From an uncultured Eggerthellaceae bacterium (lineage in GTDB: Bacteria; Actinomycetota; Coriobacteriia; Coriobacteriales; Eggerthellaceae), in contig CATKXW010000002.1 in assembly GCA_949840905.1 (NCBI GenBank), positions 1 to 64,000 of the forward strand: a DNA stretch of 64,000 nucleotides. Direction: 5' to 3'. Under the pieces are notes generated by a model. It saw only the letters and a program-made list of their open reading frames with translations, searched no databases and was not told the origin of the DNA. A program made the position numbers and the translations under genes. Each line of letters begins with the position of its first letter. Positions within the stretch are counted from its first letter, which is position 1. This document shows, one piece after another, positions 1 to 64,000 of the stretch.

Positions 1-147
1 GGCGTTTCCGGGCGAGGCGGGCGTGGGCAAGGTGGTCATGGAGCGCATCCTCTCGAAGCGGCGGAAGCAGGCTTACGTTTGTTCGATTTTACGCTATGAT
101 GGAGACGATAGACGGAAGAAGTTGGAAGGGAAGAAGCGGCACGTACC
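1..147. other. Unassigned window edge upstream of dnaG
   Basis: No gene can be assigned. Frame 1 stays open from the edge to a TGA at 97-99, and frame 2 stays open past the dnaG start, but neither translation shows a domain I recognise. The 3' end of an upstream gene could lie here. A TATGAT hexamer at 95-100 could be a -10 box for dnaG, with only a poor -35 candidate (CTTACG, 72-77). Confidence 0.3.
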
Positions 148-1992
148 GTGTTCATCGACGATGCCGACATACAGAAGGTCCGCGAAGCCTCCGACATCGT
201 GGAGGTGATCGGCCAGCGCACGCCCGTGAGGCAGAAGGGCCGCGACTTCTGGTGCTGCTGTCCTCTGCATGAAGAGAAGACCCCTTCGTTCAAGATCGAC
301 CCTTCCACTCAGCTGTGGCATTGCTTCGGTTGCGGGGAAGGGGGAGATGTGTTCGGCTTCCTCATGAAGACCGAGGATATGACCTTCCCCGAAGCTGTGC
401 GGGCGCTCGCTGAGCGGGCTCATATCGACCTGCCCGAGCGCGGCGGCAAGCCCGGCGTTCCCACCTCCGAGAAGCAGCGTCTGAAAGAAGCCTGTCGGGC
501 TGCCGAGGAGTTCTTCCATGCTCAGCTGATGCGCAGTCCCGATCGTGCAGCCCAAGAGGCCCGCGACTACCTTTCCCGACGTGGGTTCGGCGGCTCGGTC
601 CCTAAGGAGTGGACCCTCGGCTTCGCGCCCGGGCGCGGGATGCTGCTGCGGCACCTGAGCGCCCAAGGGTTCGATGGGAAGACGGCCGTGGCGGCCAACC
701 TCGCCGTTTCGGGCCGCGATGGGCGATTGCGCGATCGGTTCTACGGTCGCGTCATGTTCCCCATCCATGACATAGGAGGAGAGTGCATCGCCTTCGGTGG
801 TCGGGTGCTCGGCGATGGGGAGCCGAAGTACCTCAATTCGCAGGAGACCCCCATCTTCCATAAGTCAGAAGTGCTCTATGGGCTCGACAAGGCGAAGACG
901 GCCATGGCCGCTACCGGTATCGCAGTGGTGGTGGAGGGCTACACCGATGTGATCGCCCTGCATGAGGGCGGTCTGCGCAACGCGGTGGCCACGCTCGGGA
1001 CCGCTCTTACCCGCAAGCATATCCGCACGCTCGCGCGCCATGCGAAGCGCGGTATCGTGTACCTGTTCGACGGCGATGCAGCCGGTCAGCGAGCGGCCGA
1101 CCGGGCGTTGCAGTTCATCGATGGCACCATGACGCCCGAGGCGGGTCGCAGCCGCATCGAGCTTTCGGCGGTCACGCTGCCCGACGACCTCGACCCGGCG
1201 GAGTTCATCGCCGCACGGGGAGCTGATGCGCTCCAGGAGCTGATCGAGAAGGCGAAGCCGCTACTGCTCTATGGCATCGAGCGTCGTCTGGCCGCCCATG
1301 ACCTTCGCAGCGCCGAGGGACGCGCCGCCGCGATGGCCGATGCGCTGTCGGTGCTGGCGCCCATCAAGGACTCTCTTCTGGCGAAGGACTATGCGGCCCA
1401 GATAGCCAGTCGGGTGCGCATGCGCGAGGACGACGTGCTGGAAGCGTTGCAGGGCCTTCAGCCGCCGCGCTCGGCGGCCGATCCGGTCGAGGGAGCCGCC
1501 CCGCCGCCTGCTGTGCCCCGCCGCCGCCTCTCCACTCCCGAGCGCAATCGTCTGCGCATCGAACGGGAGCTTTTGAGCTTATCGGCCCAAGACCCGGCGC
1601 TGGCGCTGCGCCATGCCGATGCCTTAGCCCAGACCCACTGGCACGAAACGAGCCACGGTCTCATCGCTGAGGCGCTGTTGGCCGTGCTGAGCGACGCTCC
1701 TAGCGCATCTCCCGCCGACATCATCGCGCGAGTGGAGAGCGCATGCGACGGGGCTACGCGCATCCTGACGGCAGGGGTGCGCCATGGCGAAGCCACCAAC
1801 GAGCAGATAGGCCGCTATCTCACCGAAGAGCTCTCCATCGGCGACACCGAGGATGCCATCGCCGACATGAAGGCGAGCCTGGCTCAAGGCGATGAGCTGA
1901 CGCCTGAGGAGAGCGACGGGCTGTTCCAGGCTATCGTGATGTTGCAGAAGGACCTCGCTGCGCGGCGGGCAGCTCATAAGCGGCTGCCCTAG
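148..1992 (+). CDS. dnaG: DNA primase DnaG
   Basis: DnaG makes the short RNA primers that start leading- and Okazaki-strand synthesis at the replication fork, working with the replicative helicase. At 614 aa it is a normal length. An N-terminal CHC2 zinc-binding module is complete (C38, H41, C59, C62), with the usual HEEKTPSF stretch between. The TOPRIM catalytic core follows, with the acidic motif EGYTDV at E263 and the metal-binding DGD at 308-310. A low-complexity proline/alanine linker near residue 450 leads to a helical C-terminal helicase-interaction region. The start is GTG at 148, which gives the family-typical N-terminus (IDDADIQKVREASDIVEVI); a purine-rich stretch lies 12-25 bases upstream. 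The gene stands alone, with a 156-base gap before def. I see no rpoD directly downstream, unlike the classical rpsU-dnaG-rpoD operon. Confidence 0.97.
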   Translation: MFIDDADIQKVREASDIVEVIGQRTPVRQKGRDFWCCCPLHEEKTPSFKIDPSTQLWHCFGCGEGGDVFGFLMKTEDMTFPEAVRALAERAHIDLPERGGKPGVPTSEKQRLKEACRAAEEFFHAQLMRSPDRAAQEARDYLSRRGFGGSVPKEWTLGFAPGRGMLLRHLSAQGFDGKTAVAANLAVSGRDGRLRDRFYGRVMFPIHDIGGECIAFGGRVLGDGEPKYLNSQETPIFHKSEVLYGLDKAKTAMAATGIAVVVEGYTDVIALHEGGLRNAVATLGTALTRKHIRTLARHAKRGIVYLFDGDAAGQRAADRALQFIDGTMTPEAGRSRIELSAVTLPDDLDPAEFIAARGADALQELIEKAKPLLLYGIERRLAAHDLRSAEGRAAAMADALSVLAPIKDSLLAKDYAAQIASRVRMREDDVLEALQGLQPPRSAADPVEGAAPPPAVPRRRLSTPERNRLRIERELLSLSAQDPALALRHADALAQTHWHETSHGLIAEALLAVLSDAPSASPADIIARVESACDGATRILTAGVRHGEATNEQIGRYLTEELSIGDTEDAIADMKASLAQGDELTPEESDGLFQAIVMLQKDLAARRAAHKRLP

Positions 1993-2096
1993 GAGCTCAG
2001 GGCGCTGCCAAAAAGGGCCCCTCTTCGCTCTCCGATCTCATCCATCGTCCCTTCATAACGGCGTTCAGCAGAGGGAAGAGGGCACGTGCGAGCGTG

Positions 2097-2102
2097 TATA
2101 AT
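2097..2102 (+). promoter_or_regulatory. Putative -10 box upstream of def
   Basis: A perfect TATAAT lies 47 bases before the def start in the 156-base gap after dnaG. No convincing -35 is visible at 16-18 bases spacing. The rest of the gap shows nothing identifiable. It probably serves def-fmt-rsmB, which are tightly packed. Confidence 0.5.
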
Positions 2103-2148
2103 CTTCGATGAGAAACTGACCGAAGCCGACCGATAGGGAACCTCTCTC

Positions 2149-2745
2149 ATGCTGAAGATAGTGGAATCGCCCGATCCGGTGCTCGCGCAGCGCTGCGAGC
2201 CGTGCGAACCCGGAGACCCCAGCCTCGTGCGCCTCTCGAAGCAGATGGCGAACCTCATGTACAAGAACAGCGGATGCGGCATCGCGGCGCCTCAGGTGGG
2301 GATCAGCAAGCGCATCATCGTGATAGACGTCGATTGGGATGGCGACAGGGGCGAGCGTGATCCCATCGTATTGGTGAACCCTGAGATAGTCGAGCTGCGC
2401 GGCGAGCCGGAACCGGCAGGCGAGGGCTGCCTGTCGTGCCCGGGCGTGCTTCTGCCCGTGACCCGTCAGCCCTGGGCCTGCGTGCGCTATTTCGACCTGG
2501 ATGGCGAAGAGTGGGAGATAGAGGGCGATGGCCTGCTGGGTCGTTGCTTGCAGCACGAGATCGATCATCTGGAAGGTCGCACGCTGTTCGAGAGCTGCGA
2601 TGCCGATGTGCGCATCGACGCGTTGCGCGCCTACGAGCAGGCACGACGCGAGGGCGCTCGGCCCGGCGACACGTCCATCGAGGTGGGCATGGAACGCGTC
2701 TACGCTCTGCAGGACCGAGCGGACGTCACGGGCGAGGAGGCATGA
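2149..2745 (+). CDS. def: Peptide deformylase
   Basis: Def removes the N-formyl group from nascent polypeptides as they leave the ribosome; the enzyme is an iron/zinc hydrolase. All three signature motifs are present: GCGIAAPQVG (motif 1), EGCLS with the metal ligand C94 (motif 2), and QHEIDHLEG with H136, E137 and H140 (motif 3). The protein is 198 aa, longer than the usual 150-170 because of a roughly 40-residue C-terminal tail after the third motif. It lies six bases upstream of fmt, whose product adds the formyl group that Def later removes. The two are commonly paired, and here rsmB follows as well. The ribosome-binding site is weak (AGGGAA, about 10 bases before ATG). Confidence 0.96.
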   Translation: MLKIVESPDPVLAQRCEPCEPGDPSLVRLSKQMANLMYKNSGCGIAAPQVGISKRIIVIDVDWDGDRGERDPIVLVNPEIVELRGEPEPAGEGCLSCPGVLLPVTRQPWACVRYFDLDGEEWEIEGDGLLGRCLQHEIDHLEGRTLFESCDADVRIDALRAYEQARREGARPGDTSIEVGMERVYALQDRADVTGEEA

Positions 2746-2751
2746 GACACC

Positions 2752-3735
2752 ATGCGCATCGTGTTCATGGGAACTCCTGATTTCGCGGCCAGCATACTCG
2801 AAGAGCTCGTGGGCCACCATGAAGTGGTGGGGGTCTACACGCGCCAAGATGCCGTACGGGGCCGGGGCGGCAAGGCGGTGGGCTCGCCGGTGAAGGTGAT
2901 GGCCGCATCCCTCGGCCTGAAGGTGTTCACGCCCGCCACCCTTCGCGATGAAACCGTAGCTGCCGAGATCGCCGGGCTGAAGCCTGATTGCATCTGCGTG
3001 GCGGCCTACGGTGCCATCCTTCCTGCGAGCATCCTCTCCATACCCCCCTATGGGTGTTTGAACGTGCACGCATCGCTGTTGCCGCGCTGGCGCGGGGCTG
3101 CTCCCATCGAGCGCGCCATCCTCGCTGGCGACGAAGAGGTGGGCGTGTGCATCATGCGCATGGAAGAAGGGCTCGACACCGGGGACTACTGCATCGTGCG
3201 CTCCATCCCCGTGCAGGGGCGTACGGCCGTCGACCTCACCGACGAGCTGGCGAACCTAGGCGCCCGAGCGCTCATCACCGCGCTGGCCCATGTGGAAGAG
3301 GGCAGCGTCCATTGGGTCGCCCAGGGCGAGGAGGGCGTCACCTACGCCGAGATGATAGCCAAAGGCGAGCTGAACCTCGACCCTGGTGCGAGCGCCATCG
3401 AGAACGCGCGGCGGGTGCAGGCGTCCAGCAACGCCCATCCGGCCCGTTGCGTCATCGCAGGCCGAGGGGCGAGCGTGCTGGAAGTGAAGGTGGCCAACAG
3501 CGAGAAGCCCTCAGTGTTCTTGAACGACGAGCCTACCTTGGATGCGATCGTACCGAATCTGATCGCGGGCGAAGCGGCCTACGAGAACAAGAAGCTGCTG
3601 TTGGGCTGTGCTGATGGCACGTTAGAGGTGCTGGTCTTGAAGCCTGACGGCAAGCGTGAGATGGAGGCTTCCTCCTTCGCGGCGGGGATGCCTGCGCTGC
3701 GCGCGGGCGGTGCCCCGTGGAGCACGAGCGCATGA
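2752..3735 (+). CDS. fmt: Methionyl-tRNA formyltransferase
   Basis: Fmt transfers a formyl group from 10-formyl-tetrahydrofolate to methionyl-initiator tRNA. The 327-aa protein begins with the family N-terminus MRIVFMGTPDFA. It carries the catalytic/folate-binding motif HASLLPRWRGAAPI and the GLDTGD loop. N104, H106 and D142 match the expected catalytic triad positions, and a C-terminal OB-type tRNA-binding domain follows. It starts 6 bases after def and ends overlapping the rsmB start (ATGA at 3732-3735), so the three genes are probably translated from one message. Confidence 0.97.
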   Translation: MRIVFMGTPDFAASILEELVGHHEVVGVYTRQDAVRGRGGKAVGSPVKVMAASLGLKVFTPATLRDETVAAEIAGLKPDCICVAAYGAILPASILSIPPYGCLNVHASLLPRWRGAAPIERAILAGDEEVGVCIMRMEEGLDTGDYCIVRSIPVQGRTAVDLTDELANLGARALITALAHVEEGSVHWVAQGEEGVTYAEMIAKGELNLDPGASAIENARRVQASSNAHPARCVIAGRGASVLEVKVANSEKPSVFLNDEPTLDAIVPNLIAGEAAYENKKLLLGCADGTLEVLVLKPDGKREMEASSFAAGMPALRAGGAPWSTSA

Positions 3736-5168
3736 GGGAGCCTGCGGGGGCCTCGAAGGGGTCCTGTCGTGGCGGCTCTTCCCGTGGTGGGAAGAGCCGG
3801 TCGAAAGCCTCGCCGGCGCGCAGATGCGCCCTTGAGACGATCCGCCTTCGACGGGAGCGCGATGGCTTCGTGCAGGACATCATGGCTCGTACCGTGGATG
3901 CCGCTCCGCTCTCGCCAGAGGATCGTGCGTTCGCGACGAAGCTCGTGTGCGGTGTGGTGAGCCGCAAGGGCACGCTGGACGAGCTGTTGGACTCGTGCCT
4001 CGATTCTCCCCGTGATGTGCGTCCGAAGGTGCGCGATGCGCTCTTGCTGAGCACCTACGAGATCGTCTTCCTCGGAAAGAGCCCTCATGCGGCGGTGGAC
4101 CAGGGGGTGGAGCTCGTGCGCTCCGTCGCGCCGCGGGCCGCAGGCCTTGCCAATGCGGTGTTGCGGAAGGTGGTGCGTGCGAGCGAAGGATTCCCGTTCG
4201 GCGACGTATGCACCGATCGTACGGCGCTCGCTCGCTCCCAAGGGTTTCCCCTGTGGCTGGCCGAGAAGCTGCTCGATGACCAAGGAGAGGAAGCCGCACG
4301 CGGGTTCATGGAGGCTTCCAACGAGGCACCGCCGCTCTTCGTCGCCGCGAACGCTGTCAAGGCGAGCGACGAGGAGGTCTTCGCGTTGTTGACCGAGGCG
4401 GGCGCCGCCCCTGTGGCGACGACGGTGGACGGAGCGCTCGTTGCGGGATGCTATCGTCTGGCGAACCGCCGCGCATTGCTCGATGAACGAGCGCAGGAGG
4501 CTCTGAAGGACGGGAAGCTGCTGGTGGCCGATGCTGCATCCCAGCTGGTGGCGGCGAGCGTGGCTCGCGAGGCTCATCGTCTTCGGGGGGATCCCGTGTC
4601 GGGGGAGCGCCTCTCGTTCCTAGAAGTGGGCGCGGGCCGCGCCACGAAGACCATCTTGTTGCAGAGCGGCGCTGTGCGTCTCGATGGCGTGCAGCATGAG
4701 AGGCATGTCGCCGTCGATAACGTCGCGTTCAAATCCGAGCTGCTGCGCGAGCGAGCGGCCGCTTATGGTGTCGCTGTGAGCGACAGCCTCATCGGGGATG
4801 CGACCGAGCTGTCCGCGTTGGTGGGAGATGAGACGTTCTCTTTGGTGTTCATCGATTCGCCCTGTACCGGTCTGGGCACCTTGCGCCGCCATCCCGAGAT
4901 CCGCTGGCGCATCAGCCCTCAGAACATCGATGATGCAGCCGCTCTCGACCTGCGGCTCTTGCGCTCGGCGGCTGTTCAGTTGAAACCCTCTGGCAGCTTG
5001 GCCTACGCCACCTGCACCGTCACGCCCGAAGAGAACGAAGGTGTCATAGACCGCTTCCTCGCGAGCCCGGAAGGCGAGGCCTTCTCCATCGCGTCCACCA
5101 TGAGGACGAATCTGCTCCCGAACACCGGCTCTCCGGATGCTCACTTCCTCTGCATCTTGAGGCGATGA
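3732..5168 (+). CDS. rsmB: 16S rRNA (cytosine-967-C5)-methyltransferase RsmB/Sun
   Basis: This protein methylates a cytosine of 16S rRNA using S-adenosylmethionine. The start is placed at ATG 3732 (478 aa), which overlaps the fmt stop as ATGA and has GGAG nine bases upstream; an in-frame GTG at 3717 is the alternative. A basic serine/glycine-rich leader of about 30 residues precedes a NusB-like RNA-binding domain. The Rossmann methyltransferase domain follows, with motif I (LEVGAGRATKT), motif IV (DSPCTGLG) and motif VI (YATCTV) carrying the two cysteines of the RNA m5C family. The gene is the last of def-fmt-rsmB and ends at a bidirectional hairpin terminator. Confidence 0.93.
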   Translation: MREPAGASKGSCRGGSSRGGKSRSKASPARRCALETIRLRRERDGFVQDIMARTVDAAPLSPEDRAFATKLVCGVVSRKGTLDELLDSCLDSPRDVRPKVRDALLLSTYEIVFLGKSPHAAVDQGVELVRSVAPRAAGLANAVLRKVVRASEGFPFGDVCTDRTALARSQGFPLWLAEKLLDDQGEEAARGFMEASNEAPPLFVAANAVKASDEEVFALLTEAGAAPVATTVDGALVAGCYRLANRRALLDERAQEALKDGKLLVADAASQLVAASVAREAHRLRGDPVSGERLSFLEVGAGRATKTILLQSGAVRLDGVQHERHVAVDNVAFKSELLRERAAAYGVAVSDSLIGDATELSALVGDETFSLVFIDSPCTGLGTLRRHPEIRWRISPQNIDDAAALDLRLLRSAAVQLKPSGSLAYATCTVTPEENEGVIDRFLASPEGEAFSIASTMRTNLLPNTGSPDAHFLCILRR

Positions 5169-5198
5169 AGCGAAGAGCTGCTCTGTCCTTCGCTTCAT
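5165..5198. terminator. Bidirectional hairpin between rsmB and pta
   Basis: A perfect 11-bp inverted repeat (ATGAAGCGAAG, 5165-5175, and CTTCGCTTCAT, 5188-5198) with a 12-base loop lies between the converging rsmB and pta genes. There is no long T run on either side. It overlaps the rsmB stop codon and ends 17 bases from the pta stop. Confidence 0.65.
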
Positions 5199-5214
5199 CC
5201 ATCACGGACCGCTG

Positions 5215-6207
5215 TTAGGCTCGTTGTTGGGCCTGAACGCAGGTGATGGCCACCACGCCGAATATGTCGTCTGCGGAGCAGCCGCGGGACAGGTCGTTCA
5301 CCGGCGCGGCGAGGCCTTGGGTGATAGGTCCGTAGGCCTCGGCTTTCGCAAGGCGCTGCACCAATTTATAGCCGATGTTGCCAGCATCGAGGTCGGGGAA
5401 GATCAGCACGTTGGCATGGCCGGCCACGGGCGAGTCGGGCGCTTTGGAGGCGGCCACCGATCCGACGATGGCGGCATCGAGCTGCAACTCCCCGTCGATG
5501 GCCACATCCGGTGCCAGCTCGCGGGCGAGGGCGGTGGCTTCCACCACCTTCGATGCGTCATCGTTGCTCGCTGAGCCGAACGAGGAATGGGAGAGCAGGG
5601 CTACGGCCGGCTCGGTGCCGATTAGCGTCTGCCATGAGCGAGCGGAGTTCACGGCGATGTTCGCAAGGCCTTTCACCGTGGGCTGCACTTCCAACCCGCA
5701 GTCGGAGAAGATGAAGGTGCCGTGCTCGCCGTAGTCGCAATCGGGCACCACCATGACGAAGAACGAGCTGACCAGCTCGATGCCTGGGGCGGTCTTCAGT
5801 ATCTGCAGGCAGGGGCGCAGCACATCGCCGGTGGAGTGGCAGGCACCGGCCACCATGCCATCGGCATGACCCAGCTTCACCATCATCACGCCGAAGTACA
5901 GCTCGTCGTCCATGAGGGCGAGGGCTTGCTCGGGCGTCATGCCCTTGGCGCGGCGCAGCTCGTAGAGGGCATCAGCGAACTCTTGGCGCACGGGCGCTGT
6001 GCGCGGATCGACGATCTCGGCACCGGCGAGCTCGTAGGAAGAGCTCGCGATGGCGTCGGCGTCGCCCAGGATGATGAGGCGCGCGACCCCTTCGGCGAGA
6101 AGGCGCTCGGCGGCGGCCAAGGTGCGCTCGTCGCCGCCTTCCGGCAGCACGATGGTCTGGGCGTTCTCTTTCGCGCGGGCGATCATGGTGTCGAGGAATG
6201 CGCTCAT
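5215..6207 (-). CDS. pta: Phosphate acetyltransferase
   Basis: Pta interconverts acetyl-CoA plus phosphate and acetyl-phosphate plus CoA, the first half of the acetate/ATP fermentation pathway in the cytoplasm. The chosen start (complement of 6205-6207) gives 330 aa, the normal length of the single PTA domain. It has AAAGGAT about nine bases upstream; an upstream in-frame extension to 6255 lacks homology-like sequence. Family features include TIVLPEGGDERTL near the N-terminus, the KLGHADGMVAGA segment, and the C-terminal AxGPITQGLAAPVNDLSRG stretch that closes the active site. No acetate kinase gene lies beside it, so its usual partner must be elsewhere. It stands alone on the minus strand. 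Confidence 0.95.
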   Translation of the reverse strand: MSAFLDTMIARAKENAQTIVLPEGGDERTLAAAERLLAEGVARLIILGDADAIASSSYELAGAEIVDPRTAPVRQEFADALYELRRAKGMTPEQALALMDDELYFGVMMVKLGHADGMVAGACHSTGDVLRPCLQILKTAPGIELVSSFFVMVVPDCDYGEHGTFIFSDCGLEVQPTVKGLANIAVNSARSWQTLIGTEPAVALLSHSSFGSASNDDASKVVEATALARELAPDVAIDGELQLDAAIVGSVAASKAPDSPVAGHANVLIFPDLDAGNIGYKLVQRLAKAEAYGPITQGLAAPVNDLSRGCSADDIFGVVAITCVQAQQRA

Positions 6208-6432
6208 CTGCGGGGATCCTTTCTTCCGAGGCATTGCAAGGGGCGAGGCCCTCATGCAGCTATATTCATGTACCTATATGAAGGCATGCTTTCCGTCGCC
6301 TCCCATGGTAGTGCTCTGGTCGCACCGAGGCAGCGAGCGGTCCTCCCATGGGAAGGAAACGCAAGATTGGCGGTGGCCATGGGCGCGAGCATGGCCGCTT
6401 CCGGGCCGCTTCCGTATTCGGTGGTTTCTCGG

Positions 6433-6438
6433 TAGAAT
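6433..6438 (+). promoter_or_regulatory. Putative -10 box for glf
   Basis: TAGAAT lies 34 bases before the glf start in the 265-base gap between divergent pta and glf. No good -35 is seen. The same gap contains an AT-rich patch at 6261-6280, probably part of the pta promoter, and a near-palindrome centred on CCCATGGG (6341-6357). Nothing else in the gap is recognisable. Confidence 0.4.
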
Positions 6439-6472
6439 GTTCCTTCGTGTGCGAATACGAAGGGGACCGAAC

Positions 6473-7786
6473 ATGGCTGTGAACTACGGGGAATACCGCG
6501 ATATCGATATGAACGGCTACGATACGGTGGTGGTGGGCGCCGGTTTCGCGGGCGCCGTGGCAGCTCGCGAGCTGGCGGAGCGTCGCGAGCTGCGAGTGCT
6601 GGTCATCGAGAAGCGCGATCACATCGCCGGCAATATGTATGACGAGCACGACGAAGCGGGCATCCTGGTCCATCGTTACGGGCCGCATATCTTCCATACC
6701 GAGAAGCAACGGGTGTTCTCCTATTTGCGGCAGTTCTCGGGCTGGATCGTGTACCAGCATCGGGTGCTGGCCGATGTGCACGGCACTTATCTGCCCGTGC
6801 CCTTCAACGAGAACTCCCTCGAGATCGCCTTCGGCGAGGAGCGTGCGGCGGTGCTCATCGAGAAGCTAGTGGCCGCTTTCGGAAAGGATTCCCAAGTGAC
6901 GCTCCATCAGTTGCAGGCTCAAGACGATCCTGACCTGAAAGAAGCGGCCGACTACGTATATGAGAACGTGTTCTCGTACTACACCCAGAAGCAGTGGGGG
7001 CTCTCTCCCGACGAGGTGGATCCGGAGGTCATCGGCCGCGTTCCCGTCCGCATATCCCGTGACGATCGCTATTTTCGCGAGGCTTATCAGGGGCTGCCGG
7101 TGTTCGGCTATACGAAGCTGTTCGAGGCGATGCTCGATCATGAGAACATCACCGTCTGCCTCGGCACCGAAGCGGAGAGCGTGTTCGACCTGGAGTTCGC
7201 GACCGAGGATGCCGATTCGCCTGTGGCGGCCATCAAGCTGCACGACATGGCCTTCACCGGCCCCATCGTCTACACTGGGCCGCTCGACGAGCTGTTCTTG
7301 AGCCGCTTCGGCCGCTTGCCCTATCGAAGCCTCGATTTCGTCTATGAGACCTATGACGAGGAGCGCAAGCTCCCATGCGGAACGGTGAACTACACGGTGA
7401 GCGAGGACTACACCCGCATCACCGAGTTCAAGTACCTGACCCATCAGCAAGCGCCGAACACCACCATCATGAAGGAGTATTCCCGCGCCTATGTCGACCC
7501 TGACGAGCAGATCCCCTATTACGCCATCCTCAACGATGAGAACCGTGAGCTGCATGGTCGCTATCGGCGGCTGACCGAGACGCTGCCGAACTTCTATCCG
7601 GTAGGGCGGCTGGCGGAATATCGCTATTACGACATGGACGATGTGGTGGAAGCCTCTCTCGACCGTGTGAGCGCCATCGTGGAGGATTGGGATGCTGCTC
7701 ATCCTGATTGGGGGCTCACCATGGCCGCCCGCCGCGCTCAGCGCGAAGAGCGAGAGGAGCGCGCTCGGAAAGGGGCGTTGGCATGA
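6473..7786 (+). CDS. glf: UDP-galactopyranose mutase
   Basis: Glf is a flavoenzyme that converts UDP-galactopyranose to UDP-galactofuranose, the donor for galactofuranose-containing glycans of the cell surface. The chosen ATG (6473) has AGGGG nine bases upstream and gives 437 aa. A later ATG at 6509 is possible, and the open frame upstream to 6050 is antisense to pta. The FAD-binding motif GAGFAG is at 22-27, followed by EKRDHIAGN and the family segment YGPHIFHT. The protein is somewhat longer than the usual 370-400 aa, with an arginine/glutamate-rich C-terminal tail. Its stop overlaps the next gene's start (ATGA), which couples it to a glycosyltransferase. Confidence 0.95.
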   Translation: MAVNYGEYRDIDMNGYDTVVVGAGFAGAVAARELAERRELRVLVIEKRDHIAGNMYDEHDEAGILVHRYGPHIFHTEKQRVFSYLRQFSGWIVYQHRVLADVHGTYLPVPFNENSLEIAFGEERAAVLIEKLVAAFGKDSQVTLHQLQAQDDPDLKEAADYVYENVFSYYTQKQWGLSPDEVDPEVIGRVPVRISRDDRYFREAYQGLPVFGYTKLFEAMLDHENITVCLGTEAESVFDLEFATEDADSPVAAIKLHDMAFTGPIVYTGPLDELFLSRFGRLPYRSLDFVYETYDEERKLPCGTVNYTVSEDYTRITEFKYLTHQQAPNTTIMKEYSRAYVDPDEQIPYYAILNDENRELHGRYRRLTETLPNFYPVGRLAEYRYYDMDDVVEASLDRVSAIVEDWDAAHPDWGLTMAARRAQREEREERARKGALA

Positions 7787-8802
7787 AGACCCTGACCTTC
7801 GCGGTGCCGTGCTACAACTCGGCCGATTACATGGACCGCTGCATCGCCTCGCTGCTGGCGGTGGGCGACGACATCGAGATCATCATCGTGAACGACGGTT
7901 CCACCAAAGACGACACGGCGGCCATCGCCGACCGGTGGCAGGAGCGATACCCCGACATCGTCAGGGCGGTGCATAAGGAGAACGGCGGCCATGGGTCGGC
8001 GGTGAACACGGGCCTGGCCCACGCGAGCGGATTCTATTACAAGGTGGTCGACTCCGACGACTGGGTGGATGCGGCTGCGGCGAAAGAGGTGCTGTCCTAC
8101 CTGCGCACCCAGATCGAGCGCGAAGAGCCAACCGATATGGTGGTGGCGAACTATGTCTACGAGAAGGTGGACGAGGACAGCTCCACCATCATGCGCTATC
8201 GCAACGTGTTCCCTGTTCAGCGGGAGTTCACGTGGGATCAGGTGGGGGATTTCCGCCACTCCCAATACCTGCTCATGCACTCGGTGTTCTATCGCACCGC
8301 GCTGTTGAAGGAGATGGGGCTCACGCTGCCCGAGCACTGCTTCTACGTTGACAACATCTTCGTCTACGAGCCGCTGGTGCAAGTGCGCTCGATGTACTAT
8401 CTCGACGTGGACCTGTACCGCTACTTCATCGGCCGTGACGACCAGTCGGTGAACGAGAAGGTGATGCTGTCCCGTATCGACCAGCAGCTGCGCATCACTC
8501 GCGAGCTGATCGACCGCGTGGACGTGATGGCTGTGGAGAACAAGCGCCTACGCCATTATCTGGAAAGCTATCTTTCCATGATGATGTGCATCTGCTCGGT
8601 GTTCCTGCGCATGGAACAGACCGAGGTGAACGAGGAGAAGCGCGACGAGATATGGCATTATCTGAAGGAGCGCGACCTGCAGCTGTACCTGAAGGTGCGC
8701 ACTAACGTGCTGAACGTGGGCACGAACCTGCCCACGCGGGCAGGCCGACGCCTGGGCCTGAGCGGCTATCATCTCGCTCAGAAGATATTCAAGTTCAATT
8801 GA
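7783..8802 (+). CDS. Glycosyltransferase family 2
   Basis: This is a cytoplasmic or membrane-peripheral GT-A fold glycosyltransferase of 339 aa. The nucleotide-sugar binding features are clear: VPCYNSADYMDRCI at the N-terminus, IIIVNDGSTKD, NGGHGSAVNTGL, and the metal-binding DSDDW (DxD equivalent). The C-terminal half is helical and shows no membrane span. The start ATG at 7783 overlaps the glf stop by four bases and has AAAGGGG about eight bases upstream. The tight coupling suggests it uses UDP-galactofuranose or builds the acceptor for it, but the sugar cannot be read from the sequence. It has no other polysaccharide genes around it. Confidence 0.88.
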   Translation: MKTLTFAVPCYNSADYMDRCIASLLAVGDDIEIIIVNDGSTKDDTAAIADRWQERYPDIVRAVHKENGGHGSAVNTGLAHASGFYYKVVDSDDWVDAAAAKEVLSYLRTQIEREEPTDMVVANYVYEKVDEDSSTIMRYRNVFPVQREFTWDQVGDFRHSQYLLMHSVFYRTALLKEMGLTLPEHCFYVDNIFVYEPLVQVRSMYYLDVDLYRYFIGRDDQSVNEKVMLSRIDQQLRITRELIDRVDVMAVENKRLRHYLESYLSMMMCICSVFLRMEQTEVNEEKRDEIWHYLKERDLQLYLKVRTNVLNVGTNLPTRAGRRLGLSGYHLAQKIFKFN

Positions 8803-8813
8803 GCGAAAAGGTC

Positions 8814-8843
8814 TTGCATCCGTCACGAGAATAGGGTTACAAT
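8814..8843 (+). promoter_or_regulatory. Promoter of tRNA-Val
   Basis: TTGCAT (8814-8819) and TACAAT (8838-8843) are separated by 18 bases and lie 30 bases before the mature tRNA 5' end, a good sigma-70-type promoter. Confidence 0.75.
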
Positions 8844-8873
8844 AACTAACCGTCATCGAAAGATGATCCATTC

Positions 8874-8948
8874 GGTCGCTTGGCTCAGCGGGAGAGCATC
8901 GCCTTCACACGGCGGGGGTCACAGGTTCAAATCCTGTAGCGACCACCA
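8874..8948 (+). tRNA. tRNA-Val (anticodon CAC)
   Basis: The cloverleaf can be drawn by eye. The acceptor stem is GGTCGCT/AGCGACC and the D stem is GCTC/GAGC. The anticodon stem TCGCC/GGCGG carries loop TTCACAC, so the anticodon is CAC, reading GTG. The T stem is ACAGG/CCTGT with loop TTCAAAT. CCA is encoded at 8946-8948. It has its own promoter and is followed within ten bases by a strong terminator. Confidence 0.96.
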
Positions 8949-8956
8949 TGAATATC

Positions 8957-8982
8957 AGAGCCGCCCGAGGGGCGGCTCTTTT
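8957..8982 (+). terminator. Rho-independent terminator after tRNA-Val
   Basis: A perfect 10-bp GC-rich stem, AGAGCCGCCC (8957-8966) and GGGCGGCTCT (8970-8979), has a 3-base loop and is followed by TTT. Confidence 0.92.
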
Positions 8983-9012
8983 CGTATCCGCAGACGAGCG
9001 AGGAAGTGCAGG

Positions 9013-10071
9013 ATGGCGTCGAATATCGAAAGCGAGACGTTTCTCGCGCAAAAGAAGATGAGCGATGAGGTGAAGGCCGACCTGGCCAAGAACCCCGAGA
9101 AGTATCTCATGCTGACCGGCGATCGACCGACCGGCCGGCTGCATCTGGGCCACTATTTCGGCACCATCCGCGAGCGCGTGCGGTTGCAAGATGCCGGCAT
9201 CACCACGCGCATCGTCATCGCCGACTATCAGGTCATCACCGATCGCGATAGCACCGAGCACATCGCCGACAACGTCGAGAACATGGTCATAGATTATCTG
9301 GCTTGCGGCATCGATCCGCAGAAGACCATCATATTCACCCACTCGGCGATCCCTGCCCTCAATCAGCTGATGCTGCCGTTCTTGTCGCTGGTCAGCGAGG
9401 CAGAGCTTCTGCGCAATCCCACCGTGAAAGCGGAACAGGAAGCATCGGGCCATGCGCTGACAGGGCTTCTGCTCACCTATCCGGTGCATCAGGCCTGCGA
9501 CATCTTATTCTGCAAGGGAAACATCGTGCCGGTGGGGAAGGACCAGCTGCCTCACATCGAGCAGACGCGCCTGATCGCACGTCGCTTCAATGAGCGCTAT
9601 GCGCCGGTATTCCCCGAACCGGTGGGCCTTCTGACCGAGTCGGTGGAGATCCCTGGCCTTGACGGCCGCAAGATGTCGAAGAGCTACGGCAACGCCATCG
9701 CCCTGTCGGCCACAGCCGAGGAGACGGCGAAGCTCATCAAGAAGTCCCAGACCGACTCGGAGCGCTTCATCACCTTCGACCGCGAGGGGCGCCCCGGCGT
9801 TTCGGCGCTGCTCACCACCGCGGCGCTCACCAGCGGTCGCAGCGAAGAGGATATCGCCGCTGAAATCGGCAATGACGGTTCCGGCGCGCTGAAGAAGCTG
9901 GTGACCGAAGCGGTGAACGATTACCTAGCGCCCATCCGCGCTCGTCGCGAAGAGCTGGCAGCCGATAGAGGCTACATCCATGACGTGCTGGCCGATGGCA
10001 ACGCACGGGCGCGGGCCATCGCTGAAGAGACGCTGGCCGAGGTGTGCGAGGCCATGGGGATGGTCTATTGA
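9013..10071 (+). CDS. trpS: Tryptophanyl-tRNA synthetase
   Basis: TrpS charges tRNA-Trp with tryptophan at the expense of ATP. The 352-aa class I synthetase has the HIGH-type signature HLGHYFG near residue 45 and the KMSKS loop exactly conserved at 220-224 (GRKMSKSYGN). The ATG at 9013 is preceded by GAGGAAG at about seven bases; the open frame further upstream runs through the tRNA gene and is not coding. The gene follows the tRNA-Val terminator by 30 bases, and no separate promoter was identified. Its end overlaps the likely TTG start of dinB. Confidence 0.96.
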   Translation: MASNIESETFLAQKKMSDEVKADLAKNPEKYLMLTGDRPTGRLHLGHYFGTIRERVRLQDAGITTRIVIADYQVITDRDSTEHIADNVENMVIDYLACGIDPQKTIIFTHSAIPALNQLMLPFLSLVSEAELLRNPTVKAEQEASGHALTGLLLTYPVHQACDILFCKGNIVPVGKDQLPHIEQTRLIARRFNERYAPVFPEPVGLLTESVEIPGLDGRKMSKSYGNAIALSATAEETAKLIKKSQTDSERFITFDREGRPGVSALLTTAALTSGRSEEDIAAEIGNDGSGALKKLVTEAVNDYLAPIRARREELAADRGYIHDVLADGNARARAIAEETLAEVCEAMGMVY

Positions 10072-11405
10072 TCGATCCGGAGCGCACCGCTTCGGCAGCG
10101 GAGGCCGATGAGGGCTTCGTTCTGCCGCTCGATCCGTGGGAGGGGCCGGCCATCTTGCTGGTGGACCTCGATGCATTCTTCGCGTCGGTGGAGCAGCTCG
10201 ACCATCCGGCATGGCGTGGCAAGCCCGTGATCGTGGGCGGTGATGCTGATGCGCGCGGGGTGGTCTCCACCTGCTCTTACGAGGCGCGGGCGTTCGGCGT
10301 GCGCAGCGCTATGCCGGCCAAGACGGCTGCACGGTTGTGTCCGGGGGCTATCTGGGCTCACGGTCGATTCGATCGCTATCGTGAGGTATCGCGCGCCATC
10401 ATGGCCATCATCGGCGATGAGACCCCTTATGTGCAGCAGGTGTCCATCGACGAGGCCTTCGCTGATATCACGCCCACGCGAGTGAACACCGAGCATCCGG
10501 TGGAAGTGGCTCGGCGCATCCAAAGCCGGGTCGAGCATCTCGGCGTCACCTGCTCGATCGGTCTGGGCACCACGAAGTCGGTGGCGAAGATCGCCTCTGA
10601 CATGGACAAGCCGCGAGGGCTGACGGTGGTGTTCCCCGGCACCGAGCGAGCCTTCCTCGATCCTCTGCCCGTGCGGGCATTGAGCGGGGTGGGCAAAGCG
10701 GCCGAGCGCGCGCTGCATGGCCGCAGCATTCGTACCCTCGGTGAGATGGCCCGAGCGAGCGAAGGGACGCTGCGAGCGGTGTTCGGGAAGAGCGCGGCGA
10801 TGATGCGCGCCCGTGCCGACGCTACCGAGCGTGCCGATATCGCGGGGGATCTGGCCGAGGATGCAGGCGCGAAGTCGGTCTCCCATGCGGTGACGTTCGC
10901 CGAGGACCTGACCGAGCGCGACGAGATGCTGAGCGCTTTGGCCTCCGTCGCTGATAACGTGGGAAGGCGCTTGCGCAAGAAGGGCTTGCGGGGTCGCACC
11001 CTCACGCTGCGCATCCGCTATGACGACCTGTCGGTGCATACGGCTCGAACGGTGCTGCCTCATCCGAGCGATGACGAGCTGTTCTTCGGTCCTCATCTGG
11101 CACCTTTGTTGGATGCGGTGTGGCGCCCGGGCATCCGGGTGCGCCTGCTGGGCGTCGGACTGAGCGGTTTTTCCAAGGAGGCGGCCTGCGAGCAGACCGT
11201 GCTCTTCGACGCTGATGCCTTCGCGGAGACAGAAGGGGTAGCGCCCCCTTTGGTGGAAGACGACGAGAAGCGCGCCCGATTGCTGGAGGCGGCCGATGCG
11301 CTGAGGGATCGCTTCGGCGAGGATGCGGTTCGCTTCGGCCATCATCTGCGGGGTGGCAGGGAGCATACGGGCACCGGCCCGAAGAACCCTGCCGACTACC
11401 GCTGA
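10068..11405 (+). CDS. dinB: DNA polymerase IV (Y-family)
   Basis: DinB is an error-prone translesion polymerase. The catalytic acidic residues are in LVDLDAFFASVE (D33) and SIDEAF (D128, E129), with the conserved YEARAFGVRSAM finger motif between them. A helix-hairpin-helix region (LSGVGKAAERAL) and a little-finger domain follow. I place the start at TTG 10068, which overlaps the trpS stop (TTGA) and has GGGGAT about eight bases upstream; this gives 445 aa. GTG at 10044 is the alternative. The extra C-terminal residues after the little finger show no clear beta-clamp motif that I can name. Confidence 0.93.
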   Translation: MIDPERTASAAEADEGFVLPLDPWEGPAILLVDLDAFFASVEQLDHPAWRGKPVIVGGDADARGVVSTCSYEARAFGVRSAMPAKTAARLCPGAIWAHGRFDRYREVSRAIMAIIGDETPYVQQVSIDEAFADITPTRVNTEHPVEVARRIQSRVEHLGVTCSIGLGTTKSVAKIASDMDKPRGLTVVFPGTERAFLDPLPVRALSGVGKAAERALHGRSIRTLGEMARASEGTLRAVFGKSAAMMRARADATERADIAGDLAEDAGAKSVSHAVTFAEDLTERDEMLSALASVADNVGRRLRKKGLRGRTLTLRIRYDDLSVHTARTVLPHPSDDELFFGPHLAPLLDAVWRPGIRVRLLGVGLSGFSKEAACEQTVLFDADAFAETEGVAPPLVEDDEKRARLLEAADALRDRFGEDAVRFGHHLRGGREHTGTGPKNPADYR

Positions 11406-11465
11406 ACGTCCCCTGTTCGGGCGGTTCTTGCGCCCTGACGAGCCACGGGGGCACCGCAGGTTCCC

Positions 11466-11471
11466 TATAAT
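11466..11471 (+). promoter_or_regulatory. Putative -10 box for the OPT transporter
   Basis: TATAAT lies 41 bases before the start of the downstream gene in the 107-base gap after dinB. No matching -35 is visible. Confidence 0.5.
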
Positions 11472-11512
11472 GGGCCCTTCCATCCTGATCCGAAGAGAGG
11501 CGTCATCTCCCC

Positions 11513-13261
11513 ATGAGAACGAAAAGAAGCTCTGAAGGCCAGCTCACCGTGCGCGGTCTGGTCATCGGCGTCATCGGCTGCGTCGTCATCACGGCCAGCT
11601 CGATCTACACGGCTCTGCGCATGGGGGCGCTGCCTTGGCCCATCATCTTCGCTGCCATCATCTCGCTGTTCTTCTTGAAGGTGCTCGGAGGTGGCAAGGC
11701 GTCGCTGAACGAGGCGAACGTGACCCATACGGTCATGAGCTCAGGGGCCATGGTGGCGGGAGGGCTGGCCTTCACCATCCCGGGCGCATGGATGCTGGGC
11801 ATGGCAGAGCAGATAGACGGTCTGCAGCTGCTGGTGGTGGCCGTGGGCGGTGTGCTGTTGGGCTTGGTGTGCACCGCGCTTCTGCGCCGCCACTTCATCG
11901 AGGACGCTGATCTGCGGTTTCCCATCGGCACTGCTGCTGCCGAGACGCTGAGGGCCGGTGCGGCGCCAGGGAATACGGGCCGCAAGCTGTTCGGTGCCAT
12001 GGGCGCGGCGGGTCTCTACGCGCTTCTGCGCGATGGTCTGGGCGTGCTGCCGCGGATGCTGGCCGCGCTGCCCATCCCCGGCGTCACCTTCGGCATCTAC
12101 AACTCGCCCATGTCCATGGCCGTGGGCTTTCTGGTGGGCACAGGCGCGGTGCTGGTGTGGTTCGCTGGGGCCGTGGCGGCGAACTTCGGCATCATCGTGG
12201 GCGGTAGCGCCGCTGGTCTGTGGGATACGGTCACAGCTCAGAGCATCGTGGCCAGCTTAGGGATGGGTCTCATGATGGGCTGTGGGGTGGCCGTCATCGT
12301 TCGCGACATCGTGCCCAAGGGCTTCAAGAGCCTGCGGGCCGCACGCGGCCGTCAGCGTAAGAGCGAGGGGCTGTTAGGGCTGACGGCCGCCGCGGCTCTG
12401 CCTCGGGAAGGAGCGGTTCGGAGCGAGGGGACGGCAGGTGATGGTCGTCTTTCCAAGGGCGATGTGGGCGGTCTCGGCCTTCTCGCTGCGTTGGCGGCCC
12501 TCGCCATATGCGCGGTGTGCGGCCTGGCTCCCCACGTGAGCATCATCGTGGTGCTATTGACGTTCGTCACCTGCGCCATGAGCGCGCAGAGCGTAGGGCA
12601 GACCGGCATCGACCCCATGGAGATATTCGGGTTGATCGTGCTGCTCTTGGTGGCGCTGTTCGGCGGCGCAGCAGGGGTGCAGCTGTTCTTCATCGCAGCG
12701 CTGGTGGCCGTGGCATGTGGTCTGGCTGGAGATGTGATGAACGACTTCCAAGCTGGTCATCTGCTGGGCACTTCGGCTCGCAGCCAGTGGGTCGGCCAGG
12801 CCATCGGCGGCATCGTCGGGGCTTGCGTGGCCGTCGCGGTGCTGCAGGTGCTGTTGGCTGCCTACGGTGCGGAGGCGTTCGGTCCTAACAGCGAGTTCGT
12901 GGCGGCTCAGGCCTCGGTGGTGGCCACCATGGTGGGCGGCATACCGAGCCCGGTGGCGTTCTTCATCGGTCTAGGAGCCGGCTTTGGGCTTTATCTGGTC
13001 GGATTTCCGGCCATGATGTTGGGGTTGGGAGTATATCTGCCGTTCTATATGTCGCTCACGGCCTTCCTCGGCGCTCTGGCGAAGCTGCTCTATGACGGCA
13101 TTCGCAAGAGGCGCGACGGGAAGCTGTCCGAGGAGGAGCGCGCAGCGCGGATGCGGGCTCACGACGAGAACGGCCTGCTGATCGCGAGCGGCCTTTTGGG
13201 CGGGGAGTCCATCGTGGGCATCGTGCTGGCCTTGGCGGTGGCCGCCTCAGCGCTCGCATGA
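11513..13261 (+). CDS. OPT-family oligopeptide/metal-chelate transporter
   Basis: A 582-aa polytopic membrane protein, rich in glycine and alanine with roughly 14 hydrophobic segments. It resembles the OPT family, which imports small peptides or metal-chelate complexes by proton symport. Family-like features include the N-terminal TVRGLVIGVIGC helix, the NEANVTHTVMSSGA segment, and the late stretch VGGIPSPVAFFIGLGAGFGL. The cytoplasmic loop around residues 275-320 is charged. ATG at 11513 is preceded by GAGAGG. It is a single-gene unit with no peptidase or binding protein nearby, so the substrate is unknown. Confidence 0.85.
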   Translation: MRTKRSSEGQLTVRGLVIGVIGCVVITASSIYTALRMGALPWPIIFAAIISLFFLKVLGGGKASLNEANVTHTVMSSGAMVAGGLAFTIPGAWMLGMAEQIDGLQLLVVAVGGVLLGLVCTALLRRHFIEDADLRFPIGTAAAETLRAGAAPGNTGRKLFGAMGAAGLYALLRDGLGVLPRMLAALPIPGVTFGIYNSPMSMAVGFLVGTGAVLVWFAGAVAANFGIIVGGSAAGLWDTVTAQSIVASLGMGLMMGCGVAVIVRDIVPKGFKSLRAARGRQRKSEGLLGLTAAAALPREGAVRSEGTAGDGRLSKGDVGGLGLLAALAALAICAVCGLAPHVSIIVVLLTFVTCAMSAQSVGQTGIDPMEIFGLIVLLLVALFGGAAGVQLFFIAALVAVACGLAGDVMNDFQAGHLLGTSARSQWVGQAIGGIVGACVAVAVLQVLLAAYGAEAFGPNSEFVAAQASVVATMVGGIPSPVAFFIGLGAGFGLYLVGFPAMMLGLGVYLPFYMSLTAFLGALAKLLYDGIRKRRDGKLSEEERAARMRAHDENGLLIASGLLGGESIVGIVLALAVAASALA

Positions 13262-13339
13262 GGCCGGTTCGTCCTTTGTGGGCGGCCGAAAAGAGGGCGT
13301 GCCCTTCGAGCGTTCGGCGCACGATGCGATGAGCTCCCT

Positions 13340-13345
13340 TATACT
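13340..13345 (+). promoter_or_regulatory. Putative -10 box for the phosphorelay genes
   Basis: TATACT lies 77 bases upstream of the chosen start of the response regulator. There is no strong -35. The ORF can be extended upstream across this site to 13278, but that extension has no domain and no ribosome-binding site, so it is treated as leader. Confidence 0.35.
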
Positions 13346-13421
13346 GGGCGATGAAGAAAGAACGTCCTCTTCGCGACCGGTTCGGAAGGGGGGCGTGGCA
13401 CCGACCTTCCTAAGGAGCGCG

Positions 13422-15575
13422 ATGACGGCTTCCACCGACCGCACCCGTGAGCGCCAGACCATCCTCGTGGTGGACGATTCGGCGATGAACCGTGCGTTGC
13501 TCGCCGATATGCTGGGCGACGGATACCGTATCTTCGAGGCCGAGAACGGCGCTGAGGCTCTCGGCCAGCTGTACGAGCACGGCAACGACATCTCGCTGGT
13601 GCTGCTGGACATCGTCATGCCGGAGATGGACGGCATCGAGGTTCTGCGGGCCATGCATGCCAACGGCTGGACCCGTGAGATACCGGTGGTGATGGTCACC
13701 TCCGAGACCGCGGCCGACACGGTGGAGCGCGCCTATGAGCTGGGCGCGGCCGATTTCATCGATCGTCCCTTCGACATCAATATCGTGCGCCGTCGCGTCA
13801 CCAACACCATCATGCTCTATGCCAAACAGAAGGTGCTGGTGGGCATGGTGGCCGACCAGATGTACGAGCGGGAGCGCACCACCGACCTCATGATCTCCAT
13901 CCTCGGGCACATCGTGGAGTTCCGCAACGGCGAGAGCGGCTTGCATGTGCAGAACGTGAACACCATCACCGAGATGCTGCTGGAGTCGGTGGCGGCTACC
14001 ACCGATCGCTATGGGCTGGACGAGGGTGCCATCGCCCTCATCACCATGACCTCGAGCTTGCACGACATCGGCAAGATCGCCATACCCGAGGCTATCCTGA
14101 ACAAGCCGGGACGCTTGACCGACGAGGAGTTCGCGCTGATGAAGACCCATGCGGCCATCGGTGCGGATATGTTGGTGGACCTGCCGGTGGATGCGGAGGA
14201 GCCGCTGCTGAAGACGGCCTATGAGATATGCCGCTGGCACCATGAGCGCTACGACGGCGGCGGCTATCCCGACGGGCTGGCTGGCGATGACATCCCGCTC
14301 TCGGCCCAGGTGGTGGCTCTGGCCGATGTCTATGACGCCCTCACGAGCGAGCGGGTGTACAAGGAGGCCTATCCTCACGAGAAGGCCGTGGAGATGATCG
14401 TGGGCGGAGAATGCGGCGCCTTCGACCCGTTCCTCTTGGAGCGGCTGGTCGAGATCGCGCCGCAGCTGCAGGAGCGCTTGTGCGCCACCTCCTCGCTGTC
14501 GAGCTATCCAGAGGCTACGGTGCGAGCCAATATCTCCGATCATGTCTCCCGTTGCGTGACGCCTTCGAGCCGCACCTTGGACCTGCTCGACCATGAGCGC
14601 ATGAAATACCGCTTCTTCGCGTCGCTGAGCAAAGAGATACAGTTCGAGCACACCACCGAGTCGGACGTGGTGCTGTTCACCGATCATGGCGACCACGGCT
14701 TCTCGTTGCCCGACGCGGTGAGCGACCCGCTCCACGACCCGCAGCTGGCGGGACTGTTCGGTCCTCAGAACATCGAGGCGTTCGCTGCGCGCTTGGCGGC
14801 CGCCACCCCAGAGGTGCCTTGCGTCCATGAGGACCTCGAAGCGCCCATGAACGGCTCGCCGCGCTGGTTCCATCTGGATGCGCGGGCTATCTTCTCCGAA
14901 GAGGAGCCCGGTCGCATCTTGGGGGTCATCGGCAAGCTGATCGATATCCACGAAGAGCGGTCTATCGTGAGCGACCTGCGGTTCAAAGCGCTCCATGACC
15001 CGTTGACGGGCCTAGCTAACAAGGCCCATGCCCGACAGCTGGTGGGAGAGACCATGGATAGGGCCGCCCGTGCGGGAGCCCGCACCATGCTCATCGTGGT
15101 GGACCTCGACCTGTTCAAGACCGCCAACGACAGTCGTGGCCACCAGTTCGGTGATGCGGTGCTGCGCTTCTTCGCGTCTCGGTTGCGCGAGAGCGTGCGC
15201 GACGATGATGTGGTGGCCCGGGTGGGCGGCGATGAGTTCTTGGTGGCCATGGTGGCTCCTGAGGACCCGAAGCCGCTGGTCGAGCGTATCTATTCCTTCA
15301 TCACTTGCGTCTATGAGGGCTTTCCCATCTCCGCTAGCATGGGCATAGCGCTGAGCGAGGGGGAGCCTGCGAGCGTGGAGCCGTCGTTCGAGACCCGCAC
15401 TACAGCTTACGACGAGCTGTTCGGCCGGGCGGATGTGGCGCTCTATGAGATGAAGAAGGCTGGTCGCGGCGGATACGCGTTCGCATCGAAGGCGAGCAGC
15501 GCGATCCGTAGCCATGAGGAACGGACGGCGCTGTCGGCTATCGACGGGCCGCGAACGGCTGCGGAAGGGAAGTGA
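13422..15575 (+). CDS. Response regulator with HD-GYP, PAS-like and GGDEF domains
   Basis: A 717-aa cytoplasmic signalling protein predicted to control cyclic-di-GMP. The order is a receiver domain with phospho-acceptor D63 (LLDIVMPEMDG), an HD-GYP phosphodiesterase domain with H214-D215 (LHDIGKIAIPE) and GYP at 281-283, a PAS-like fold (about 415-545), and a C-terminal diguanylate cyclase. The cyclase has an intact GGDEF at 602-606 and an intact RxxD inhibitory site (RDDD) five residues before it. Both opposing activities therefore look catalytically competent. ATG 13422 has AAGGAG five bases upstream. The next genes encode an Hpt protein and a hybrid kinase, making a full phosphorelay in one direction. 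Confidence 0.93.
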   Translation: MTASTDRTRERQTILVVDDSAMNRALLADMLGDGYRIFEAENGAEALGQLYEHGNDISLVLLDIVMPEMDGIEVLRAMHANGWTREIPVVMVTSETAADTVERAYELGAADFIDRPFDINIVRRRVTNTIMLYAKQKVLVGMVADQMYERERTTDLMISILGHIVEFRNGESGLHVQNVNTITEMLLESVAATTDRYGLDEGAIALITMTSSLHDIGKIAIPEAILNKPGRLTDEEFALMKTHAAIGADMLVDLPVDAEEPLLKTAYEICRWHHERYDGGGYPDGLAGDDIPLSAQVVALADVYDALTSERVYKEAYPHEKAVEMIVGGECGAFDPFLLERLVEIAPQLQERLCATSSLSSYPEATVRANISDHVSRCVTPSSRTLDLLDHERMKYRFFASLSKEIQFEHTTESDVVLFTDHGDHGFSLPDAVSDPLHDPQLAGLFGPQNIEAFAARLAAATPEVPCVHEDLEAPMNGSPRWFHLDARAIFSEEEPGRILGVIGKLIDIHEERSIVSDLRFKALHDPLTGLANKAHARQLVGETMDRAARAGARTMLIVVDLDLFKTANDSRGHQFGDAVLRFFASRLRESVRDDDVVARVGGDEFLVAMVAPEDPKPLVERIYSFITCVYEGFPISASMGIALSEGEPASVEPSFETRTTAYDELFGRADVALYEMKKAGRGGYAFASKASSAIRSHEERTALSAIDGPRTAAEGK

Positions 15576-15579
15576 GACC

Positions 15580-15948
15580 ATGGCGCTGGAGGAGTTCTAC
15601 GGGGCCATAGGAGGCGATCTTGATGATGTGCGCTCGCGCTTGCTCACCGACGAGCGTGTGGAGAAGTTCGTGCGGGCCTTCGCCTGCGACCCGACCTTCG
15701 CCGCACTGGAAGAGGCGTACGCCGCAGGTGACGCGGAATCGGCGTTTCGCGCTGCCCATACCTTGAAGGGGATCGGTCGCGACCTGGGCTTCACCGCCTT
15801 GCAGGCCTCGGCGAGAGATCTGGCGGACGCTCTGAGAGCCGATGGCGAGGGCCGTTTCGGCTCTCTTCAGGCCGCCGAAGCGCTCCACGAGCGCACTCGG
15901 ACCGATCACGAGGCTGTCATGACGGCGATGCCCGTTCTCGATCGGTAA
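15580..15948 (+). CDS. Hpt-domain phosphotransfer protein
   Basis: A stand-alone histidine phosphotransfer protein of 122 aa, all-helical by composition, with the phospho-accepting histidine H60 in AAHTLKGIGRDLG. Such proteins pass phosphate from the receiver of a hybrid kinase to the receiver of an output regulator. It starts four bases after the regulator gene stop and lies 79 bases before the hybrid kinase gene, placing it between its two probable partners. GGAAGGGA serves as the ribosome-binding site. An upstream in-frame extension to 15514 overlaps the regulator and is rejected. Confidence 0.92.
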   Translation: MALEEFYGAIGGDLDDVRSRLLTDERVEKFVRAFACDPTFAALEEAYAAGDAESAFRAAHTLKGIGRDLGFTALQASARDLADALRADGEGRFGSLQAAEALHERTRTDHEAVMTAMPVLDR

Positions 15949-16027
15949 AGCGGTCGCCTTCTTTCGGTGCCCTTCGACGAAAGCGCTGATGATGCGCACG
16001 AGAAACGGAGCAGGAGGATAGTGTCCC

Positions 16028-19009
16028 ATGACGGATCGGATGGATCAGGGCCTGCGCGGCCGTATCGCGCTGGCCGTGGTCGTAGGCGTGGTCATCGTGG
16101 CCGCTCTCACGTGGTTCATGACGACCAATTCCGCGCGCATCCTGGCGCAGAACACCCAGTATCTGGAGAGCTCGACCTCCCAATCGGTGCTGCGCATCAA
16201 CGAGATCATCGACAACGCCGAGATGAGCGTGCGCTCGGTGGCCCAGATATACGGTGACGACCTGGGGGCTCCTGATGTGAGCACCCGGGATCTGACCGAG
16301 CTCGCTGCCGACACCCCCTTCGACTACTTCTTGTTCTGCGCCCCTGACGGCACCGTCTATTCCGCCACCGGCGATGCGCGGGACGGTTCGGATCGGGAGT
16401 ACTACCTCAAGGGGATGCTCGGGCGATCCGGGGTGTGCGATGTGGAGCTGTCGGTGTTCGACGACGAGAGCATCCTGGTGTTCTACGCGCCGGTGCGCTA
16501 TGAGGAGCAGATCGTGGGCGTGCTCACCGGCGTGTTCACCGAGCGCACCATCAGCGACCTTCTGACCACCTACTTCTTCGGTACCCAGACCTCCACCTAT
16601 CTGTGCGGATCCGACGGCACCATCGTGGGCGAGTCGGCTACCATCACCACTTCGTCGCGCTTCGATAACCTCTTCGACCTGTTCTTGGGCGACGAGTTCC
16701 ACGGCGACGTCAGCCGCAGCCAGTTCGAAGAGGCGTTCAGCAGCGGCACCTACCTCACCTTCACCTACGAGGGCACTGCCGGCACCGGCATCGCCAATGC
16801 CATGGCGCTGCAGAGCCGCGACTGGATGTTGGTGCGCACCTTCCCGTCGAACATCACGGCGGCCATGGTGAACCGCGCGAATCAGGCCGGTATCGTACTG
16901 GCGCTACTGGTGGTGGGCTCTTTGCTGGCGTTCATCGTGCTCATGCTGATGCGATCGGTACGGCTGCGAAAGCGCCTGCAATCGGAGAACAAGCGGGCCA
17001 CCAACATCATCGATGCGTCGGCGAACCTGTTCAAGCGCTTCGTGGTGGTGGATCTTGCCGCGAACACCTACGAGTACGTGCGCTCTGACGGCAGCTTGGA
17101 CGACCTGCCCTTGCAAGGCGAGTACAACATGTTCCGCTACTATTGGCGAAACCGCATACCTGAGGGTCCCGACCAAGATAAGATGAACGAGGCGTTCACG
17201 CGCAAGAGCATCGTGGAGGGTCTGGCGGATGGCCGGTCGTATCTGCAGTACGACTATCGGGTGAGCGATGGGGAGGGAGGCTTGCGCTGGCTGCAGCTGT
17301 CCATGGTGCCGCTCTCTCATGACCTGAAAGGTGCGGTGGAGAGCGTGCTGATGACGGTGCAAGACGTCACCGACGTGAAGCATCGCGAGATCGCGCAGCG
17401 CAACGCTCTGGAAGACGCGCTGCGTATGGCCGAGCACGCTTCGAAGGCGAAGAGCGATTTCCTGAACAATATGTCCCACGATATCCGCACCCCTATGAAC
17501 TCCATCATGGGTCTGACCGCCATCGCCCAGATGCACAGCGACGAGCCCGAGCACGTGAAGGATTGTCTTGGGAAGATATCCGTCGCTTCGCGCCATCTGC
17601 TGGGCCTCATCAACGAGGTGCTGGACATGGCGAAGATCGAGAGCGGCGACTTCCGCCTGTCGGAGGAGGATTTCAGTCTGCCGGAGACGGTGGAGGGCCT
17701 GCTGGGCATCATGACGGCGCAGATCGACGCCAAGGGTCAAGAACTGAAGGTGGAGATAAGCGACATCGAGCATGAGAACGTCATCGGCGATCCCATGCGC
17801 TTGCAGCAGGTGTTCGTCAACATCATGGGCAATGCGGTGAAGTTCACGCCGGAAGGCGGATCCATCGGGCTGGGCATCGCCGAGATGCCCTCGCGCATGC
17901 CCGGCTACGGCTGCTATCGCTTCACCTTCAGCGACACGGGCTGCGGCATGAGCGAAGAGTTCGTGGAGCGTATCTTCGAGCCGTTCTCTCGCGCCAACGA
18001 CACCCGCGTGACCGCTGTGGAGGGCACGGGCCTCGGCATGTCCATCGTGCGCAACGTGGTGACGCTGATGAACGGCACCATCGATGTGGAGAGCACCTTG
18101 GGCGAGGGCACCACCTTCACCGTGACCGTGTTCTTGAAGCTGGCCGAAGGGGAAGAGACCGTATTCGACGACCTGCGCGGCGTGCGCGTGTTGGTGGTGG
18201 ATGATGACGTGGAGGCCTGCGAGAGCGCGTGCGGCCTGCTCGATCAGATCGGCATGGAGGCCGACTTCGTGACGAGCGGACGAGCAGCGGTCGAGCGCAT
18301 CGCTTCGGAGCGCGATCGCAGCGATGCCGATCATCCGCCCTATCGGGTCATCATCTTGGACTGGCGCATGCCGTCCATGAGCGGTCTGGAGACGGCGCGC
18401 GCCATCCGCGAGCGCTTGCAGGTGAGCATCCCCATCATCATCCTGTCGGCTTACGACTGGTCGATGATCGAACAGGAAGCGCGCGAGGTGGGCGTGGACG
18501 CGTTCATCTCCAAGCCCATCTTCCGTTCGCGGTTGGCCCATACCATGCATAACCTGCTGTCCGGTGATGGCGAAGAGGAGATGAGCGAGGCAGAGCTTCT
18601 GGTTTCTTGCGATCTGGCGGGCAAGCGCGTGCTCTTGGTGGAGGATAACGCTTTAGCGGCTGGTATCGCCGAGGACATCTTGGGCGCCACCGGGCTTTCG
18701 GTGGTCCATGCCGAGAACGGTCGGGCGGCCGTCGATGCGCTGGCCCAGGCCGAGCCTGACAGCTTCGATCTGGTGTTCATGGATGTGCAGATGCCGGTGA
18801 TGAACGGCTATGAGGCCACCAAGGCCATCCGCGCGCTCGGGCGGGAAGGCCGTGAGGACCTGGCAGCTATCCCCATCATCGCGCTGACAGCGGATGCCTT
18901 CACCGATGACGTGGAACGCACCCGTGCAGCTGGCATGAACGCCCATATGGCCAAGCCTTTGCAGATCCCCACCCTGGTGGAGATGTTGAACGCGTGGCTC
19001 GGTGACTAA
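16028..19009 (+). CDS. Membrane hybrid sensor histidine kinase with two receiver domains
   Basis: A 993-aa sensor kinase. A transmembrane helix (about 13-31), a roughly 250-residue extracytoplasmic sensor of Cache type, and a second helix (about 287-309) form the input. A PAS-like segment precedes the HisKA domain, with phospho-histidine H484 in NMSHDIRTPMNS. The ATPase domain has the N box (NAVKFTPEGG), G1 (DTGCGMS), F and G2 (GTGLGMS) boxes. Two receivers follow, with acceptors D778 (LDWRMPSMSG) and D919 (MDVQMPVMNG). The likely route is H484 to a receiver, to the Hpt protein, to the REC-HD-GYP-GGDEF regulator. The stop overlaps the GTG start of the next gene by eight bases. Confidence 0.95.
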   Translation: MTDRMDQGLRGRIALAVVVGVVIVAALTWFMTTNSARILAQNTQYLESSTSQSVLRINEIIDNAEMSVRSVAQIYGDDLGAPDVSTRDLTELAADTPFDYFLFCAPDGTVYSATGDARDGSDREYYLKGMLGRSGVCDVELSVFDDESILVFYAPVRYEEQIVGVLTGVFTERTISDLLTTYFFGTQTSTYLCGSDGTIVGESATITTSSRFDNLFDLFLGDEFHGDVSRSQFEEAFSSGTYLTFTYEGTAGTGIANAMALQSRDWMLVRTFPSNITAAMVNRANQAGIVLALLVVGSLLAFIVLMLMRSVRLRKRLQSENKRATNIIDASANLFKRFVVVDLAANTYEYVRSDGSLDDLPLQGEYNMFRYYWRNRIPEGPDQDKMNEAFTRKSIVEGLADGRSYLQYDYRVSDGEGGLRWLQLSMVPLSHDLKGAVESVLMTVQDVTDVKHREIAQRNALEDALRMAEHASKAKSDFLNNMSHDIRTPMNSIMGLTAIAQMHSDEPEHVKDCLGKISVASRHLLGLINEVLDMAKIESGDFRLSEEDFSLPETVEGLLGIMTAQIDAKGQELKVEISDIEHENVIGDPMRLQQVFVNIMGNAVKFTPEGGSIGLGIAEMPSRMPGYGCYRFTFSDTGCGMSEEFVERIFEPFSRANDTRVTAVEGTGLGMSIVRNVVTLMNGTIDVESTLGEGTTFTVTVFLKLAEGEETVFDDLRGVRVLVVDDDVEACESACGLLDQIGMEADFVTSGRAAVERIASERDRSDADHPPYRVIILDWRMPSMSGLETARAIRERLQVSIPIIILSAYDWSMIEQEAREVGVDAFISKPIFRSRLAHTMHNLLSGDGEEEMSEAELLVSCDLAGKRVLLVEDNALAAGIAEDILGATGLSVVHAENGRAAVDALAQAEPDSFDLVFMDVQMPVMNGYEATKAIRALGREGREDLAAIPIIALTADAFTDDVERTRAAGMNAHMAKPLQIPTLVEMLNAWLGD

Positions 19010-19967
19010 GAGGCGCTCCCATAGCAGATCGGCGAGGGGACCGATCCGCTCCCGCTCGCTCTTCGGTGCCTTGGCGGGCGCCTTGGCGCTGGGCGCGCTG
19101 GGCGGGTGTGCGGGCGCAGCCTCGGGCGACATCGAGGGCAGCACGAGCGGTCCGCCCTACGAGGAGCCGACCACGGTGCTGACCGTTTCTCTCGATGGGA
19201 TCGCCGAGCGGCGCAGTGGCGCAGCGCTCATCGACACCGCCCACTGCGACGAGGGCTACGCCGCCGCATCAGCTGTGGGTCGCAATCGCTTGAAGCTGCA
19301 GGTGAGCTGCGGTCAGATGAGCTACAACTACGATCTGCCGCAGGATGGCACCCCTATCGTGGTGCCCATGAACATGGGGGATGGCTCCTACGAGCTCAGC
19401 GTGCTGGAGAACGCTTCGGGCGCCATCTATGCCGAGGTGATATCCCAGAGCGCTGCGGTGAGCTTGGAGAGCGAGTTCGCGCCCTATCTGCGTCCCAACG
19501 TGTTCTGCCGCTACACGGCCGATAGCCAATGCGTGACGAAGGCGCGCGAGCTTGCCGAGCACGCCGTGAACCAGGGTGATGTGGTGCGCGCCATCTACCG
19601 TTGGATGATGGATGCGATAAGCTACGATGATGAGAAGGCACAGGAGCTATCGGGTACGAGCGGCTATGTTCCCGATCCCGACGCCACGTTGCAGAGCGGC
19701 TCCGGCATCTGCTTCGATTACGCGTCGTTGGCCGCGGCGATGTTCCGTTCGCTGGGCATCCCGTGCCAGATAGTGACCGGTAACGTGGCTCCTGAGGACG
19801 TGTACCATGCATGGAACCTCATATATATAGACGGGGAATGGGCGAGCGCGTTGATCACGGTAGGGCCTGACCAGTGGACGCGCATCGACCTGACCTTCGC
19901 AGCCAGCGAAGGCGATGACTACCTGCGGCGCGATGACGCTTCCTATACGGAGCGCTATCGCTATTAG
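19002..19967 (+). CDS. Transglutaminase-like lipoprotein
   Basis: A predicted surface lipoprotein of 321 aa. A basic N-terminus, a hydrophobic segment and a lipobox-like LGGC put the lipidated cysteine at C36. The C-terminal half is a transglutaminase/cysteine-protease core with a complete catalytic triad: C237 (SGICFDYA), H269 (YHAWN) and D296 (RIDLTF). Such domains cross-link or cleave proteins or peptidoglycan peptides outside the cell. The GTG start at 19002 lies inside the kinase gene's last codons, so the two are probably co-translated. The pilus-like operon begins 22 bases downstream. Whether it acts on those proteins is inference. Confidence 0.85.
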   Translation: MTKRRSHSRSARGPIRSRSLFGALAGALALGALGGCAGAASGDIEGSTSGPPYEEPTTVLTVSLDGIAERRSGAALIDTAHCDEGYAAASAVGRNRLKLQVSCGQMSYNYDLPQDGTPIVVPMNMGDGSYELSVLENASGAIYAEVISQSAAVSLESEFAPYLRPNVFCRYTADSQCVTKARELAEHAVNQGDVVRAIYRWMMDAISYDDEKAQELSGTSGYVPDPDATLQSGSGICFDYASLAAAMFRSLGIPCQIVTGNVAPEDVYHAWNLIYIDGEWASALITVGPDQWTRIDLTFAASEGDDYLRRDDASYTERYRY

Positions 19968-19989
19968 AAGGGGAGGGGGCGAAGACGGG

Positions 19990-21051
19990 ATGACCATGGC
20001 GAACATGACATTGACCAGCGCTCAGGTGGGCGAGTTCTGCGAGAGCATGGCGCTCATGCTGTCGGTGGGCATCACGCTGGCCGAGGGCTCCTCGATGCTG
20101 GCCTGCGGCTACGGGGAAGACACTGCGGAGCGCTCCGTGCTCATGGCGCTGTATCGACCCTTGGCGCAGGGTTCTTCGCTGGCCGATGCTATGGAGGCGA
20201 GCGGAGCGTTTCCAGCCTATGCCTCATCGATGGTGCGCAACGGCGAGCGCACGGGTCGGCTCGAGGCCACCTTGCGCTCTTTGGCCCGCTACTACGAGGA
20301 GCAGGCGCGCCTGTTCGCGCGAGTCCGCACCGCGGTGGCCTATCCATGTGCGCTGCTCTGCGTGATGAGCGTGATCTTGGCCTTTTGCGTCATCGGCATC
20401 CTGCCGGTGTTCTCGGGCGTCTATGACACCATGGCCGGTGGTCTTGCAGCCTCTTCGGCCGCCCTGGTGGGCGCTGGGATGGTGGTGGGCTGGACGGCGC
20501 TGGCCATCACCTTGGTGCTGACGGTGTTCGCGCTGTTCGTGTTCATCAGCTGTCGCAGCGAGCGGGGACGTGCGCGGTTGCTGCGCGCGGGCCAGAAGCT
20601 GCCGGGACTGCGCGGAGCGCTCCATGCCATCGCGCTCAGTCGCTTCATGGCTACGTTGGCCGTGTACGTAGCCTCTGGTAGCCATAGCGATGAGGCTGTG
20701 GCCTCTGCGCTGGCCGCAGTGGAGCACGAGGGCTTGAAGGAGCGGGTCGCAGCCGCCCATGAGGAGATGATCCGACCCATTCGCCCGTTGGGGCTCGTCC
20801 ACGCGCTGACCCAGCATGGCGTGATCGACGAGCTAGCCGCGCGCATGCTGGAATTCGGCACGCGCACCGGACAGATGGATGCGGGACTGTCGAAGCTGGG
20901 CGATTCGCTGTTCGATGATGGGATCGAGCGCCTCGATAGGGTCATCGACATGGTGGAGCCGGTGCTCGTCGCACTGCTGACGGTGGCCATCGGCACCACG
21001 CTGGTCGCGGCGATGCTGCCGTTGGTGGGCATCTTGGGCACCATCGGCTGA
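19990..21051 (+). CDS. Type II secretion/type IV pilus inner-membrane platform protein (PilC/GspF-like)
   Basis: A 353-aa polytopic membrane protein with two tandem T2SSF-type domains. The first starts near FCESMALMLSVGITL and the second near LSRFMATLAVYVASG. Hydrophobic spans lie after each domain (about 115-140, 155-185 and 325-350), the usual PilC/GspF topology. In known machines this platform connects the cytoplasmic ATPase with the growing pseudopilus. ATG 19990 follows a purine-rich GGGAGGGGG; 19996 and 20005 are alternative ATGs. It heads a six-gene same-strand operon that ends with pilT. Confidence 0.88.
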   Translation: MTMANMTLTSAQVGEFCESMALMLSVGITLAEGSSMLACGYGEDTAERSVLMALYRPLAQGSSLADAMEASGAFPAYASSMVRNGERTGRLEATLRSLARYYEEQARLFARVRTAVAYPCALLCVMSVILAFCVIGILPVFSGVYDTMAGGLAASSAALVGAGMVVGWTALAITLVLTVFALFVFISCRSERGRARLLRAGQKLPGLRGALHAIALSRFMATLAVYVASGSHSDEAVASALAAVEHEGLKERVAAAHEEMIRPIRPLGLVHALTQHGVIDELAARMLEFGTRTGQMDAGLSKLGDSLFDDGIERLDRVIDMVEPVLVALLTVAIGTTLVAAMLPLVGILGTIG

Positions 21052-21097
21052 GCGGGCTTCGAGACGATAGAGGGAAGAGAAGGAGCGAGAAGGCGCG

Positions 21098-21532
21098 GTG
21101 AGCGGGGGAAGAGGACCACAGATCCCATCGAAGACGCGTAGCGAGCTGTGGCAGCGCGCGGGCGTTGCGATGGGCGATGCCTCTGCCAGGGAGCGGATCG
21201 ACCACAGGGACGCTGGTCACGGCGCTCCTGCGATCCGCGGTGCGCTCGGGGCGGGGCTGCTCGCGGTCGGCGGCTCTCTGCTGGCGCTCTTCTTGCTATG
21301 GGCGGCGGCGGGCACCTATGCTCATGTCTCTCATGAGCAGGGGGCCGTGACGCTGCGGGAGAGCATCCTGGCCGCTGCCGACCAGTGCTATGCGGTGGAG
21401 GGCGCTTATCCGCCCAGCCTCTCTCGTTTGGAGGAGGACTACGGGCTTTGGGTGAACCATGAGGGCTATGACGTGCTCTACGAGGCGTTCGCGAGCAACG
21501 TGGCGCCCACCGTGGTGGTGAAGGCCCTATGA
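21098..21532 (+). CDS. Small single-span protein of the pilus-like operon (1)
   Basis: Function unknown. The 144-aa protein has a charged N-terminus of about 45 residues, one hydrophobic segment (about 47-70) and a C-terminal region. The latter reads like the helical face and first strand of a pseudopilin (AADQCYAVEGAYPPSLSRL), a pattern common after the pilin transmembrane helix. There is no recognisable prepilin-peptidase site (no G-F-x4-E before the helix). The GTG start at 21098 has GAGAAGG four bases upstream, and an alternative is ATG 21170. The stop overlaps the next gene (ATGA). Minor-pilin-like is my best guess. Confidence 0.7.
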   Translation: MSGGRGPQIPSKTRSELWQRAGVAMGDASARERIDHRDAGHGAPAIRGALGAGLLAVGGSLLALFLLWAAAGTYAHVSHEQGAVTLRESILAAADQCYAVEGAYPPSLSRLEEDYGLWVNHEGYDVLYEAFASNVAPTVVVKAL

Positions 21533-22086
21533 GCGCGTTTCGTAACGGCTTTCCTGCGGGCCGTCTCTTGCGGCTCGGTCATGAAGAGGGGCCGCCCGAG
21601 AGCGCCCGGGCGTTCACGCTCGCTCTCTTCGCGGTGTTCGTGTTGGCGATGCTGGCGATGCTGCTGTTCGGCCTTCAGGCCTATCGGGACATCGTCGAGG
21701 AGCAAGATCGGAACGATGAGCGCAGGCTCGCCTCCGGCATCCTGATGAACACGGTGAAGGCGAACGATTCGCTGGATGCTCTGAGAGTGGAGGAGTTCGA
21801 GGGCAACGCCATGCTCTCGCTGTTGCAGCGTACAGACGCTGGTGAGTTCGTGACGCGCCTGTATGTGCAGAATGGCCATCTCATGCAGCAGTACACCGCG
21901 GCGACGACGCCGCGAGAGGCGGCAGCGGGCCATGAGCTGTTCCCGACAGAGTCGTTCTCGGTCGACTACGAGGGAGGGCTGCTGACCATGGGGACCGATC
22001 CGGTCACGGTATCGGTCGCTCTGACATGTGCTCAAGGACCGCTAGATGATGCGCGGGCGGACGATGGAGAAGGGGGCGTGTCCTGA
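21529..22086 (+). CDS. Small single-span protein of the pilus-like operon (2)
   Basis: Function unknown. The 185-aa protein has one transmembrane helix (about 29-52, FTLALFAVFVLAMLAMLLFG) followed by an amphipathic stretch and a mainly polar extracytoplasmic domain. The segment just after the helix (ASGILMNTVKANDSLDAL) recalls a domain of unknown function found beside pilus-type genes in related bacteria, perhaps DUF4860; I cannot confirm this. No canonical prepilin cleavage site precedes the helix. It is translationally coupled at both ends: ATGA with the previous gene and TGATG with the next. Confidence 0.72.
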   Translation: MSAFRNGFPAGRLLRLGHEEGPPESARAFTLALFAVFVLAMLAMLLFGLQAYRDIVEEQDRNDERRLASGILMNTVKANDSLDALRVEEFEGNAMLSLLQRTDAGEFVTRLYVQNGHLMQQYTAATTPREAAAGHELFPTESFSVDYEGGLLTMGTDPVTVSVALTCAQGPLDDARADDGEGGVS

Positions 22087-22484
22087 TGGGTCGTGTGGAT
22101 CATGACCGTCGGGCATCGACGATGGGTCCCGCTCGCTTGAGCGGGGCTATCGAGGCCATGGTCTACGGGGCCGTGTTCGCCGTCGCTCTCGCGCTGGTCG
22201 CGCTCCTGTTCGGTGCGGCTGCATCCGAGTCCCATCGGGCGGCCGTTCTGGAGAGGGCTGTAGAGCTCTCGAACGAAGCGGCCGAGACGTTCATGGCGAC
22301 GCCTGTTGACGAGGATGCGTCCTATGAGCAGGATGGCCTGCGCCTCGAGCGCACCGTGGGGCGCATCGCTGAGCCCTTCGGGTTCCTCTATACGGCCGCC
22401 ATCGTGGTGTACGAGGGTGATGAGGCGGTCTATGAGCGCACGGCCGTGCGCTATATGAGCGCCCGAAGCGGAGGTGAGAGCTGA
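22086..22484 (+). CDS. Small single-span protein of the pilus-like operon (3)
   Basis: Function unknown. The 132-aa protein has one hydrophobic helix (about 22-48) followed by a short helix and a small beta-type domain (YEQDGLRLERTVGRI), the proportions of a minor pseudopilin. The sequence before the helix lacks a clear G/A-x4-E cleavage site, although a glutamate occurs at the start of the helix (SGAIEAMVYG). The start and stop both overlap the neighbours (TGATG), indicating strict co-expression. Confidence 0.68.
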   Translation: MGRVDHDRRASTMGPARLSGAIEAMVYGAVFAVALALVALLFGAAASESHRAAVLERAVELSNEAAETFMATPVDEDASYEQDGLRLERTVGRIAEPFGFLYTAAIVVYEGDEAVYERTAVRYMSARSGGES

Positions 22485-23074
22485 TGGCGCGGCGTGATGG
22501 CACGACGCGCTTGGGCATGGTCGGCCTGCTGATGCTGGTGGTGACCTTGTGCCTGGCAGTGCTGGGAGTCTTGGCCGTGGTGACGGCTCATGGCGATGCG
22601 GTGCTGTCCGAGCGTCAGAGCGAAGCGGTCGGCTGCGGCCAAGCGGCCGATGCGGCCGCCCAAGGCTTCTTGGCCGAGGTGGACAGCTTCTTGGCGCGCA
22701 CTGCCGCCGAGAAGGGGCCTTCGGTGCGCGCGAGCGTACTGTCGGCCGAACTGATAGAGGAGCTGCCGAAGATGGTCGATGCCCTCCTTCGTTCCTCCGG
22801 AGGTGCGGCGGAGATGTTCGCAGAGCCTTCTCCTCTCGTGGTCGATGCCGCTGCGCTCTCCGCCGAGGAGCTGCGCGGATACCTCGGCGAGGAGGCTCGC
22901 GGCGATACCGCGTCCTATCCTTGCGGCATCCGCGCCGTCTTCACCGTGGAGGGCGCTCGCACCTTGGATCTCGTGATCGCCCTTCGGAGCGATCTGACCT
23001 ACGAACCGATCGATCGCTCGCTCACCACCGAGTGGACGGAAGGGCCGTCCGCTCCGCGATTTTGGGAAGGATGA
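22484..23074 (+). CDS. Small single-span protein of the pilus-like operon (4)
   Basis: Function unknown. The 196-aa protein has a very short basic N-terminus, a strong hydrophobic helix (about 10-34) and an extracytoplasmic helical stalk (AVLSERQSEAVGCGQAADAA). A globular remainder ends in a beta-rich stretch. The arrangement resembles larger minor pilins such as GspK/PilX, which also open with a hydrophobic helix followed by a long stalk, but sequence alone does not prove it. GAGGTGAG is the ribosome-binding site, and the stop overlaps the region where pilT begins. Confidence 0.68.
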   Translation: MARRDGTTRLGMVGLLMLVVTLCLAVLGVLAVVTAHGDAVLSERQSEAVGCGQAADAAAQGFLAEVDSFLARTAAEKGPSVRASVLSAELIEELPKMVDALLRSSGGAAEMFAEPSPLVVDAAALSAEELRGYLGEEARGDTASYPCGIRAVFTVEGARTLDLVIALRSDLTYEPIDRSLTTEWTEGPSAPRFWEG

Positions 23075-23082
23075 TACCGCCG

Positions 23083-24156
23083 ATGAAACTCGAAGAGCTG
23101 TTGCAGGAGATGGTGAACAGGAACGCATCCGATGTGTTCATCGAAGCAGGCTTGCCGCTGACATTCCAAGAGGACGGGCGACAAGTGCGCATCGACAGCG
23201 CTCCTTTCACGCCCATCGACACCGAAGCGCTCATCACTGAGGTCTATTCCTTGGCGCGTCGCTCCATGGAGCCGTTCATCCAGGCTCATAACCACGATGA
23301 CGATTTCTCGTTCTCCTTGCCCGGTGTGGGGCGCTTTCGTGTGAACGTGTTCCGTCAGCGAGGCTCTTTGGGGGCCGTCGTCCGCGTGATACCGTTCTCG
23401 CTGCCCACCGCTGAGGAGCTGCACATACCCGAGCCGATCATGAAGCTTTCGCAGCTCCGGCGCGGGCTGGTGCTCATCACGGGCCCGGCCGGTGCTGGCA
23501 AGACCTCCACGCTCGCCTGCTTGATCGATCGCATCAACCATGAGCGCACGGGTCATATCATCACCATGGAAGATCCCATCGAGTACGTCCATCGCCATGA
23601 TGGGTGCATCGTCACTCAGCGCGAGGTGCCCACCGACGTGGCCACCTACGACGAAGCGCTCCGCAGCGCCATGCGCGAGGCTCCCGATGTCATCTTGTTG
23701 GGGGAAATGCGCGATGCCTCCACCATCGCCACGGCCATGACCGCGGCTGAGATGGCTCAGCTTCTCTTCTCTACGCTGCACACCACAGGAGCAGCCTCCA
23801 CCATCGACCGCATCATCGACGCATTCCCGGCCACCCAGCAGCGGCAGGTGCGCATGCAGCTGTCGCTGGTGCTGCAGGCGGTCATCAGCCAGCAGCTGGT
23901 GCCCACCATCGATGGCGGGGTGGTGCCTGCCTTCGAGGTGATGGTGGCCAATCCTGCTCTGCGCAACCTCATTCGCGAGGAGAAGACCCACCAGATAGAC
24001 AGCGTGTTGGCGGCCAGTGGTGAAGCGGGTATGATGACCATGGATCAGAGCCTCTACGACCTGGCTCGCCGCGGCGTCATCACGGTCGATATGGCCCTCA
24101 AGCATAGCGTACACCTCGATGCGCTCAAGATGCGGTTCGAGATGGAAGGCCGCTAA
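23083..24156 (+). CDS. pilT: PilT-type twitching/retraction ATPase
   Basis: A hexameric secretion-type ATPase; PilT homologues depolymerise type IV pili by hydrolysing ATP at the base. The 357-aa protein carries Walker A GPAGAGKT (134-141, K140), an Asp-box region, the Walker B GEMRD typical of PilT rather than the GEIRD of many PilB proteins, and a His box (STLHTTGAAS). The PilT-like tail TIDRIIDAFPATQQRQVR is also clear, and the N-terminus (LLQEMVNRNASDVFIEAG) is typical. ATG 23083 has AAGGA 11 bases upstream; ATG 23071 overlaps the previous stop but has almost no spacing. It is the only ATPase in the operon. Confidence 0.9.
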   Translation: MKLEELLQEMVNRNASDVFIEAGLPLTFQEDGRQVRIDSAPFTPIDTEALITEVYSLARRSMEPFIQAHNHDDDFSFSLPGVGRFRVNVFRQRGSLGAVVRVIPFSLPTAEELHIPEPIMKLSQLRRGLVLITGPAGAGKTSTLACLIDRINHERTGHIITMEDPIEYVHRHDGCIVTQREVPTDVATYDEALRSAMREAPDVILLGEMRDASTIATAMTAAEMAQLLFSTLHTTGAASTIDRIIDAFPATQQRQVRMQLSLVLQAVISQQLVPTIDGGVVPAFEVMVANPALRNLIREEKTHQIDSVLAASGEAGMMTMDQSLYDLARRGVITVDMALKHSVHLDALKMRFEMEGR

Positions 24157-24217
24157 CGCCCCCTTTCTTCATCCGATCCGGCTCTTTGCGCGACCGCTCT
24201 GAAGGAGAGCACCGTTC

Positions 24218-26230
24218 ATGATCATTCAGCTAGAATCCGTGGCGAAGTCGTACGGAGGGCGTCAGCTCTTCGATGACGTGTCGCTGCAACTGAACGAGCA
24301 CGACCGCTTGGCCCTCGTGGGGCCGAACGGCGCTGGCAAGACAACGCTTCTGAACATCATCGCCGGACGGGACGACCCCGATACGGGCCGCATCCTGTTC
24401 GCGAAGGGCGCGCAGGTGGGTTATCTCACCCAAGATGCCATCGAGATGGAGGAGCGCTCCATCCTCGAAGAGGTGCTGTCGTCCCAGACCGAGGTGCTGG
24501 ATGCCGAGCGCCGCTTGCGAGAGCTGGAGGCGGCGCTCACCGAGGATGCGACCGAAGCGGAACTGCGGGCGGCTGGGAAGGCGCGAGAGCAGTTCGAGCT
24601 TTTGGGCGGCTATGTGTTCGAGGCGAAGACCAAAAGCGTGCTGTTCGGCCTCGGTTTCACCGAAGCCGATCTGGGACGTTCCACCGGCGAGTTCTCCGGC
24701 GGTTGGCAGATGCGCATCGCTTTGGCGAAGCTGCTAGTGGCCGCGCCGGAGGTGCTGATGCTGGACGAGCCTACCAATCATCTCGACCTGGAGTCGGTGC
24801 GGTGGCTCGAAGGCTTTCTGCGCGCGTATGAGGGAACGGTCATCGTGGTGAGCCACGACCGGGCCTTCATGGACAACATGGTCGATCGAGTGGCGGAGAT
24901 AGACCATGGCCGCGTGAGCCTGTTCAAGGGCAACTATAGCCATTATCTTCGCGAGCGGGTAGAGCGCTTGGAGCGGCTGCGCCTCGAGCGCGCCAAGCAA
25001 GACGAAGAGATCGCCCACCTCGAGGCGTTCGTAGAGAAGTTCCGCTATAAGGCCACCAAGGCGAAGCAGGCCCAAGATCGCATGAAGCGCATCGAGAAGA
25101 TCAAGGCCGAACTGATCGAGATACCGGAGGAGCGCAAGACCGTGCGCTTCTCCTTCGTGCAGCCGCCGCGCACCGGTGACATGGTGGTGCGCTGCGAGCA
25201 TATCATGAAGAGCTACGGCGACACGGTGGTCTATGATGATGCGAGCTTCACCATGCATCGCGGTGACAAGGTGGCTTTAGTAGGGCCGAACGGTGCCGGA
25301 AAATCGACGCTTCTGAAGATGGTAGCGGGCGTGGAGGAGCCGGATGCGGGCGTCATCGAGTACGGCACGAACGTCGAGCTCACCTACTATGCACAGCATC
25401 AGCTTGACGAGCTGAACGTGGGCAACACGGTGTTCGAGGAGCTCGACCACGCGGCGCCTAGCTGGTCCATATCGCAGGTGCGCTCGCTTCTGGGCGCGTT
25501 CCTGTTCTCCGGCGATGCGGTGGAGAAGAGGGTCGGCGTTCTGTCGGGCGGCGAGAAGAGCCGTCTGGCCTTGGCTAAGATGCTGGTGGCACCGAAGCCG
25601 CTGCTATGTTTGGACGAGCCGACGAACCATCTCGATATCGCGAGCACCGACATCTTGGAGCGCGCGCTCAACAGCTTCGAGGGTACGATCCTGCTGATCA
25701 CCCACGATCGTCATCTGATACGGTCGGTGGCGAACCGCATCGTGGAGATAACCCCAGGCCGTATCACGACCTATGATGGCGACTATGATTACTATCTATA
25801 TAAGTCCGGACAGCTCGATGGTCCGGAGCCTGCGGGGGATTCGTTGGTGGATGCGGTGTTCGACGAGCCGCAAGAGGGCGATCCGGGCAAACCGGCAGAT
25901 GCTGCCGTGGAGCGACGTAGCCAGAGCGCGCCGAAGACCAAAGAGCAGAAGCGCGCCGAAGCAGAGGCGCGGAACAAGGCTTACGCTCTTCAGAAGGAGA
26001 AGCGCCAGCGCCTTGCCGAGCTGGATGCTGCGATCGAGCGCGATCAGGAGCGCCTCGATGAGCTGTTGGCGCTCATGGCCGATCCTGACTTCTATACGAG
26101 AGAAGAAGGCACGAGCGATGTCATCGCCGAGCACGGAGAGCTGAAGAAGCGCCTCGACGAAGCAGAGGCCGAGTGGTTCGAGCTGAGCGAAGAGCTGGAA
26201 GCTCAGATGAAGGAGCTCGCGGAAGGATAG
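24218..26230 (+). CDS. ABC-F family ATPase
   Basis: A 670-aa soluble protein with two ABC cassettes and no membrane span. Cassette 1 has [15 protein letters not shown] and [12 protein letters not shown]; cassette 2 has [22 protein letters not shown] and [13 protein letters not shown] charged interdomain linker (about 240-310) and a long C-terminal coiled coil (about 560-670) are typical of the ABC-F proteins Uup and YdiF. These act on ribosomes or nucleic acids rather than in transport. Residue-level family assignment (translation factor, Uup-like, or antibiotic protection) is not possible by eye. The ribosome-binding site is GAAGGAG, and the gene lies 61 bases after pilT. Confidence 0.9.
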
Positions 26231-26239
26231 GGTCATCCG

Positions 26240-26701
26240 ATGCTAGAGATCGTGCTCGTCGAGCCCGAGATACCTCAGAATGCAGGCAACATCGCACGGA
26301 CATGCGCTTGTGTCGGAGCGCGGCTGCATCTGGTGGAGCCCATGGGGTTCCGCCTGACCGACAAGTTCATGAGGCGTTCTGGCTGCGATTACTGGAACGA
26401 CGTGGAGGTCGTGCGCTGGTCGTGCCTCGCAGCCTTTCTCGAGGCGAACGGGGAGGCGGAGCTGCATCTGTTCACGGGCACCGCGCAGCGGCGCTACGAT
26501 GAAGCGTCCTATGGCGAGGGCTGCTTCCTCCTCTTCGGTCGTGAGAGTCGCGGGCTCGATGTTGCGCTCCTTGCGCGCTATCAGGGCCGTTGCGTGCGCA
26601 TTCCCATGCAAGAGGGCGCACGTTCTCTCAATCTCTCCAATGCGGTAGCCATAGCCGCTTACGAGGCCCTACGTCAGATCGGGTTCCAGGGTCTTTGCTA
26701 A
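26240..26701 (+). CDS. trmL: tRNA (cytidine/uridine-34-2'-O)-methyltransferase TrmL
   Basis: A small SPOUT-class methyltransferase that 2'-O-methylates the wobble base of some leucine tRNAs. The 153-aa protein has the family N-terminus (VEPEIPQNAGNIARTC) and the knot motifs LFGRESRGLD, IPMQEGARSLNLSNAVAI. Its length and motif order match TrmL/CspR rather than the larger TrmH-type proteins. It starts nine bases after the ABC-F gene stop and is probably co-transcribed with it. The 219-base region after it contains no supportable gene. Confidence 0.9.
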   Translation: MLEIVLVEPEIPQNAGNIARTCACVGARLHLVEPMGFRLTDKFMRRSGCDYWNDVEVVRWSCLAAFLEANGEAELHLFTGTAQRRYDEASYGEGCFLLFGRESRGLDVALLARYQGRCVRIPMQEGARSLNLSNAVAIAAYEALRQIGFQGLC

Positions 26702-26906
26702 GACGCTCGACGTGCCCTAAGGTAGACGGACCCGGACCCTTCGCGGCCGGCGCGCTCGCTCAGAGCTGCTAGGCCTGTTCGAGCAGAGGGTCGTGTGCTC
26801 CTCGCTGTCGAGCGATGGTCTCTGCTCGGCGTCACCGTCGCCCCTTCAGTCGTTCCTCACCCCTTTTTTCGGCTGATGGGCGATGGTGGCCTCGTCCATT
26901 ATGGGA

Positions 26907-26912
26907 TACACT
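26907..26912 (+). promoter_or_regulatory. Putative -10 box directly before the M50 protease gene
   Basis: TACACT ends nine bases before the ATG at 26921, so transcription would begin at or next to the start codon. Only a weak GGTGAG with two-base spacing could serve as a ribosome-binding site. No good -35 is seen. The rest of the 26702-26920 gap shows only short imperfect hairpins and a TTTTTT run at 26864-26869. Confidence 0.4.
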
Positions 26913-26920
26913 GGTGAGCT

Positions 26921-27604
26921 ATGTTCCTGACCGACGACATCATCTATTACCTCTGCGCGATCCTGAGCTTCGTGCCGGCGCTGGTGCTGCACGAGGTGGC
27001 CCATGGCCTTGCGGCCTACAAGCTGGGCGATCCCACTGCGAAGCGGGCAGGGCGCCTCTCGCTCAATCCGCTGAAGCATATCGACCCGCTCGGCACCGTC
27101 CTTTTGCCCCTCATGCTCATGATCGCCCACATGCCCATGTTCGGCTACGCCAAGCCAGTGCCCTATGACCCGCACTATTTCAAGGATGCGCGCACGGGTG
27201 ATTTCATCACCGGCATTGCCGGACCGTTGGCGAACCTGTTGTTGGCGGGGGCTGCGGCGCTGTTGGCGTGGGCCCTCTACGATGTGGCGCCCGGTCTATT
27301 GAGCAACGAGCTCTTCCGCATCTTCTACTTGACGTTCCTGCCGATGTTCGCGCTGACCAATCTCTATCTCATGTTCTTCAACCTGCTGCCCATCCCGCCG
27401 CTCGATGGCTCGTCCATCTTCGCGCTGCTGCTGCCGAAGAGATACTTGCCTCGCTACTATTCCATCCAGCAGTACGCCTTTCCCGTCTTCATGATCGTCA
27501 TCATCGTGTTCCCGTACCTGTTCGGATTCAATCCGTTCTCGTGGTACCTCGATCTGACGGCGGGCAATCTGGCGAACCTCCTGTTCCCGTTCAGGATCGC
27601 CTGA
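26921..27604 (+). CDS. Site-2-type membrane zinc metalloprotease (M50)
   Basis: A 227-aa integral-membrane protease of the short M50 group. The zinc motif HEVAH is in the first helix (H24, E25, H28), and the third ligand region is LLPIPPLDGSS, with the aspartate in the conserved PLDG. There are four to six hydrophobic segments, and no PDZ or CBS domain as in RseP or SpoIVFB relatives. The substrate is unknown. It precedes scpA-scpB-rluB, a common arrangement in Gram-positive genomes. Translation may be leaderless, given the -10 box immediately upstream. Confidence 0.92.
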   Translation: MFLTDDIIYYLCAILSFVPALVLHEVAHGLAAYKLGDPTAKRAGRLSLNPLKHIDPLGTVLLPLMLMIAHMPMFGYAKPVPYDPHYFKDARTGDFITGIAGPLANLLLAGAAALLAWALYDVAPGLLSNELFRIFYLTFLPMFALTNLYLMFFNLLPIPPLDGSSIFALLLPKRYLPRYYSIQQYAFPVFMIVIIVFPYLFGFNPFSWYLDLTAGNLANLLFPFRIA

Positions 27605-27641
27605 GCGCTCGCGTTGCGACGAGAGGGGAGGAAGGCGGACC

Positions 27642-28433
27642 ATGTCCTATAAAGTGCGCATCGAGAACTTCGAAGGACCCTTCGATCTGCTGTTGCACCT
27701 CGTGAGCCGCCAGAAGGTGGACATCGGGGCCATCAACATCACCGAGATAGCCGACCAGTATCTCGCCGAGATAGCGCGGATGGACAGCCTCGATCTGGAT
27801 GTGGCCTCCGACTTTCTGCTGGTGGCCTCCACCCTGTTGGAGATAAAGGCTCAAAGCCTCGTCCCGCGCGTCACCGAAGCGCTCGACGAGGAGATCGCAG
27901 AACTGGCTCCCAGCGAGGCGCGCGACCTTTTGGTGGAGCGTCTGGTGGAGTACAAGAAGTTCAAGAACGCCACCATCGAGCTGTACGCGCGCTATGCCGC
28001 CGAGGGCCGCATGCACACGCGCCCCTTCGGGCCCGATGCGCCGTTCTTGCAGGTGATGCCTGACTTCCTGCGCAACGTCACGTTAGAGCGGCTGGCTCAG
28101 GCAGCAGCGGGAGCCCTTGCGCGACGCGAGGTGTTCCTGCTCGAATCGGAGCACATCGCCGCCAAGCCCATTCCCGTGGAGACGCACGTGCGCAGCATCC
28201 ATGAGCGCATCCGTGTGCGAAAGCATCTGCTCTTCTCGGAAGTGGTGGCCGAAGATCCCACCCCTCAGATCGTGGTGGTGTCCTTCTTGGCGCTGTTGGA
28301 GCTGTACAAGCGTCGCATGGTGGATCTGCGTCAGAGCGAGGAGTTCGGCGACATCGCCATCGATTACATCGAAGGTTCCGGAGAGCTGAACCTGGTGGGC
28401 GAGGATGCCATCGATTCGGTGGAAGAGGAGTGA
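27642..28433 (+). CDS. scpA: Segregation and condensation protein A
   Basis: ScpA is the kleisin subunit of the bacterial SMC condensin: it bridges the SMC heads and binds ScpB dimers. The 263-aa protein opens with the family signature FEGPFDLLLHLVSRQKVDI, which belongs to the N-terminal helical domain. The middle is variable (about 85-185), and a C-terminal winged-helix region (VVVSFLALLELYKRRMV) binds the SMC head. A strong GAGGGGAGGAAGG lies upstream of ATG 27642. The gene overlaps or abuts scpB at its stop. Confidence 0.95.
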   Translation: MSYKVRIENFEGPFDLLLHLVSRQKVDIGAINITEIADQYLAEIARMDSLDLDVASDFLLVASTLLEIKAQSLVPRVTEALDEEIAELAPSEARDLLVERLVEYKKFKNATIELYARYAAEGRMHTRPFGPDAPFLQVMPDFLRNVTLERLAQAAAGALARREVFLLESEHIAAKPIPVETHVRSIHERIRVRKHLLFSEVVAEDPTPQIVVVSFLALLELYKRRMVDLRQSEEFGDIAIDYIEGSGELNLVGEDAIDSVEEE

Positions 28434-28441
28434 TCAGCCCT

Positions 28442-29191
28442 ATGTTCGAAGGATTGCAAGAGGACCAGCTGCAGGGCGCGGTGGAAGCCATGCTGTTCGT
28501 GACCGACGAGCCGGTGGGCACCCTCACCTTGGCCGAGATGCTCGAATGCGAGCCGGCCCAGGTGGAAAGCGCGCTAGTCGGCTTGCGAGAGCGCTTGGAG
28601 AGCGCTGATCGCGGCATCCAGCTGCGAGAGGTGGCGGGCGGTTGGCGGCTGTTCACGCACCCGGCCTATCATGAGCTCATCGAGCGCTACGTGCTCTCGT
28701 GGGATACGCGCAAGCTCTCCCAAGCAGCCATGGAGACCCTCGCTATCGTGGCCTACCTGCAACCGGTGACGCGCCAGGGCGTGGCCTCGATGCGTGGCGT
28801 GAGCTCTGATTCGTCATTGAGCTCCCTGATAGAGAAGGGGCTCGTGCGTGAGATGGGGACCGCCGAGGCGCCCGGCAACCCGACGCTGTACGGCACCACT
28901 CGCGTCTTCCTCGAGAAGTTCGGGCTGCGCTCACCGAAGGATCTTCCCGATATCGCCGAGTTCGCTCCGGACGAGGAGACCCGTCGCCTCATCACCGAAC
29001 GGCTGAGCGCCACGCGCAGCAACGTGGTGCTGAGCGAAGGGGAGGCAGCTGCCGCTGTCGGAGCGGTCCTCGCGGCGACCGATCCTTCCGAGGGCACCGA
29101 CGGCCTCCTCGCTGAGGCCATGGCTGCTACTCTCGGCACCGTCGAGAAGATAGACTTCGATTCCCTCACGTTCGAGACCGACGACGAGTAG
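28442..29191 (+). CDS. scpB: Segregation and condensation protein B
   Basis: ScpB forms dimers that hold ScpA in the SMC complex. It has two winged-helix domains; the second contains the well-conserved TLAIVAYLQPVTRQGVASMR segment and GLVREMG. The C-terminal roughly 60 residues are low-complexity and acidic. I use ATG 28442 (249 aa), with GAGGAG 12 bases upstream. GTG 28430, overlapping the scpA stop as GTGA, is an equally serious candidate. It lies between scpA and rluB, as expected. Confidence 0.93.
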   Translation: MFEGLQEDQLQGAVEAMLFVTDEPVGTLTLAEMLECEPAQVESALVGLRERLESADRGIQLREVAGGWRLFTHPAYHELIERYVLSWDTRKLSQAAMETLAIVAYLQPVTRQGVASMRGVSSDSSLSSLIEKGLVREMGTAEAPGNPTLYGTTRVFLEKFGLRSPKDLPDIAEFAPDEETRRLITERLSATRSNVVLSEGEAAAAVGAVLAATDPSEGTDGLLAEAMAATLGTVEKIDFDSLTFETDDE

Positions 29192-29192
29192 C

Positions 29193-30062
29193 ATGGTACG
29201 ACCGAAGGGAAGCGAGGGTCACCGGGCCTCGGAGCGAATGCGTCTCCAGAAGTACCTGGCACGCGCGGGCCTAGCTTCTCGGCGCGCCTGCGAGACGATC
29301 ATCGTCGAGGGCCGCGTGAGCGTCAACGGAGAGGTGGTCACCGCATTGGGCACGAAGGTGGGTCCGACCGATGAGGTGCGCGTCGATGGCGAGGTGGTGG
29401 AGCCCCTCGCCCAGCAGATGACGCTCATGCTGCACAAGCCGGCCGGCTATGTGACCACCATGGACGATCCTCAAGGGCGACCTTGCGTGGCAGAGCTCGT
29501 GCCCCTCTCCGAGCATCCGTCGCTGTATCCCATCGGGCGCCTCGACGCCGACACCACAGGGCTTCTGCTCTTCACCACCGATGGGGAGCTGGGTCATGGC
29601 CTCCTACATCCGAGCCATCACGTGGACAAGACCTATCTCGCCATGGTCGAGGGGGATCCTGACCCGGTGGCGCTCGACCGCTTGCGGGCGGGCGTGGAGC
29701 TGGAGGACGGCATGACCGCTCCGGCTTCCGTCGAGCTTCTGGACGGGGCGGCGCGAGAGGAGGCGGTGGCTGCCATAGGGGACGGTCCGCAGGCGAGCGG
29801 CAACGGGCGCCGCCATGGGGGCAAGCGCTCTCGCGATGCCCTGGCATCGGGCGCCTCCTATGTGCGCGTGCGCATCCATGAGGGTCGCAAACGCCAGGTG
29901 CGCCGCATGTTCGAGGCTATCGGGCACCCGGTCATCGCGCTCCATCGCGCTTCCTTCGGACCGCTCGTCTTGGGCGGCACGGTGCGAGGGGAGTGGCGGG
30001 AGCTGACCGTCGATGAGGTGGCGGCGTTGCGCCGTGCCTCTGGCACGGACGGATCAGCCTGA
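29193..30062 (+). CDS. rluB: Ribosomal large subunit pseudouridine synthase (RluB family)
   Basis: The enzyme isomerises uridines of 23S rRNA (or another RluB/RsuA-type target) to pseudouridine. An N-terminal S4 RNA-binding domain (MRLQKYLARAGLASRRACE) is followed by the catalytic domain with GRLDADTTGLLLFT, whose aspartate is the nucleophile. The protein is 289 aa with a roughly 40-residue glycine/arginine-rich insertion around 185-220. The ATG at 29193 lacks a clear ribosome-binding site and begins one base after the scpB stop. ATG 29238, with GGAG just upstream, would start right at the S4 domain. Confidence 0.9.
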   Translation: MVRPKGSEGHRASERMRLQKYLARAGLASRRACETIIVEGRVSVNGEVVTALGTKVGPTDEVRVDGEVVEPLAQQMTLMLHKPAGYVTTMDDPQGRPCVAELVPLSEHPSLYPIGRLDADTTGLLLFTTDGELGHGLLHPSHHVDKTYLAMVEGDPDPVALDRLRAGVELEDGMTAPASVELLDGAAREEAVAAIGDGPQASGNGRRHGGKRSRDALASGASYVRVRIHEGRKRQVRRMFEAIGHPVIALHRASFGPLVLGGTVRGEWRELTVDEVAALRRASGTDGSA

Positions 30063-30101
30063 TGGACCTCGCTCGATAGCTCTCAAGTCTTCTCGATACG
30101 A

Positions 30102-30133
30102 AAAAGGCACCGGCTATGAAGTCGGTGCCTTTT
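30102..30133. terminator. Bidirectional terminator between rluB and sstT
   Basis: A perfect 11-bp inverted repeat, AAAAGGCACCG (30102-30112) and CGGTGCCTTTT (30123-30133), has a 10-base loop. The A and T runs at its ends give a T tract in both directions, which suits the convergent genes. Confidence 0.88.
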
Positions 30134-30169
30134 CATCATGCGATGGGTCGAAGAGCGAAGGAGGAGGGG

Positions 30170-31459
30170 CTAGGCGATCTCGTCGTAGGCGAACTCGTCT
30201 TTGCCCAGCTTCACTTCCTTGCCCTCCTTGATCATCTGGCGGTACTCCGCGGTAGCGGTGAACACCACGTCAGAGGAGGAGTTCAGGCCGGTCTCGCAGG
30301 AGTCTTGGATCACGCCGATGATGAAGCCGATGGCCACCACCTGCATGGCGATGTCGTTGCTGATGCCGAACAGCGAGCAGCACAGCGGGATGAGCAGAAG
30401 GGAGCCGCCGGCCACACCGGAAGCGCCGCAGGCGCTGATCGCAGCGAGCACCGAGAGGATGACGGCGGTGATGGGGTTCACGTCGAGGCCCATGGTGTAG
30501 GCCGTGGCCATGGTCATCACCGTGATGGTGACGGCTGCGCCGGCCATGTTGATGGTGGCACCAAGGGGGATGGACACCGAGTAGTTGTCCTTGTCGAGGC
30601 CGAGCTTGCGGCACAGTTCCATGTTCACCGGGATGTTCGCGGCGGAGGAGCGGGTGAAGAACGCCGTGAGGCCCGAATCCTTCAGGCAGCGCAGCACCAA
30701 CGGATAGGGGTTCTTGCGCGTGGCGATGAATACGATGAGCGGGTTGGTGATCAGCGCGATGAACGCCATGCAGCCCACCAGCACCAAGATGATGCGCCCG
30801 TATTCGACGAATATCTCGAGGCCGGAGGTGGCTACGGAGTTGTACACCAGACCGAGGATCCCGAAGGGCGCCAGCGAGATGACCCAGCGCACCACCTTCG
30901 AAACGGCGTCGGAAACAGCGGTGAACACGTCTTTGGTGGCCTGCTTGGCGGAACGCAGCGCCACGCCGAGCACGATGGCCCAAGCGAGGATGCCGATATA
31001 GTTCGCATCGGTGAGCGAACCGATGGGGTTCGAGGTGATGTTGAGCAGAAGCGTCGAGAGCACCACGCCCACGTCAGAGGGGGACGACTGCTCGATATCG
31101 GGATCGACCACCAGGGTGAGGGCGGTGGGGAACAGGTAACTGGCGATGACCGCGACGATGGCCGCCACCAGGGTGGAGACGATGTAGAGCACTACCACCG
31201 TCTTCATCGAGCCGGCGGTCTTGGCGTTGCATAGGGCGCTGATGACCAAGAAGAACACGAGCACCGGCGCTACGGCCTTCAGGGCGTTGACGAACAGGTT
31301 GCCCAGCAGGATGAGGAACTGGCTTATGGCCTCTAGCGTGGCATCGTCGCCGCCGACTGGCACGACCAGCGCCAAGATGACGCCGATGACGAGGCCGACG
31401 ATGATGCGCTTGATCAAGCTGATCTCGTTGTACTTCTTGAGCACTTCCTTGACGGTCAT
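30170..31459 (-). CDS. sstT: Serine/threonine:Na+ symporter SstT
   Basis: A 429-aa polytopic membrane protein of the dicarboxylate/amino-acid:cation symporter family. SstT imports L-serine and L-threonine with sodium. It shows the SstT-like N-terminus (KYNEISLIKRIIVGLVIGV), re-entrant hairpin serine/glycine segments (FFTRSSAANIPVNM), and the C-terminal SACGASGVAGGSLLLIPL region that forms the substrate site. Its start is followed upstream by an AT-rich TTATATAAG that may be part of the promoter. It is a single gene between the rluB terminator and tRNA-Leu, both facing the same way as sstT or converging on it. Confidence 0.94.
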   Translation of the reverse strand: MTVKEVLKKYNEISLIKRIIVGLVIGVILALVVPVGGDDATLEAISQFLILLGNLFVNALKAVAPVLVFFLVISALCNAKTAGSMKTVVVLYIVSTLVAAIVAVIASYLFPTALTLVVDPDIEQSSPSDVGVVLSTLLLNITSNPIGSLTDANYIGILAWAIVLGVALRSAKQATKDVFTAVSDAVSKVVRWVISLAPFGILGLVYNSVATSGLEIFVEYGRIILVLVGCMAFIALITNPLIVFIATRKNPYPLVLRCLKDSGLTAFFTRSSAANIPVNMELCRKLGLDKDNYSVSIPLGATINMAGAAVTITVMTMATAYTMGLDVNPITAVILSVLAAISACGASGVAGGSLLLIPLCCSLFGISNDIAMQVVAIGFIIGVIQDSCETGLNSSSDVVFTATAEYRQMIKEGKEVKLGKDEFAYDEIA

Positions 31460-31508
31460 GGTGGATCCCTTCGGTCACTTATATAAAGAGAGATGCCATG
31501 CGCGAAGA

Positions 31509-31594
31509 TGGTGCGGGCGAAAGGACTTGAACCTTCACGGGGGTTGCCCACCAGAACCTAAATCTGGCGCGTCTGCCAATTCCGCCACGCCCGC
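31509..31594 (-). tRNA. tRNA-Leu (anticodon TAG)
   Basis: Reading the minus strand, the acceptor stem GCGGGCG/CGCCCGC closes a type II tRNA with a long variable arm. The anticodon stem CCAGA/TCTGG carries loop TTTAGGT, so the anticodon is TAG (leucine, CTN codons). The T arm reads GGTTCAAGTCC, and CCA is encoded at 31509-31511. It lies 50 bases upstream of sstT on the same strand. Confidence 0.95.
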
Positions 31595-31623
31595 TCATAT
31601 CACGATGACATCGCATTTCGACC

Positions 31624-31637
31624 GAGAACCGGTTCTC
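31624..31637. repeat. 14-bp perfect palindrome upstream of tRNA-Leu and tig
   Basis: GAGAACCGGTTCTC is a perfect inverted repeat without spacer, the shape of a dimeric repressor operator. It lies 30 bases upstream of tRNA-Leu (minus) and about 200 bases upstream of tig (plus). Two small hairpins follow: GAAGCG/CGCTTC at 31648-31661 and GTTCT/AGAAC at 31671-31685. Confidence 0.55.
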
Positions 31638-31763
31638 TGATGCGCCGGAAGCGGGCGCTTCGGGGGACGGGTTCTGCGGTAGAACACGACCAATTCTAGC
31701 AGATTCCCTCCATGAAACCTGCAGATATAGGCGAGCGTGAAGGGTGCGCGATGGGGCCAGGTG

Positions 31764-31772
31764 TGAGATAAT
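31764..31772 (+). promoter_or_regulatory. Extended -10 promoter of tig
   Basis: TGAGATAAT fits the extended -10 pattern (TG-N-TATAAT with one mismatch) 66 bases before the tig GTG. A small hairpin GTGCGC/GCGCAC (31782-31799) lies in the predicted leader. Confidence 0.5.
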
Positions 31773-31838
31773 CTGAACTCCGTGCGCATGATGGCGCACC
31801 GGCATGATAAGACCATCCGATAGAAGAAGGACCTGCCC

Positions 31839-33161
31839 GTGAACACCGCCGTGAAACCTCTGGAAGACAACACCATCGAAGTGACCGTCACCGTCGACGG
31901 CAAGGAGGTGGATTCCCAGATCGCCAAGGTCTATCGGGAATTCGCGAACAAGTACAGCTTCCCGGGCTTCCGCAAGGGCAAAGCGCCCCGTCCGGTGATC
32001 GATAACGCGTTGGGCGGCCCCGAAGCGGTGCTCGCCAGCGTGACCGAGGCCGTGATCAACGACGCCTACCCGCTCGTCGTCGAAGAAGAAGGGCTGTTCC
32101 CGGTGGGCCAGCCGACCTTCGGCGAGGACATGGGCACCGTGACAGCGGGCGAGCCCTACATGTTCACCTTCACCTTGGCCGTGAAGCCCGAGGTGGAGCT
32201 GACGAGCTACGAGCCGGTGGCGGTGGAGCTGCCGGAAGCTGGTGCCAACGATGCCGAGATCGACGAGCAGATCGACGTGCTGCTCGACCACTACGGCACC
32301 TATGAGGATACCGACGAGGCGCTGTCGATGGACACCTCCGCCGACCTGGCCATGAAGGCCACCGACGAGTCTGGCGAGCCCATCGAGCTGCTGCAGAGCG
32401 CCACGCGCCTCTACACCCCTGGCACCGGTCTGCTCTCCGAGGCGTTCGACGAGCAGGTCTGCGGCATGAAGAAGGGCGAGACGCGCACCTTCACCCTGGA
32501 CGTTCCCGCGGAGGAGGCGGCCATCCTGCTGCAGGACCAGGCGGGCAAGCCGGTGGCCTTCGAGGTGACCGTGAACGCCGTGCAGAAGCGCGTGAAGCCG
32601 GAGCTCACCGACTCGTGGGTGAAAGAGACCCTGGGCCTCGAGGATATGGCGGATCTGCGCAAGAACGTCGCTGATTCCATGGAGAAGCAGAAGGCCGACA
32701 TCATCCCTCGCATCAAGGAGAACGCCGTGGGCGCAGCCCTCGCCGAGCGCTTCGAGGGGGAGGCTCCCGAGGGTATGGTGGAGCAGGAGGAGGCCACGCT
32801 CTTGCAGGACTTCTTCACCCAGCTGCAGCGTCAGGGCGTGGGATTCGACGCTTATCTGGCGGCTCAGGGCCTCACTTCTGATGGCTTCAAAGAGGACGTG
32901 AAGCTGCAGGCGGCCGATAACGCTAAACAGCAGCTGGCCCTCGATGCTTGGGCGCGCCATAAGGGCATCACGGCCACCCCTGACGAGATCACGGCGGAGT
33001 TCGTGAAGGCGAACGTAGAGGATCCGGCGGCGCTCGAGAAGGAATGGCGCGACAGCGGCCGTCTCTTCATGATCCGCGAGGGCATCGTGCGTGCCAAGGC
33101 CATGAAGGACGCCATGGATACCGCTGTGGTGACCGAGAAGCCTTACGAGCCGGCGAAGTGA
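31839..33161 (+). CDS. tig: Trigger factor
   Basis: A ribosome-associated chaperone and peptidyl-prolyl isomerase that meets nascent chains at the exit tunnel. At 440 aa it has the normal three-part design. The N-terminal ribosome-binding domain contains the FRKGKAPRPVI variant of the signature loop. The FKBP-like domain lies around residues 150-245 (LFDEQVCGMKKGETRTF region), and a helical C-terminal chaperone domain follows. The GTG start has AAGAAGGA seven bases upstream. It precedes clpP-clpX, the typical arrangement. Confidence 0.96.
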   Translation: MNTAVKPLEDNTIEVTVTVDGKEVDSQIAKVYREFANKYSFPGFRKGKAPRPVIDNALGGPEAVLASVTEAVINDAYPLVVEEEGLFPVGQPTFGEDMGTVTAGEPYMFTFTLAVKPEVELTSYEPVAVELPEAGANDAEIDEQIDVLLDHYGTYEDTDEALSMDTSADLAMKATDESGEPIELLQSATRLYTPGTGLLSEAFDEQVCGMKKGETRTFTLDVPAEEAAILLQDQAGKPVAFEVTVNAVQKRVKPELTDSWVKETLGLEDMADLRKNVADSMEKQKADIIPRIKENAVGAALAERFEGEAPEGMVEQEEATLLQDFFTQLQRQGVGFDAYLAAQGLTSDGFKEDVKLQAADNAKQQLALDAWARHKGITATPDEITAEFVKANVEDPAALEKEWRDSGRLFMIREGIVRAKAMKDAMDTAVVTEKPYEPAK

Positions 33162-33320
33162 CCTGACGGGCCTTTCGCTAAGAGAGTGTCCGCTGGGTGC
33201 AGCCCGTCACCATCATCCGGGTATGAGCGAGAAAGGGCGGCTCTTATGAGCCGCCGCGCTGAAGATACCGTATAGAGCAACGCAGAAGAGCACACCAGTC
33301 TACGAAAGCGAGGCGACCTT
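33162..33320 (+). promoter_or_regulatory. tig-clpP intergenic region with two hairpins and -10 box
   Basis: Two hairpins are visible: TGACGGGC (33164-33171) with GCCCGTCA (33202-33209), and GGCGGCTC (33236-33243) with GAGCCGCC (33248-33255) around a TTAT loop. Neither has a T tract. TATAGA at 33271-33276 is a possible -10 box for clpP, 45 bases before its ATG. Confidence 0.45.
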
Positions 33321-33944
33321 ATGGGAATCGAACGAGCGAGCAACGCATTGATCCCTTACGTCATCGAGCAGAGCCCCCGCGGCGAGCGCAGCTATGACAT
33401 CTATTCACGTCTGTTGAACGACCGCATCGTCTTCTTGGGCGAGCAGATCGACGACAACGTGGCCAACTCCGTCATCGCGCAGCTGCTGCATCTGGAGAAC
33501 ACCGATCCGGACAAGGACATCTCCCTCTACATCAATTCGCCCGGCGGTTCGGTGACCGCAGGTCTGGGCATCCTCGACACCATGAACTTCATCAAGTGCG
33601 ACGTATCCACCATCTGCATCGGCGAGTGCGCATCGATGGCGGCCGTGCTGTTGAGCTCGGGCGCCAAGGGCAAGCGCTTCTGCCTGCCGAACTCCATGGT
33701 GCTCATCCACCAGCCGCTCGGCGGCGCTCAGGGCCAGCAGACCGAGATCGCCATCGTAGCCGATTTCATGCTGAAGACACGCAAGCGCCTGAACAAGATC
33801 CTGGCCGATAACACGGGCCAGTCCATCGAGCGCATCCAGCTCGACACCGAGCGCGACAACTACATGACGGCCGAAGAGGCCAAAGAATACGGCCTGGTGG
33901 ACGAGATCATCACCCATCACGGTGCCGACGCGAAGAAGGATTAG
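33321..33944 (+). CDS. clpP: ATP-dependent Clp protease proteolytic subunit
   Basis: ClpP forms the double-heptameric serine protease chamber fed by ClpX or other AAA+ unfoldases. The 207-aa protein has the full triad: S105 ([10 protein letters not shown]), H130 (LIHQPLGG) and D179 (DTERDNYM). Spacings of 25 and 49 residues match the E. coli enzyme. The serine motif reads ECASMAA instead of the usual QAASMGA, a mild variation. A short N-terminal extension precedes [20 protein letters not shown]. clpX begins 10 bases downstream. Confidence 0.97.
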
Positions 33945-33954
33945 ACTCACCCTC

Positions 33955-35370
<1,416 letters not shown>

Positions 35371-35381
35371 CAGGTTCCGAC

Positions 35382-35428
35382 AGGCGCAAGCGCCGTTTCG
35401 CGTCTAGCGCGGAGCGGCGCTTGCGCCT
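35382..35428 (+). terminator. Long hairpin after clpX
   Basis: A perfect 14-bp inverted repeat (AGGCGCAAGCGCCG, 35382-35395; CGGCGCTTGCGCCT, 35415-35428) encloses a second small stem, CGCG-TCTAG-CGCG (35399-35411). The T tract after it is poor (ATGCTTCTTAC), so termination or RNA protection are both possible. It separates clpX from valS. Confidence 0.65.
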
Positions 35429-35484
35429 ATGCTTCTTACATATATAAGGTATAGACAGTGCAACGACGAGGGAAGAGAGCACCG

Positions 35485-38166
35485 ATGACGGCAACGTCCG
35501 AAGAGAACGGCAAGCAGAAGCCCTACGATCTCGGTGCCCATGAGCGGGCGCTGTTCGAGGCTTGGAAGGATGCGGGCTATTTCCAGCGAGGGGAGGGGTT
35601 CGGGCCGGATGCGGGTCGTTCCTACACCATCGTCATCCCGCCTCCCAACGTCACTGGCGTGCTGCATATGGGCCATGCCCTCAACGATACCATCCAGGAC
35701 GCCTGCATCCGTCATGCCCGCATGAGAGGCTTTCGCACCCGTTGGATCCTCGGCACCGACCATGCTGGCATCGCCACTCAGACCAAGGTGGACAAGCACT
35801 TGGCTGCCCAGGGCATCAGCCGTCGCGAGATCGGCCGTGAAGCCTTCATCGCGGCATGCCAGGAATGGCGTCTGGAATACGGCACCACCATCGTGAACCA
35901 GATAGCCGCCATGGGCTGTTCCTGCGATTATGCTGACGAGCAGTTCACCATGAGCCCGGAGTTCTCTGCGGCGGTGCGCAAGCTGTTCTGCGATTGGTAC
36001 CATGACGGCATCATCTATCGGGGCAAGCGCATCGTGAACTGGTGTCCTTCCTGTACCACCGCCATCGCCGACGACGAGGCGGAATACGAGGACGAGAAGG
36101 GCCATCTGTGGCATCTGCGCTATCCGCTCACCGAGCCGGTCGAGGGCATGGAATACCTGGTGGTGGCCACCACTCGTCCCGAGACCATGCTGGGCGACAC
36201 CGGTGTTGCGGTGAACCCCTCTGATGAGCGCTACAAGGCGCTGGTGGGCAAGACCGTGAAGCTTCCCTTGGTCGATCGCGAGATCCCCATCATCGCCGAT
36301 TTCTACGTGGACGCTTCTTTCGGCACTGGCGCGGTGAAGGTGACCCCGGCCCACGACCCCAATGACTTCGCCATGGGCGAGCGCGCGGGGCTGCCGAAGA
36401 TCAACGTGTTCGATGAGAGCGCTCATGTGGTGGATGGCTATGGGAAGTTCAGCGGCATGTCGCGCGAGGAGGCCCGCGAGACCGTGGTAGCGGCCTTCGA
36501 GGAGCTCGGGCTGCTCGATCATGTGGACGATCATGACCATTCGGTCATGCACTGCTATCGCTGCCACACCACCTTGGAGCCATGGCTGTCGGAGCAGTGG
36601 TTCGTGGCCGTGGATTCTTTGAAGGGGCCAGCTGCCGAAGCGGTGCGTTCTGGCGAGATAACCTTCCATCCGGCCCGTTGGGGCCAGGTATACCTCGATT
36701 GGCTCGAGAACCTGAAGGACTGGTGCATCTCACGGCAGCTGTGGTGGGGCCATCGCATCCCTATGTACTACTGTGATGAGTGCGGCTGGCAGGACGCCAG
36801 CGTCGACGAGGTGGAGATATGCCCGAACTGCGAGGCGCAGGTGCGCCAGGACGAGGACGTGCTCGATACCTGGTTCTCCTCCCAGCTGTGGCCCTTCGCC
36901 ACTCAAGGGTGGGGGGCTTTCGGCAACGAGGCGCCCGACCTGCAGAGATACTATCCCACCCAAGTGCTCTCCACGGCTCGCGACATCATGGGACTGTGGG
37001 TAGCGCGCATGGTGATGGCTTCGGAGTACTGCACCGGCCGCATCCCGTTCCGGGACGTCATCATCCATCCCACCGTGATGGGCGCTGATGGCAAGCCCAT
37101 GAGCAAATCGCGCGGCAACGGGGTGGATCCGCTGCGCCTCATGGAAGATTTCGGCGCTGATGGCATGCGATTCGGCTTGCTCATGCAGGTGACGGGCGCG
37201 CAGGCCATGCGCTTCGATGAGCAGAAGATAGAGGGAGCGCGCAACTTCGCGAACAAGATCCGCAATGCGGCGCGCTTCGTTATGATGCACCTCGACGGCT
37301 ACGAGGCGGGAGCCCCCGAGCCGCGCACCGTGGCCGATCGCTGGATATTCTCCCGCCTGTCCCATCTAGTGGCCCAGGTGGACCGTTGTTTCGAGAACTA
37401 TGAGTTCGGCGAGATGACCCGTGCGCTCTATGGCTTCTTCTGGAACGAGTTCTGCGATTGGTACATCGAGTTCTCCAAGAGCCGTCTGGGCGACGATGCT
37501 GATCCGGCCGATCGGGCGGCGTGCCAGCGCAACCTGCTCTTCGTGCTGGAGAGCGCCTTGAAGCTGCTGCATCCCATCATGCCGTTCATCACCGAGGAGA
37601 TATATCAAGAGCTGCCGGAGAAGGGCGCGCCGATGATCATCGTGGCTCCGTGGCCCGATGCCGCCGAGCTCTCGCGGTTCGAAGATGAGGCAGCGGAGCG
37701 CACCATCGAGATGGTGTGCTCGGTGGTGGGCGCGATCCGCTCGGCCCGCTCGCGCTACGGCCTTTCGCCTCGTACGCTGTTATGCGCGTGCGTGAAGACG
37801 GCCGATGCTGCCGATGGCGAGACGTTGCAGGCACACCGCTCCTTCATCGTCCATCTGGGCAACTTGGAGAAGCTGGAAGTGGGCACCGCTCTTGAGAAGC
37901 CTGCCGAATCGGTGGTGGCTTTGGGTCCGGGCCTGGAGGTCTACACTGTGCTGGCCGGTCATGTGGATTTCTCCGAAGAGCGTGCGCGTATGGAGAAGGA
38001 GGAGGCCAAGCTGGCCGCCGATGCCGCCAAGCTGGAGAAGAAGCTCTCCAACGAGGGATTCCTCGCCAAGGCCGACCCAGCGATCATCGAGAAGGATCGC
38101 GCGAAGCTGGCCGAGCTCACGGACAAGCTGCAGCGCATGCGCGCGCAACTGGCCGAAATAGGGTAG
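35485..38166 (+). CDS. valS: Valyl-tRNA synthetase
   Basis: ValS charges tRNA-Val. At 893 aa it is a standard class I synthetase: HIGH-type HMGH at 61-64 in PPPNVTGVLHMGHAL, the large CP1 editing domain with TTRPETMLGDT, and PMSKSRGN at 538-542 in place of strict KMSKS, a normal ValS variation. The anticodon-binding domain follows, and a C-terminal coiled coil of about 65 residues is rich in lysine and alanine. ATG 35485 has GGAAGAGAG upstream; GTG 35458 is an alternative start. AT-rich TATATAAGGTATAG at 35441-35454 may be its promoter. Confidence 0.96.
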   Translation: MTATSEENGKQKPYDLGAHERALFEAWKDAGYFQRGEGFGPDAGRSYTIVIPPPNVTGVLHMGHALNDTIQDACIRHARMRGFRTRWILGTDHAGIATQTKVDKHLAAQGISRREIGREAFIAACQEWRLEYGTTIVNQIAAMGCSCDYADEQFTMSPEFSAAVRKLFCDWYHDGIIYRGKRIVNWCPSCTTAIADDEAEYEDEKGHLWHLRYPLTEPVEGMEYLVVATTRPETMLGDTGVAVNPSDERYKALVGKTVKLPLVDREIPIIADFYVDASFGTGAVKVTPAHDPNDFAMGERAGLPKINVFDESAHVVDGYGKFSGMSREEARETVVAAFEELGLLDHVDDHDHSVMHCYRCHTTLEPWLSEQWFVAVDSLKGPAAEAVRSGEITFHPARWGQVYLDWLENLKDWCISRQLWWGHRIPMYYCDECGWQDASVDEVEICPNCEAQVRQDEDVLDTWFSSQLWPFATQGWGAFGNEAPDLQRYYPTQVLSTARDIMGLWVARMVMASEYCTGRIPFRDVIIHPTVMGADGKPMSKSRGNGVDPLRLMEDFGADGMRFGLLMQVTGAQAMRFDEQKIEGARNFANKIRNAARFVMMHLDGYEAGAPEPRTVADRWIFSRLSHLVAQVDRCFENYEFGEMTRALYGFFWNEFCDWYIEFSKSRLGDDADPADRAACQRNLLFVLESALKLLHPIMPFITEEIYQELPEKGAPMIIVAPWPDAAELSRFEDEAAERTIEMVCSVVGAIRSARSRYGLSPRTLLCACVKTADAADGETLQAHRSFIVHLGNLEKLEVGTALEKPAESVVALGPGLEVYTVLAGHVDFSEERARMEKEEAKLAADAAKLEKKLSNEGFLAKADPAIIEKDRAKLAELTDKLQRMRAQLAEIG

Positions 38167-38207
38167 TATATGCTGATATGTTCTCGTCGACTCGATAAGG
38201 AGGCACT

Positions 38208-38768
38208 ATGAGCGAGTTGCTCGCGCAACTATGGACCCCCGAGATGCAGGCCCTGTTCTCGGTCGTGGTCGTGCTGCTCGTCGTGCTGTACGTGCTCTCC
38301 ATCATCTGGGTGGTGCGCGATGCGTACTTGCGCGGTATGACCTGGTACGTCTGGGCCATCGTCGCGCTGGTGCCGGTGCTCGGCGTCATCGCCTATTGCA
38401 TCCTGCGGCCGCCCATGCTCAAGATCGATCGCGACGAGCAGAACTTGGAAGTGGCTTTGAAGAAGCGCCAGCTCATGCAGTACGGGGAATGCGCGAACTG
38501 CAACTATCCCGTTGAAGCCGACTATGTGCTGTGTCCGTCGTGCCATACGCAGCTGAAGAACCTGTGCGTTCGCTGCAAGCGCGCTCTTGAGCCGGCATGG
38601 ACGGTATGCCCCTACTGCGCCACCCCCGTTTCGGGCAGCAGCGCCACCGGTTCTGGTGGGAGCGGGAGCGCGCGCAGCTCTTCGCGCACCCGTTCGTCCT
38701 CTTCTCGCTCAGCCACGGCTCGCTCTTCGGCCCGCGGCGGCGAGCGAGAGCGCTCGACGCGCAGCTAG
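38208..38768 (+). CDS. Membrane protein with double zinc ribbon
   Basis: Function unknown. The 186-aa protein has two transmembrane helices (about 14-36 and 46-66, the second pair resembling the PLDc_N-type hairpin). A cytoplasmic double zinc ribbon follows, built from four CxxC pairs (CANC, CPSC, CVRC, CPYC), then a serine/arginine-rich tail of about 45 residues. A strong AAGGAGG precedes ATG 38208. It lies 41 bases after valS and 110 bases before thrS, so it may be expressed with either synthetase, but nothing in it suggests a tRNA role. Confidence 0.8.
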   Translation: MSELLAQLWTPEMQALFSVVVVLLVVLYVLSIIWVVRDAYLRGMTWYVWAIVALVPVLGVIAYCILRPPMLKIDRDEQNLEVALKKRQLMQYGECANCNYPVEADYVLCPSCHTQLKNLCVRCKRALEPAWTVCPYCATPVSGSSATGSGGSGSARSSSRTRSSSSRSATARSSARGGERERSTRS

Positions 38769-38878
38769 GCTTCTCGGATCGGCCTTCTCTCGCCCATCTT
38801 CTTCTTAACTTCATAGGTTCATGACCAGTCCGATGCAGGTGCTTTGTATGCACCCGGCAAAGAAAGGAAGAGCATCGT

Positions 38879-40798
38879 ATGAACATCCAGTTGCCCGACG
38901 GCTCGATCAAAGAGGTCGCTGAGGGAGCGACCATCGCCGATGTGGCGGCGTCCATCGGCGCCGGCCTCGCGAAAGCGGCCCTTGCTGGTAAGATAGACGG
39001 CACCTTCGCCGATCTGACGACGCCGGTGACCGAAGGGGCCACCGTAGAGATCATCACCGATCGCTCTCCTGAGGCTCTCGGCATCATGCGCCATTCGGCG
39101 GCCCATGTGATGGCCGAGGCCGTGCAGCTGCTCTACCCTGGCGCTCAGATCGCCTTCGGCCCCCAGACCGAAGACGGGTTCTTCTACGATTTCGAGCTGC
39201 CGGAAGGCCAGAGCATCTCCTCGGAGGACTTCGATGCCATCGAGGCCAAGATGGCCGAGATCGTGGCGGCGGGAGACCCCTTCGTACGCTCGGTGGTCAG
39301 TCGAGAGAAGGCCCGTGCGCTCTTCGCCGACCAGCGCTTCAAGCTCGAGCATGTGGACGAGCTGGATGCAGGCGAGGATATCAGCGTCTATGCCCATGGT
39401 TCCTTCACCGACCTGTGCGGCGGCCCTCACGTGCCCGACGCGTCCAAGATCGGCCCCTTCAAGCTGATGAAGACGGCCGGCGCTTATTGGAAGGGCGATT
39501 CGGATCGCGAGATGCTGCAGCGCATCTACGGCACGGCCTTCTTCAAGAAGAAGGACCTCGAAGAGCATCTGCGCAACATCGAGGAGGCTGAGAAGCGCGA
39601 TCACCGCAAGCTCGGCCGCGAGCTGGGCATCTACATGATGGACCCTATGGCGGGCGTGGGTCTGCCCATGTACCTTCCGGCCGGTGCCCGCGTCATCCGC
39701 ACCTTGCAGGAGTGGCTGCGCCGCGACCTGTACGAGCGCGGCTACGAAGAGGTCATCACGCCGCACATCTATAACGCTGATGTGTGGAAGACCTCCGGCC
39801 ATTATGGCTTCTATAAGGACAACATGTACTTCTTCGAGATCAACGAGGGTAGCGAGGCTGATCCTCGTCTGTCGGAGTATGGCGTGAAGCCCATGAACTG
39901 CCCGGGCCACGTGATGCTGTACAAAAACGAGCTGCATTCCTATCGTGACCTGCCGCTGCGCTACTTCGAGTTCGGCACGGTCTACCGTCACGAGATGTCG
40001 GGCGTGGTCCACGGCCTTCTGCGCGCCCGCGGCTTCACCCAAGACGACGCTCATATCTTCTGCACGCGCGAACAGGTCGTCGACGAGGTGGTGGCCATCC
40101 TCGACCTGGTGGATCACATCATGACCACCTTCGGCTTCGCTTACGAGGCCGAGATATCCACCCGTCCCGAGAAGTCCATCGGAACCGACGAAATGTGGGA
40201 GTACGCCACCAACGCGCTCATGGAGGCGTGCCGCATTCACGGCATCGACTACGATATCAACGAGGGCGACGGTGCCTTCTACGGGCCGAAGATCGACATC
40301 AAGGTGAAGGACGCTTTGGGTCGCACCTGGCAATGCTCCACGGTGCAAGTGGACTTCAACATGCCGGAGCGCTTCGATCTGGCCTATCGCACAGAGGACA
40401 ACACCGAGGCTCGACCTTGGATGCTCCACCGCGCCATATTCGGCTCCATCGAGCGTTTCTTGGGCATCCTGATCGAGCATTACGGCGGCGCTCTGCCTCT
40501 GTGGCTGGCACCGGTGCAGGCCGTGGTCATCCCCATCGCCGATCGTCATAAGGCGGCTGCCGCCGAGTTCGCCGGCGAGGTGAAGGGCGCAGGCGGCCGT
40601 GTGGAGCTATACGACCAGAACGAGCCCATGAAGGTGAAGATAGCCAAGGCTCAGGCGAAGAAGATACCCTATATGATCGTCATGGGCGACAAGGAGGTCG
40701 AGGAGGGCATGGTGAGCGTCCGCGACCGTGCCGAAGGCGACTTGGGCACCTGGGAGCGTACCAAGTTCCTCGATGTCATCAAAGGAGCCGCCCTTTAG
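38879..40798 (+). CDS. thrS: Threonyl-tRNA synthetase
   Basis: ThrS charges tRNA-Thr and edits mischarged serine. At 639 aa it is full-length: an N-terminal TGS domain (LPDGSIKEVAEGAT), an editing domain with HSAAHVMAEA and the CGGPHVPD motif, a class II catalytic core (motif 2 region TVYRHEMSGVVHGLLRARGF; motif 3 near the GSIERF segment), and a C-terminal anticodon-binding domain. The 110-base upstream gap holds a small GGTGC/GCACC hairpin but no T-box signature. AAAGGAAGAG is the ribosome-binding site. Its transcription terminator lies inside the opposing antiporter gene. Confidence 0.97.
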   Translation: MNIQLPDGSIKEVAEGATIADVAASIGAGLAKAALAGKIDGTFADLTTPVTEGATVEIITDRSPEALGIMRHSAAHVMAEAVQLLYPGAQIAFGPQTEDGFFYDFELPEGQSISSEDFDAIEAKMAEIVAAGDPFVRSVVSREKARALFADQRFKLEHVDELDAGEDISVYAHGSFTDLCGGPHVPDASKIGPFKLMKTAGAYWKGDSDREMLQRIYGTAFFKKKDLEEHLRNIEEAEKRDHRKLGRELGIYMMDPMAGVGLPMYLPAGARVIRTLQEWLRRDLYERGYEEVITPHIYNADVWKTSGHYGFYKDNMYFFEINEGSEADPRLSEYGVKPMNCPGHVMLYKNELHSYRDLPLRYFEFGTVYRHEMSGVVHGLLRARGFTQDDAHIFCTREQVVDEVVAILDLVDHIMTTFGFAYEAEISTRPEKSIGTDEMWEYATNALMEACRIHGIDYDINEGDGAFYGPKIDIKVKDALGRTWQCSTVQVDFNMPERFDLAYRTEDNTEARPWMLHRAIFGSIERFLGILIEHYGGALPLWLAPVQAVVIPIADRHKAAAAEFAGEVKGAGGRVELYDQNEPMKVKIAKAQAKKIPYMIVMGDKEVEEGMVSVRDRAEGDLGTWERTKFLDVIKGAAL

Positions 40799-40823
40799 CG
40801 TGCGCGCCCTTCGCGTTCGCTCA

Positions 40824-42164
40824 TCATCGACGCCGGTCCTTCCGGCGCGAGCGAGGAAGCCCTCTGCGTGCGCGGAGGGCTTCTTTCTGTTGGCGATGCC
40901 TCTCCGCCTCCAAGGCGCGGTGCTCGCGAAGGATGGGCAGGATCCGGCGCGGATCATGCTTCACTCGGCGCAGCGCCATGGCGAGCTCCGCATCGGCGGT
41001 GCGCATGAGCAGATGAGTGAGCAGGGGCATGAGGAACACGGTGATGCCGCCGGCGGCCACCAGGACCGATGCGGTCTGCTGGGTCATGGCACCGGCTGTC
41101 ACGGCTACAGAGGTGACGGCCACGATGAGGGGGAGGGCGGTGGTGCAGTACAGCGCCACGGCGATGCGGTCGCGCACCGAGAGGCTGCGCGAGATCTTGC
41201 CGGTGGAGACCCCGATGAACACCGGCACTGCTCGCACCAACAGCAAGAGCGCGATGAAGCCCACCAAAAGATCAGGGCTGGCCGTGACGGCTCGCAGATC
41301 TATCTTCGCACCCGATACGATGAAGAACAACGGGACGAAGAATCCGAAGGCGATGGAGCCGAGCTTCTGTTCGAGCAGCTCGTTGCCCTCGGGCACCACG
41401 TAGCGCACGATGAAGCCCGCGGCGAAGGCGCCCAACACGATATCGAGATCGAAGAGGGCTGAGACGGTGGTGAGCGTGACCAGGAGCAGCACGACCGTGC
41501 GCACGAGCATCTGGGAGTTGTTGTCGGCGTTGCGCTCGATGAAGCGGAACACATGGCCGCCGGCCTGGCGCGCCCGTTTCGGGATGATGCCGCACAGAAC
41601 GGCGATGAGGAGGAAGGCGAACAGCACCGCGACGGTGATCCATTCCGCGCGGGTGGAGAGCAAAAGGGTCATGGCTATGACCGGCGCTATCTCGCCCCAG
41701 GTGCCGTAGGCGAGCACCTCTTCGCCCACCCGGGTCTTCAGAAGGCCTCGTTCTTGGAGGATGGGCAGCAGGGTGCCGATGGCCGTGGTGGTGAGCGCGA
41801 TGGCCACGGCCAGCCCGTCGATATGAGTGGCCGATACCTGCGGCAGCACCACGACCACGCCGAAGGCGAGAGCGAGGGATGCCGCCCAGGTGACGATGCC
41901 CCGTTTGCCCTCAGTGCCGGAGAGGGCGACCGGATCGATCTCATAGCCGGCCAGCAGGAACAGAAAGCCCAGCCCCAGGTCGGATAGGAGACCGACCGCA
42001 TCGGTGGTGTGGATGATGTCGAAGCCATGGGGGCCGCATATCATGCCGGCTATGAGCAGGAACACCGTTTCCGGGATGGGCTTGTTGGGAATGCTCTGGG
42101 CGATGATGGGGCAGAGGAACGCCATGGCGACGATGACGGCGAGGGATATGAGATCGATGGCCAT
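40824..42164 (-). CDS. Cation:proton antiporter, CPA2 family
   Basis: A 446-aa membrane antiporter with 12-13 hydrophobic segments, of the KefB/NapA type that exchanges K+ or Na+ for H+. It opens with DLISLAVIVAMAFLCPII and the motif ETVFLLIAGMICGPHG, and the later GFFVPLFFIVSGAKIDL segment is typical of CPA2. There is no C-terminal RCK/TrkA-N domain; a short basic tail ends the protein. The start (complement of 42162-42164) has AAAGGAG nine bases upstream. The much longer minus-strand open frame reaching 43805 is rejected because it runs antisense through trxA and trxB. Confidence 0.9.
   Translation of the reverse strand: MAIDLISLAVIVAMAFLCPIIAQSIPNKPIPETVFLLIAGMICGPHGFDIIHTTDAVGLLSDLGLGFLFLLAGYEIDPVALSGTEGKRGIVTWAASLALAFGVVVVLPQVSATHIDGLAVAIALTTTAIGTLLPILQERGLLKTRVGEEVLAYGTWGEIAPVIAMTLLLSTRAEWITVAVLFAFLLIAVLCGIIPKRARQAGGHVFRFIERNADNNSQMLVRTVVLLLVTLTTVSALFDLDIVLGAFAAGFIVRYVVPEGNELLEQKLGSIAFGFFVPLFFIVSGAKIDLRAVTASPDLLVGFIALLLLVRAVPVFIGVSTGKISRSLSVRDRIAVALYCTTALPLIVAVTSVAVTAGAMTQQTASVLVAAGGITVFLMPLLTHLLMRTADAELAMALRRVKHDPRRILPILREHRALEAERHRQQKEALRARRGLPRSRRKDRRR
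40856..40886 (+). terminator. thrS terminator inside the antiporter gene's 3' end
   Basis: A perfect 9-bp stem, GAAGCCCTC (40856-40864) and GAGGGCTTC (40875-40883), is followed by TTTCT in the thrS direction. It is encoded within the last codons of the converging antiporter gene. A smaller hairpin CGCCGG/CCGGCG (40831-40847) lies between it and the antiporter stop. Confidence 0.8.
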
Positions 42165-42198
42165 GGTCGTGCGCTCCTTTCGCGAGATGCGACCTTTT

Positions 42199-42211
42199 CG
42201 CCTCCATTGTA
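42199..42211 (-). promoter_or_regulatory. Promoter region of the antiporter, one arm of a 13-bp inverted repeat
   Basis: On the minus strand this reads TACAATGGAGGCG, with TACAAT as the -10 box 42 bases before the antiporter start. The identical 13-mer occurs on the plus strand at 42291-42303. Confidence 0.6.
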
Positions 42212-42290
42212 GAGGAGGTGACGTCTCCCGTTTCGTATCAGGATGGAAACAGCTGGCCGACACAGGAGGACGTACGGGCGCTGTGGTGTT

Positions 42291-42303
42291 TACAATGGAG
42301 GCG
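42291..42303 (+). promoter_or_regulatory. Promoter region of trxA, second arm of the 13-bp inverted repeat
   Basis: TACAATGGAGGCG, with TACAAT as the -10 box 67 bases before the trxA ATG. No good -35 is visible on either strand, which would fit an activator-dependent or otherwise atypical promoter pair. Confidence 0.6.
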
Positions 42304-42362
42304 CGAATGAAATGGCGTGGGCCCAAAGGGGTGCCATGCGAGACCGTGAGAGGATGGAAACC

Positions 42363-42671
42363 ATGAGCGAGATCATCGGTTCTGCTGATTTCGATGCGAA
42401 GGTCTTGGACGCGGACAAACCCGTGCTGGTCGATTTCTTCGCCACTTGGTGCGGCCCGTGCCGCATGGTGGCGCCCGTGCTCGACGAAGTGGCCGCCGAG
42501 ATGGACGGCAAAGCCTATGTGTACAAGGTCGACATCGACCAGAGCCCCGACATCGCCGGACGCTTCGGCGTGAGCTCTGTGCCCACGCTCATATCCTTCG
42601 AGAACGGCGACATCAAGAAGCGCACGGTGGGCGCGCAGCCCAAGCAGAACATACTTGCGTTGCTCTCCTAG
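42363..42671 (+). CDS. trxA: Thioredoxin
   Basis: A 102-aa cytoplasmic thiol-disulfide reductant with the classical WCGPC active site (C30, C33), the PVLVDFFATWC strand before it and the cis-proline loop VSSVPTLISF. Standard length and fold. ATG 42363 has AGAGG ten bases upstream; ATG 42351 would add four residues. It is read divergently from the antiporter. Thioredoxin reductase, which recycles it with NADPH, is the next gene, separated by 156 bases with its own promoter. Confidence 0.97.
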   Translation: MSEIIGSADFDAKVLDADKPVLVDFFATWCGPCRMVAPVLDEVAAEMDGKAYVYKVDIDQSPDIAGRFGVSSVPTLISFENGDIKKRTVGAQPKQNILALLS

Positions 42672-42684
42672 GTTGCGCCATAAT
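42655..42684 (+). promoter_or_regulatory. Promoter of trxB
   Basis: TTGCGT (42655-42660) and CATAAT (42679-42684) with an 18-base spacer overlap the end of trxA. Transcription would start near 42691, giving a leader of about 135 bases that contains the hairpin at 42719-42759. Confidence 0.6.
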
Positions 42685-42718
42685 GAACCTGTTGAGCTAG
42701 ATTTTCCAGGATTCGGCT

Positions 42719-42759
42719 CGACGCAGACCTTTTCTTCGCTTGCGAGGGAGGTCGCGTCG
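42719..42759 (+). terminator. Hairpin in the trxB leader
   Basis: CGACGC-A-GACC pairs with GGTC-GCGTCG: a 10-bp stem with one bulged A and a 20-base loop, followed by a pyrimidine-rich GGCCTTCCTTTTG. It could terminate the trxA message or attenuate trxB. Confidence 0.5.
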
Positions 42760-42827
42760 GGCCTTCCTTTTGAACGGCCGCATCGCACTGCTTTGCGCGC
42801 GAGAAGGAAGGGCAGGTTCGAGCCATC

Positions 42828-43763
42828 ATGACACAGACCGTCTCTGAGATGTTCGACGTGGCCATCATCGGCGCGGGCCCTGCCGGTCTGACCGCCGGCA
42901 TCTACGCTGCTCGCGCAGGGCTCTCGTGCGCCATGTTCGAGCGGTTGACCCCCGGCGGGCAGCTGGCCCTGACCGAGCACTTGGAGAACTATCCGGGGTT
43001 CACTCAGTCCACCAGCGGTTTCGAGCTCACCATGATGATGCATGGACAGGCCACCTCCTTCGGAGCGCGCACCATCAGCGAAGAGGTCTCCTCGGTGGAG
43101 GTCGAAGGCGCGGTGAAGCGCATAGTTACGCCGTTTTCGACCTACGAGGCCCGTGCGGTCATCGTGGCGAGTGGCGCGAGGCCGGCCACCCTCGGCCTGC
43201 CGGGAGAAGAGGCGCTCATCGGCCATGGAGTGTCCTACTGCGCCACATGCGATGGGAACTTCTTCCGCGGTCAGGACGCGGTCATCGTCGGTGGCGGCGA
43301 TACCGCGGCGGCCGATGCCATCTATCTCTCCCGTATCTGCCGCAAGGTCTATCTCGTGCATCGCCGTGATACCCTGCGGGCCACGCCCATCTATCACCAA
43401 CGTTTGGCCGAGATCGAGAACCTCGAGTTCGTATGGAGCTCTGAGGTGGTGGGATACCTCGTCGACGAGGGGGCCGTCGTGGGCGCGCAGGTGCGCGCCG
43501 TGGCTGACGGTGCGCTGCGCGACATCCCCTGCAAGGCTGTGTTCATCGCTATCGGCAGCCGTCCGAACACCGAGTTCCTCGGCGGAGCCGTGGCGCTCGA
43601 CAAGGCCGGTCACGTGCTGGCCCAAGAGGATGGTCGCACCAATGTTGAGGGCGTCTATGCGGCAGGAGACGTGCGCGTCAAGTCGCTGCGCCAGGCCGTG
43701 ACCGCCGTGGCTGACGGTGCGCTGTGCGCGGATATGGCCGCGGACTACTTGGCCGAGCGATAG
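42828..43763 (+). CDS. trxB: Thioredoxin reductase
   Basis: A 311-aa FAD enzyme that reduces thioredoxin using NADPH. The FAD motif GAGPAGLTAGIYAARAG is at the N-terminus. The redox pair C138-C141 is in YCATCDGNFF, the NADPH-binding GGGDTAAADA follows, and the C-terminal FAD motif ends GVYAAGDV. ATG 42828 has only a distant GGAAGGG. Its substrate trxA is immediately upstream. It ends 100 bases before the chosen start of the ECF transporter genes. Confidence 0.96.
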   Translation: MTQTVSEMFDVAIIGAGPAGLTAGIYAARAGLSCAMFERLTPGGQLALTEHLENYPGFTQSTSGFELTMMMHGQATSFGARTISEEVSSVEVEGAVKRIVTPFSTYEARAVIVASGARPATLGLPGEEALIGHGVSYCATCDGNFFRGQDAVIVGGGDTAAADAIYLSRICRKVYLVHRRDTLRATPIYHQRLAEIENLEFVWSSEVVGYLVDEGAVVGAQVRAVADGALRDIPCKAVFIAIGSRPNTEFLGGAVALDKAGHVLAQEDGRTNVEGVYAAGDVRVKSLRQAVTAVADGALCADMAADYLAER

Positions 43764-43863
43764 CGCCTCCTTCTCAGCGGATGGTCGACCAAAGCTCGCT
43801 TTCATGATGGATCGTTCGGGAACCTGTGCGAGAAGGGCTCCTGCGTCGCGGCGACGCTATGCC

Positions 43864-44700
43864 ATGGTGGATGCCTGGCAGCCCGCACCTTCTCTCCTCC
43901 ATATCCTCGCGGTCATCGCGGTGGCGTGCGTCACGGTCTCCTTGCCCGTCCAGATCGTCGGCATGATCGCTGCTGCACTGCTATCGCTGCAGGTAGGAGG
44001 CGCGAAGGAGCTCGCTGTTATCGGGGGCGCTATGGTGCTGGGGGCAGCGGTGTGCGTGGTGGCTCCGCTGTTCGATACCGCAGGGACGACCGTGCTGTTC
44101 TCGCTGTTCGGGCGTCCCTATACCCTCGAAGCCCTTCTGCGCGGAGCCCTCACCGGCGCGCTGGTGGCCAACATGATGCTGTGGTTCGCCTGTCTTGGTG
44201 CGCTGGTGGGCGGTGATGGGCTGCTGCGCTGTTGCGGGAAGGCAGCTCCGCGCATCGGCATGGTGACGAGCCTGGTGGTGCAGATGGTGCCGCGACTGTT
44301 CCGTCGAGCCTCCCGGATCCGCGCGGCCCGCAAAGGCGCGGCCCTAGCGGGCGCAGGCACGACGCTATCGGCACGGATGCGGGAGGGATGCGCCGTGTTC
44401 GCCACCGTGGCCGCCGATTCTCTGGAGCGCAGCGTGGTGTGCGCTGATGCCATGGAGTCCCGCGGCTATGGCACCGGCCCGCGCACCGATGCCGCCAGCT
44501 CCCCCTTATCGACAGGCGAGCGCGCCTTCGTCGCACTGACGGTGTTGGCCGTGATGGGGGTGGGCGTCTTCGCGACCTTGAGCGCTATGGGCATCCTCCC
44601 TTCGGCTCAGGCCGAGCTTTGGATGCTGCTGGCCTACGGGCTGCTGGCGTTCCTTCCCGTTCTCGTCAACCTGATGGAGGATTGCTCATGGCTCTTCTGA
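43864..44700 (+). CDS. ecfT: ECF transporter transmembrane component EcfT
   Basis: The membrane scaffold that connects the S component to the ATPases in energy-coupling-factor importers. From ATG 43864 it is 278 aa with several hydrophobic spans at each end and a cytoplasmic coupling region. That region carries the basic RAARKGAAL stretch and AMESRGYG, equivalent to the two Ala-Arg-Gly/Ser-type ATPase-contact motifs. No good ribosome-binding site precedes 43864; ATG 43804/43807 are alternatives, and the open frame extends further into trxB. Its stop overlaps the ATPase gene by 13 bases. Confidence 0.85.
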   Translation: MVDAWQPAPSLLHILAVIAVACVTVSLPVQIVGMIAAALLSLQVGGAKELAVIGGAMVLGAAVCVVAPLFDTAGTTVLFSLFGRPYTLEALLRGALTGALVANMMLWFACLGALVGGDGLLRCCGKAAPRIGMVTSLVVQMVPRLFRRASRIRAARKGAALAGAGTTLSARMREGCAVFATVAADSLERSVVCADAMESRGYGTGPRTDAASSPLSTGERAFVALTVLAVMGVGVFATLSAMGILPSAQAELWMLLAYGLLAFLPVLVNLMEDCSWLF

Positions 44701-46337
44701 ACGTGGAGCATCTGGGCTTTTCCTACGGATGCGGCGAGGAGCCGGTGCTCCAGGACGTGTCGTTCTCGGTGGAGCGTGGGGAATACGTATTGTTGCTGGG
44801 CGAGAGCGGTTGTGGCAAGACCACCCTCCTACGGTCTTTGAAGAGCGTGCTGACGCCGCGAGGCACGATGCGGGGCTGCGTCTCCTACGGCGGCGTGTCG
44901 CTCGCAGAGCTGTCCTTGCGCGACCAGGCGGCGGCGATCGGCTATGTGGGTCAGGACCTGGACGCGCAGTTGGTGTGCGACACAGTGGGCCATGAGCTGG
45001 CGTTCGGTCTGGAAAACCTCGGGGTGGAGCCGGTCGCTGTACGAGCGCGGGTGGCCGAGATGGCTGCCTATCTCGGCTTGGAGCCGCTGTTCGGCCGACC
45101 GGTGCAAGAGCTCTCCGGTGGCGAGAAGCAGTTGGTGAACCTGGCGAGCGTCATGGTGATGCGCCCGCGCCTGCTGCTGCTCGATGAGCCGTGCGCCCAG
45201 CTCGACCCCCTCGCCGGTCGTATGTTCATGGACGCGGTGGCTCGCATGAACCGCGAGCGCGGCGTGACCGTGGTGATGGTGGAGCATCGGGCTGCGGAGA
45301 TGTTCTCCCTGGTAAGTCGCGTGCTCTCGCTGCGCGAGGGGCGCATCGCCTTCGACGGCGCTCCCGAGGAGGTCGCCCGTCAGCTGCTCGCCGCGAACGA
45401 CCCGGTGGCTCCCTCGCTGCCAGCGGCGGCGCGCATCGCCCATGCTCTCGATAGGGAAGAGGAGCGGCTTCCTCTCGATACGGGCACGGGCCGTCTTTGG
45501 TTCCAGGCTTGGTGCCGCCAACATCCGCCTGCGACGCGCCCCATCGCCGAGGAGGGATCGGCACCTTCTGTGGTGGCTCCTCCCGTCATAGAGCTGCGGG
45601 ACGTGAGCTTCCGCTACGGCCGTGAGCTGCCCGATGTGCTCTCGCGAACGAGCCTCGTCGTGCCGCGCGGAGGCGTTCATGCCGTGGTCGGAGGGAACGG
45701 GTCGGGGAAATCGACCCTGTTGGAGCTCATGGCGGGCGTCCATCGGCCTGTGCGAGGACGGGTGCGCTTCACTACTGGTGCGTCGAGGCGTTCCGGAGGC
45801 GGGGCGGTGGCATTGCTGCCCCAAGAGCCCATAGATCTGTTCGCCCATGATACGGTGGGAGCATCCTTTGAGGCAGCCGGGGTCGTCCATGGAGCGCGTG
45901 CCCGAGAGCGGGCCTGCATGCTCGCAGAGCGCTTCGCGGTGGATCGGGTGTTGCAGCGGGACCCGCGCGACCTCTCTGCCGGTGAGCTGCAACGGGCCGC
46001 GCTGGTGCTGGTGCTGATGGGGGAGCCAGCCGTGCTCTTGCTGGACGAAGCCACCCGCAGTCTCGATGCGCCGAGCAAGGGCGTGCTGGCGGGGTTGCTG
46101 CGAGAGCTGGCCGCCGAGGGCACTACCGTGGTTCTCTCTAGCCATGACCTGCAATTCTGCGCCGAGAACGCCGAGACCATCGCGTTTCTGTTCGACGGGT
46201 CGGTGGTGGCCCAGGCTCCTGTGCGCTCCTTCTTCGCCGATACGGCCTACTACACTACCGATCCTGCCGTCATAACGCGGCCTTGTTTGAGCGATGCCAT
46301 CACGGTGGCCGAGGCGGTGGCGCCGTGGCGCGCTTGA
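44688..46337 (+). CDS. ECF transporter ATPase, fused A1-A2
   Basis: A 549-aa protein with two ABC cassettes in one chain, taking the place of separate EcfA1 and EcfA2. Cassette 1 has GESGCGKTT, LSGGEKQL and LLLDEPCAQLDPLAG. Cassette 2 has GGNGSGKST, LSAGELQRAAL (S-A-G instead of S-G-G in the signature) and LLLDEATRSLDAPS. A roughly 60-residue linker joins them. ATG 44688 has GATGGAGG seven bases upstream and overlaps ecfT. The altered second signature may leave that site less active, but such variation is common in fused ECF ATPases. Confidence 0.92.
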   Translation: MALLNVEHLGFSYGCGEEPVLQDVSFSVERGEYVLLLGESGCGKTTLLRSLKSVLTPRGTMRGCVSYGGVSLAELSLRDQAAAIGYVGQDLDAQLVCDTVGHELAFGLENLGVEPVAVRARVAEMAAYLGLEPLFGRPVQELSGGEKQLVNLASVMVMRPRLLLLDEPCAQLDPLAGRMFMDAVARMNRERGVTVVMVEHRAAEMFSLVSRVLSLREGRIAFDGAPEEVARQLLAANDPVAPSLPAAARIAHALDREEERLPLDTGTGRLWFQAWCRQHPPATRPIAEEGSAPSVVAPPVIELRDVSFRYGRELPDVLSRTSLVVPRGGVHAVVGGNGSGKSTLLELMAGVHRPVRGRVRFTTGASRRSGGGAVALLPQEPIDLFAHDTVGASFEAAGVVHGARARERACMLAERFAVDRVLQRDPRDLSAGELQRAALVLVLMGEPAVLLLDEATRSLDAPSKGVLAGLLRELAAEGTTVVLSSHDLQFCAENAETIAFLFDGSVVAQAPVRSFFADTAYYTTDPAVITRPCLSDAITVAEAVAPWRA

Positions 46338-47065
46338 ACCCTGCTCTGCTGAACGGGACGCTGCTGTTGCTGGCCGTGCTCACGGTGGCGCTCTGCGCCT
46401 TCGCGCACGCCAGCTACTACCTTCCCGCCACGCTTCTCGTTGTCTATGCCGTCGTGGGCGCCTTCGCCGGCTTCGAGCGCAACGGGACCTCCGCGCGGCG
46501 CATGACGCTCATGGCCGCCCTCTGCGCCCTCGCCGTCATCTCCCGCGTCATCTTCGCCCCGGTGCCGTTCTTCAAGCCTATCGCCGGCATCGTCATGCTC
46601 TCCGGCGTGGCCTTGGGCGCGCGCAGCGGCTTTTTAGTGGGCAGCGTGGCCATGCTGGCGAGCAACGTGCTGTTCGGTCAAGGCCCCTGGACGCCCTGGC
46701 AGATGCTGGCTTTCGGTCTCGACGGTCTCGTCTTCGGCGCGTTGGCGGATAGGGGCCTTCTCGCCCGCAGCCGGTGGGAGCCGACGATGCGGGCGCTAGC
46801 GGGCCTTTTCGGTGCTGCGCTCGTGCTGCTGGTGAGCGGACCTCTGCTCGACACCTGTTCGGTGCTCGTGTTCTCCACCGGGGCGTTCACCGTCGAGGGC
46901 GCGGTGGCTATCTATCTCGCCGGTCTGGTGCCCAACGCGCTCCTATCCATCGCCACCTTCCTCACGCTGTTCTTCCTCGCGCCGCCCTTCCTCGCCATGA
47001 TGGCGCGGGTGGAGAGCAAGTACGGCATCGGCGGCGGAGACGCCTTGCAATCTGGTAGAATCTAG
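46325..47065 (+). CDS. ECF transporter substrate-binding S component
   Basis: A 246-aa membrane protein with about six helices. The core reads ALAVISRVIFAPVPFFKPI, then FGQGPWTPWQMLAFGLDGLV, a pattern seen in ECF S components. These bind vitamins or related micronutrients such as cobalamin precursors, thiamine and riboflavin. The substrate cannot be identified here: no riboswitch and no biosynthetic gene accompanies the cluster. GTG 46325 overlaps the ATPase gene by 13 bases, so T, A and S are translationally coupled. The stop codon lies inside the prfA promoter. Confidence 0.85.
   Translation: MARLNPALLNGTLLLLAVLTVALCAFAHASYYLPATLLVVYAVVGAFAGFERNGTSARRMTLMAALCALAVISRVIFAPVPFFKPIAGIVMLSGVALGARSGFLVGSVAMLASNVLFGQGPWTPWQMLAFGLDGLVFGALADRGLLARSRWEPTMRALAGLFGAALVLLVSGPLLDTCSVLVFSTGAFTVEGAVAIYLAGLVPNALLSIATFLTLFFLAPPFLAMMARVESKYGIGGGDALQSGRI
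47053..47061 (+). promoter_or_regulatory. Extended -10 promoter of prfA
   Basis: TGGTAGAAT fits the extended -10 pattern, 125 bases before the prfA ATG and overlapping the end of the S-component gene. No -35 is evident. Confidence 0.5.
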
Positions 47066-47185
47066 CGGAAACGCAGTCCTTCTCCCGCTCTTCGCGGAAA
47101 GACCGATCGACAGGACCCATTCACCGACGATATGCCGCTGTCCGGCCTGGCCGCGGGGCGAGCACGCTTTTTAAGGAGCGCCATC

Positions 47186-48268
47186 ATGCAAGAGACGAAC
47201 ATGGTCGACAAGCTCATCAAGATCATCGACGCCTACGAGGAGCTGCAAGCGAAGATGGGCGACCCAGCGGTGCTCGCCGACCAGAAGGAGTACAACCGCC
47301 TGGCCAAGGAATATGCTTCCCAAGGGCCGCTGGCCAAGCGCGCCAAGGAGTACATAGCGGCGGTGGAAGACCTCGAGGCGGCCAAAGAGATGCTGGGCGA
47401 TGCCGACATGAAGGAGTTCGCTCAGGAGGAGATCGCCGGGATAGAGGGACGACTGCCCGAGATCGAAGAGGACATCAAGTTCATGTTGATCCCGAGCGAC
47501 CCGGCTGACGAGAAGGACATCATCGTCGAGATCCGCGCTGCGGCGGGCGGCGATGAAGCTGCCATCTTCGCCGGTGACCTCTATAAGATGTACATGCATT
47601 TCGCCAACGACCGCGGCTGGAAGACCGAGACCCTCGATGTGTCGGAGTCCGACGCCGGTGGCTACAAGGAGATACAGTTCAAGGTGAAGGGCGATCACGT
47701 CTATTCCGTCATGAAGTTCGAGAGCGGCGTCCATCGCGTCCAGCGCGTTCCCAAGACCGAGAGCCAAGGGCGCATCCATACCTCTACCGCCACCGTGGCC
47801 GTGCTGCCTGAGGCTGATGAGGTGGAGGTGGAGATAAACGAGAACGACCTGCGCATCGACGTTTACCGCGCTGGCGGCCCGGGCGGCCAGTGCGTGAACA
47901 CCACCGACTCGGCCGTGCGCATCACGCACCTGCCATCCGGTCTGGTGGTGCAATCCCAGGACCAGAAGAGCCAGCTGCAGAACAAGATAGCTGCCATGAG
48001 CGTGCTGCGCGCTCGCCTTTACGAGAAGATGCTCGCCGAGCAGCAGGCGGCCGAGGGCGCCGAGCGTCTGGCCCAGATAGGCTCGGGCGATCGCAGCGAG
48101 AAGATCCGCACCTACAATGGCCCTCAGGATCGCGTGACCGACCATCGCATCGGCTACAACGGCACCTACAACGGCGTGCTGCTCGGGGCCGGCGGCAGCG
48201 GCCTGGCCGAGCTCATCACCGCGCTGCAGGCCGCCGATCGCGCCCAGAAGCTCGAACAAGCCGTCTGA
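47186..48268 (+). CDS. prfA: Peptide chain release factor 1
   Basis: RF1 ends translation at UAA and UAG. The 360-aa protein has the GGQ catalytic loop at 233-235 ([13 protein letters not shown]), the same position as in E. coli RF1, and a typical N-terminal coiled-coil start ([18 protein letters not shown]). ATG 47186 has AAGGAG seven bases upstream. The stop overlaps prmC (TGATG); PrmC methylates the GGQ glutamine, so the pair is functionally linked. Confidence 0.97.
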
Positions 48269-49323
48269 TGGTCGAAGACGGCATCTGGACCATCCAGCGC
48301 ATGCTCGATTGGATGCGCGGGTACTTGGAGGACAAAGGGGACGAGAACCCACGCGCGGCGGCCCAATGGTTGCTATCGGATGCTACCGGCCTCTCGCGCA
48401 TCGAGCTGTACGCGCGCTTCGAACAGCCCCTGTCGATGGAGGAGCGCCAGCGTCTGCGCGAGTCGGTGAGAAGGCGGGCAGCTGGCGAGCCGTTGCAGTA
48501 CATCACCGGCAGCGCGCCCTTCCGCCATCTGGTCATGAAGGTGGAACGAGGCGTCCTCATCCCACGGCCGGAGACCGAGGTGCTGGTGAGCGAGGCGCTG
48601 GCCTTGCTGCCAGCGGCCCGTCGCGTGCGCTCGCGGGAGTTTCTGGCCGAGATGGCCCCGCCTGATGTCGCCGGAGCGCCTGCGCTGGGAGCGGAGGCCA
48701 TGAGCGAGCTCGTCATCGAGGAGCGGTGCACGTTCGCCGCTACGGAACCCGAAGAGGAGCCGCGCGAGCTGTTGGTGGCCGATATCGGCACCGGCAGCGG
48801 CTGCATCGCCTGCTCCCTCGCCTTCGAGCATCCTCTCATCCGCGTGGTGGCCACCGACCTGTCGGCCGAGGCCCTCGCCGTGGCGCAGCGCAATGCCGCA
48901 GATAACGGCCTTTCGGAGCGTATCGCGTTCTATGAAGGAGACCTTGGGGCTGCGGTGCCCGCTGCGCTCGTCGGCTCCTTCGACGCTATCCTCTCCAATC
49001 CGCCCTACATCCCCGATGACGTGCTGGCGACCATGCCGCGAGAGGTGGTCGATTTCGAGCCTGACCTGGCTTTGGCGGGAGGGATCGATGGTCTTGACCC
49101 GTTCCGCCGACTGCTCCCTTGGGCCTTCGAGGCTCTGGCTGACCACGGCTTCTTCGCTTGCGAGCTCCATGAGGGATGCTTAGATGAGGCCGCCGCGCTC
49201 GCCCGCGAAGGTGGGTTCGCCCGTGTGCGCGTCGTCGATGACCTGACCGGAAGGCCGCGCGTGCTCATCGCGCTGAAGACCGTTTCCTCCTCTGACGAAA
49301 GGGATGATATCCATGGCCTCTAA
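48268..49323 (+). CDS. prmC: Peptide chain release factor N5-glutamine methyltransferase
   Basis: PrmC (HemK) methylates the GGQ glutamine of release factors. The helical N-domain ends in VERGVLIPRPETEVLV (LIPRPETE from residue 97). The SAM motif DIGTGSGCIA starts at 172, and the catalytic NPPYI follows. The protein is 351 aa instead of about 280, because about 55 extra residues, acidic and alanine-rich, separate those two conserved blocks. It is translationally coupled to prfA, and its last bases overlap the next gene. Confidence 0.95.
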   Translation: MVEDGIWTIQRMLDWMRGYLEDKGDENPRAAAQWLLSDATGLSRIELYARFEQPLSMEERQRLRESVRRRAAGEPLQYITGSAPFRHLVMKVERGVLIPRPETEVLVSEALALLPAARRVRSREFLAEMAPPDVAGAPALGAEAMSELVIEERCTFAATEPEEEPRELLVADIGTGSGCIACSLAFEHPLIRVVATDLSAEALAVAQRNAADNGLSERIAFYEGDLGAAVPAALVGSFDAILSNPPYIPDDVLATMPREVVDFEPDLALAGGIDGLDPFRRLLPWAFEALADHGFFACELHEGCLDEAAALAREGGFARVRVVDDLTGRPRVLIALKTVSSSDERDDIHGL

Positions 49324-50152
49324 CGAGCTCATCGCCCGTCTCGACGAGGCGAGCGCTTCTCTGCGCGAGCGGCTCGCTTCGCGCACGCCGCGCATCGGTC
49401 TCATACTGGGATCGGGCCTGGGGCCTCTGGCCGAGGCCATCGAAGGGGCGGTCTGCATCCCCTTCGGCGAGGTGCCCCATATGAAGACCTCCACGGCTAC
49501 CTCTCATGTGGGTCGTTTCGTGGCGGGAGACCTCGCGGGAGCGCCGGTCATCGCCATGCAGGGGCGCTTGCACGGCTACGAGGGGAACAGCGCTCAGGAA
49601 GTGGCCTTTCCAGTATGGCTGATGGAGCGGTTGGGCGTGGAGGTGCTCATCACCACCAATGCGGCCGGTGCCATCAACGAGGATTATCGGGTGGGCGATC
49701 TGTGCATCATGAGCGACCACATCAACTTCACCGGCCGAAACCCAGTAGCGGGCACCGAGCCGGACGGGGTGGCGTTCCGCTTCTTCTCGATGTTCGAAGC
49801 CTATGACCCGCAGCTGCGCGCCATCGCCCATCGCGTGGCCGAACGGTACGCCATCCCTGTGCAAGAGGGCGTGTACCTGGGACTTCTCGGGCCGAGCTTC
49901 GAGACGCCAGCCGAGATACGCGCGTTTCGCCTCTGGGGCGCGGACACCGTGGCCATGTCGGTGGTGGAAGAGGTCATAGCCGCCCGCCATGTGGGCATGC
50001 GGGTCTTGGGCGTGTCGCTGGTGACGAACATGGCCTGCGGGGTGGGGGGTGCGAGCCCCGATGATGAAGAGGTGTTGGAGGTGGCAGCTCGTCGCGAAGG
50101 CGACTTCCGCGCATTCATCGAAGGCATCGTGGCCGCGATTGCGCTAGACTGA
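49313..50152 (+). CDS. Purine-nucleoside phosphorylase
   Basis: A trimeric-type PNP (279 aa) that splits inosine and guanosine with phosphate, salvaging purines. The phosphate-binding ILGSGLG is at the N-terminus, followed by MQGRLHGYEG, TNAAGAIN and the base-binding DHINFTGRNP region. ATG 49313 has AAAGG ten bases upstream; ATG 49304 is an alternative. It overlaps prmC by 11 bases and lies 4 bases from phoH, so it sits inside an otherwise translation-related operon. Confidence 0.94.
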   Translation: MASNELIARLDEASASLRERLASRTPRIGLILGSGLGPLAEAIEGAVCIPFGEVPHMKTSTATSHVGRFVAGDLAGAPVIAMQGRLHGYEGNSAQEVAFPVWLMERLGVEVLITTNAAGAINEDYRVGDLCIMSDHINFTGRNPVAGTEPDGVAFRFFSMFEAYDPQLRAIAHRVAERYAIPVQEGVYLGLLGPSFETPAEIRAFRLWGADTVAMSVVEEVIAARHVGMRVLGVSLVTNMACGVGGASPDDEEVLEVAARREGDFRAFIEGIVAAIALD

Positions 50153-50156
50153 TGTC

Positions 50157-51146
50157 ATGACCGAGAACAACGATCCCATAACGCTCACCGTTCCCGTCGA
50201 TGTGCCCATGACCTTGGTGGTCGGGGAGGGGGATGGGGTGCTGCGGCTCATCCAAGACGCTTTCGACGCGCGCATCACCGTGCGAGGCGACCGCATCGTC
50301 ATCGAAGGGGACGCGGTGGAGACCCAGGCCATCACGGCCCTGTTCGCCGACCTGATGAAGAGCGCTGCGAGCGGCCTCGTGCCCGATGCTGACCATGTGG
50401 CGCGCCTCATAGATCTCACGCGCGCCGCCGACATCGCTCCCACCGAGCTGCGCGATGACGTGCTGCTGTCGTTTCGCGGTCGTGCCATCCGTCCGAAGAC
50501 AGCTGGCCAGAAGCGTTATGTGGATGCCATACGGAACAACACCATCACCTTCGCCATGGGCCCGGCGGGCACCGGCAAGACCTATCTGGCCATGGCCATG
50601 GCCATAGCGGCTCTGAAGGACAAGCGGGTGAACCGCATCATCCTCACTCGCCCCATCGTGGAAGCAGGGGAGAACCTGGGCTTTCTGCCTGGCACTCTCA
50701 CTGAGAAGGTCGACCCCTATATCCGGCCGCTCTACGACGCGTTGTTCGACATGTGCGACGCCGAACGCGCTGCTAAGCTGCTCGATGACGGCACCATCGA
50801 GATAGCGCCTTTGGCCTTCATGCGCGGTCGTACCCTTAACGACGCCTTCGTCATCTTGGATGAGGCGCAGAACACCACACCAGAGCAGATAAAGATGTTC
50901 CTCACTCGCCTTGGGTTCGGCTCGAAGATGGTCATCACCGGCGATGCCACCCAGATCGACCTGCCGCGAGGCGAGTCGGGCTTCGCGCGGGTGCGCTCCA
51001 TCCTCGAAGGGGTGGACGACATCGCTTTTTGCGATTTCGGCGGCAAGGACGTGGTGCGCCACTCGCTGGTGGCCAAGATCGTGGCGGCCTACGAAGCCGC
51101 TGACGAGCGTCGTCGAACCCGTTCGTTCGAGACGCAGGAAAGTTAG
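50157..51146 (+). CDS. phoH: PhoH-like ATPase
   Basis: A 329-aa cytoplasmic P-loop ATPase of the PhoH family, with Walker A GPAGTGKTYLAMAMA and Walker B AFVILDEAQNTTP. An N-terminal KH-like region lies before it (EGDGVLRLIQDAFDARI). PhoH genes commonly precede ybeY and era and are linked to ribosome and RNA metabolism. The biochemical role is not settled. ATG 50157 is 4 bases after the purine phosphorylase stop. Confidence 0.93.
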   Translation: MTENNDPITLTVPVDVPMTLVVGEGDGVLRLIQDAFDARITVRGDRIVIEGDAVETQAITALFADLMKSAASGLVPDADHVARLIDLTRAADIAPTELRDDVLLSFRGRAIRPKTAGQKRYVDAIRNNTITFAMGPAGTGKTYLAMAMAIAALKDKRVNRIILTRPIVEAGENLGFLPGTLTEKVDPYIRPLYDALFDMCDAERAAKLLDDGTIEIAPLAFMRGRTLNDAFVILDEAQNTTPEQIKMFLTRLGFGSKMVITGDATQIDLPRGESGFARVRSILEGVDDIAFCDFGGKDVVRHSLVAKIVAAYEAADERRRTRSFETQES

Positions 51147-51164
51147 GAAGAGGGGAGCGCTGCT

Positions 51165-51641
51165 GTGGACATCCTCATCGACATCCGTCATCGGGAAGAG
51201 GATCTGGCCTGCATCCCCATCGAGGCCATCGCCCATCATGTGATCGAGAGCGAGGGCAAGCCGTCCTCAACAGAGGTGTCCATCACCTTCGTCGACGATG
51301 AGGAGATGGCTGCGCTGAACGAGGAGTTCCGCGGCATCGTCGGGCCGACCGATGTGCTCTCCTTCGAATGCGATGCCCTCGATGACGAGATGGCATCTCC
51401 TTCGGGGGCCACCGAGAAGGTCTACGAGCTGGGCGACGTCATCATCGCTCCGGATGTGGCCGCGGCCCAGTGCGAAGGCTATGGCAACAGCTTCGAGGCC
51501 GAAGTGGCTCTACTGCTCGTGCATGGGCTTCTGCATCTGTGCGGCTACGACCATATGGAAGATGCCGAGGCGGAGGCCATGGAAGCGCGCGAACGCGAGC
51601 TTCTGGCAGCCTTTCCCGCCTATAGCGCGGCCCGGGGGTGA
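51165..51641 (+). CDS. ybeY: Endoribonuclease YbeY
   Basis: A zinc-dependent RNase involved in 16S rRNA maturation and ribosome quality control. The 158-aa protein has the full zinc motif in LVHGLLHLCGYDHMED, with three histidines, and the GPTDVLSFE segment typical of the family. The GTG start has AAGAGGGGAG about 9 bases upstream. It lies between phoH and dgkA in the expected order. Confidence 0.95.
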   Translation: MDILIDIRHREEDLACIPIEAIAHHVIESEGKPSSTEVSITFVDDEEMAALNEEFRGIVGPTDVLSFECDALDDEMASPSGATEKVYELGDVIIAPDVAAAQCEGYGNSFEAEVALLLVHGLLHLCGYDHMEDAEAEAMEARERELLAAFPAYSAARG

Positions 51642-51647
51642 GCGGCC

Positions 51648-52079
51648 ATGGCCAGCGCCCCTGCCGATCCCTCGCCTCGCTTCAAACGTACGAGCTCCGA
51701 TAAGGAGCAGGGCGCGCGCTTTCCTTTGGGCCGCGCTTTCGCGTGCGCCCGTTGCGGCATCGCTCATGCGTGGCGCACCCAACGCAACATGCGCATCCAC
51801 AGCCTGTTCGCGCTGGTAGCCGTGGTCGCTGGATTCCTGCTGCGCATCGATGCGCAGGCTTGGTGCGCGGTGGTGGTCTGTATCGCCCTGGTGTTCGCGG
51901 CCGAATGCTTCAATACGGCGTTAGAGGCTGCTGTTGATCTGGTGACCGACGACTACCATGAGCTGGCCCGCGTGGCCAAGGACTGTGCCGCAGGAGCAGT
52001 GTATCTGTGCGCTGCGGGAGCGGTTGTAGTGGGAGTCATCGTGTATCTGCCGCCGTTAGTGGCGCTGATCTGGTCGTGA
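51648..52079 (+). CDS. dgkA: Diacylglycerol/undecaprenol kinase family protein
   Basis: A small integral-membrane kinase (143 aa) of the DgkA family. In Gram-positive bacteria such proteins often phosphorylate undecaprenol, recycling the lipid carrier for cell-wall synthesis. The catalytic segment AAECFNTALEAAVDL and the AKDCAAGAV stretch are conserved, within three transmembrane helices. A basic 40-residue N-terminal extension precedes the core. The lipid substrate cannot be read from the sequence. Confidence 0.9.
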   Translation: MASAPADPSPRFKRTSSDKEQGARFPLGRAFACARCGIAHAWRTQRNMRIHSLFALVAVVAGFLLRIDAQAWCAVVVCIALVFAAECFNTALEAAVDLVTDDYHELARVAKDCAAGAVYLCAAGAVVVGVIVYLPPLVALIWS

Positions 52080-52135
52080 GCGCACGGCCGTCCTGCGGTC
52101 GGGAAACGGTCGTGAAGGGAACAGAGGAGGATCCG

Positions 52136-53083
52136 ATGGATCTGGACGCTTATTTCGCCGAGAACCCCATGGGGGGCTACGTCGAGACCGACGAGGATTT
52201 CCGTTCAGGATTCGTCACATTGGTAGGACGGCCCAACGCAGGGAAGTCGACGCTGCTCAATGCCGTCATGGGCAAGAAGATAGCCATCACCTCCGATACG
52301 GCCCAGACCACCCGCCACCGCTTCCGTGCGGTGCTCACCCGCGAGGGCTTCCAGATGATCATCGTGGACACACCAGGGCTGCATAAGCCCCACGACGCTC
52401 TGGGCGAGGAGCTCAACACCTCGGCCATCAAGTCCTTGGAGGACGTGGACGTGGTGGCCATGCTCATCGATGCTTCCCAGCCCATCGGGCGAGGGGATGA
52501 ATGGGTGGCCGATCAGGTGCGGTCTTGCCGCACCAAGAAGCTGTGCGTTCTTTCCAAGATCGACCTGGTCGATGAGGCATTCCTCGACGCTCAGCGCGAG
52601 GCAGCGAGAAAACTCGGGCCGTGGGATGCCATCTTGGAGCTCTCTGGTGTCACAGGCGCGGGCGTGGAAGGGTTCGTGGAGGAGGTAGCATCGCTGCTGC
52701 CGAAGGGGCCCGCATGGTTTCCCACCGACATGGAGACCGACCAGCCCTTGGAGGTGATGGTGGCTGAGTTCATCCGCGAGAAGATACTTCGCGGCTTCCA
52801 TGACGAGGTGCCGCATGCTATCGGCGTGGGCATCGAGCAGATGGAATACGTGCGCAAGAAGGACCTCACGCGCATCTATGCCGTCATCTACGTGGAGCGT
52901 GATAGCCAGAAGGGCATCATCATCGGACGCGGAGGCGACGCCATCAAGCGCATCGGCATCGAAGCCCGTTGCGACCTCGAACAGCTCCTGGGCACCCGCG
53001 TGTTCCTCGACCTGTCCGTGAAGGTGAAGAAGAACTGGCGCCGCGACGCCAACCAGATCAGAAGGTTCGGGTACGGAGAATAG
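52136..53083 (+). CDS. era: GTPase Era
   Basis: Era is an essential GTPase that binds 16S rRNA during 30S assembly. The 315-aa protein has G1 GRPNAGKST, G2/G3 (TTRHRF, DTPGLHKP), G4 (SKIDLVD) and a C-terminal KH domain (KGIIIGRGGDAIKRIG). ATG 52136 has GAGGAGG five bases upstream. It follows ybeY and dgkA as usual; three unrelated genes then separate it from recO, which normally lies immediately downstream. Confidence 0.96.
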   Translation: MDLDAYFAENPMGGYVETDEDFRSGFVTLVGRPNAGKSTLLNAVMGKKIAITSDTAQTTRHRFRAVLTREGFQMIIVDTPGLHKPHDALGEELNTSAIKSLEDVDVVAMLIDASQPIGRGDEWVADQVRSCRTKKLCVLSKIDLVDEAFLDAQREAARKLGPWDAILELSGVTGAGVEGFVEEVASLLPKGPAWFPTDMETDQPLEVMVAEFIREKILRGFHDEVPHAIGVGIEQMEYVRKKDLTRIYAVIYVERDSQKGIIIGRGGDAIKRIGIEARCDLEQLLGTRVFLDLSVKVKKNWRRDANQIRRFGYGE

Positions 53084-53138
53084 GAAGGGCACCCATCGAG
53101 CATCCCCATCGTTCGAGGGCGAGCCACAGGAGGAGGGA

Positions 53139-54065
53139 ATGGAGCAAAAAGACGAGAACGTATCGTTCGATTATAGAGATCAGAACGTCAGCAACGATCA
53201 TGCGGTGGATGCTGGGTGGGAGAATCCAGCGAAGTTCAGGATCAAGCTGAGCTCATCGGAGGCGGCCGTGCCTCCTCCCCCGGATAGCGATGACATGGTC
53301 ATCTTCGCTGACTCCTCCTTCGATGTTCCCCTGGTTGATGAGACCGCTCCTTACGTTGTCACCCCGCCTGTTGCGGAGGATCCTTCTCGACAGAGCCGTC
53401 GAGGGTGCCTGATCGCAGCGGTCATCGTCATGATCACCCTCGTCTTGTCGGTGGCCGTGATCGTGGGCGTTCTGGTGTTTGGGGCCATCTCTGAGGATCG
53501 CGACATGGAGATGCTCGCAGACGAGCTCGTCCGGGAAGGGGAAGAGGATCGTCTCATGATGTACGAGACCGCGACGGCCACGGGCCCCGTAGCCTATGCT
53601 CTTGATGCCATCGATGATCGTGGCCGGCCCTATACGCTGCTCGCTTGCCCGGTGAACGTGCCGAGCAATCCTCACCTCTACGACTTCCGCCCGGTCCTCG
53701 TCCCAGATGTTCGCGAGGGCGGCGATTATCGCTACGACGATATCGTCGACTCTGAGCGTTACCAGATCGAAGAGGACCTCGAAGACAACGCCCAGCTCTA
53801 TGCGTCCAAGCTCTTCGAACTCGACTACGAGTGGATGGATGAGGAGCGTACCGAGGTCGAGGACGTGACCGTCTGGGTCGGCTACAAGGTGCCGGCCCGC
53901 GAGTTCTCTACCGCCCCGGTGGTGCTCATGCTGACGAGCACGCCGCTCTATCTTACGGAAGGACCCGAAGAGTTCCGGTTCATCGAGTATCCGGAAGTGG
54001 TGACGATGACTGCGGATGAGTTCGAAGCTTTTGCAAAAGAACGACTATTGAACGAAAGGAACTGA
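53139..54065 (+). CDS. Single-span membrane protein, unknown
   Basis: Function unknown. The 308-aa protein has a polar, acidic N-terminus of about 88 residues with a PPPP run, one transmembrane helix (about 89-117), and a 190-residue C-terminal domain rich in acidic residues and aromatics (YDFRPVLVPDV, YEWMDEERTE). No signal peptide or known domain is recognisable. Its 3' end looks more AT-rich than the surroundings. The next gene, an SPFH protein, starts two bases after its stop, and such proteins are often scaffolded by membrane partners. Confidence 0.8.
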   Translation: MEQKDENVSFDYRDQNVSNDHAVDAGWENPAKFRIKLSSSEAAVPPPPDSDDMVIFADSSFDVPLVDETAPYVVTPPVAEDPSRQSRRGCLIAAVIVMITLVLSVAVIVGVLVFGAISEDRDMEMLADELVREGEEDRLMMYETATATGPVAYALDAIDDRGRPYTLLACPVNVPSNPHLYDFRPVLVPDVREGGDYRYDDIVDSERYQIEEDLEDNAQLYASKLFELDYEWMDEERTEVEDVTVWVGYKVPAREFSTAPVVLMLTSTPLYLTEGPEEFRFIEYPEVVTMTADEFEAFAKERLLNERN

Positions 54066-54067
54066 CC

Positions 54068-54994
54068 ATGTTGATCTGGCTTTCCGTCCCTTTGCTCATA
54101 ACCATCGTGTTCCTGTTCACCGGTATCTACATCGTGCCGCAACAGAACGTCTTCATCATCGAGCGCTTCGGCAAGTACCACAAGATGTCTGGTGCCGGTA
54201 TCCATTTAAAGATACCGGTGGTGGATCGCATCGCCACCAAGGTGTCCATGCGCGTGATGCAGCTCAACGAAACAGTGAACACCAAGACCAAGGACAACGT
54301 GTTCTGCAACATCAACGTGGCGGTGCAGTATAAGGTGGATCCCAACAATATCGCCGCCTCATTCTACGAGCTGAGCAACCCTGAGATGCAGATTCGTGCT
54401 TACGTAGAGGACAACATTCGCAACGCCCTGCCCGCCATCACCCTCGATGATGCGTTTGTGCAGAAGGACCAGATCGCCCGGGACGTGCAGAACACGCTGA
54501 AGAGCTCTATGGATAACTTCGGCTTCGTTATCATCAATACGCTGATCACTGATATCGACCCCGATGCCGCCGTCAAGAACGCCATGAATAGCATCAACGA
54601 ATCGCAGCGTCGCAAAGAGGCCGCTCGCGAGCTGGCCGAGGCGGACAAGATCACCGTGGTGGTGAAAGCCGAGGCCGAAGCGGAACAAGCGCGGCTCCAT
54701 GGCGAAGGCATCGCAAACCAGCGCAAGGCCATCATCGACGGTCTGAGCCAAAGCCTCCAAGAGCTGAAGAGCGCCGAGATGACCGAGACTGAGGTGATGT
54801 CGATCATCTTGACCGAACAATACCTTGACGTGCTGAGCAGTCTTTCCGGTAGTCCGAACACCAAGGTACTGATGCTGCCCTCGAACATCGACGGATCCGA
54901 CCAGATGCGCAACGCCATGATAAGCAGCCTGGAGAGCAGTGCGGCGGGCACTCTTGCCGGGAGTGGTCCGGGTGACATCGAGCTGAAGCTATAG
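54068..54994 (+). CDS. SPFH/band 7 domain protein (stomatin/slipin-like)
   Basis: A 308-aa membrane-anchored SPFH protein. One N-terminal helix (about 3-22) leads into the band 7 domain (VPQQNVFIIERFGKYHKMSG). A long C-terminal coiled coil (about 175-235, rich in alanine, glutamate and arginine) is typical of stomatin-type oligomers. These proteins form membrane microdomain scaffolds. The polar C-terminus ends with serine/glycine residues. It is tightly linked to the preceding membrane protein, and together they may form one assembly. Confidence 0.9.
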   Translation: MLIWLSVPLLITIVFLFTGIYIVPQQNVFIIERFGKYHKMSGAGIHLKIPVVDRIATKVSMRVMQLNETVNTKTKDNVFCNINVAVQYKVDPNNIAASFYELSNPEMQIRAYVEDNIRNALPAITLDDAFVQKDQIARDVQNTLKSSMDNFGFVIINTLITDIDPDAAVKNAMNSINESQRRKEAARELAEADKITVVVKAEAEAEQARLHGEGIANQRKAIIDGLSQSLQELKSAEMTETEVMSIILTEQYLDVLSSLSGSPNTKVLMLPSNIDGSDQMRNAMISSLESSAAGTLAGSGPGDIELKL

Positions 54995-55067
54995 TCGGCC
55001 TTCCGCTCAAGAGGCTTGCAAAGAAAAGCAACCGTTTCGCTACAGTGGGTAGCGACGATCGGCAGCG

Positions 55068-55076
55068 TGATACAAT
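55068..55076 (+). promoter_or_regulatory. Extended -10 promoter before the zinc-ribbon/PASTA gene
   Basis: TGATACAAT fits the extended -10 pattern, 74 bases before the start of the next gene. No -35 is obvious, and no terminator is seen after the SPFH gene. Confidence 0.5.
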
Positions 55077-55149
55077 GGCGACGTCTATCGAATGATACGT
55101 CTTTGCTCCTGACCATGAACGCACCTGAAACGAAGGACGAAACGCTCCC

Positions 55150-56748
55150 ATGAGATGCATCACCTGCTCGTTCGAGAATCCCGATCATGCCCGATTCTGC
55201 AACCAGTGCGGCACCGATCTGACCTCGCACGCTGCTGATGCTCACGATCGGTCGTTCTACGAGCGCATCCAGAGCCTCGACCCTCTCGCCCCCTGCGCCG
55301 AACCCTACGGTGCTGCTGCTGACCATCCTGTCCCTGGGTTCGCCGCGACGGGCCGTGCTCCCGAAGGGGCGCATACGGTGCCCTTCGCCGCTGCTGTTGG
55401 CACCCAGCCCCTTGGAGCTGCGCCATCCTTCGATGGCAACATCACCATGGCGTTCCCGCCGAGCAGCGCTGGGAGCGGTCCTCAGGCCCTCTATCCTGAC
55501 GGTACGCCCTACGACGGCCCGGTCGAGAAGCCACAGGCGTTCTGCGGAGAGCTGTCCCGAGCCGAAGCGCGACGCCTCAAGCGCGAGCAACGCGCGCTCG
55601 ACAAGGAGGCTCGCCGCCAGCAGCGCGAACAACGCAAAGAGCAGCAGCGGGTCGAGCGGGAGGAGATGAAGCTGCTCGCCGCTGCCGAGGGTGCGCGAAG
55701 TGCGCCTCAAGAGCCGCGCGAACGGACTTCTTTCGATGGCGCGAAGCCGCCTGCGGGGAAGCTCCCCTCCATGCCATCGCTCTCGGATCGCAGGCGCAAG
55801 CGCATCGTCATCTTGGTGGCCGTGCTGCTCTGCATCCTCGCCGCCGCAGCCGCCATCGCCACCTACTCGCTGCAGCTCTGGGGCGGTAAGGCGGTGCCAG
55901 AGGTGGTAGGGCTGTCCAGCGAGGCAGCCGCCCAGGTGCTCGGCGATGCTGGCTTCGCGGTGAAGACCGAGGAGGTGCGCTCCGATGAGGCACCCGGTAC
56001 GGTGCTGGGCTGCGTGCCATCCGTGGGCTATCGGGTGGAACCGGGCTCCACCGTCACGCTATCGGTGGCCACCTCTCGCACGGTGCCCGAGGTGGTGGGC
56101 AAGACCCAGGCCGAAGCCGAGGCGCTGATCGCTGAGGAGGGCCTGGAGAACGTCACCTTCGACTTCCAGCGCTCTGACGAGGCGGCCGACGTGGTGCTCT
56201 CCGTAGCGCCTGCGGCCGGTTCCAACGTGCTGTCGTCCACCGCTGTGACGGTGGTGGTGGCCCAGCCCTATACGGTGCCGGATGTGGTGGGCAAAGCCCA
56301 AGAGGAGGCCAAGGCCGTCGTGGAGCAGGCCGGGTTCGTCGCTGCCGTGACCCGCGTCAACGACGAGGAGGCTGAGGAGGGCACCGTGCTGTCAATCGAT
56401 CCGGCAGCGGGGGAGAAGCGCACCTCGGGCACTACCGTCACCCTCTCGGTGGCCCACCATCGCTCCGCCGAGGCTATCGAGCTGACGCGGAAGTTCCTCA
56501 CCGATTCGAAGGAGATGACCATCAAGGGGCAGGCTTGCGTGGTCGACGAGGTGAAGTCCATCACCTATGCCGGCGACAATGTCTGCGAGTTCTCCATCGT
56601 CATGCGCCCTTATGAGACTCACACCTGGATGTTCGGCTGGGGCACTGAGACGCGCTACGGCAACCCCGAAACCGTGACCGGTCGCATCCAGTGGAACGAT
56701 GAGGATGATGTGGTGTCGGTGGAGCCGTCCATGAAGCAAGGGGCTTGA
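55150..56748 (+). CDS. Zinc-ribbon, single-span protein with three PASTA repeats
   Basis: Function unknown. The 532-aa protein starts with a zinc ribbon (CITC and CNQC pairs), then a disordered segment and a basic/acidic coiled stretch (about 137-185). A transmembrane helix lies at about 219-240. Three PASTA repeats begin near residues 249, 312 and 376, each opening VPEVVG or VPDVVG. About 95 further residues follow. PASTA domains bind peptidoglycan or beta-lactams, but here no kinase or transpeptidase domain is attached, unlike PrkC/PknB or PBP2x. recO begins 19 bases after its stop. Confidence 0.85.
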   Translation: MRCITCSFENPDHARFCNQCGTDLTSHAADAHDRSFYERIQSLDPLAPCAEPYGAAADHPVPGFAATGRAPEGAHTVPFAAAVGTQPLGAAPSFDGNITMAFPPSSAGSGPQALYPDGTPYDGPVEKPQAFCGELSRAEARRLKREQRALDKEARRQQREQRKEQQRVEREEMKLLAAAEGARSAPQEPRERTSFDGAKPPAGKLPSMPSLSDRRRKRIVILVAVLLCILAAAAAIATYSLQLWGGKAVPEVVGLSSEAAAQVLGDAGFAVKTEEVRSDEAPGTVLGCVPSVGYRVEPGSTVTLSVATSRTVPEVVGKTQAEAEALIAEEGLENVTFDFQRSDEAADVVLSVAPAAGSNVLSSTAVTVVVAQPYTVPDVVGKAQEEAKAVVEQAGFVAAVTRVNDEEAEEGTVLSIDPAAGEKRTSGTTVTLSVAHHRSAEAIELTRKFLTDSKEMTIKGQACVVDEVKSITYAGDNVCEFSIVMRPYETHTWMFGWGTETRYGNPETVTGRIQWNDEDDVVSVEPSMKQGA

Positions 56749-56766
56749 AGGAGGACATCGGCGATC

Positions 56767-57549
56767 ATGGCGAGCCCCACCTATTCCTGTCGGGCCATCG
56801 TGCTGCGTAAGACGCGGCTGAAGGAGAGCGATCTCATCGTCACGCTGCTGTCCGACACTGGCGCGCAGCGGCGAGCCGTGGCGAAAGGAGCGCGTAAGCC
56901 CACCAGCCAGTTCGCCTCGCGCTTGGAGCTGTTCTGCGAGGTGGACCTTCTGTGCTCGGAGGGACGCGGCCTCGATATCGTGAAGGAAGCGCGCATCGTG
57001 CGCGCCCGCGAGAGCGTGCGCTGCTCTCTCGAGCACGGCATGGCAGCCGCTCCCATGGCCGAGCTGTTGGAGCGCACCACCCAGCCCTCCCTTGAGGAGC
57101 CCCGCCTGTTCCAGGCCTCCTCGGTAGCCTTTGCGGCCCTCGAGGAAGCTTCTCGGTCGGGCGCCCCTGCCATAGCTGCGGCCCATCTGTTGAAGACCCT
57201 CGCGTTCTCGGGCTTGAGACCTGCTTTGGAAGGGTGCGTGGTGTGCGGTGGCCCGGCGCAGGAGCAGGCGCGAGGGATGATGCGCTTCTCCTTTCACGAA
57301 GGAGGGCTGGTGTGCTCTCGTTGCGTCAGGCAGGCCGAGACCGTGCCCGTGAGCGCCGCCACCATCGGCTGGGCGCGGTTCTTCCTCTCGTCGCCTTTCG
57401 CTACCATCCTGCAAGAGAAGGCGCCTCTTGGGGGAACGTTCTCGGTGCTGCGCTTGGTCCAAGGGCTCGTGCGGGAGCATGTGGGGGCACGGCTGAGGTC
57501 ATTGGAGCTCCTCTTCTCTTGCGGTCTGTTCGGCGATGACGTAGAATAG
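56767..57549 (+). CDS. recO: DNA repair protein RecO
   Basis: RecO helps load RecA in the RecFOR recombinational repair pathway. The 260-aa protein has the N-terminal OB fold ([20 protein letters not shown]) and the C-terminal zinc-type knuckle (CVVCGG...CSRC) expected for RecO. ATG 56767 has AAGGAGG ten bases upstream. The stop codon coincides with the -10 box of the rpsO promoter. era is the usual neighbour but is separated here by three genes. Confidence 0.93.
57519..57547 (+). promoter_or_regulatory. Promoter of rpsO
   Basis: TTGCGG (57519-57524) and TAGAAT (57542-57547) with a 17-base spacer overlap the end of recO. The roughly 170-base rpsO leader that follows contains a small hairpin (GCCGC/GCGGC, 57567-57583); S15 can regulate its own mRNA in other bacteria, but no specific site is identified here. 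Confidence 0.65.
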
Positions 57550-57721
57550 ACGAGTTATGCCAACGGGCCGCTCACGAGGCGGCACCGGGGACATGGCGCG
57601 ATCGCCCCTTGGACAGCATGGACACGCCTCCTTGTTTTCCCAGAGCCGACCGCTTCGAAACGAGCAGGGCATGACGGGGCCGTACGGGCCTTGCATGCCG
57701 CAACGAAAGGAACTTCTCGAA

Positions 57722-58009
57722 ATGGCGAACAAGGACAGCATCAGCAAGGAGCGCACCGCCGAGCTCATCGCGGAATTCGGCAAGGACGCGAAGGATTCGG
57801 GCAGCGCTGAGGTGCAGGTTGCCATCCTCTCCGAGCGCATCCGCAACCTCACCGAGCATCTGAAGACCCACAAGAAGGACAACCACACCCGTCGCGGCCT
57901 GATGATGCTCATCGGTAAGCGCCGTGGCCTTCTGAAGTACATCAAGGAGCGCAACATCGACGAGTATCGCGAGCTGATCAAGAAGCTTGGCATTCGCGAC
58001 AACATCTAA
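57722..58009 (+). CDS. rpsO: 30S ribosomal protein S15
   Basis: S15 binds the central domain of 16S rRNA and nucleates platform assembly. The 95-aa protein carries the family sequence [11 protein letters not shown]-like ([11 protein letters not shown]), [17 protein letters not shown] and [13 protein letters not shown] 57722 has AAAGGA about 11 bases upstream; an upstream extension to 57557 is leader and not coding. A terminator follows, and pnp is the next gene, the standard order. Confidence 0.97.
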
Positions 58010-58036
58010 GTCGGCTGTCATCACCGGTGTTAGCTA

Positions 58037-58066
58037 CAAGGCCCGCGCCCGTCGCGGGCCTTGTGT
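58037..58066 (+). terminator. Terminator after rpsO
   Basis: A perfect 11-bp stem, CAAGGCCCGCG (58037-58047) and CGCGGGCCTTG (58053-58063), has a 5-base loop and a weak TGTT tail. It may be leaky, allowing read-through into pnp. Confidence 0.8.
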
Positions 58067-58186
58067 TAAATATGCCGAGGGCGCGACCCGTTCGGAAAGA
58101 GGAAAGGGGAGGGTCTGCGGCGAAAGAGCATCGCGGGCCGGCAATGGGGCCGGACGCGAAAAGAAGAGACGAGGAAAAGAACCATC

Positions 58187-60415
58187 ATGACGAAGATCGT
58201 CGAATCATTCGAGCTGTACGGTAAAGAGTATCGTCTGGAAACGGGCGAGCTGGCGAAGCAGGCCACGGGCGCGGTCCTGGTCACCTGCGGCGAGACGAGC
58301 GTGCTCGTGACCGCTGTGGTGTCATCCCAGGAGCGCGACTACGACTTCTTCCCGCTCACCGTCGACTTCATGGAGAAGATGTATGCCGTCGGTCGCATCC
58401 CGGGAGGATACCTCAAGCGAGAGGCGAAGCCGTCCGACAGGGGCACGCTGGTCGCCCGCATGGTCGACCGTCCCATCCGCCCCGGTTTCCCGGACGGATA
58501 CAAGAACGAGGTGCATATCGTGGCCACCACGCTGGTGATCGACGGGGAGAATCCGCCTGACACCATCTGCGTCGCTGGTGCCTCGGCAGCCCTGCTCGCG
58601 GGCGGTGCGCCCTTCGACGGTCCGGCGGCTTGCGTGCGCATCGCACGGAACGTCGAAACTGGCGAGTTCATCGTCAATCCGACCAATGAGGAGCAGGAGA
58701 GCTCGGATCTGGAGCTTACCATCGCAGGCACGGCCGATTACATCTCCATGGTGGAGGCTGGCGCCGACGAGATCAGCGAAGAGGACATGCTCGCCGCCAT
58801 GACCCTTGGGCAAGAGGCCATCGCCGCGTTCTGCGAGAAGCAGAAGGAGTTCCTCGCGAAGGTGAACCCCGTGCCGATGGATTACACGATTCACGAGGCC
58901 GACCCGGTCATCTTCGAGCGTGTGAACCCCTATTACGACCAGATGTCCGCCGCGCTGCGCGATGCCGACAAGCTCTCGCGCATGGACAAGGTCGAAACGC
59001 TGAAGGCGACCGTGAAGGAGGCGGAGTTCTCCGAAGAGGAGCGCGAGGCCTGGGGCTCTGATATCGCAGCTGAGCTGAAGAAGCTCGAGAAGCGCGCGAT
59101 GCGCGACATGATCCTGACCACCGGTGAGCGCGCCGATGGCCGCACGCCCGAGGAGATCCGCCCGCTCTACATCAAGCCGGGCTATCTGCCTCGCGTTCAC
59201 GGCTCGGGCCTGTTCCAGCGCGGCCAGACCCAGGCGCTGTCGGTATGCACCCTCGGGATGCTCAACGAGTGGCAGCGTCTCGACACCATCTGGCCCGAAG
59301 AGGGCAAGCGCTACATGCATCAGTACAACTTCCCGCCCTATTCGACCGGAGAGACCGGTCGCATGGGCGCACCGAAGCGTCGCGAGATCGGCCATGGCGC
59401 TCTGGCCGAGCGCGCCATCCTGCCTGTGCTCCCCGACGAGGACGAGTTCCCCTATGCGATCCGCGTGGTATCGGAGATCCTCGAATCGAACGGCTCCTCT
59501 TCGATGGCTTCCGCGTGCGGTTCCACCCTTGCGCTCATGGACGCTGGCGTGCCGATCAAGGCTCCGGTCTCAGGCGTTGCCATGGGACTCATCAAAGAGG
59601 GCGACGACGTGGTCATCCTCTCCGACATCCAGGGCATCGAGGACTTCCTCGGCGACATGGACTTCAAGGTGTGCGGCACCGCTGAGGGCATCACGGCCCT
59701 CCAGATGGACAACAAGGCCAAGGGCCTGTCCGTCGACATCCTGGCCCGTGCGCTGAAGCAAGCCCATGAGGGTCGCGCTCATATCCTGAGCGCCATGCTG
59801 GAGCAGATCCCTGCGCCGCGCGAAGAGCTGCGCGAGACCGCTCCGCGCATCGAGACCATCCATATCCCCGTGGACAAGATCCGCGAGGTCATCGGCACCG
59901 GTGGCAAGGTGGTGCGCGGCATCCAGGACGAGACGGGCGCTTCCATCGACATCCAGGAGGACGGCACCATCCATGTGGGCGCTGTCGATCGCGCTTCTGG
60001 CGATGCGGCCAAGCAGATGATCCTCGACATCGTGAAAGAGCCCGAGGTGGGCGAGGTGTACGAGGGCGAGGTCGTGGGCATCAAGGACTTCGGTGCCTTC
60101 GTGAAGCTGACCCCGAGCAAAGACGGTCTTCTGCACATCTCACGTGTGGCCAACGGCCGCGTGGCGAACGTGGAGGACGTGCTGAACCTGGGCGATGTGA
60201 TCAAGGTGTCGGTCATGGAGGTGGACCCCAAGACGGGCAAGATATCCCTCGATCGCCTCGACAAGCCGGATGCGCCCCAAGGATCGTCCGCTCCGCGCCC
60301 CCACAACGACCATCGTCGCAACGACAAGCGCGACGGCTCCCCGAAGCGCGACTTCGGCGGCGACAACCGTCCGGGCCGCAGCAATCGCACGCCTCGTCGC
60401 TCCCATAACTCCTAG
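58187..60415 (+). CDS. pnp: Polyribonucleotide nucleotidyltransferase
   Basis: PNPase degrades RNA 3' to 5' with phosphate and can add nucleotides. The 742-aa protein has two RNase PH-like domains (the second with ALMDAGVPIKAPVSG near residue 450), a KH domain (IPVDKIREVIGTGGKVVRG) and an S1 domain (GEVYEGEVVGIKDFGAFVK). A basic, arginine-rich tail of about 50 residues ends the protein. The upstream gap (58067-58186) shows an AT patch TTAAATATG but no certain promoter. Confidence 0.97.
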   Translation: MTKIVESFELYGKEYRLETGELAKQATGAVLVTCGETSVLVTAVVSSQERDYDFFPLTVDFMEKMYAVGRIPGGYLKREAKPSDRGTLVARMVDRPIRPGFPDGYKNEVHIVATTLVIDGENPPDTICVAGASAALLAGGAPFDGPAACVRIARNVETGEFIVNPTNEEQESSDLELTIAGTADYISMVEAGADEISEEDMLAAMTLGQEAIAAFCEKQKEFLAKVNPVPMDYTIHEADPVIFERVNPYYDQMSAALRDADKLSRMDKVETLKATVKEAEFSEEEREAWGSDIAAELKKLEKRAMRDMILTTGERADGRTPEEIRPLYIKPGYLPRVHGSGLFQRGQTQALSVCTLGMLNEWQRLDTIWPEEGKRYMHQYNFPPYSTGETGRMGAPKRREIGHGALAERAILPVLPDEDEFPYAIRVVSEILESNGSSSMASACGSTLALMDAGVPIKAPVSGVAMGLIKEGDDVVILSDIQGIEDFLGDMDFKVCGTAEGITALQMDNKAKGLSVDILARALKQAHEGRAHILSAMLEQIPAPREELRETAPRIETIHIPVDKIREVIGTGGKVVRGIQDETGASIDIQEDGTIHVGAVDRASGDAAKQMILDIVKEPEVGEVYEGEVVGIKDFGAFVKLTPSKDGLLHISRVANGRVANVEDVLNLGDVIKVSVMEVDPKTGKISLDRLDKPDAPQGSSAPRPHNDHRRNDKRDGSPKRDFGGDNRPGRSNRTPRRSHNS

Positions 60416-60436
60416 AGGCGGAAGGACGAGGGTGCC

Positions 60437-61213
60437 ATGGCTCCTATCAGAGTAGCGGTGGCCGGCTGTGCCGGCCGCATGGGCTGTGCGGTATGCGATG
60501 CCGTAAAGGCTGCCGAGGACATGGAGCTCGCGTGCGGGATCGACCCGCATGCGAGCGAGGAAGCGCTGGGCTCTCCGGTGTTCCGTACCATACAAGAGGC
60601 TCTCGACGGATGCGCGGTGGATGTGCTGGTCGACTTCACGCGGCCTGATGCGGTGGCGGACAACCTGGCCGTGGCGCTGCCCCGTGGCATCGACTGCGTG
60701 GTGGGCACCACCGGCATGACCCAACAGACCTTGGAAGAGCTCGCATCCCGAGCAGAGCAGGGCGCATGTCTGTTCTATGCACCCAACTTCACCACTGGGG
60801 CGGTGCTGATGATGCAGTTCGCGAAAGCTGCGGCTCCGTACTTCCCCGAGGCGGAAGTGATCGAGTTCCATCATTGCAACAAGCTCGATGCGCCTTCGGG
60901 CACTGCGCTGCGCACCGCCGCCCTCATCGCCGAGGGACGAGGGACCAAGAGCTCTTCTGCTCCCGGTCGAGAGACCGAAGCGCCGGGGGCGGAAGGGGCT
61001 CGTGGCGCGCTCGTCGACGGCGTGCCGGTCCATGCGGTGCGCTCCATGGGCTATGTGGCGAGCCAGGAGGTCGTCTTCGGCTCGATGGGCCAGACGCTCA
61101 CCATTCGTCACGATTCATGGGACCGCGCTTCCTATATGCCCGGCGTGCTGCTGGGCATCCGCAATGTCGGCGAGCGTGCGGGCCTGGTCGTGGGCTTGGA
61201 GAGCTTCCTCTAA
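60437..61213 (+). CDS. dapB: 4-hydroxy-tetrahydrodipicolinate reductase
   Basis: DapB reduces the product of DapA with NAD(P)H in lysine and meso-diaminopimelate biosynthesis. The 258-aa protein has the nucleotide-binding AVAGCAGRMGCAV, the TTGM loop and the catalytic EFHHCNKLDAPSGTAL motif. ATG 60437 has GGAAGGACGAGG upstream. In pathway order it follows DapA, although the gene precedes dapA here; both supply diaminopimelate for the cell wall. Confidence 0.95.
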   Translation: MAPIRVAVAGCAGRMGCAVCDAVKAAEDMELACGIDPHASEEALGSPVFRTIQEALDGCAVDVLVDFTRPDAVADNLAVALPRGIDCVVGTTGMTQQTLEELASRAEQGACLFYAPNFTTGAVLMMQFAKAAAPYFPEAEVIEFHHCNKLDAPSGTALRTAALIAEGRGTKSSSAPGRETEAPGAEGARGALVDGVPVHAVRSMGYVASQEVVFGSMGQTLTIRHDSWDRASYMPGVLLGIRNVGERAGLVVGLESFL

Positions 61214-61240
61214 GAGGCGGTGCGCTTGGCAGCTGGGAGG

Positions 61241-61269
61241 TTCATCCGCCCGATGCGATGTGGCATAAT
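61241..61269 (+). promoter_or_regulatory. Promoter of dapA
   Basis: TTCATC (61241-61246) and an extended -10 TGGCATAAT (61261-61269) have a 17-base spacer between hexamers. The predicted leader contains GGCGCAC/GTGCGCC (61280-61310), a 7-bp hairpin. No lysine riboswitch-like structure is apparent. Confidence 0.6.
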
Positions 61270-61342
61270 AGGGCGGATGGGCGCACGCTGGCTTCATGCG
61301 GTGGTGCGCCATGAGTTCGGCTCAGCGGTAAGGAGATGCCCC

Positions 61343-62239
61343 GTGTCGCAGCAAACACCCCGTTTCGGCCGCATGATCGTGGCCATGGTGACGCCCTTCG
61401 ACGAGAACCGTGACCTCGACCTCGGTCGCGTACCGGCCTTCGTGGACCGTCTCATCGAGGGCGGCAACGACGCCATCATCGTCAATGGGACCACCGGCGA
61501 GAGCCCCACGGTATTCTATCCGCAGAAGATGGACCTGTTCCGCACCGTGGTGGAGGCGACCGAGGGTCGCGTGCCGGTGATCGCGAACGTAGGCGACAAC
61601 TGCACGGCAGATACGGTCCAGTTCGCTCGCGACGTCGAAGAGCTCGGGGTCGATGGCCTCATGTGCGTGGTGCCATACTACAACAAGCCGCCGCAGGAGG
61701 GCCTCTACCAGCATTTCGCCGCCATCGCAGGTGCCGTGGAGCTGCCGATCATCCTGTACAACATCCCGGGCCGTTGCGTGATCAACATGGAGGCGGAGAC
61801 CACGCTGCGCCTGGCCAACGACTTCGACAACATCGTGGCCATCAAAGAAGCCTCCGGCAAGCTCGACCAGATCGAGCGCATCATCGCCGAGGCTCCGGCG
61901 GGCTTCGATGTGTATTCTGGCGATGATGCCGCCACCTATGACATCATGGGCTTGGGCGGTGTGGGCGTCATCTCCACCATCGCCAACGTGGCGCCTGCAC
62001 GGATGAAGCGCATCGTGGAGGCGTGCGCCGCCGGAGAGAGGGAGCGGGCCCATGCAGAACATATGGCGCTGCTTCCCTTGATGAACGGGCTGTTCGAGAC
62101 ATCGAATCCCATCCTCGTAAAAGAAGCGCTCAAGCTCGTCGGCTTCCCGGTAGGCGGCGTGCGCTTGCCCCTGGTGGATGCTACCGAGGAGCAGAGCGCG
62201 CGATTGCGTCTCATCATGGAAGAGACGGGCGTGCTCTGA
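61343..62239 (+). CDS. dapA: 4-hydroxy-tetrahydrodipicolinate synthase
   Basis: DapA condenses pyruvate with aspartate semialdehyde, the first committed step toward lysine and diaminopimelate. The 298-aa TIM-barrel protein has GTTGESPT, the YYNKPPQEGLYQHF segment and the Schiff-base lysine K168 in VAIKEASG. The GTG start has AAGGAG seven bases upstream. dapB is directly upstream and RNase J follows, an actinobacterial arrangement. Confidence 0.95.
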   Translation: MSQQTPRFGRMIVAMVTPFDENRDLDLGRVPAFVDRLIEGGNDAIIVNGTTGESPTVFYPQKMDLFRTVVEATEGRVPVIANVGDNCTADTVQFARDVEELGVDGLMCVVPYYNKPPQEGLYQHFAAIAGAVELPIILYNIPGRCVINMEAETTLRLANDFDNIVAIKEASGKLDQIERIIAEAPAGFDVYSGDDAATYDIMGLGGVGVISTIANVAPARMKRIVEACAAGERERAHAEHMALLPLMNGLFETSNPILVKEALKLVGFPVGGVRLPLVDATEEQSARLRLIMEETGVL

Positions 62240-62267
62240 GCGCATATACCCGAAGAGAAAGGCCTTT

Positions 62268-64000
62268 ATGGCTACCAATGAACAAACGACGCCGGATCGC
62301 GGACGCGAAGAGCGCAGCGATCGGCAAACGAAGCAGACCGATCAGTCTCAGAACGGATCGAAGCGATCCAAGAACCAAGACCAGAAGAAGAGCGGCCGCA
62401 ACCGCCGCCGCTCCAACGATCGCAACGCGAAGAAGACGTCTACCTACAAGCATGTGGAGCTCGATCGCGAGCGTCCGCAGCTCTCCCGCGATGGCGGCGC
62501 TGCCGCGGCCAATGACGCGCCGAAGCAGAAGAAGCGCAAGAGCCGCAAACCCGGCAAGCGACGCGACCCGAAGGCTGCTTTGGAGGTCATACCTTTAGGC
62601 GGCCTGGATGCCATAGGCATGAACATGACCGTGTTCGAATGCGGTAACGATATGATCCTTGACGATGCGGGCATCATGTTCCCTGATGACGATCACCCCG
62701 GCGTCGACCTCATCCTGCCCGATTATACTTACGTGCTCGAGAATGTCGACAAGCTGCGCGGCATCGTGGTCACCCACGGACATGAGGACCATGTGGGTTC
62801 GCTGCCCTACCTTCTGAAGGACCTGGGCCGCACGGTGCCGATCTATGCCACTAAGCTGACGCTGGGCCTGATCGAGGGCAAGTTCAAAGAGCACAAGATC
62901 AAAAACGCCAAGCTCGTCGAGATCAAGTCGGGCGACAAGGTGAAGCTGGGCTGCTTCGACGTGGAGTTCTTCTCGGTGAACCACTCCATCCCCGGTGCGG
63001 TGGGCGTGTTCATCCAAAGCCCGGCTGGAAACGTGCTGCACACCGGCGACTTCAAGCTCGATCAGACCCCGATCGACGGCGTCCATACCGATTTCGCGGC
63101 GTTGGCACGCTTTTCGGATATCGGCGTGGACCTCATGATGAGCGACTCCACCAATGCCATGAACCCGAACTTCACCAAGAGCGAAGCGGAGGTGGGCAAG
63201 GTGCTCGCCGACATCATCGCGCGGGCGAAGGGGCGCGTCATCATCGCGTCGTTCGCGAGCCATATCCACCGCATGCAGCAGATATGCGACGCCGCGGTGG
63301 CCAGCGGGCGCAAAGTGGTGGTGACGGGTCGTTCCATGATCCAGAACACCGACATCGCCCGCCGTCTGGGCTATCTGAACATCGCCGACTCCGACCTCAT
63401 CGACGCTTACGAGCTGAAGGGCATCCCCTCAGAGCAGGTGGTCATCATGTGCACGGGCAGCCAAGGCGAGCCCCTTTCGGCCTTGGCGCGCATCGCCAAC
63501 GGCGAGCACAAGACCATCGACATCGAAGAGGGCGATACGGTCATCATCTCCGCCACGCCGGTGCCTGGCAACGAGAAGGCGGTCACTCGCGTGGTGAACT
63601 CGCTGGCTAAGATCGGCGCCGACGTGTATGACAAGTCTCGTGCGCAAGTGCACGTATCGGGTCATGCGGGCTCTGAAGAGCTCAAGATCATGCTCACCAT
63701 GGTGAAGCCCAATGCCTTCATGCCGGTGCATGGCGAGGCGAGCCATCTGCGAGCCCATGCGAAGCTGGCCGAGGCTACAGGCGTGGAGGCTGAGAACATC
63801 TTCGTCATGGAGAACGGCGATTCCCTCATCGTGTCGGCCGATGGCTACGAGCTCGGAGAGGGCGTGCAAAGCGGCGTGGTCTATGTCGACGGTCTGTCAG
63901 TGGGAGACACCTCCCAAGACGTGCTGGACGAGCGCAACGCCCTCGGCAGCCAGGGATTCGCCTCCATCGCCATCGCGCTATCTTTCAGCAAGCATAAGAT
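62268..64000 (+). CDS. rnj: Ribonuclease J (3' end missing at window edge)
   Basis: A metallo-beta-lactamase/beta-CASP RNase that processes and degrades RNA, including 5' to 3' activity. 577 residues are visible before the window ends. A basic, glutamine/lysine-rich N-terminal tail of about 105 residues precedes the metallo-hydrolase core (EVIPLGGLDAIGMN). The zinc motif is HGHEDHVG, and the beta-CASP motifs include TGSQGEP and HVSGHA. ATG 62268 has GAAAGG five bases upstream. The long basic N-terminal extension is a feature of actinobacterial RNase J. Confidence 0.95.
   Translation, partial: MATNEQTTPDRGREERSDRQTKQTDQSQNGSKRSKNQDQKKSGRNRRRSNDRNAKKTSTYKHVELDRERPQLSRDGGAAAANDAPKQKKRKSRKPGKRRDPKAALEVIPLGGLDAIGMNMTVFECGNDMILDDAGIMFPDDDHPGVDLILPDYTYVLENVDKLRGIVVTHGHEDHVGSLPYLLKDLGRTVPIYATKLTLGLIEGKFKEHKIKNAKLVEIKSGDKVKLGCFDVEFFSVNHSIPGAVGVFIQSPAGNVLHTGDFKLDQTPIDGVHTDFAALARFSDIGVDLMMSDSTNAMNPNFTKSEAEVGKVLADIIARAKGRVIIASFASHIHRMQQICDAAVASGRKVVVTGRSMIQNTDIARRLGYLNIADSDLIDAYELKGIPSEQVVIMCTGSQGEPLSALARIANGEHKTIDIEEGDTVIISATPVPGNEKAVTRVVNSLAKIGADVYDKSRAQVHVSGHAGSEELKIMLTMVKPNAFMPVHGEASHLRAHAKLAEATGVEAENIFVMENGDSLIVSADGYELGEGVQSGVVYVDGLSVGDTSQDVLDERNALGSQGFASIAIALSFSKHK

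Follow-up and report, generated by a model that had tools for sequence, protein, structure and literature searches.

A type IV filament-type operon with PilT as its only ATPase in gut Coriobacteriia and Lachnospiraceae

INTRODUCTION

In the textbook view of type IV pili (T4P), a PilB-type ATPase that drives extension is the essential motor and cleavage of prepilins is the entry step. What kind of machine is then encoded by an operon in which a PilC platform and four small membrane proteins are accompanied by PilT as the only ATPase? Such an operon lies in the window analysed here, a stretch of 64 000 nt from an uncultured Eggerthellaceae bacterium (GenBank assembly GCA_949840905.1, contig CATKXW010000002.1). 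A first-pass annotation had offered two explanations: either the missing components of an ordinary pilus are encoded elsewhere, or the operon specifies a minimal and possibly uncleaved pseudopilus that runs on a PilT-type motor.

RESULTS

Operon structure

The six tightly coupled genes reported in the first-pass annotation (PilC, four small single-span proteins and PilT) were all present on the plus strand between positions 19990 and 24156, but a seventh, encoding a transglutaminase-like lipoprotein, had been overlooked. The operon therefore extends over positions 19002–24156 in the order lipoprotein–PilC–B–DUF4860–D–E–PilT (Table 1). The lipoprotein gene ends 22 nt upstream of the PilC start, B and DUF4860 overlap by 4 nt, DUF4860 and D as well as D and E by 1 nt, and E and PilT are separated by 8 nt; translational coupling was conserved among the relatives of the operon. 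An alternative GTG start for B is possible at position 21098.

Table 1. Genes of the operon, with positions in the window
Product	Position	Strand	Remarks
Transglutaminase-like lipoprotein, secreted	19002..19967	+	First operon gene; start according to ORF finder; lipobox LGGC
PilC/GspF inner-membrane platform, 353 aa	19990..21051	+	T2SSF
B, single-span pilin-derived subunit, ~101–120 aa	21170..21532	+	ATG start
C (DUF4860 protein), pilin-derived subunit	21529..22086	+	PF16152
D, PilV/GspI-like minor pilin	22086..22484	+	Glu+5 kept, Gly-1 lost
E, PilX/GspK-like single-span protein	22484..23074	+	Invariant Gly before membrane helix
PilT-family ATPase, 357 aa	23083..24156	+	TIGR01420

The lipoprotein matched Pfam Transglut_core (71.7 bits), and its presumed catalytic triad of Cys, His and Asp was invariant (50/50). 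A homologue was encoded directly upstream of PilC in 23 of 26 Coriobacteriia and 13 of 14 Lachnospiraceae loci, with approximately 45–63 % identity within each group, making this gene the most constant partner; in basal operons it was mostly not beside PilC. PilC itself carried T2SSF in two copies (103 bits) and aligned with positions 58–397 of the GspF model, lacking approximately 58 N-terminal GspF residues. The PilCs of derived operons formed a single clade (support 100/100).

ATPases of the operon and the genome

The operon ATPase scored 404.6 bits against the PilT model TIGR01420 (cut-off 319.1) and retained the catalytic Glu, the Asp box, the His box and the motif A[IL]RNLIRE, whilst its Walker A motif read GPAGxGK in place of GxTGSGK. 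Phylogenetically, the operon PilTs formed one clade (support 100/100) nested within PilT and apart from the PilTs that adjoin PilB.

A genome-wide search of the source genome (98.5 % complete) identified two T2SSE ATPases, the operon PilT and a Tad CpaF on contig C17, and neither PilB nor a GspE-type ATPase, so that the claim of PilT as the operon's only ATPase was upheld. The CpaF belongs to a separate Tad locus with its own TadB/TadC platforms. Only one A24 peptidase was found, a short, CpaA-like protein on a different contig (C9). Within the operon there was no CpaF/TadA, TadB/TadC, Flp pilin, PilM, PilN, PilO, PilD, GspG or secretin.

Distribution

Gene order is conserved in related bacteria, so that the arrangement is not fortuitous: the six-gene core was present in the same order in all 26 DUF4860-positive Coriobacteriia, and the same order was seen in Lachnospiraceae and other Clostridia. 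The operon is thus common to gut bacteria of two unrelated phyla, with a patchy presence that differs even within genera. In one metagenome-assembled genome (MAG; G471) the operon was present and no PilT was detected. Scans of viral contigs with B and PilT gave no relatives.

PilB was missing from 29 of the 49 genomes with the derived operon and from 15 of the 26 Coriobacteriia carriers, including the source genome and two single-contig assemblies. The other 11 Coriobacteriia carriers possessed a PilB-type pilus at another site in the genome; the loci that were read also encoded PilC, PilD and PilMNO. These pili had their own PilT and PilC, belonging to clades other than those of the operon, indicating that in these carriers, too, the operon is a system in its own right. 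CpaF was present in nearly all carriers and could in principle act as a helper, which counts against drive by PilT alone; two genomes argue otherwise. In G332 (one 2.97 Mb contig of ~3.0 Mb) the operon PilT was the sole T2SSE ATPase, CpaF being undetected, at E≤1e-15, and CpaF was likewise undetected in G428, which is a small MAG.

Origin of the small proteins

A classical class III site (Gly-1 with Glu+5) was absent from all four small proteins, as reported earlier, and no major pilin with such a signal (G|xxxxE) was recognized among them. Protein C matched DUF4860 (PF16152; 46.5 bits, cut-off 25). No confident family was assigned to B, D or E by profile scanning, and Pfam scans of their members gave stray weak matches only, including Tt1218 pilin, T2SSI and, for one member of E, PilX_N. 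When the four alignments served as queries against PDB sequences, nothing significant was returned: TcpA (E 0.88, with B) and PilA (E 1.7, with D) were hints only. Single-sequence AlphaFold models of DUF4860 (pLDDT 52) and B (pLDDT 63) were too low in confidence for fold comparison, the former having a 45-residue helix followed by four strands, as in the pilin layout. A search of the PDB with DUF4860 gave no match below 0.001 (XcpGHIJK 0.18, EpsI:EpsJ 1.2). Structural matches to the standard minor pilins GspH–K, which the first-pass annotation had named as evidence against its reading, were not significant in this weak test.

Relatives of these proteins point to a pilin ancestry. The profile of B, which has the motif QCxAxEGxYPxSLxYLxxxYGL and in alignment A1 the invariant residues G, P, Y, Y, N and P, matched proteins of loci L311 and L312 that bear N_methyl class III sites, and one relative from L311 matched both DUF4860 and N_methyl, each above the Pfam cut-off. 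Such relatives of B and DUF4860 sit in PilB–PilT–PilC–PilA operons with class III sites intact, and ancestral-type operons that retain PilB are still extant (L311–L313). In D, Glu+5 was invariant (39/39) and Gly-1 was found in only four of 39 sequences, whilst intermediate relatives bear G|FTLIE; profile–profile alignment (hhalign) paired D with canonical PilV at 90–91 %, in register, a score like those obtained when canonical minor pilins are compared with one another. In E, a Gly at position -1, before the membrane helix, was invariant (39/39), and there was no Glu at +5. The PilC tree formed a ladder from canonical operons through PilT-first operons and those in which D has a site to the derived form.

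These comparisons identify B, DUF4860 and D as descendants of class III prepilins, DUF4860 being a derived type IV pilin. The four small subunits are best read as corresponding to a minor-pilin initiation complex, with D resembling PilV/GspI, E resembling PilX/GspK, and DUF4860 and B as further pilins. As judged from these residues, loss of the class III site is incomplete: B, DUF4860 and most D proteins have lost it, E keeps Gly-1 and some D proteins retain the site. The proposal of a PilT-driven, possibly uncleaved pseudopilus therefore stands in part: PilT is the sole dedicated motor and most sites are gone, but the Gly of E and the A24 peptidase found in all 39 genomes checked speak against a wholly uncleaved complex.

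A possible link to DNA uptake

Six DUF4860 operons had no linked PilT, and all six genomes, which are mostly close relatives, possessed a lone PilT adjoining ComM; in the five cases whose sequence stretch reached far enough, DprA was a neighbour as well. PilB was absent from three of the six genomes. The position of the lone PilT beside ComM and DprA suggests that the operon machine may be used for DNA uptake; the kinship of these genomes and the fact that both lone PilTs placed in the tree fell outside the operon PilT clade weigh against it. ComEC was present in all 26 Coriobacteriia carriers (source genome G000:C1:53164-53961, E 1.3e-44), but its co-occurrence was dropped as evidence for DNA uptake, being uninformative given that 141 of 150 members of the class possess ComEC.

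Comparison with known systems

With a homologous ATPase, a platform and pilin-type subunits, the operon falls within the type IV filament superfamily in the broad sense. It shares with the type IVa pilus the PilC platform, a TIGR01420 PilT, pilin-derived subunits and the PilV/GspI register of D, but lacks PilB, PilMNO, PilD, a class III major pilin and most cleavage sites, has a PilT of a distinct clade and Walker A motif, and adds the transglutaminase-like lipoprotein. Assignment of its PilT to a distant T4P was rejected, there being no PilB in the genome and the PilT clade being distinct.

The monoderm competence pilus (ComGA–GG, ComC) is likewise minimal in layout, a single operon encoding a short ATPase, a platform and a number of small pilins, and its ATPase–platform–pilins order also occurs in some basal operon members (L308–L310). 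Identity with ComG was nevertheless rejected, since the ATPase is a PilT that scored 115.5 bits against the ComGA model (cut-off 300), the platform scored 83.5 bits against ComGB (cut-off 240), and no processed major pilin of the ComGC type was recognized. Identity with Tad components was also rejected: a single ATPase may serve both directions in the Tad (type IVc) pilus too, but CpaF is of another ATPase lineage and works with TadB/TadC platforms and Flp pilins, all absent from the operon. The tip of the type II secretion pseudopilus (GspH-I-J-K) resembles the operon in its four small pilin-like subunits and GspF-like platform, whereas the operon has PilT as its motor and lacks GspG and a secretin, and the source genome has no GspE-type ATPase.

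No description of the machine, nor any mention of DUF4860, was found in the literature searched. The pilin descent of the small proteins, the membership of the lipoprotein, the spread over two phyla and the competence link go beyond the first-pass annotation.

DISCUSSION

We put at about 0.5 the probability that the operon encodes a type IV filament machine in reduced form, with a minor-pilin-like complex built on PilC, PilT as sole dedicated motor and a transglutaminase-like lipoprotein at the surface, perhaps for transformation. It would have descended from a canonical PilB–PilT–PilC–pilin operon that lost its extension ATPase together with its major pilin. On PilC, the four subunits would assemble into a tip complex or a short pseudopilus anchored in the membrane. 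By turning PilC in the retraction sense, the PilT ring would seat this complex or pull it inward, and outward movement may be spontaneous or may result from the same ring run in reverse. The machine could capture DNA and pull it in for ComEC-dependent transformation. In MSHA pili of Vibrio cholerae, PilT is needed for initiation, possibly by maturing the minor-pilin complex at the start of assembly (PMC9815625), although that system, unlike the operon, still has an extension ATPase, MshE, to power processive extension. PilT is also able to take both rotational conformations (PMC6858323).

A further-reaching version is put forward tentatively: a distinct class of type IV filament machine in two gut phyla that has neither extension ATPase nor major pilin and whose derived form depends little on prepilin processing. 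Here the PilT ring alone would act on a short complex made up of minor-pilin descendants that stay unprocessed, drawing in DNA or another ligand.

The same reduced machine could instead serve adhesion, sensing or export, as a pseudopilus like that of type II secretion that displays or releases its own lipoprotein, with PilT retraction as sensor or pump. We consider this rather unlikely, though it would account for the constancy of the lipoprotein gene (immediately before PilC in 36 of 40 loci) and its invariant triad, and it agrees with the resemblance of the subunits to a minor-pilin set; minor pilins display adhesins in T4P and cap the pseudopilus in type II secretion. The lone PilT–ComM–DprA pattern favours DNA, basal operons mostly lack the lipoprotein beside PilC, and we know of no secretion substrate or pore.

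Extension by the Tad CpaF, with PilT for retraction only and motors shared by two systems, is improbable. Caulobacter has a bifunctional CpaF (reviewed in PMC11656802), and CpaF is present in nearly all carriers, but in the source genome it has its own platforms, and G332 and, with the reservation given above, G428 carry the operon with CpaF undetected. An inactive, decaying T4P remnant is very improbable: the losses of PilB, major pilin and class III sites and the patchy presence would fit decay, but reading frames are intact, gene order is kept across two phyla, coupling is conserved, and invariant residues are found in B, D (Glu+5), E (Gly), the catalytic motifs of PilT and the transglutaminase triad. 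A normal type IV pilus with its missing genes elsewhere, for which the 11 carriers with a second, PilB-type system might speak, is scarcely credible, because those systems have their own PilT and PilC and 15 of 26 carriers have no PilB, and for the source genome, in which Tad is the only other pilus set, it is refuted unless PilB lies in the unassembled ~1.5 %.

The operon represents a widespread system in which PilB and most cleavage sites have been lost stepwise, with PilT, PilC and pilin descendants under constraint and with living intermediates. It brings two questions within reach of experiment: whether a PilT ring can power a machine by itself, be it inward or outward, and what role minor pilins have where there is no major pilin. 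DUF4860 gains an identity as a derived type IV pilin, and gut Coriobacteriia and Lachnospiraceae a candidate DNA-uptake apparatus.

Gene organization of the operon

The six ORFs from PilC to PilT reported in the first-pass annotation were confirmed on the + strand by their coordinates, and a seventh gene, encoding a transglutaminase-like lipoprotein, ends 22 nt ahead of PilC. Families were assigned with Pfam and NCBIfam models. ATGA/TGATG couplings join the genes for the small single-span proteins B, DUF4860, D and E, and a gap of 8 nt separates E from PilT. The operon ATPase scored below the cut-offs of the ComGA model (115.5 bits, cut-off 300) and the PilB model (100.2 bits, cut-off 675.65). 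The first 8 nt of the transglutaminase-like gene (from position 19002) lie within the upstream gene for a large hybrid histidine kinase that carries receiver domains, as if the two were translationally coupled.

Coordinates of the operon genes and of other loci discussed in the text
Feature	Sequence	Position	Strand	Model match
Hybrid histidine kinase	window	16028-19009		
Transglutaminase-like lipoprotein	window	19002-19967	+	Transglut_core (Pfam)
PilC	window	19990-21051	+	T2SSF
B	window	21170-21532	+	
DUF4860 protein (third of the six)	window	21529-22086	+	DUF4860
D	window	22086-22484	+	
E	window	22484-23074	+	
PilT	window	23083-24156	+	PilT/PilU family, 404.6 bits (cut-off 319.1)
Tad locus (L082)	G000:C17	10001-30000		
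Operon lacking PilT (L320)	G471:C71	30000-42000		
Lone PilT block with ComM (YifB) and DprA, Lachnospiraceae	L283	1725-5675		
Same	L284	1811-5799		
Same	L314	5394-9404		
Same	L315	2750-6690		
Same	L316	2490-6452		
ComEA-like helix-hairpin-helix gene (by eye)	L298	8721-9110	-	

Distribution of the operon and absence of PilB

The window corresponds to C2:1-64000 of its genome (G000, 1.98 Mb). A search of this genome found two T2SSE ATPases, the operon PilT and the CpaF of the Tad locus on contig C17, which also encodes TadB, TadC, two Flp-type pilins and a TadE-type protein. This Tad locus looked complete; the sole A24 peptidase, a short CpaA-type protein, was encoded on a separate contig (C9), 3' of ligA. 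ComEC was also found. The first-pass annotation had offered, as one option, that the remaining parts of a normal pilus lay elsewhere; by this inventory of ATPases and peptidases they do not, within the limit of an assembly that is 98.5 % complete.

DUF4860 was detected in 26 of 150 sampled Coriobacteriia, all members of the window's own order (Coriobacteriales); the gene order PilC-B-DUF4860-D-E-PilT was identical in all 26 and the couplings mostly shared. Eleven of these 26 also encoded PilB at another locus, next to a second PilT; no PilB was detected in the other 15, including the single-contig assemblies G061 and G137. Lachnospiraceae genomes, reached through a 16S probe, carried the operon in 13 of 35 cases (seven of the 13 without PilB), and DUF4860 was matched in another 31 genomes out of 291 Clostridia, one of which had been counted already. 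The derived-type operons correspond to a clade of 50 rows in the PilC tree, and PilB was missing from 29 of the 49 genomes that carry them; many of the Clostridia genomes are probably MAGs, and kinship among the sampled genomes makes these counts non-independent. The Clostridia genome G332 (one contig of 2,969,292 bases, genome ~3.0 Mb) yielded a single T2SSE match at E<=1e-15, the operon PilT, with neither PilB nor CpaF detected at that threshold.

In Dorea sp. 5-2 (G156) the entire seven-gene operon is present twice (L258 and L259). At L320, PilC-B-DUF4860-D-E had no PilT nearby and neither PilT nor PilB was detected genome-wide, possibly through incomplete assembly.

Origin of the small proteins

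D possessed Glu at pilin position +5 in 39/39 sequences and Gly at -1 in 4/39, and its profile aligned in register, at 90-91 % probability, with the canonical minor pilins of PilV type encoded in those genomes, against a yardstick of 25-98 % for canonical pilin sets compared with each other. Relatives in other Clostridia gave the stronger evidence. Operons L311, L312 and L313 read PilB-PilT-PilC-PilA, and the proteins encoded next carry class III sites (Gly at -1, Glu at +5). One L311 protein matched both DUF4860 (29.2 bits, cut-off 25) and N_methyl (22.6 bits, cut-off 21.2), whilst the B profile found GG|FTLIELIVV proteins in L311 (3e-14) and L312 (1e-14), with a weak match in L313 (7e-4).

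Two intermediate sets were recognized, one with the PilT-first order PilT-PilC-B-DUF4860-D-E (L308-L310, L318 and L323) and one mostly ordered PilC-B-DUF4860-D-E-PilT (L302, L303, L305, L306 and L319-L322). In both, the class III site was present on D, as in KG|FTLVE (with Ala at -1 in L309), and had been lost from B; the DUF4860 site was retained in the second set and not in the PilT-first set. Neither B nor DUF4860 had the site in the derived clade, where D kept Glu at +5, rarely with Gly at -1, and E retained its Gly. Rooted on the canonical set, an assumed outgroup, the PilC tree placed canonical and L311-L313 operons first, then the PilT-first set, the D-with-site set and finally the derived Clostridia and Coriobacteriia (100/100), in agreement with the stepwise pattern of class III sites. 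We conclude that B, DUF4860 and D are descendants of type IV pilins. E, with an invariant Gly ahead of its membrane helix and no Glu, is probably PilX/GspK-like, on the weaker evidence of this Gly and one PilX_N match. Single-sequence structure models of B and DUF4860 were too poor to add to pilin ancestry. Several D-with-site operons (L302, L303 and L306) had an RNase H-like gene, recognized by eye, 3' of PilT.

The transglutaminase-like gene was directly 5' of PilC in 23/26 Coriobacteriia and 13/14 Lachnospiraceae loci, with ~45-63 % identity within each group; Cys, His and Asp were invariant in 50/50 sequences, many with a lipobox. Recruitment took place mainly in the derived form: most D-with-site and PilT-first operons had no such gene adjoining PilC.

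Phylogeny of the operon PilT

A phylogeny of 75 ATPases grouped the PilTs encoded by the operons, from both phyla, in a single clade (100/100) that is nested within PilT and excludes the PilTs adjoining PilB. They retained the catalytic Glu (GEMRD), the Asp box, the His box and the A[IL]RNLIRE motif. Their Walker A motif is GPAG[AS]GK, the Ala being replaced by Thr in canonical PilT and PilB, and Phe occupies the position of the PilT His of ASD-x-H. By these residues the operon ATPase is an intact but distinct PilT.

Lone PilT genes beside ComM and a proposed link to transformation

Six derived operons (L262, L263, L264, L294, L295 and L296) had no adjoining PilT. In 6/6 of their genomes, which are mostly related to one another, a lone PilT was found beside ComM, with DprA also beside it in the five whose fetched stretch extends far enough; Pfam confirmed the families of the block in L315. 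No PilB was detected in three of the six (G178, G365 and G407). Of the 13 Lachnospiraceae carriers, the three whose operon lacks PilT had the PilT-ComM arrangement; it was seen at none of the extra PilTs examined in the other ten. Two of the lone PilTs, L248 and L255, were included in the tree and fell in another PilT clade, outside that of the operon, which argues for substitution rather than relocation. The PilT-ComM-DprA block looks like a transformation operon including a retraction-type ATPase. In one Clostridia genome a ComEA-like gene lay ~0.6 kb 3' of the operon PilT. The position of the lone PilT beside ComM and DprA links the machine to transformation, as a pointer rather than proof that it may serve this process; ComEC gives no confirmation because it is nearly universal here.

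Discussion

The operon machine belongs within the type IV filament superfamily, yet fails defining features of each of T4aP, ComG and Tad, and is thus a variant inside the superfamily. Two published surveys query with PilB/ComGA or build trees on PilB (PMC3244431; PMC6668835). Neither a mention of DUF4860 nor a PilT-only bacterial machine was found in the literature searched, which left most subscription papers outside.

In the MSHA system of V. cholerae, PilT is required for the initiation of assembly, possibly maturing or seating the minor-pilin complex, and MshE powers extension (PMC9815625). PilT is able to take conformations for both rotation senses, and it has been suggested that PilT/VirB11 motors might switch direction (PMC6858323). 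If only the PilT-dependent initiation step were kept, the machine would be left with minor-pilin descendants, PilC and PilT. In such a machine PilT would act on a short tip complex and most likely draw it inward with captured DNA.
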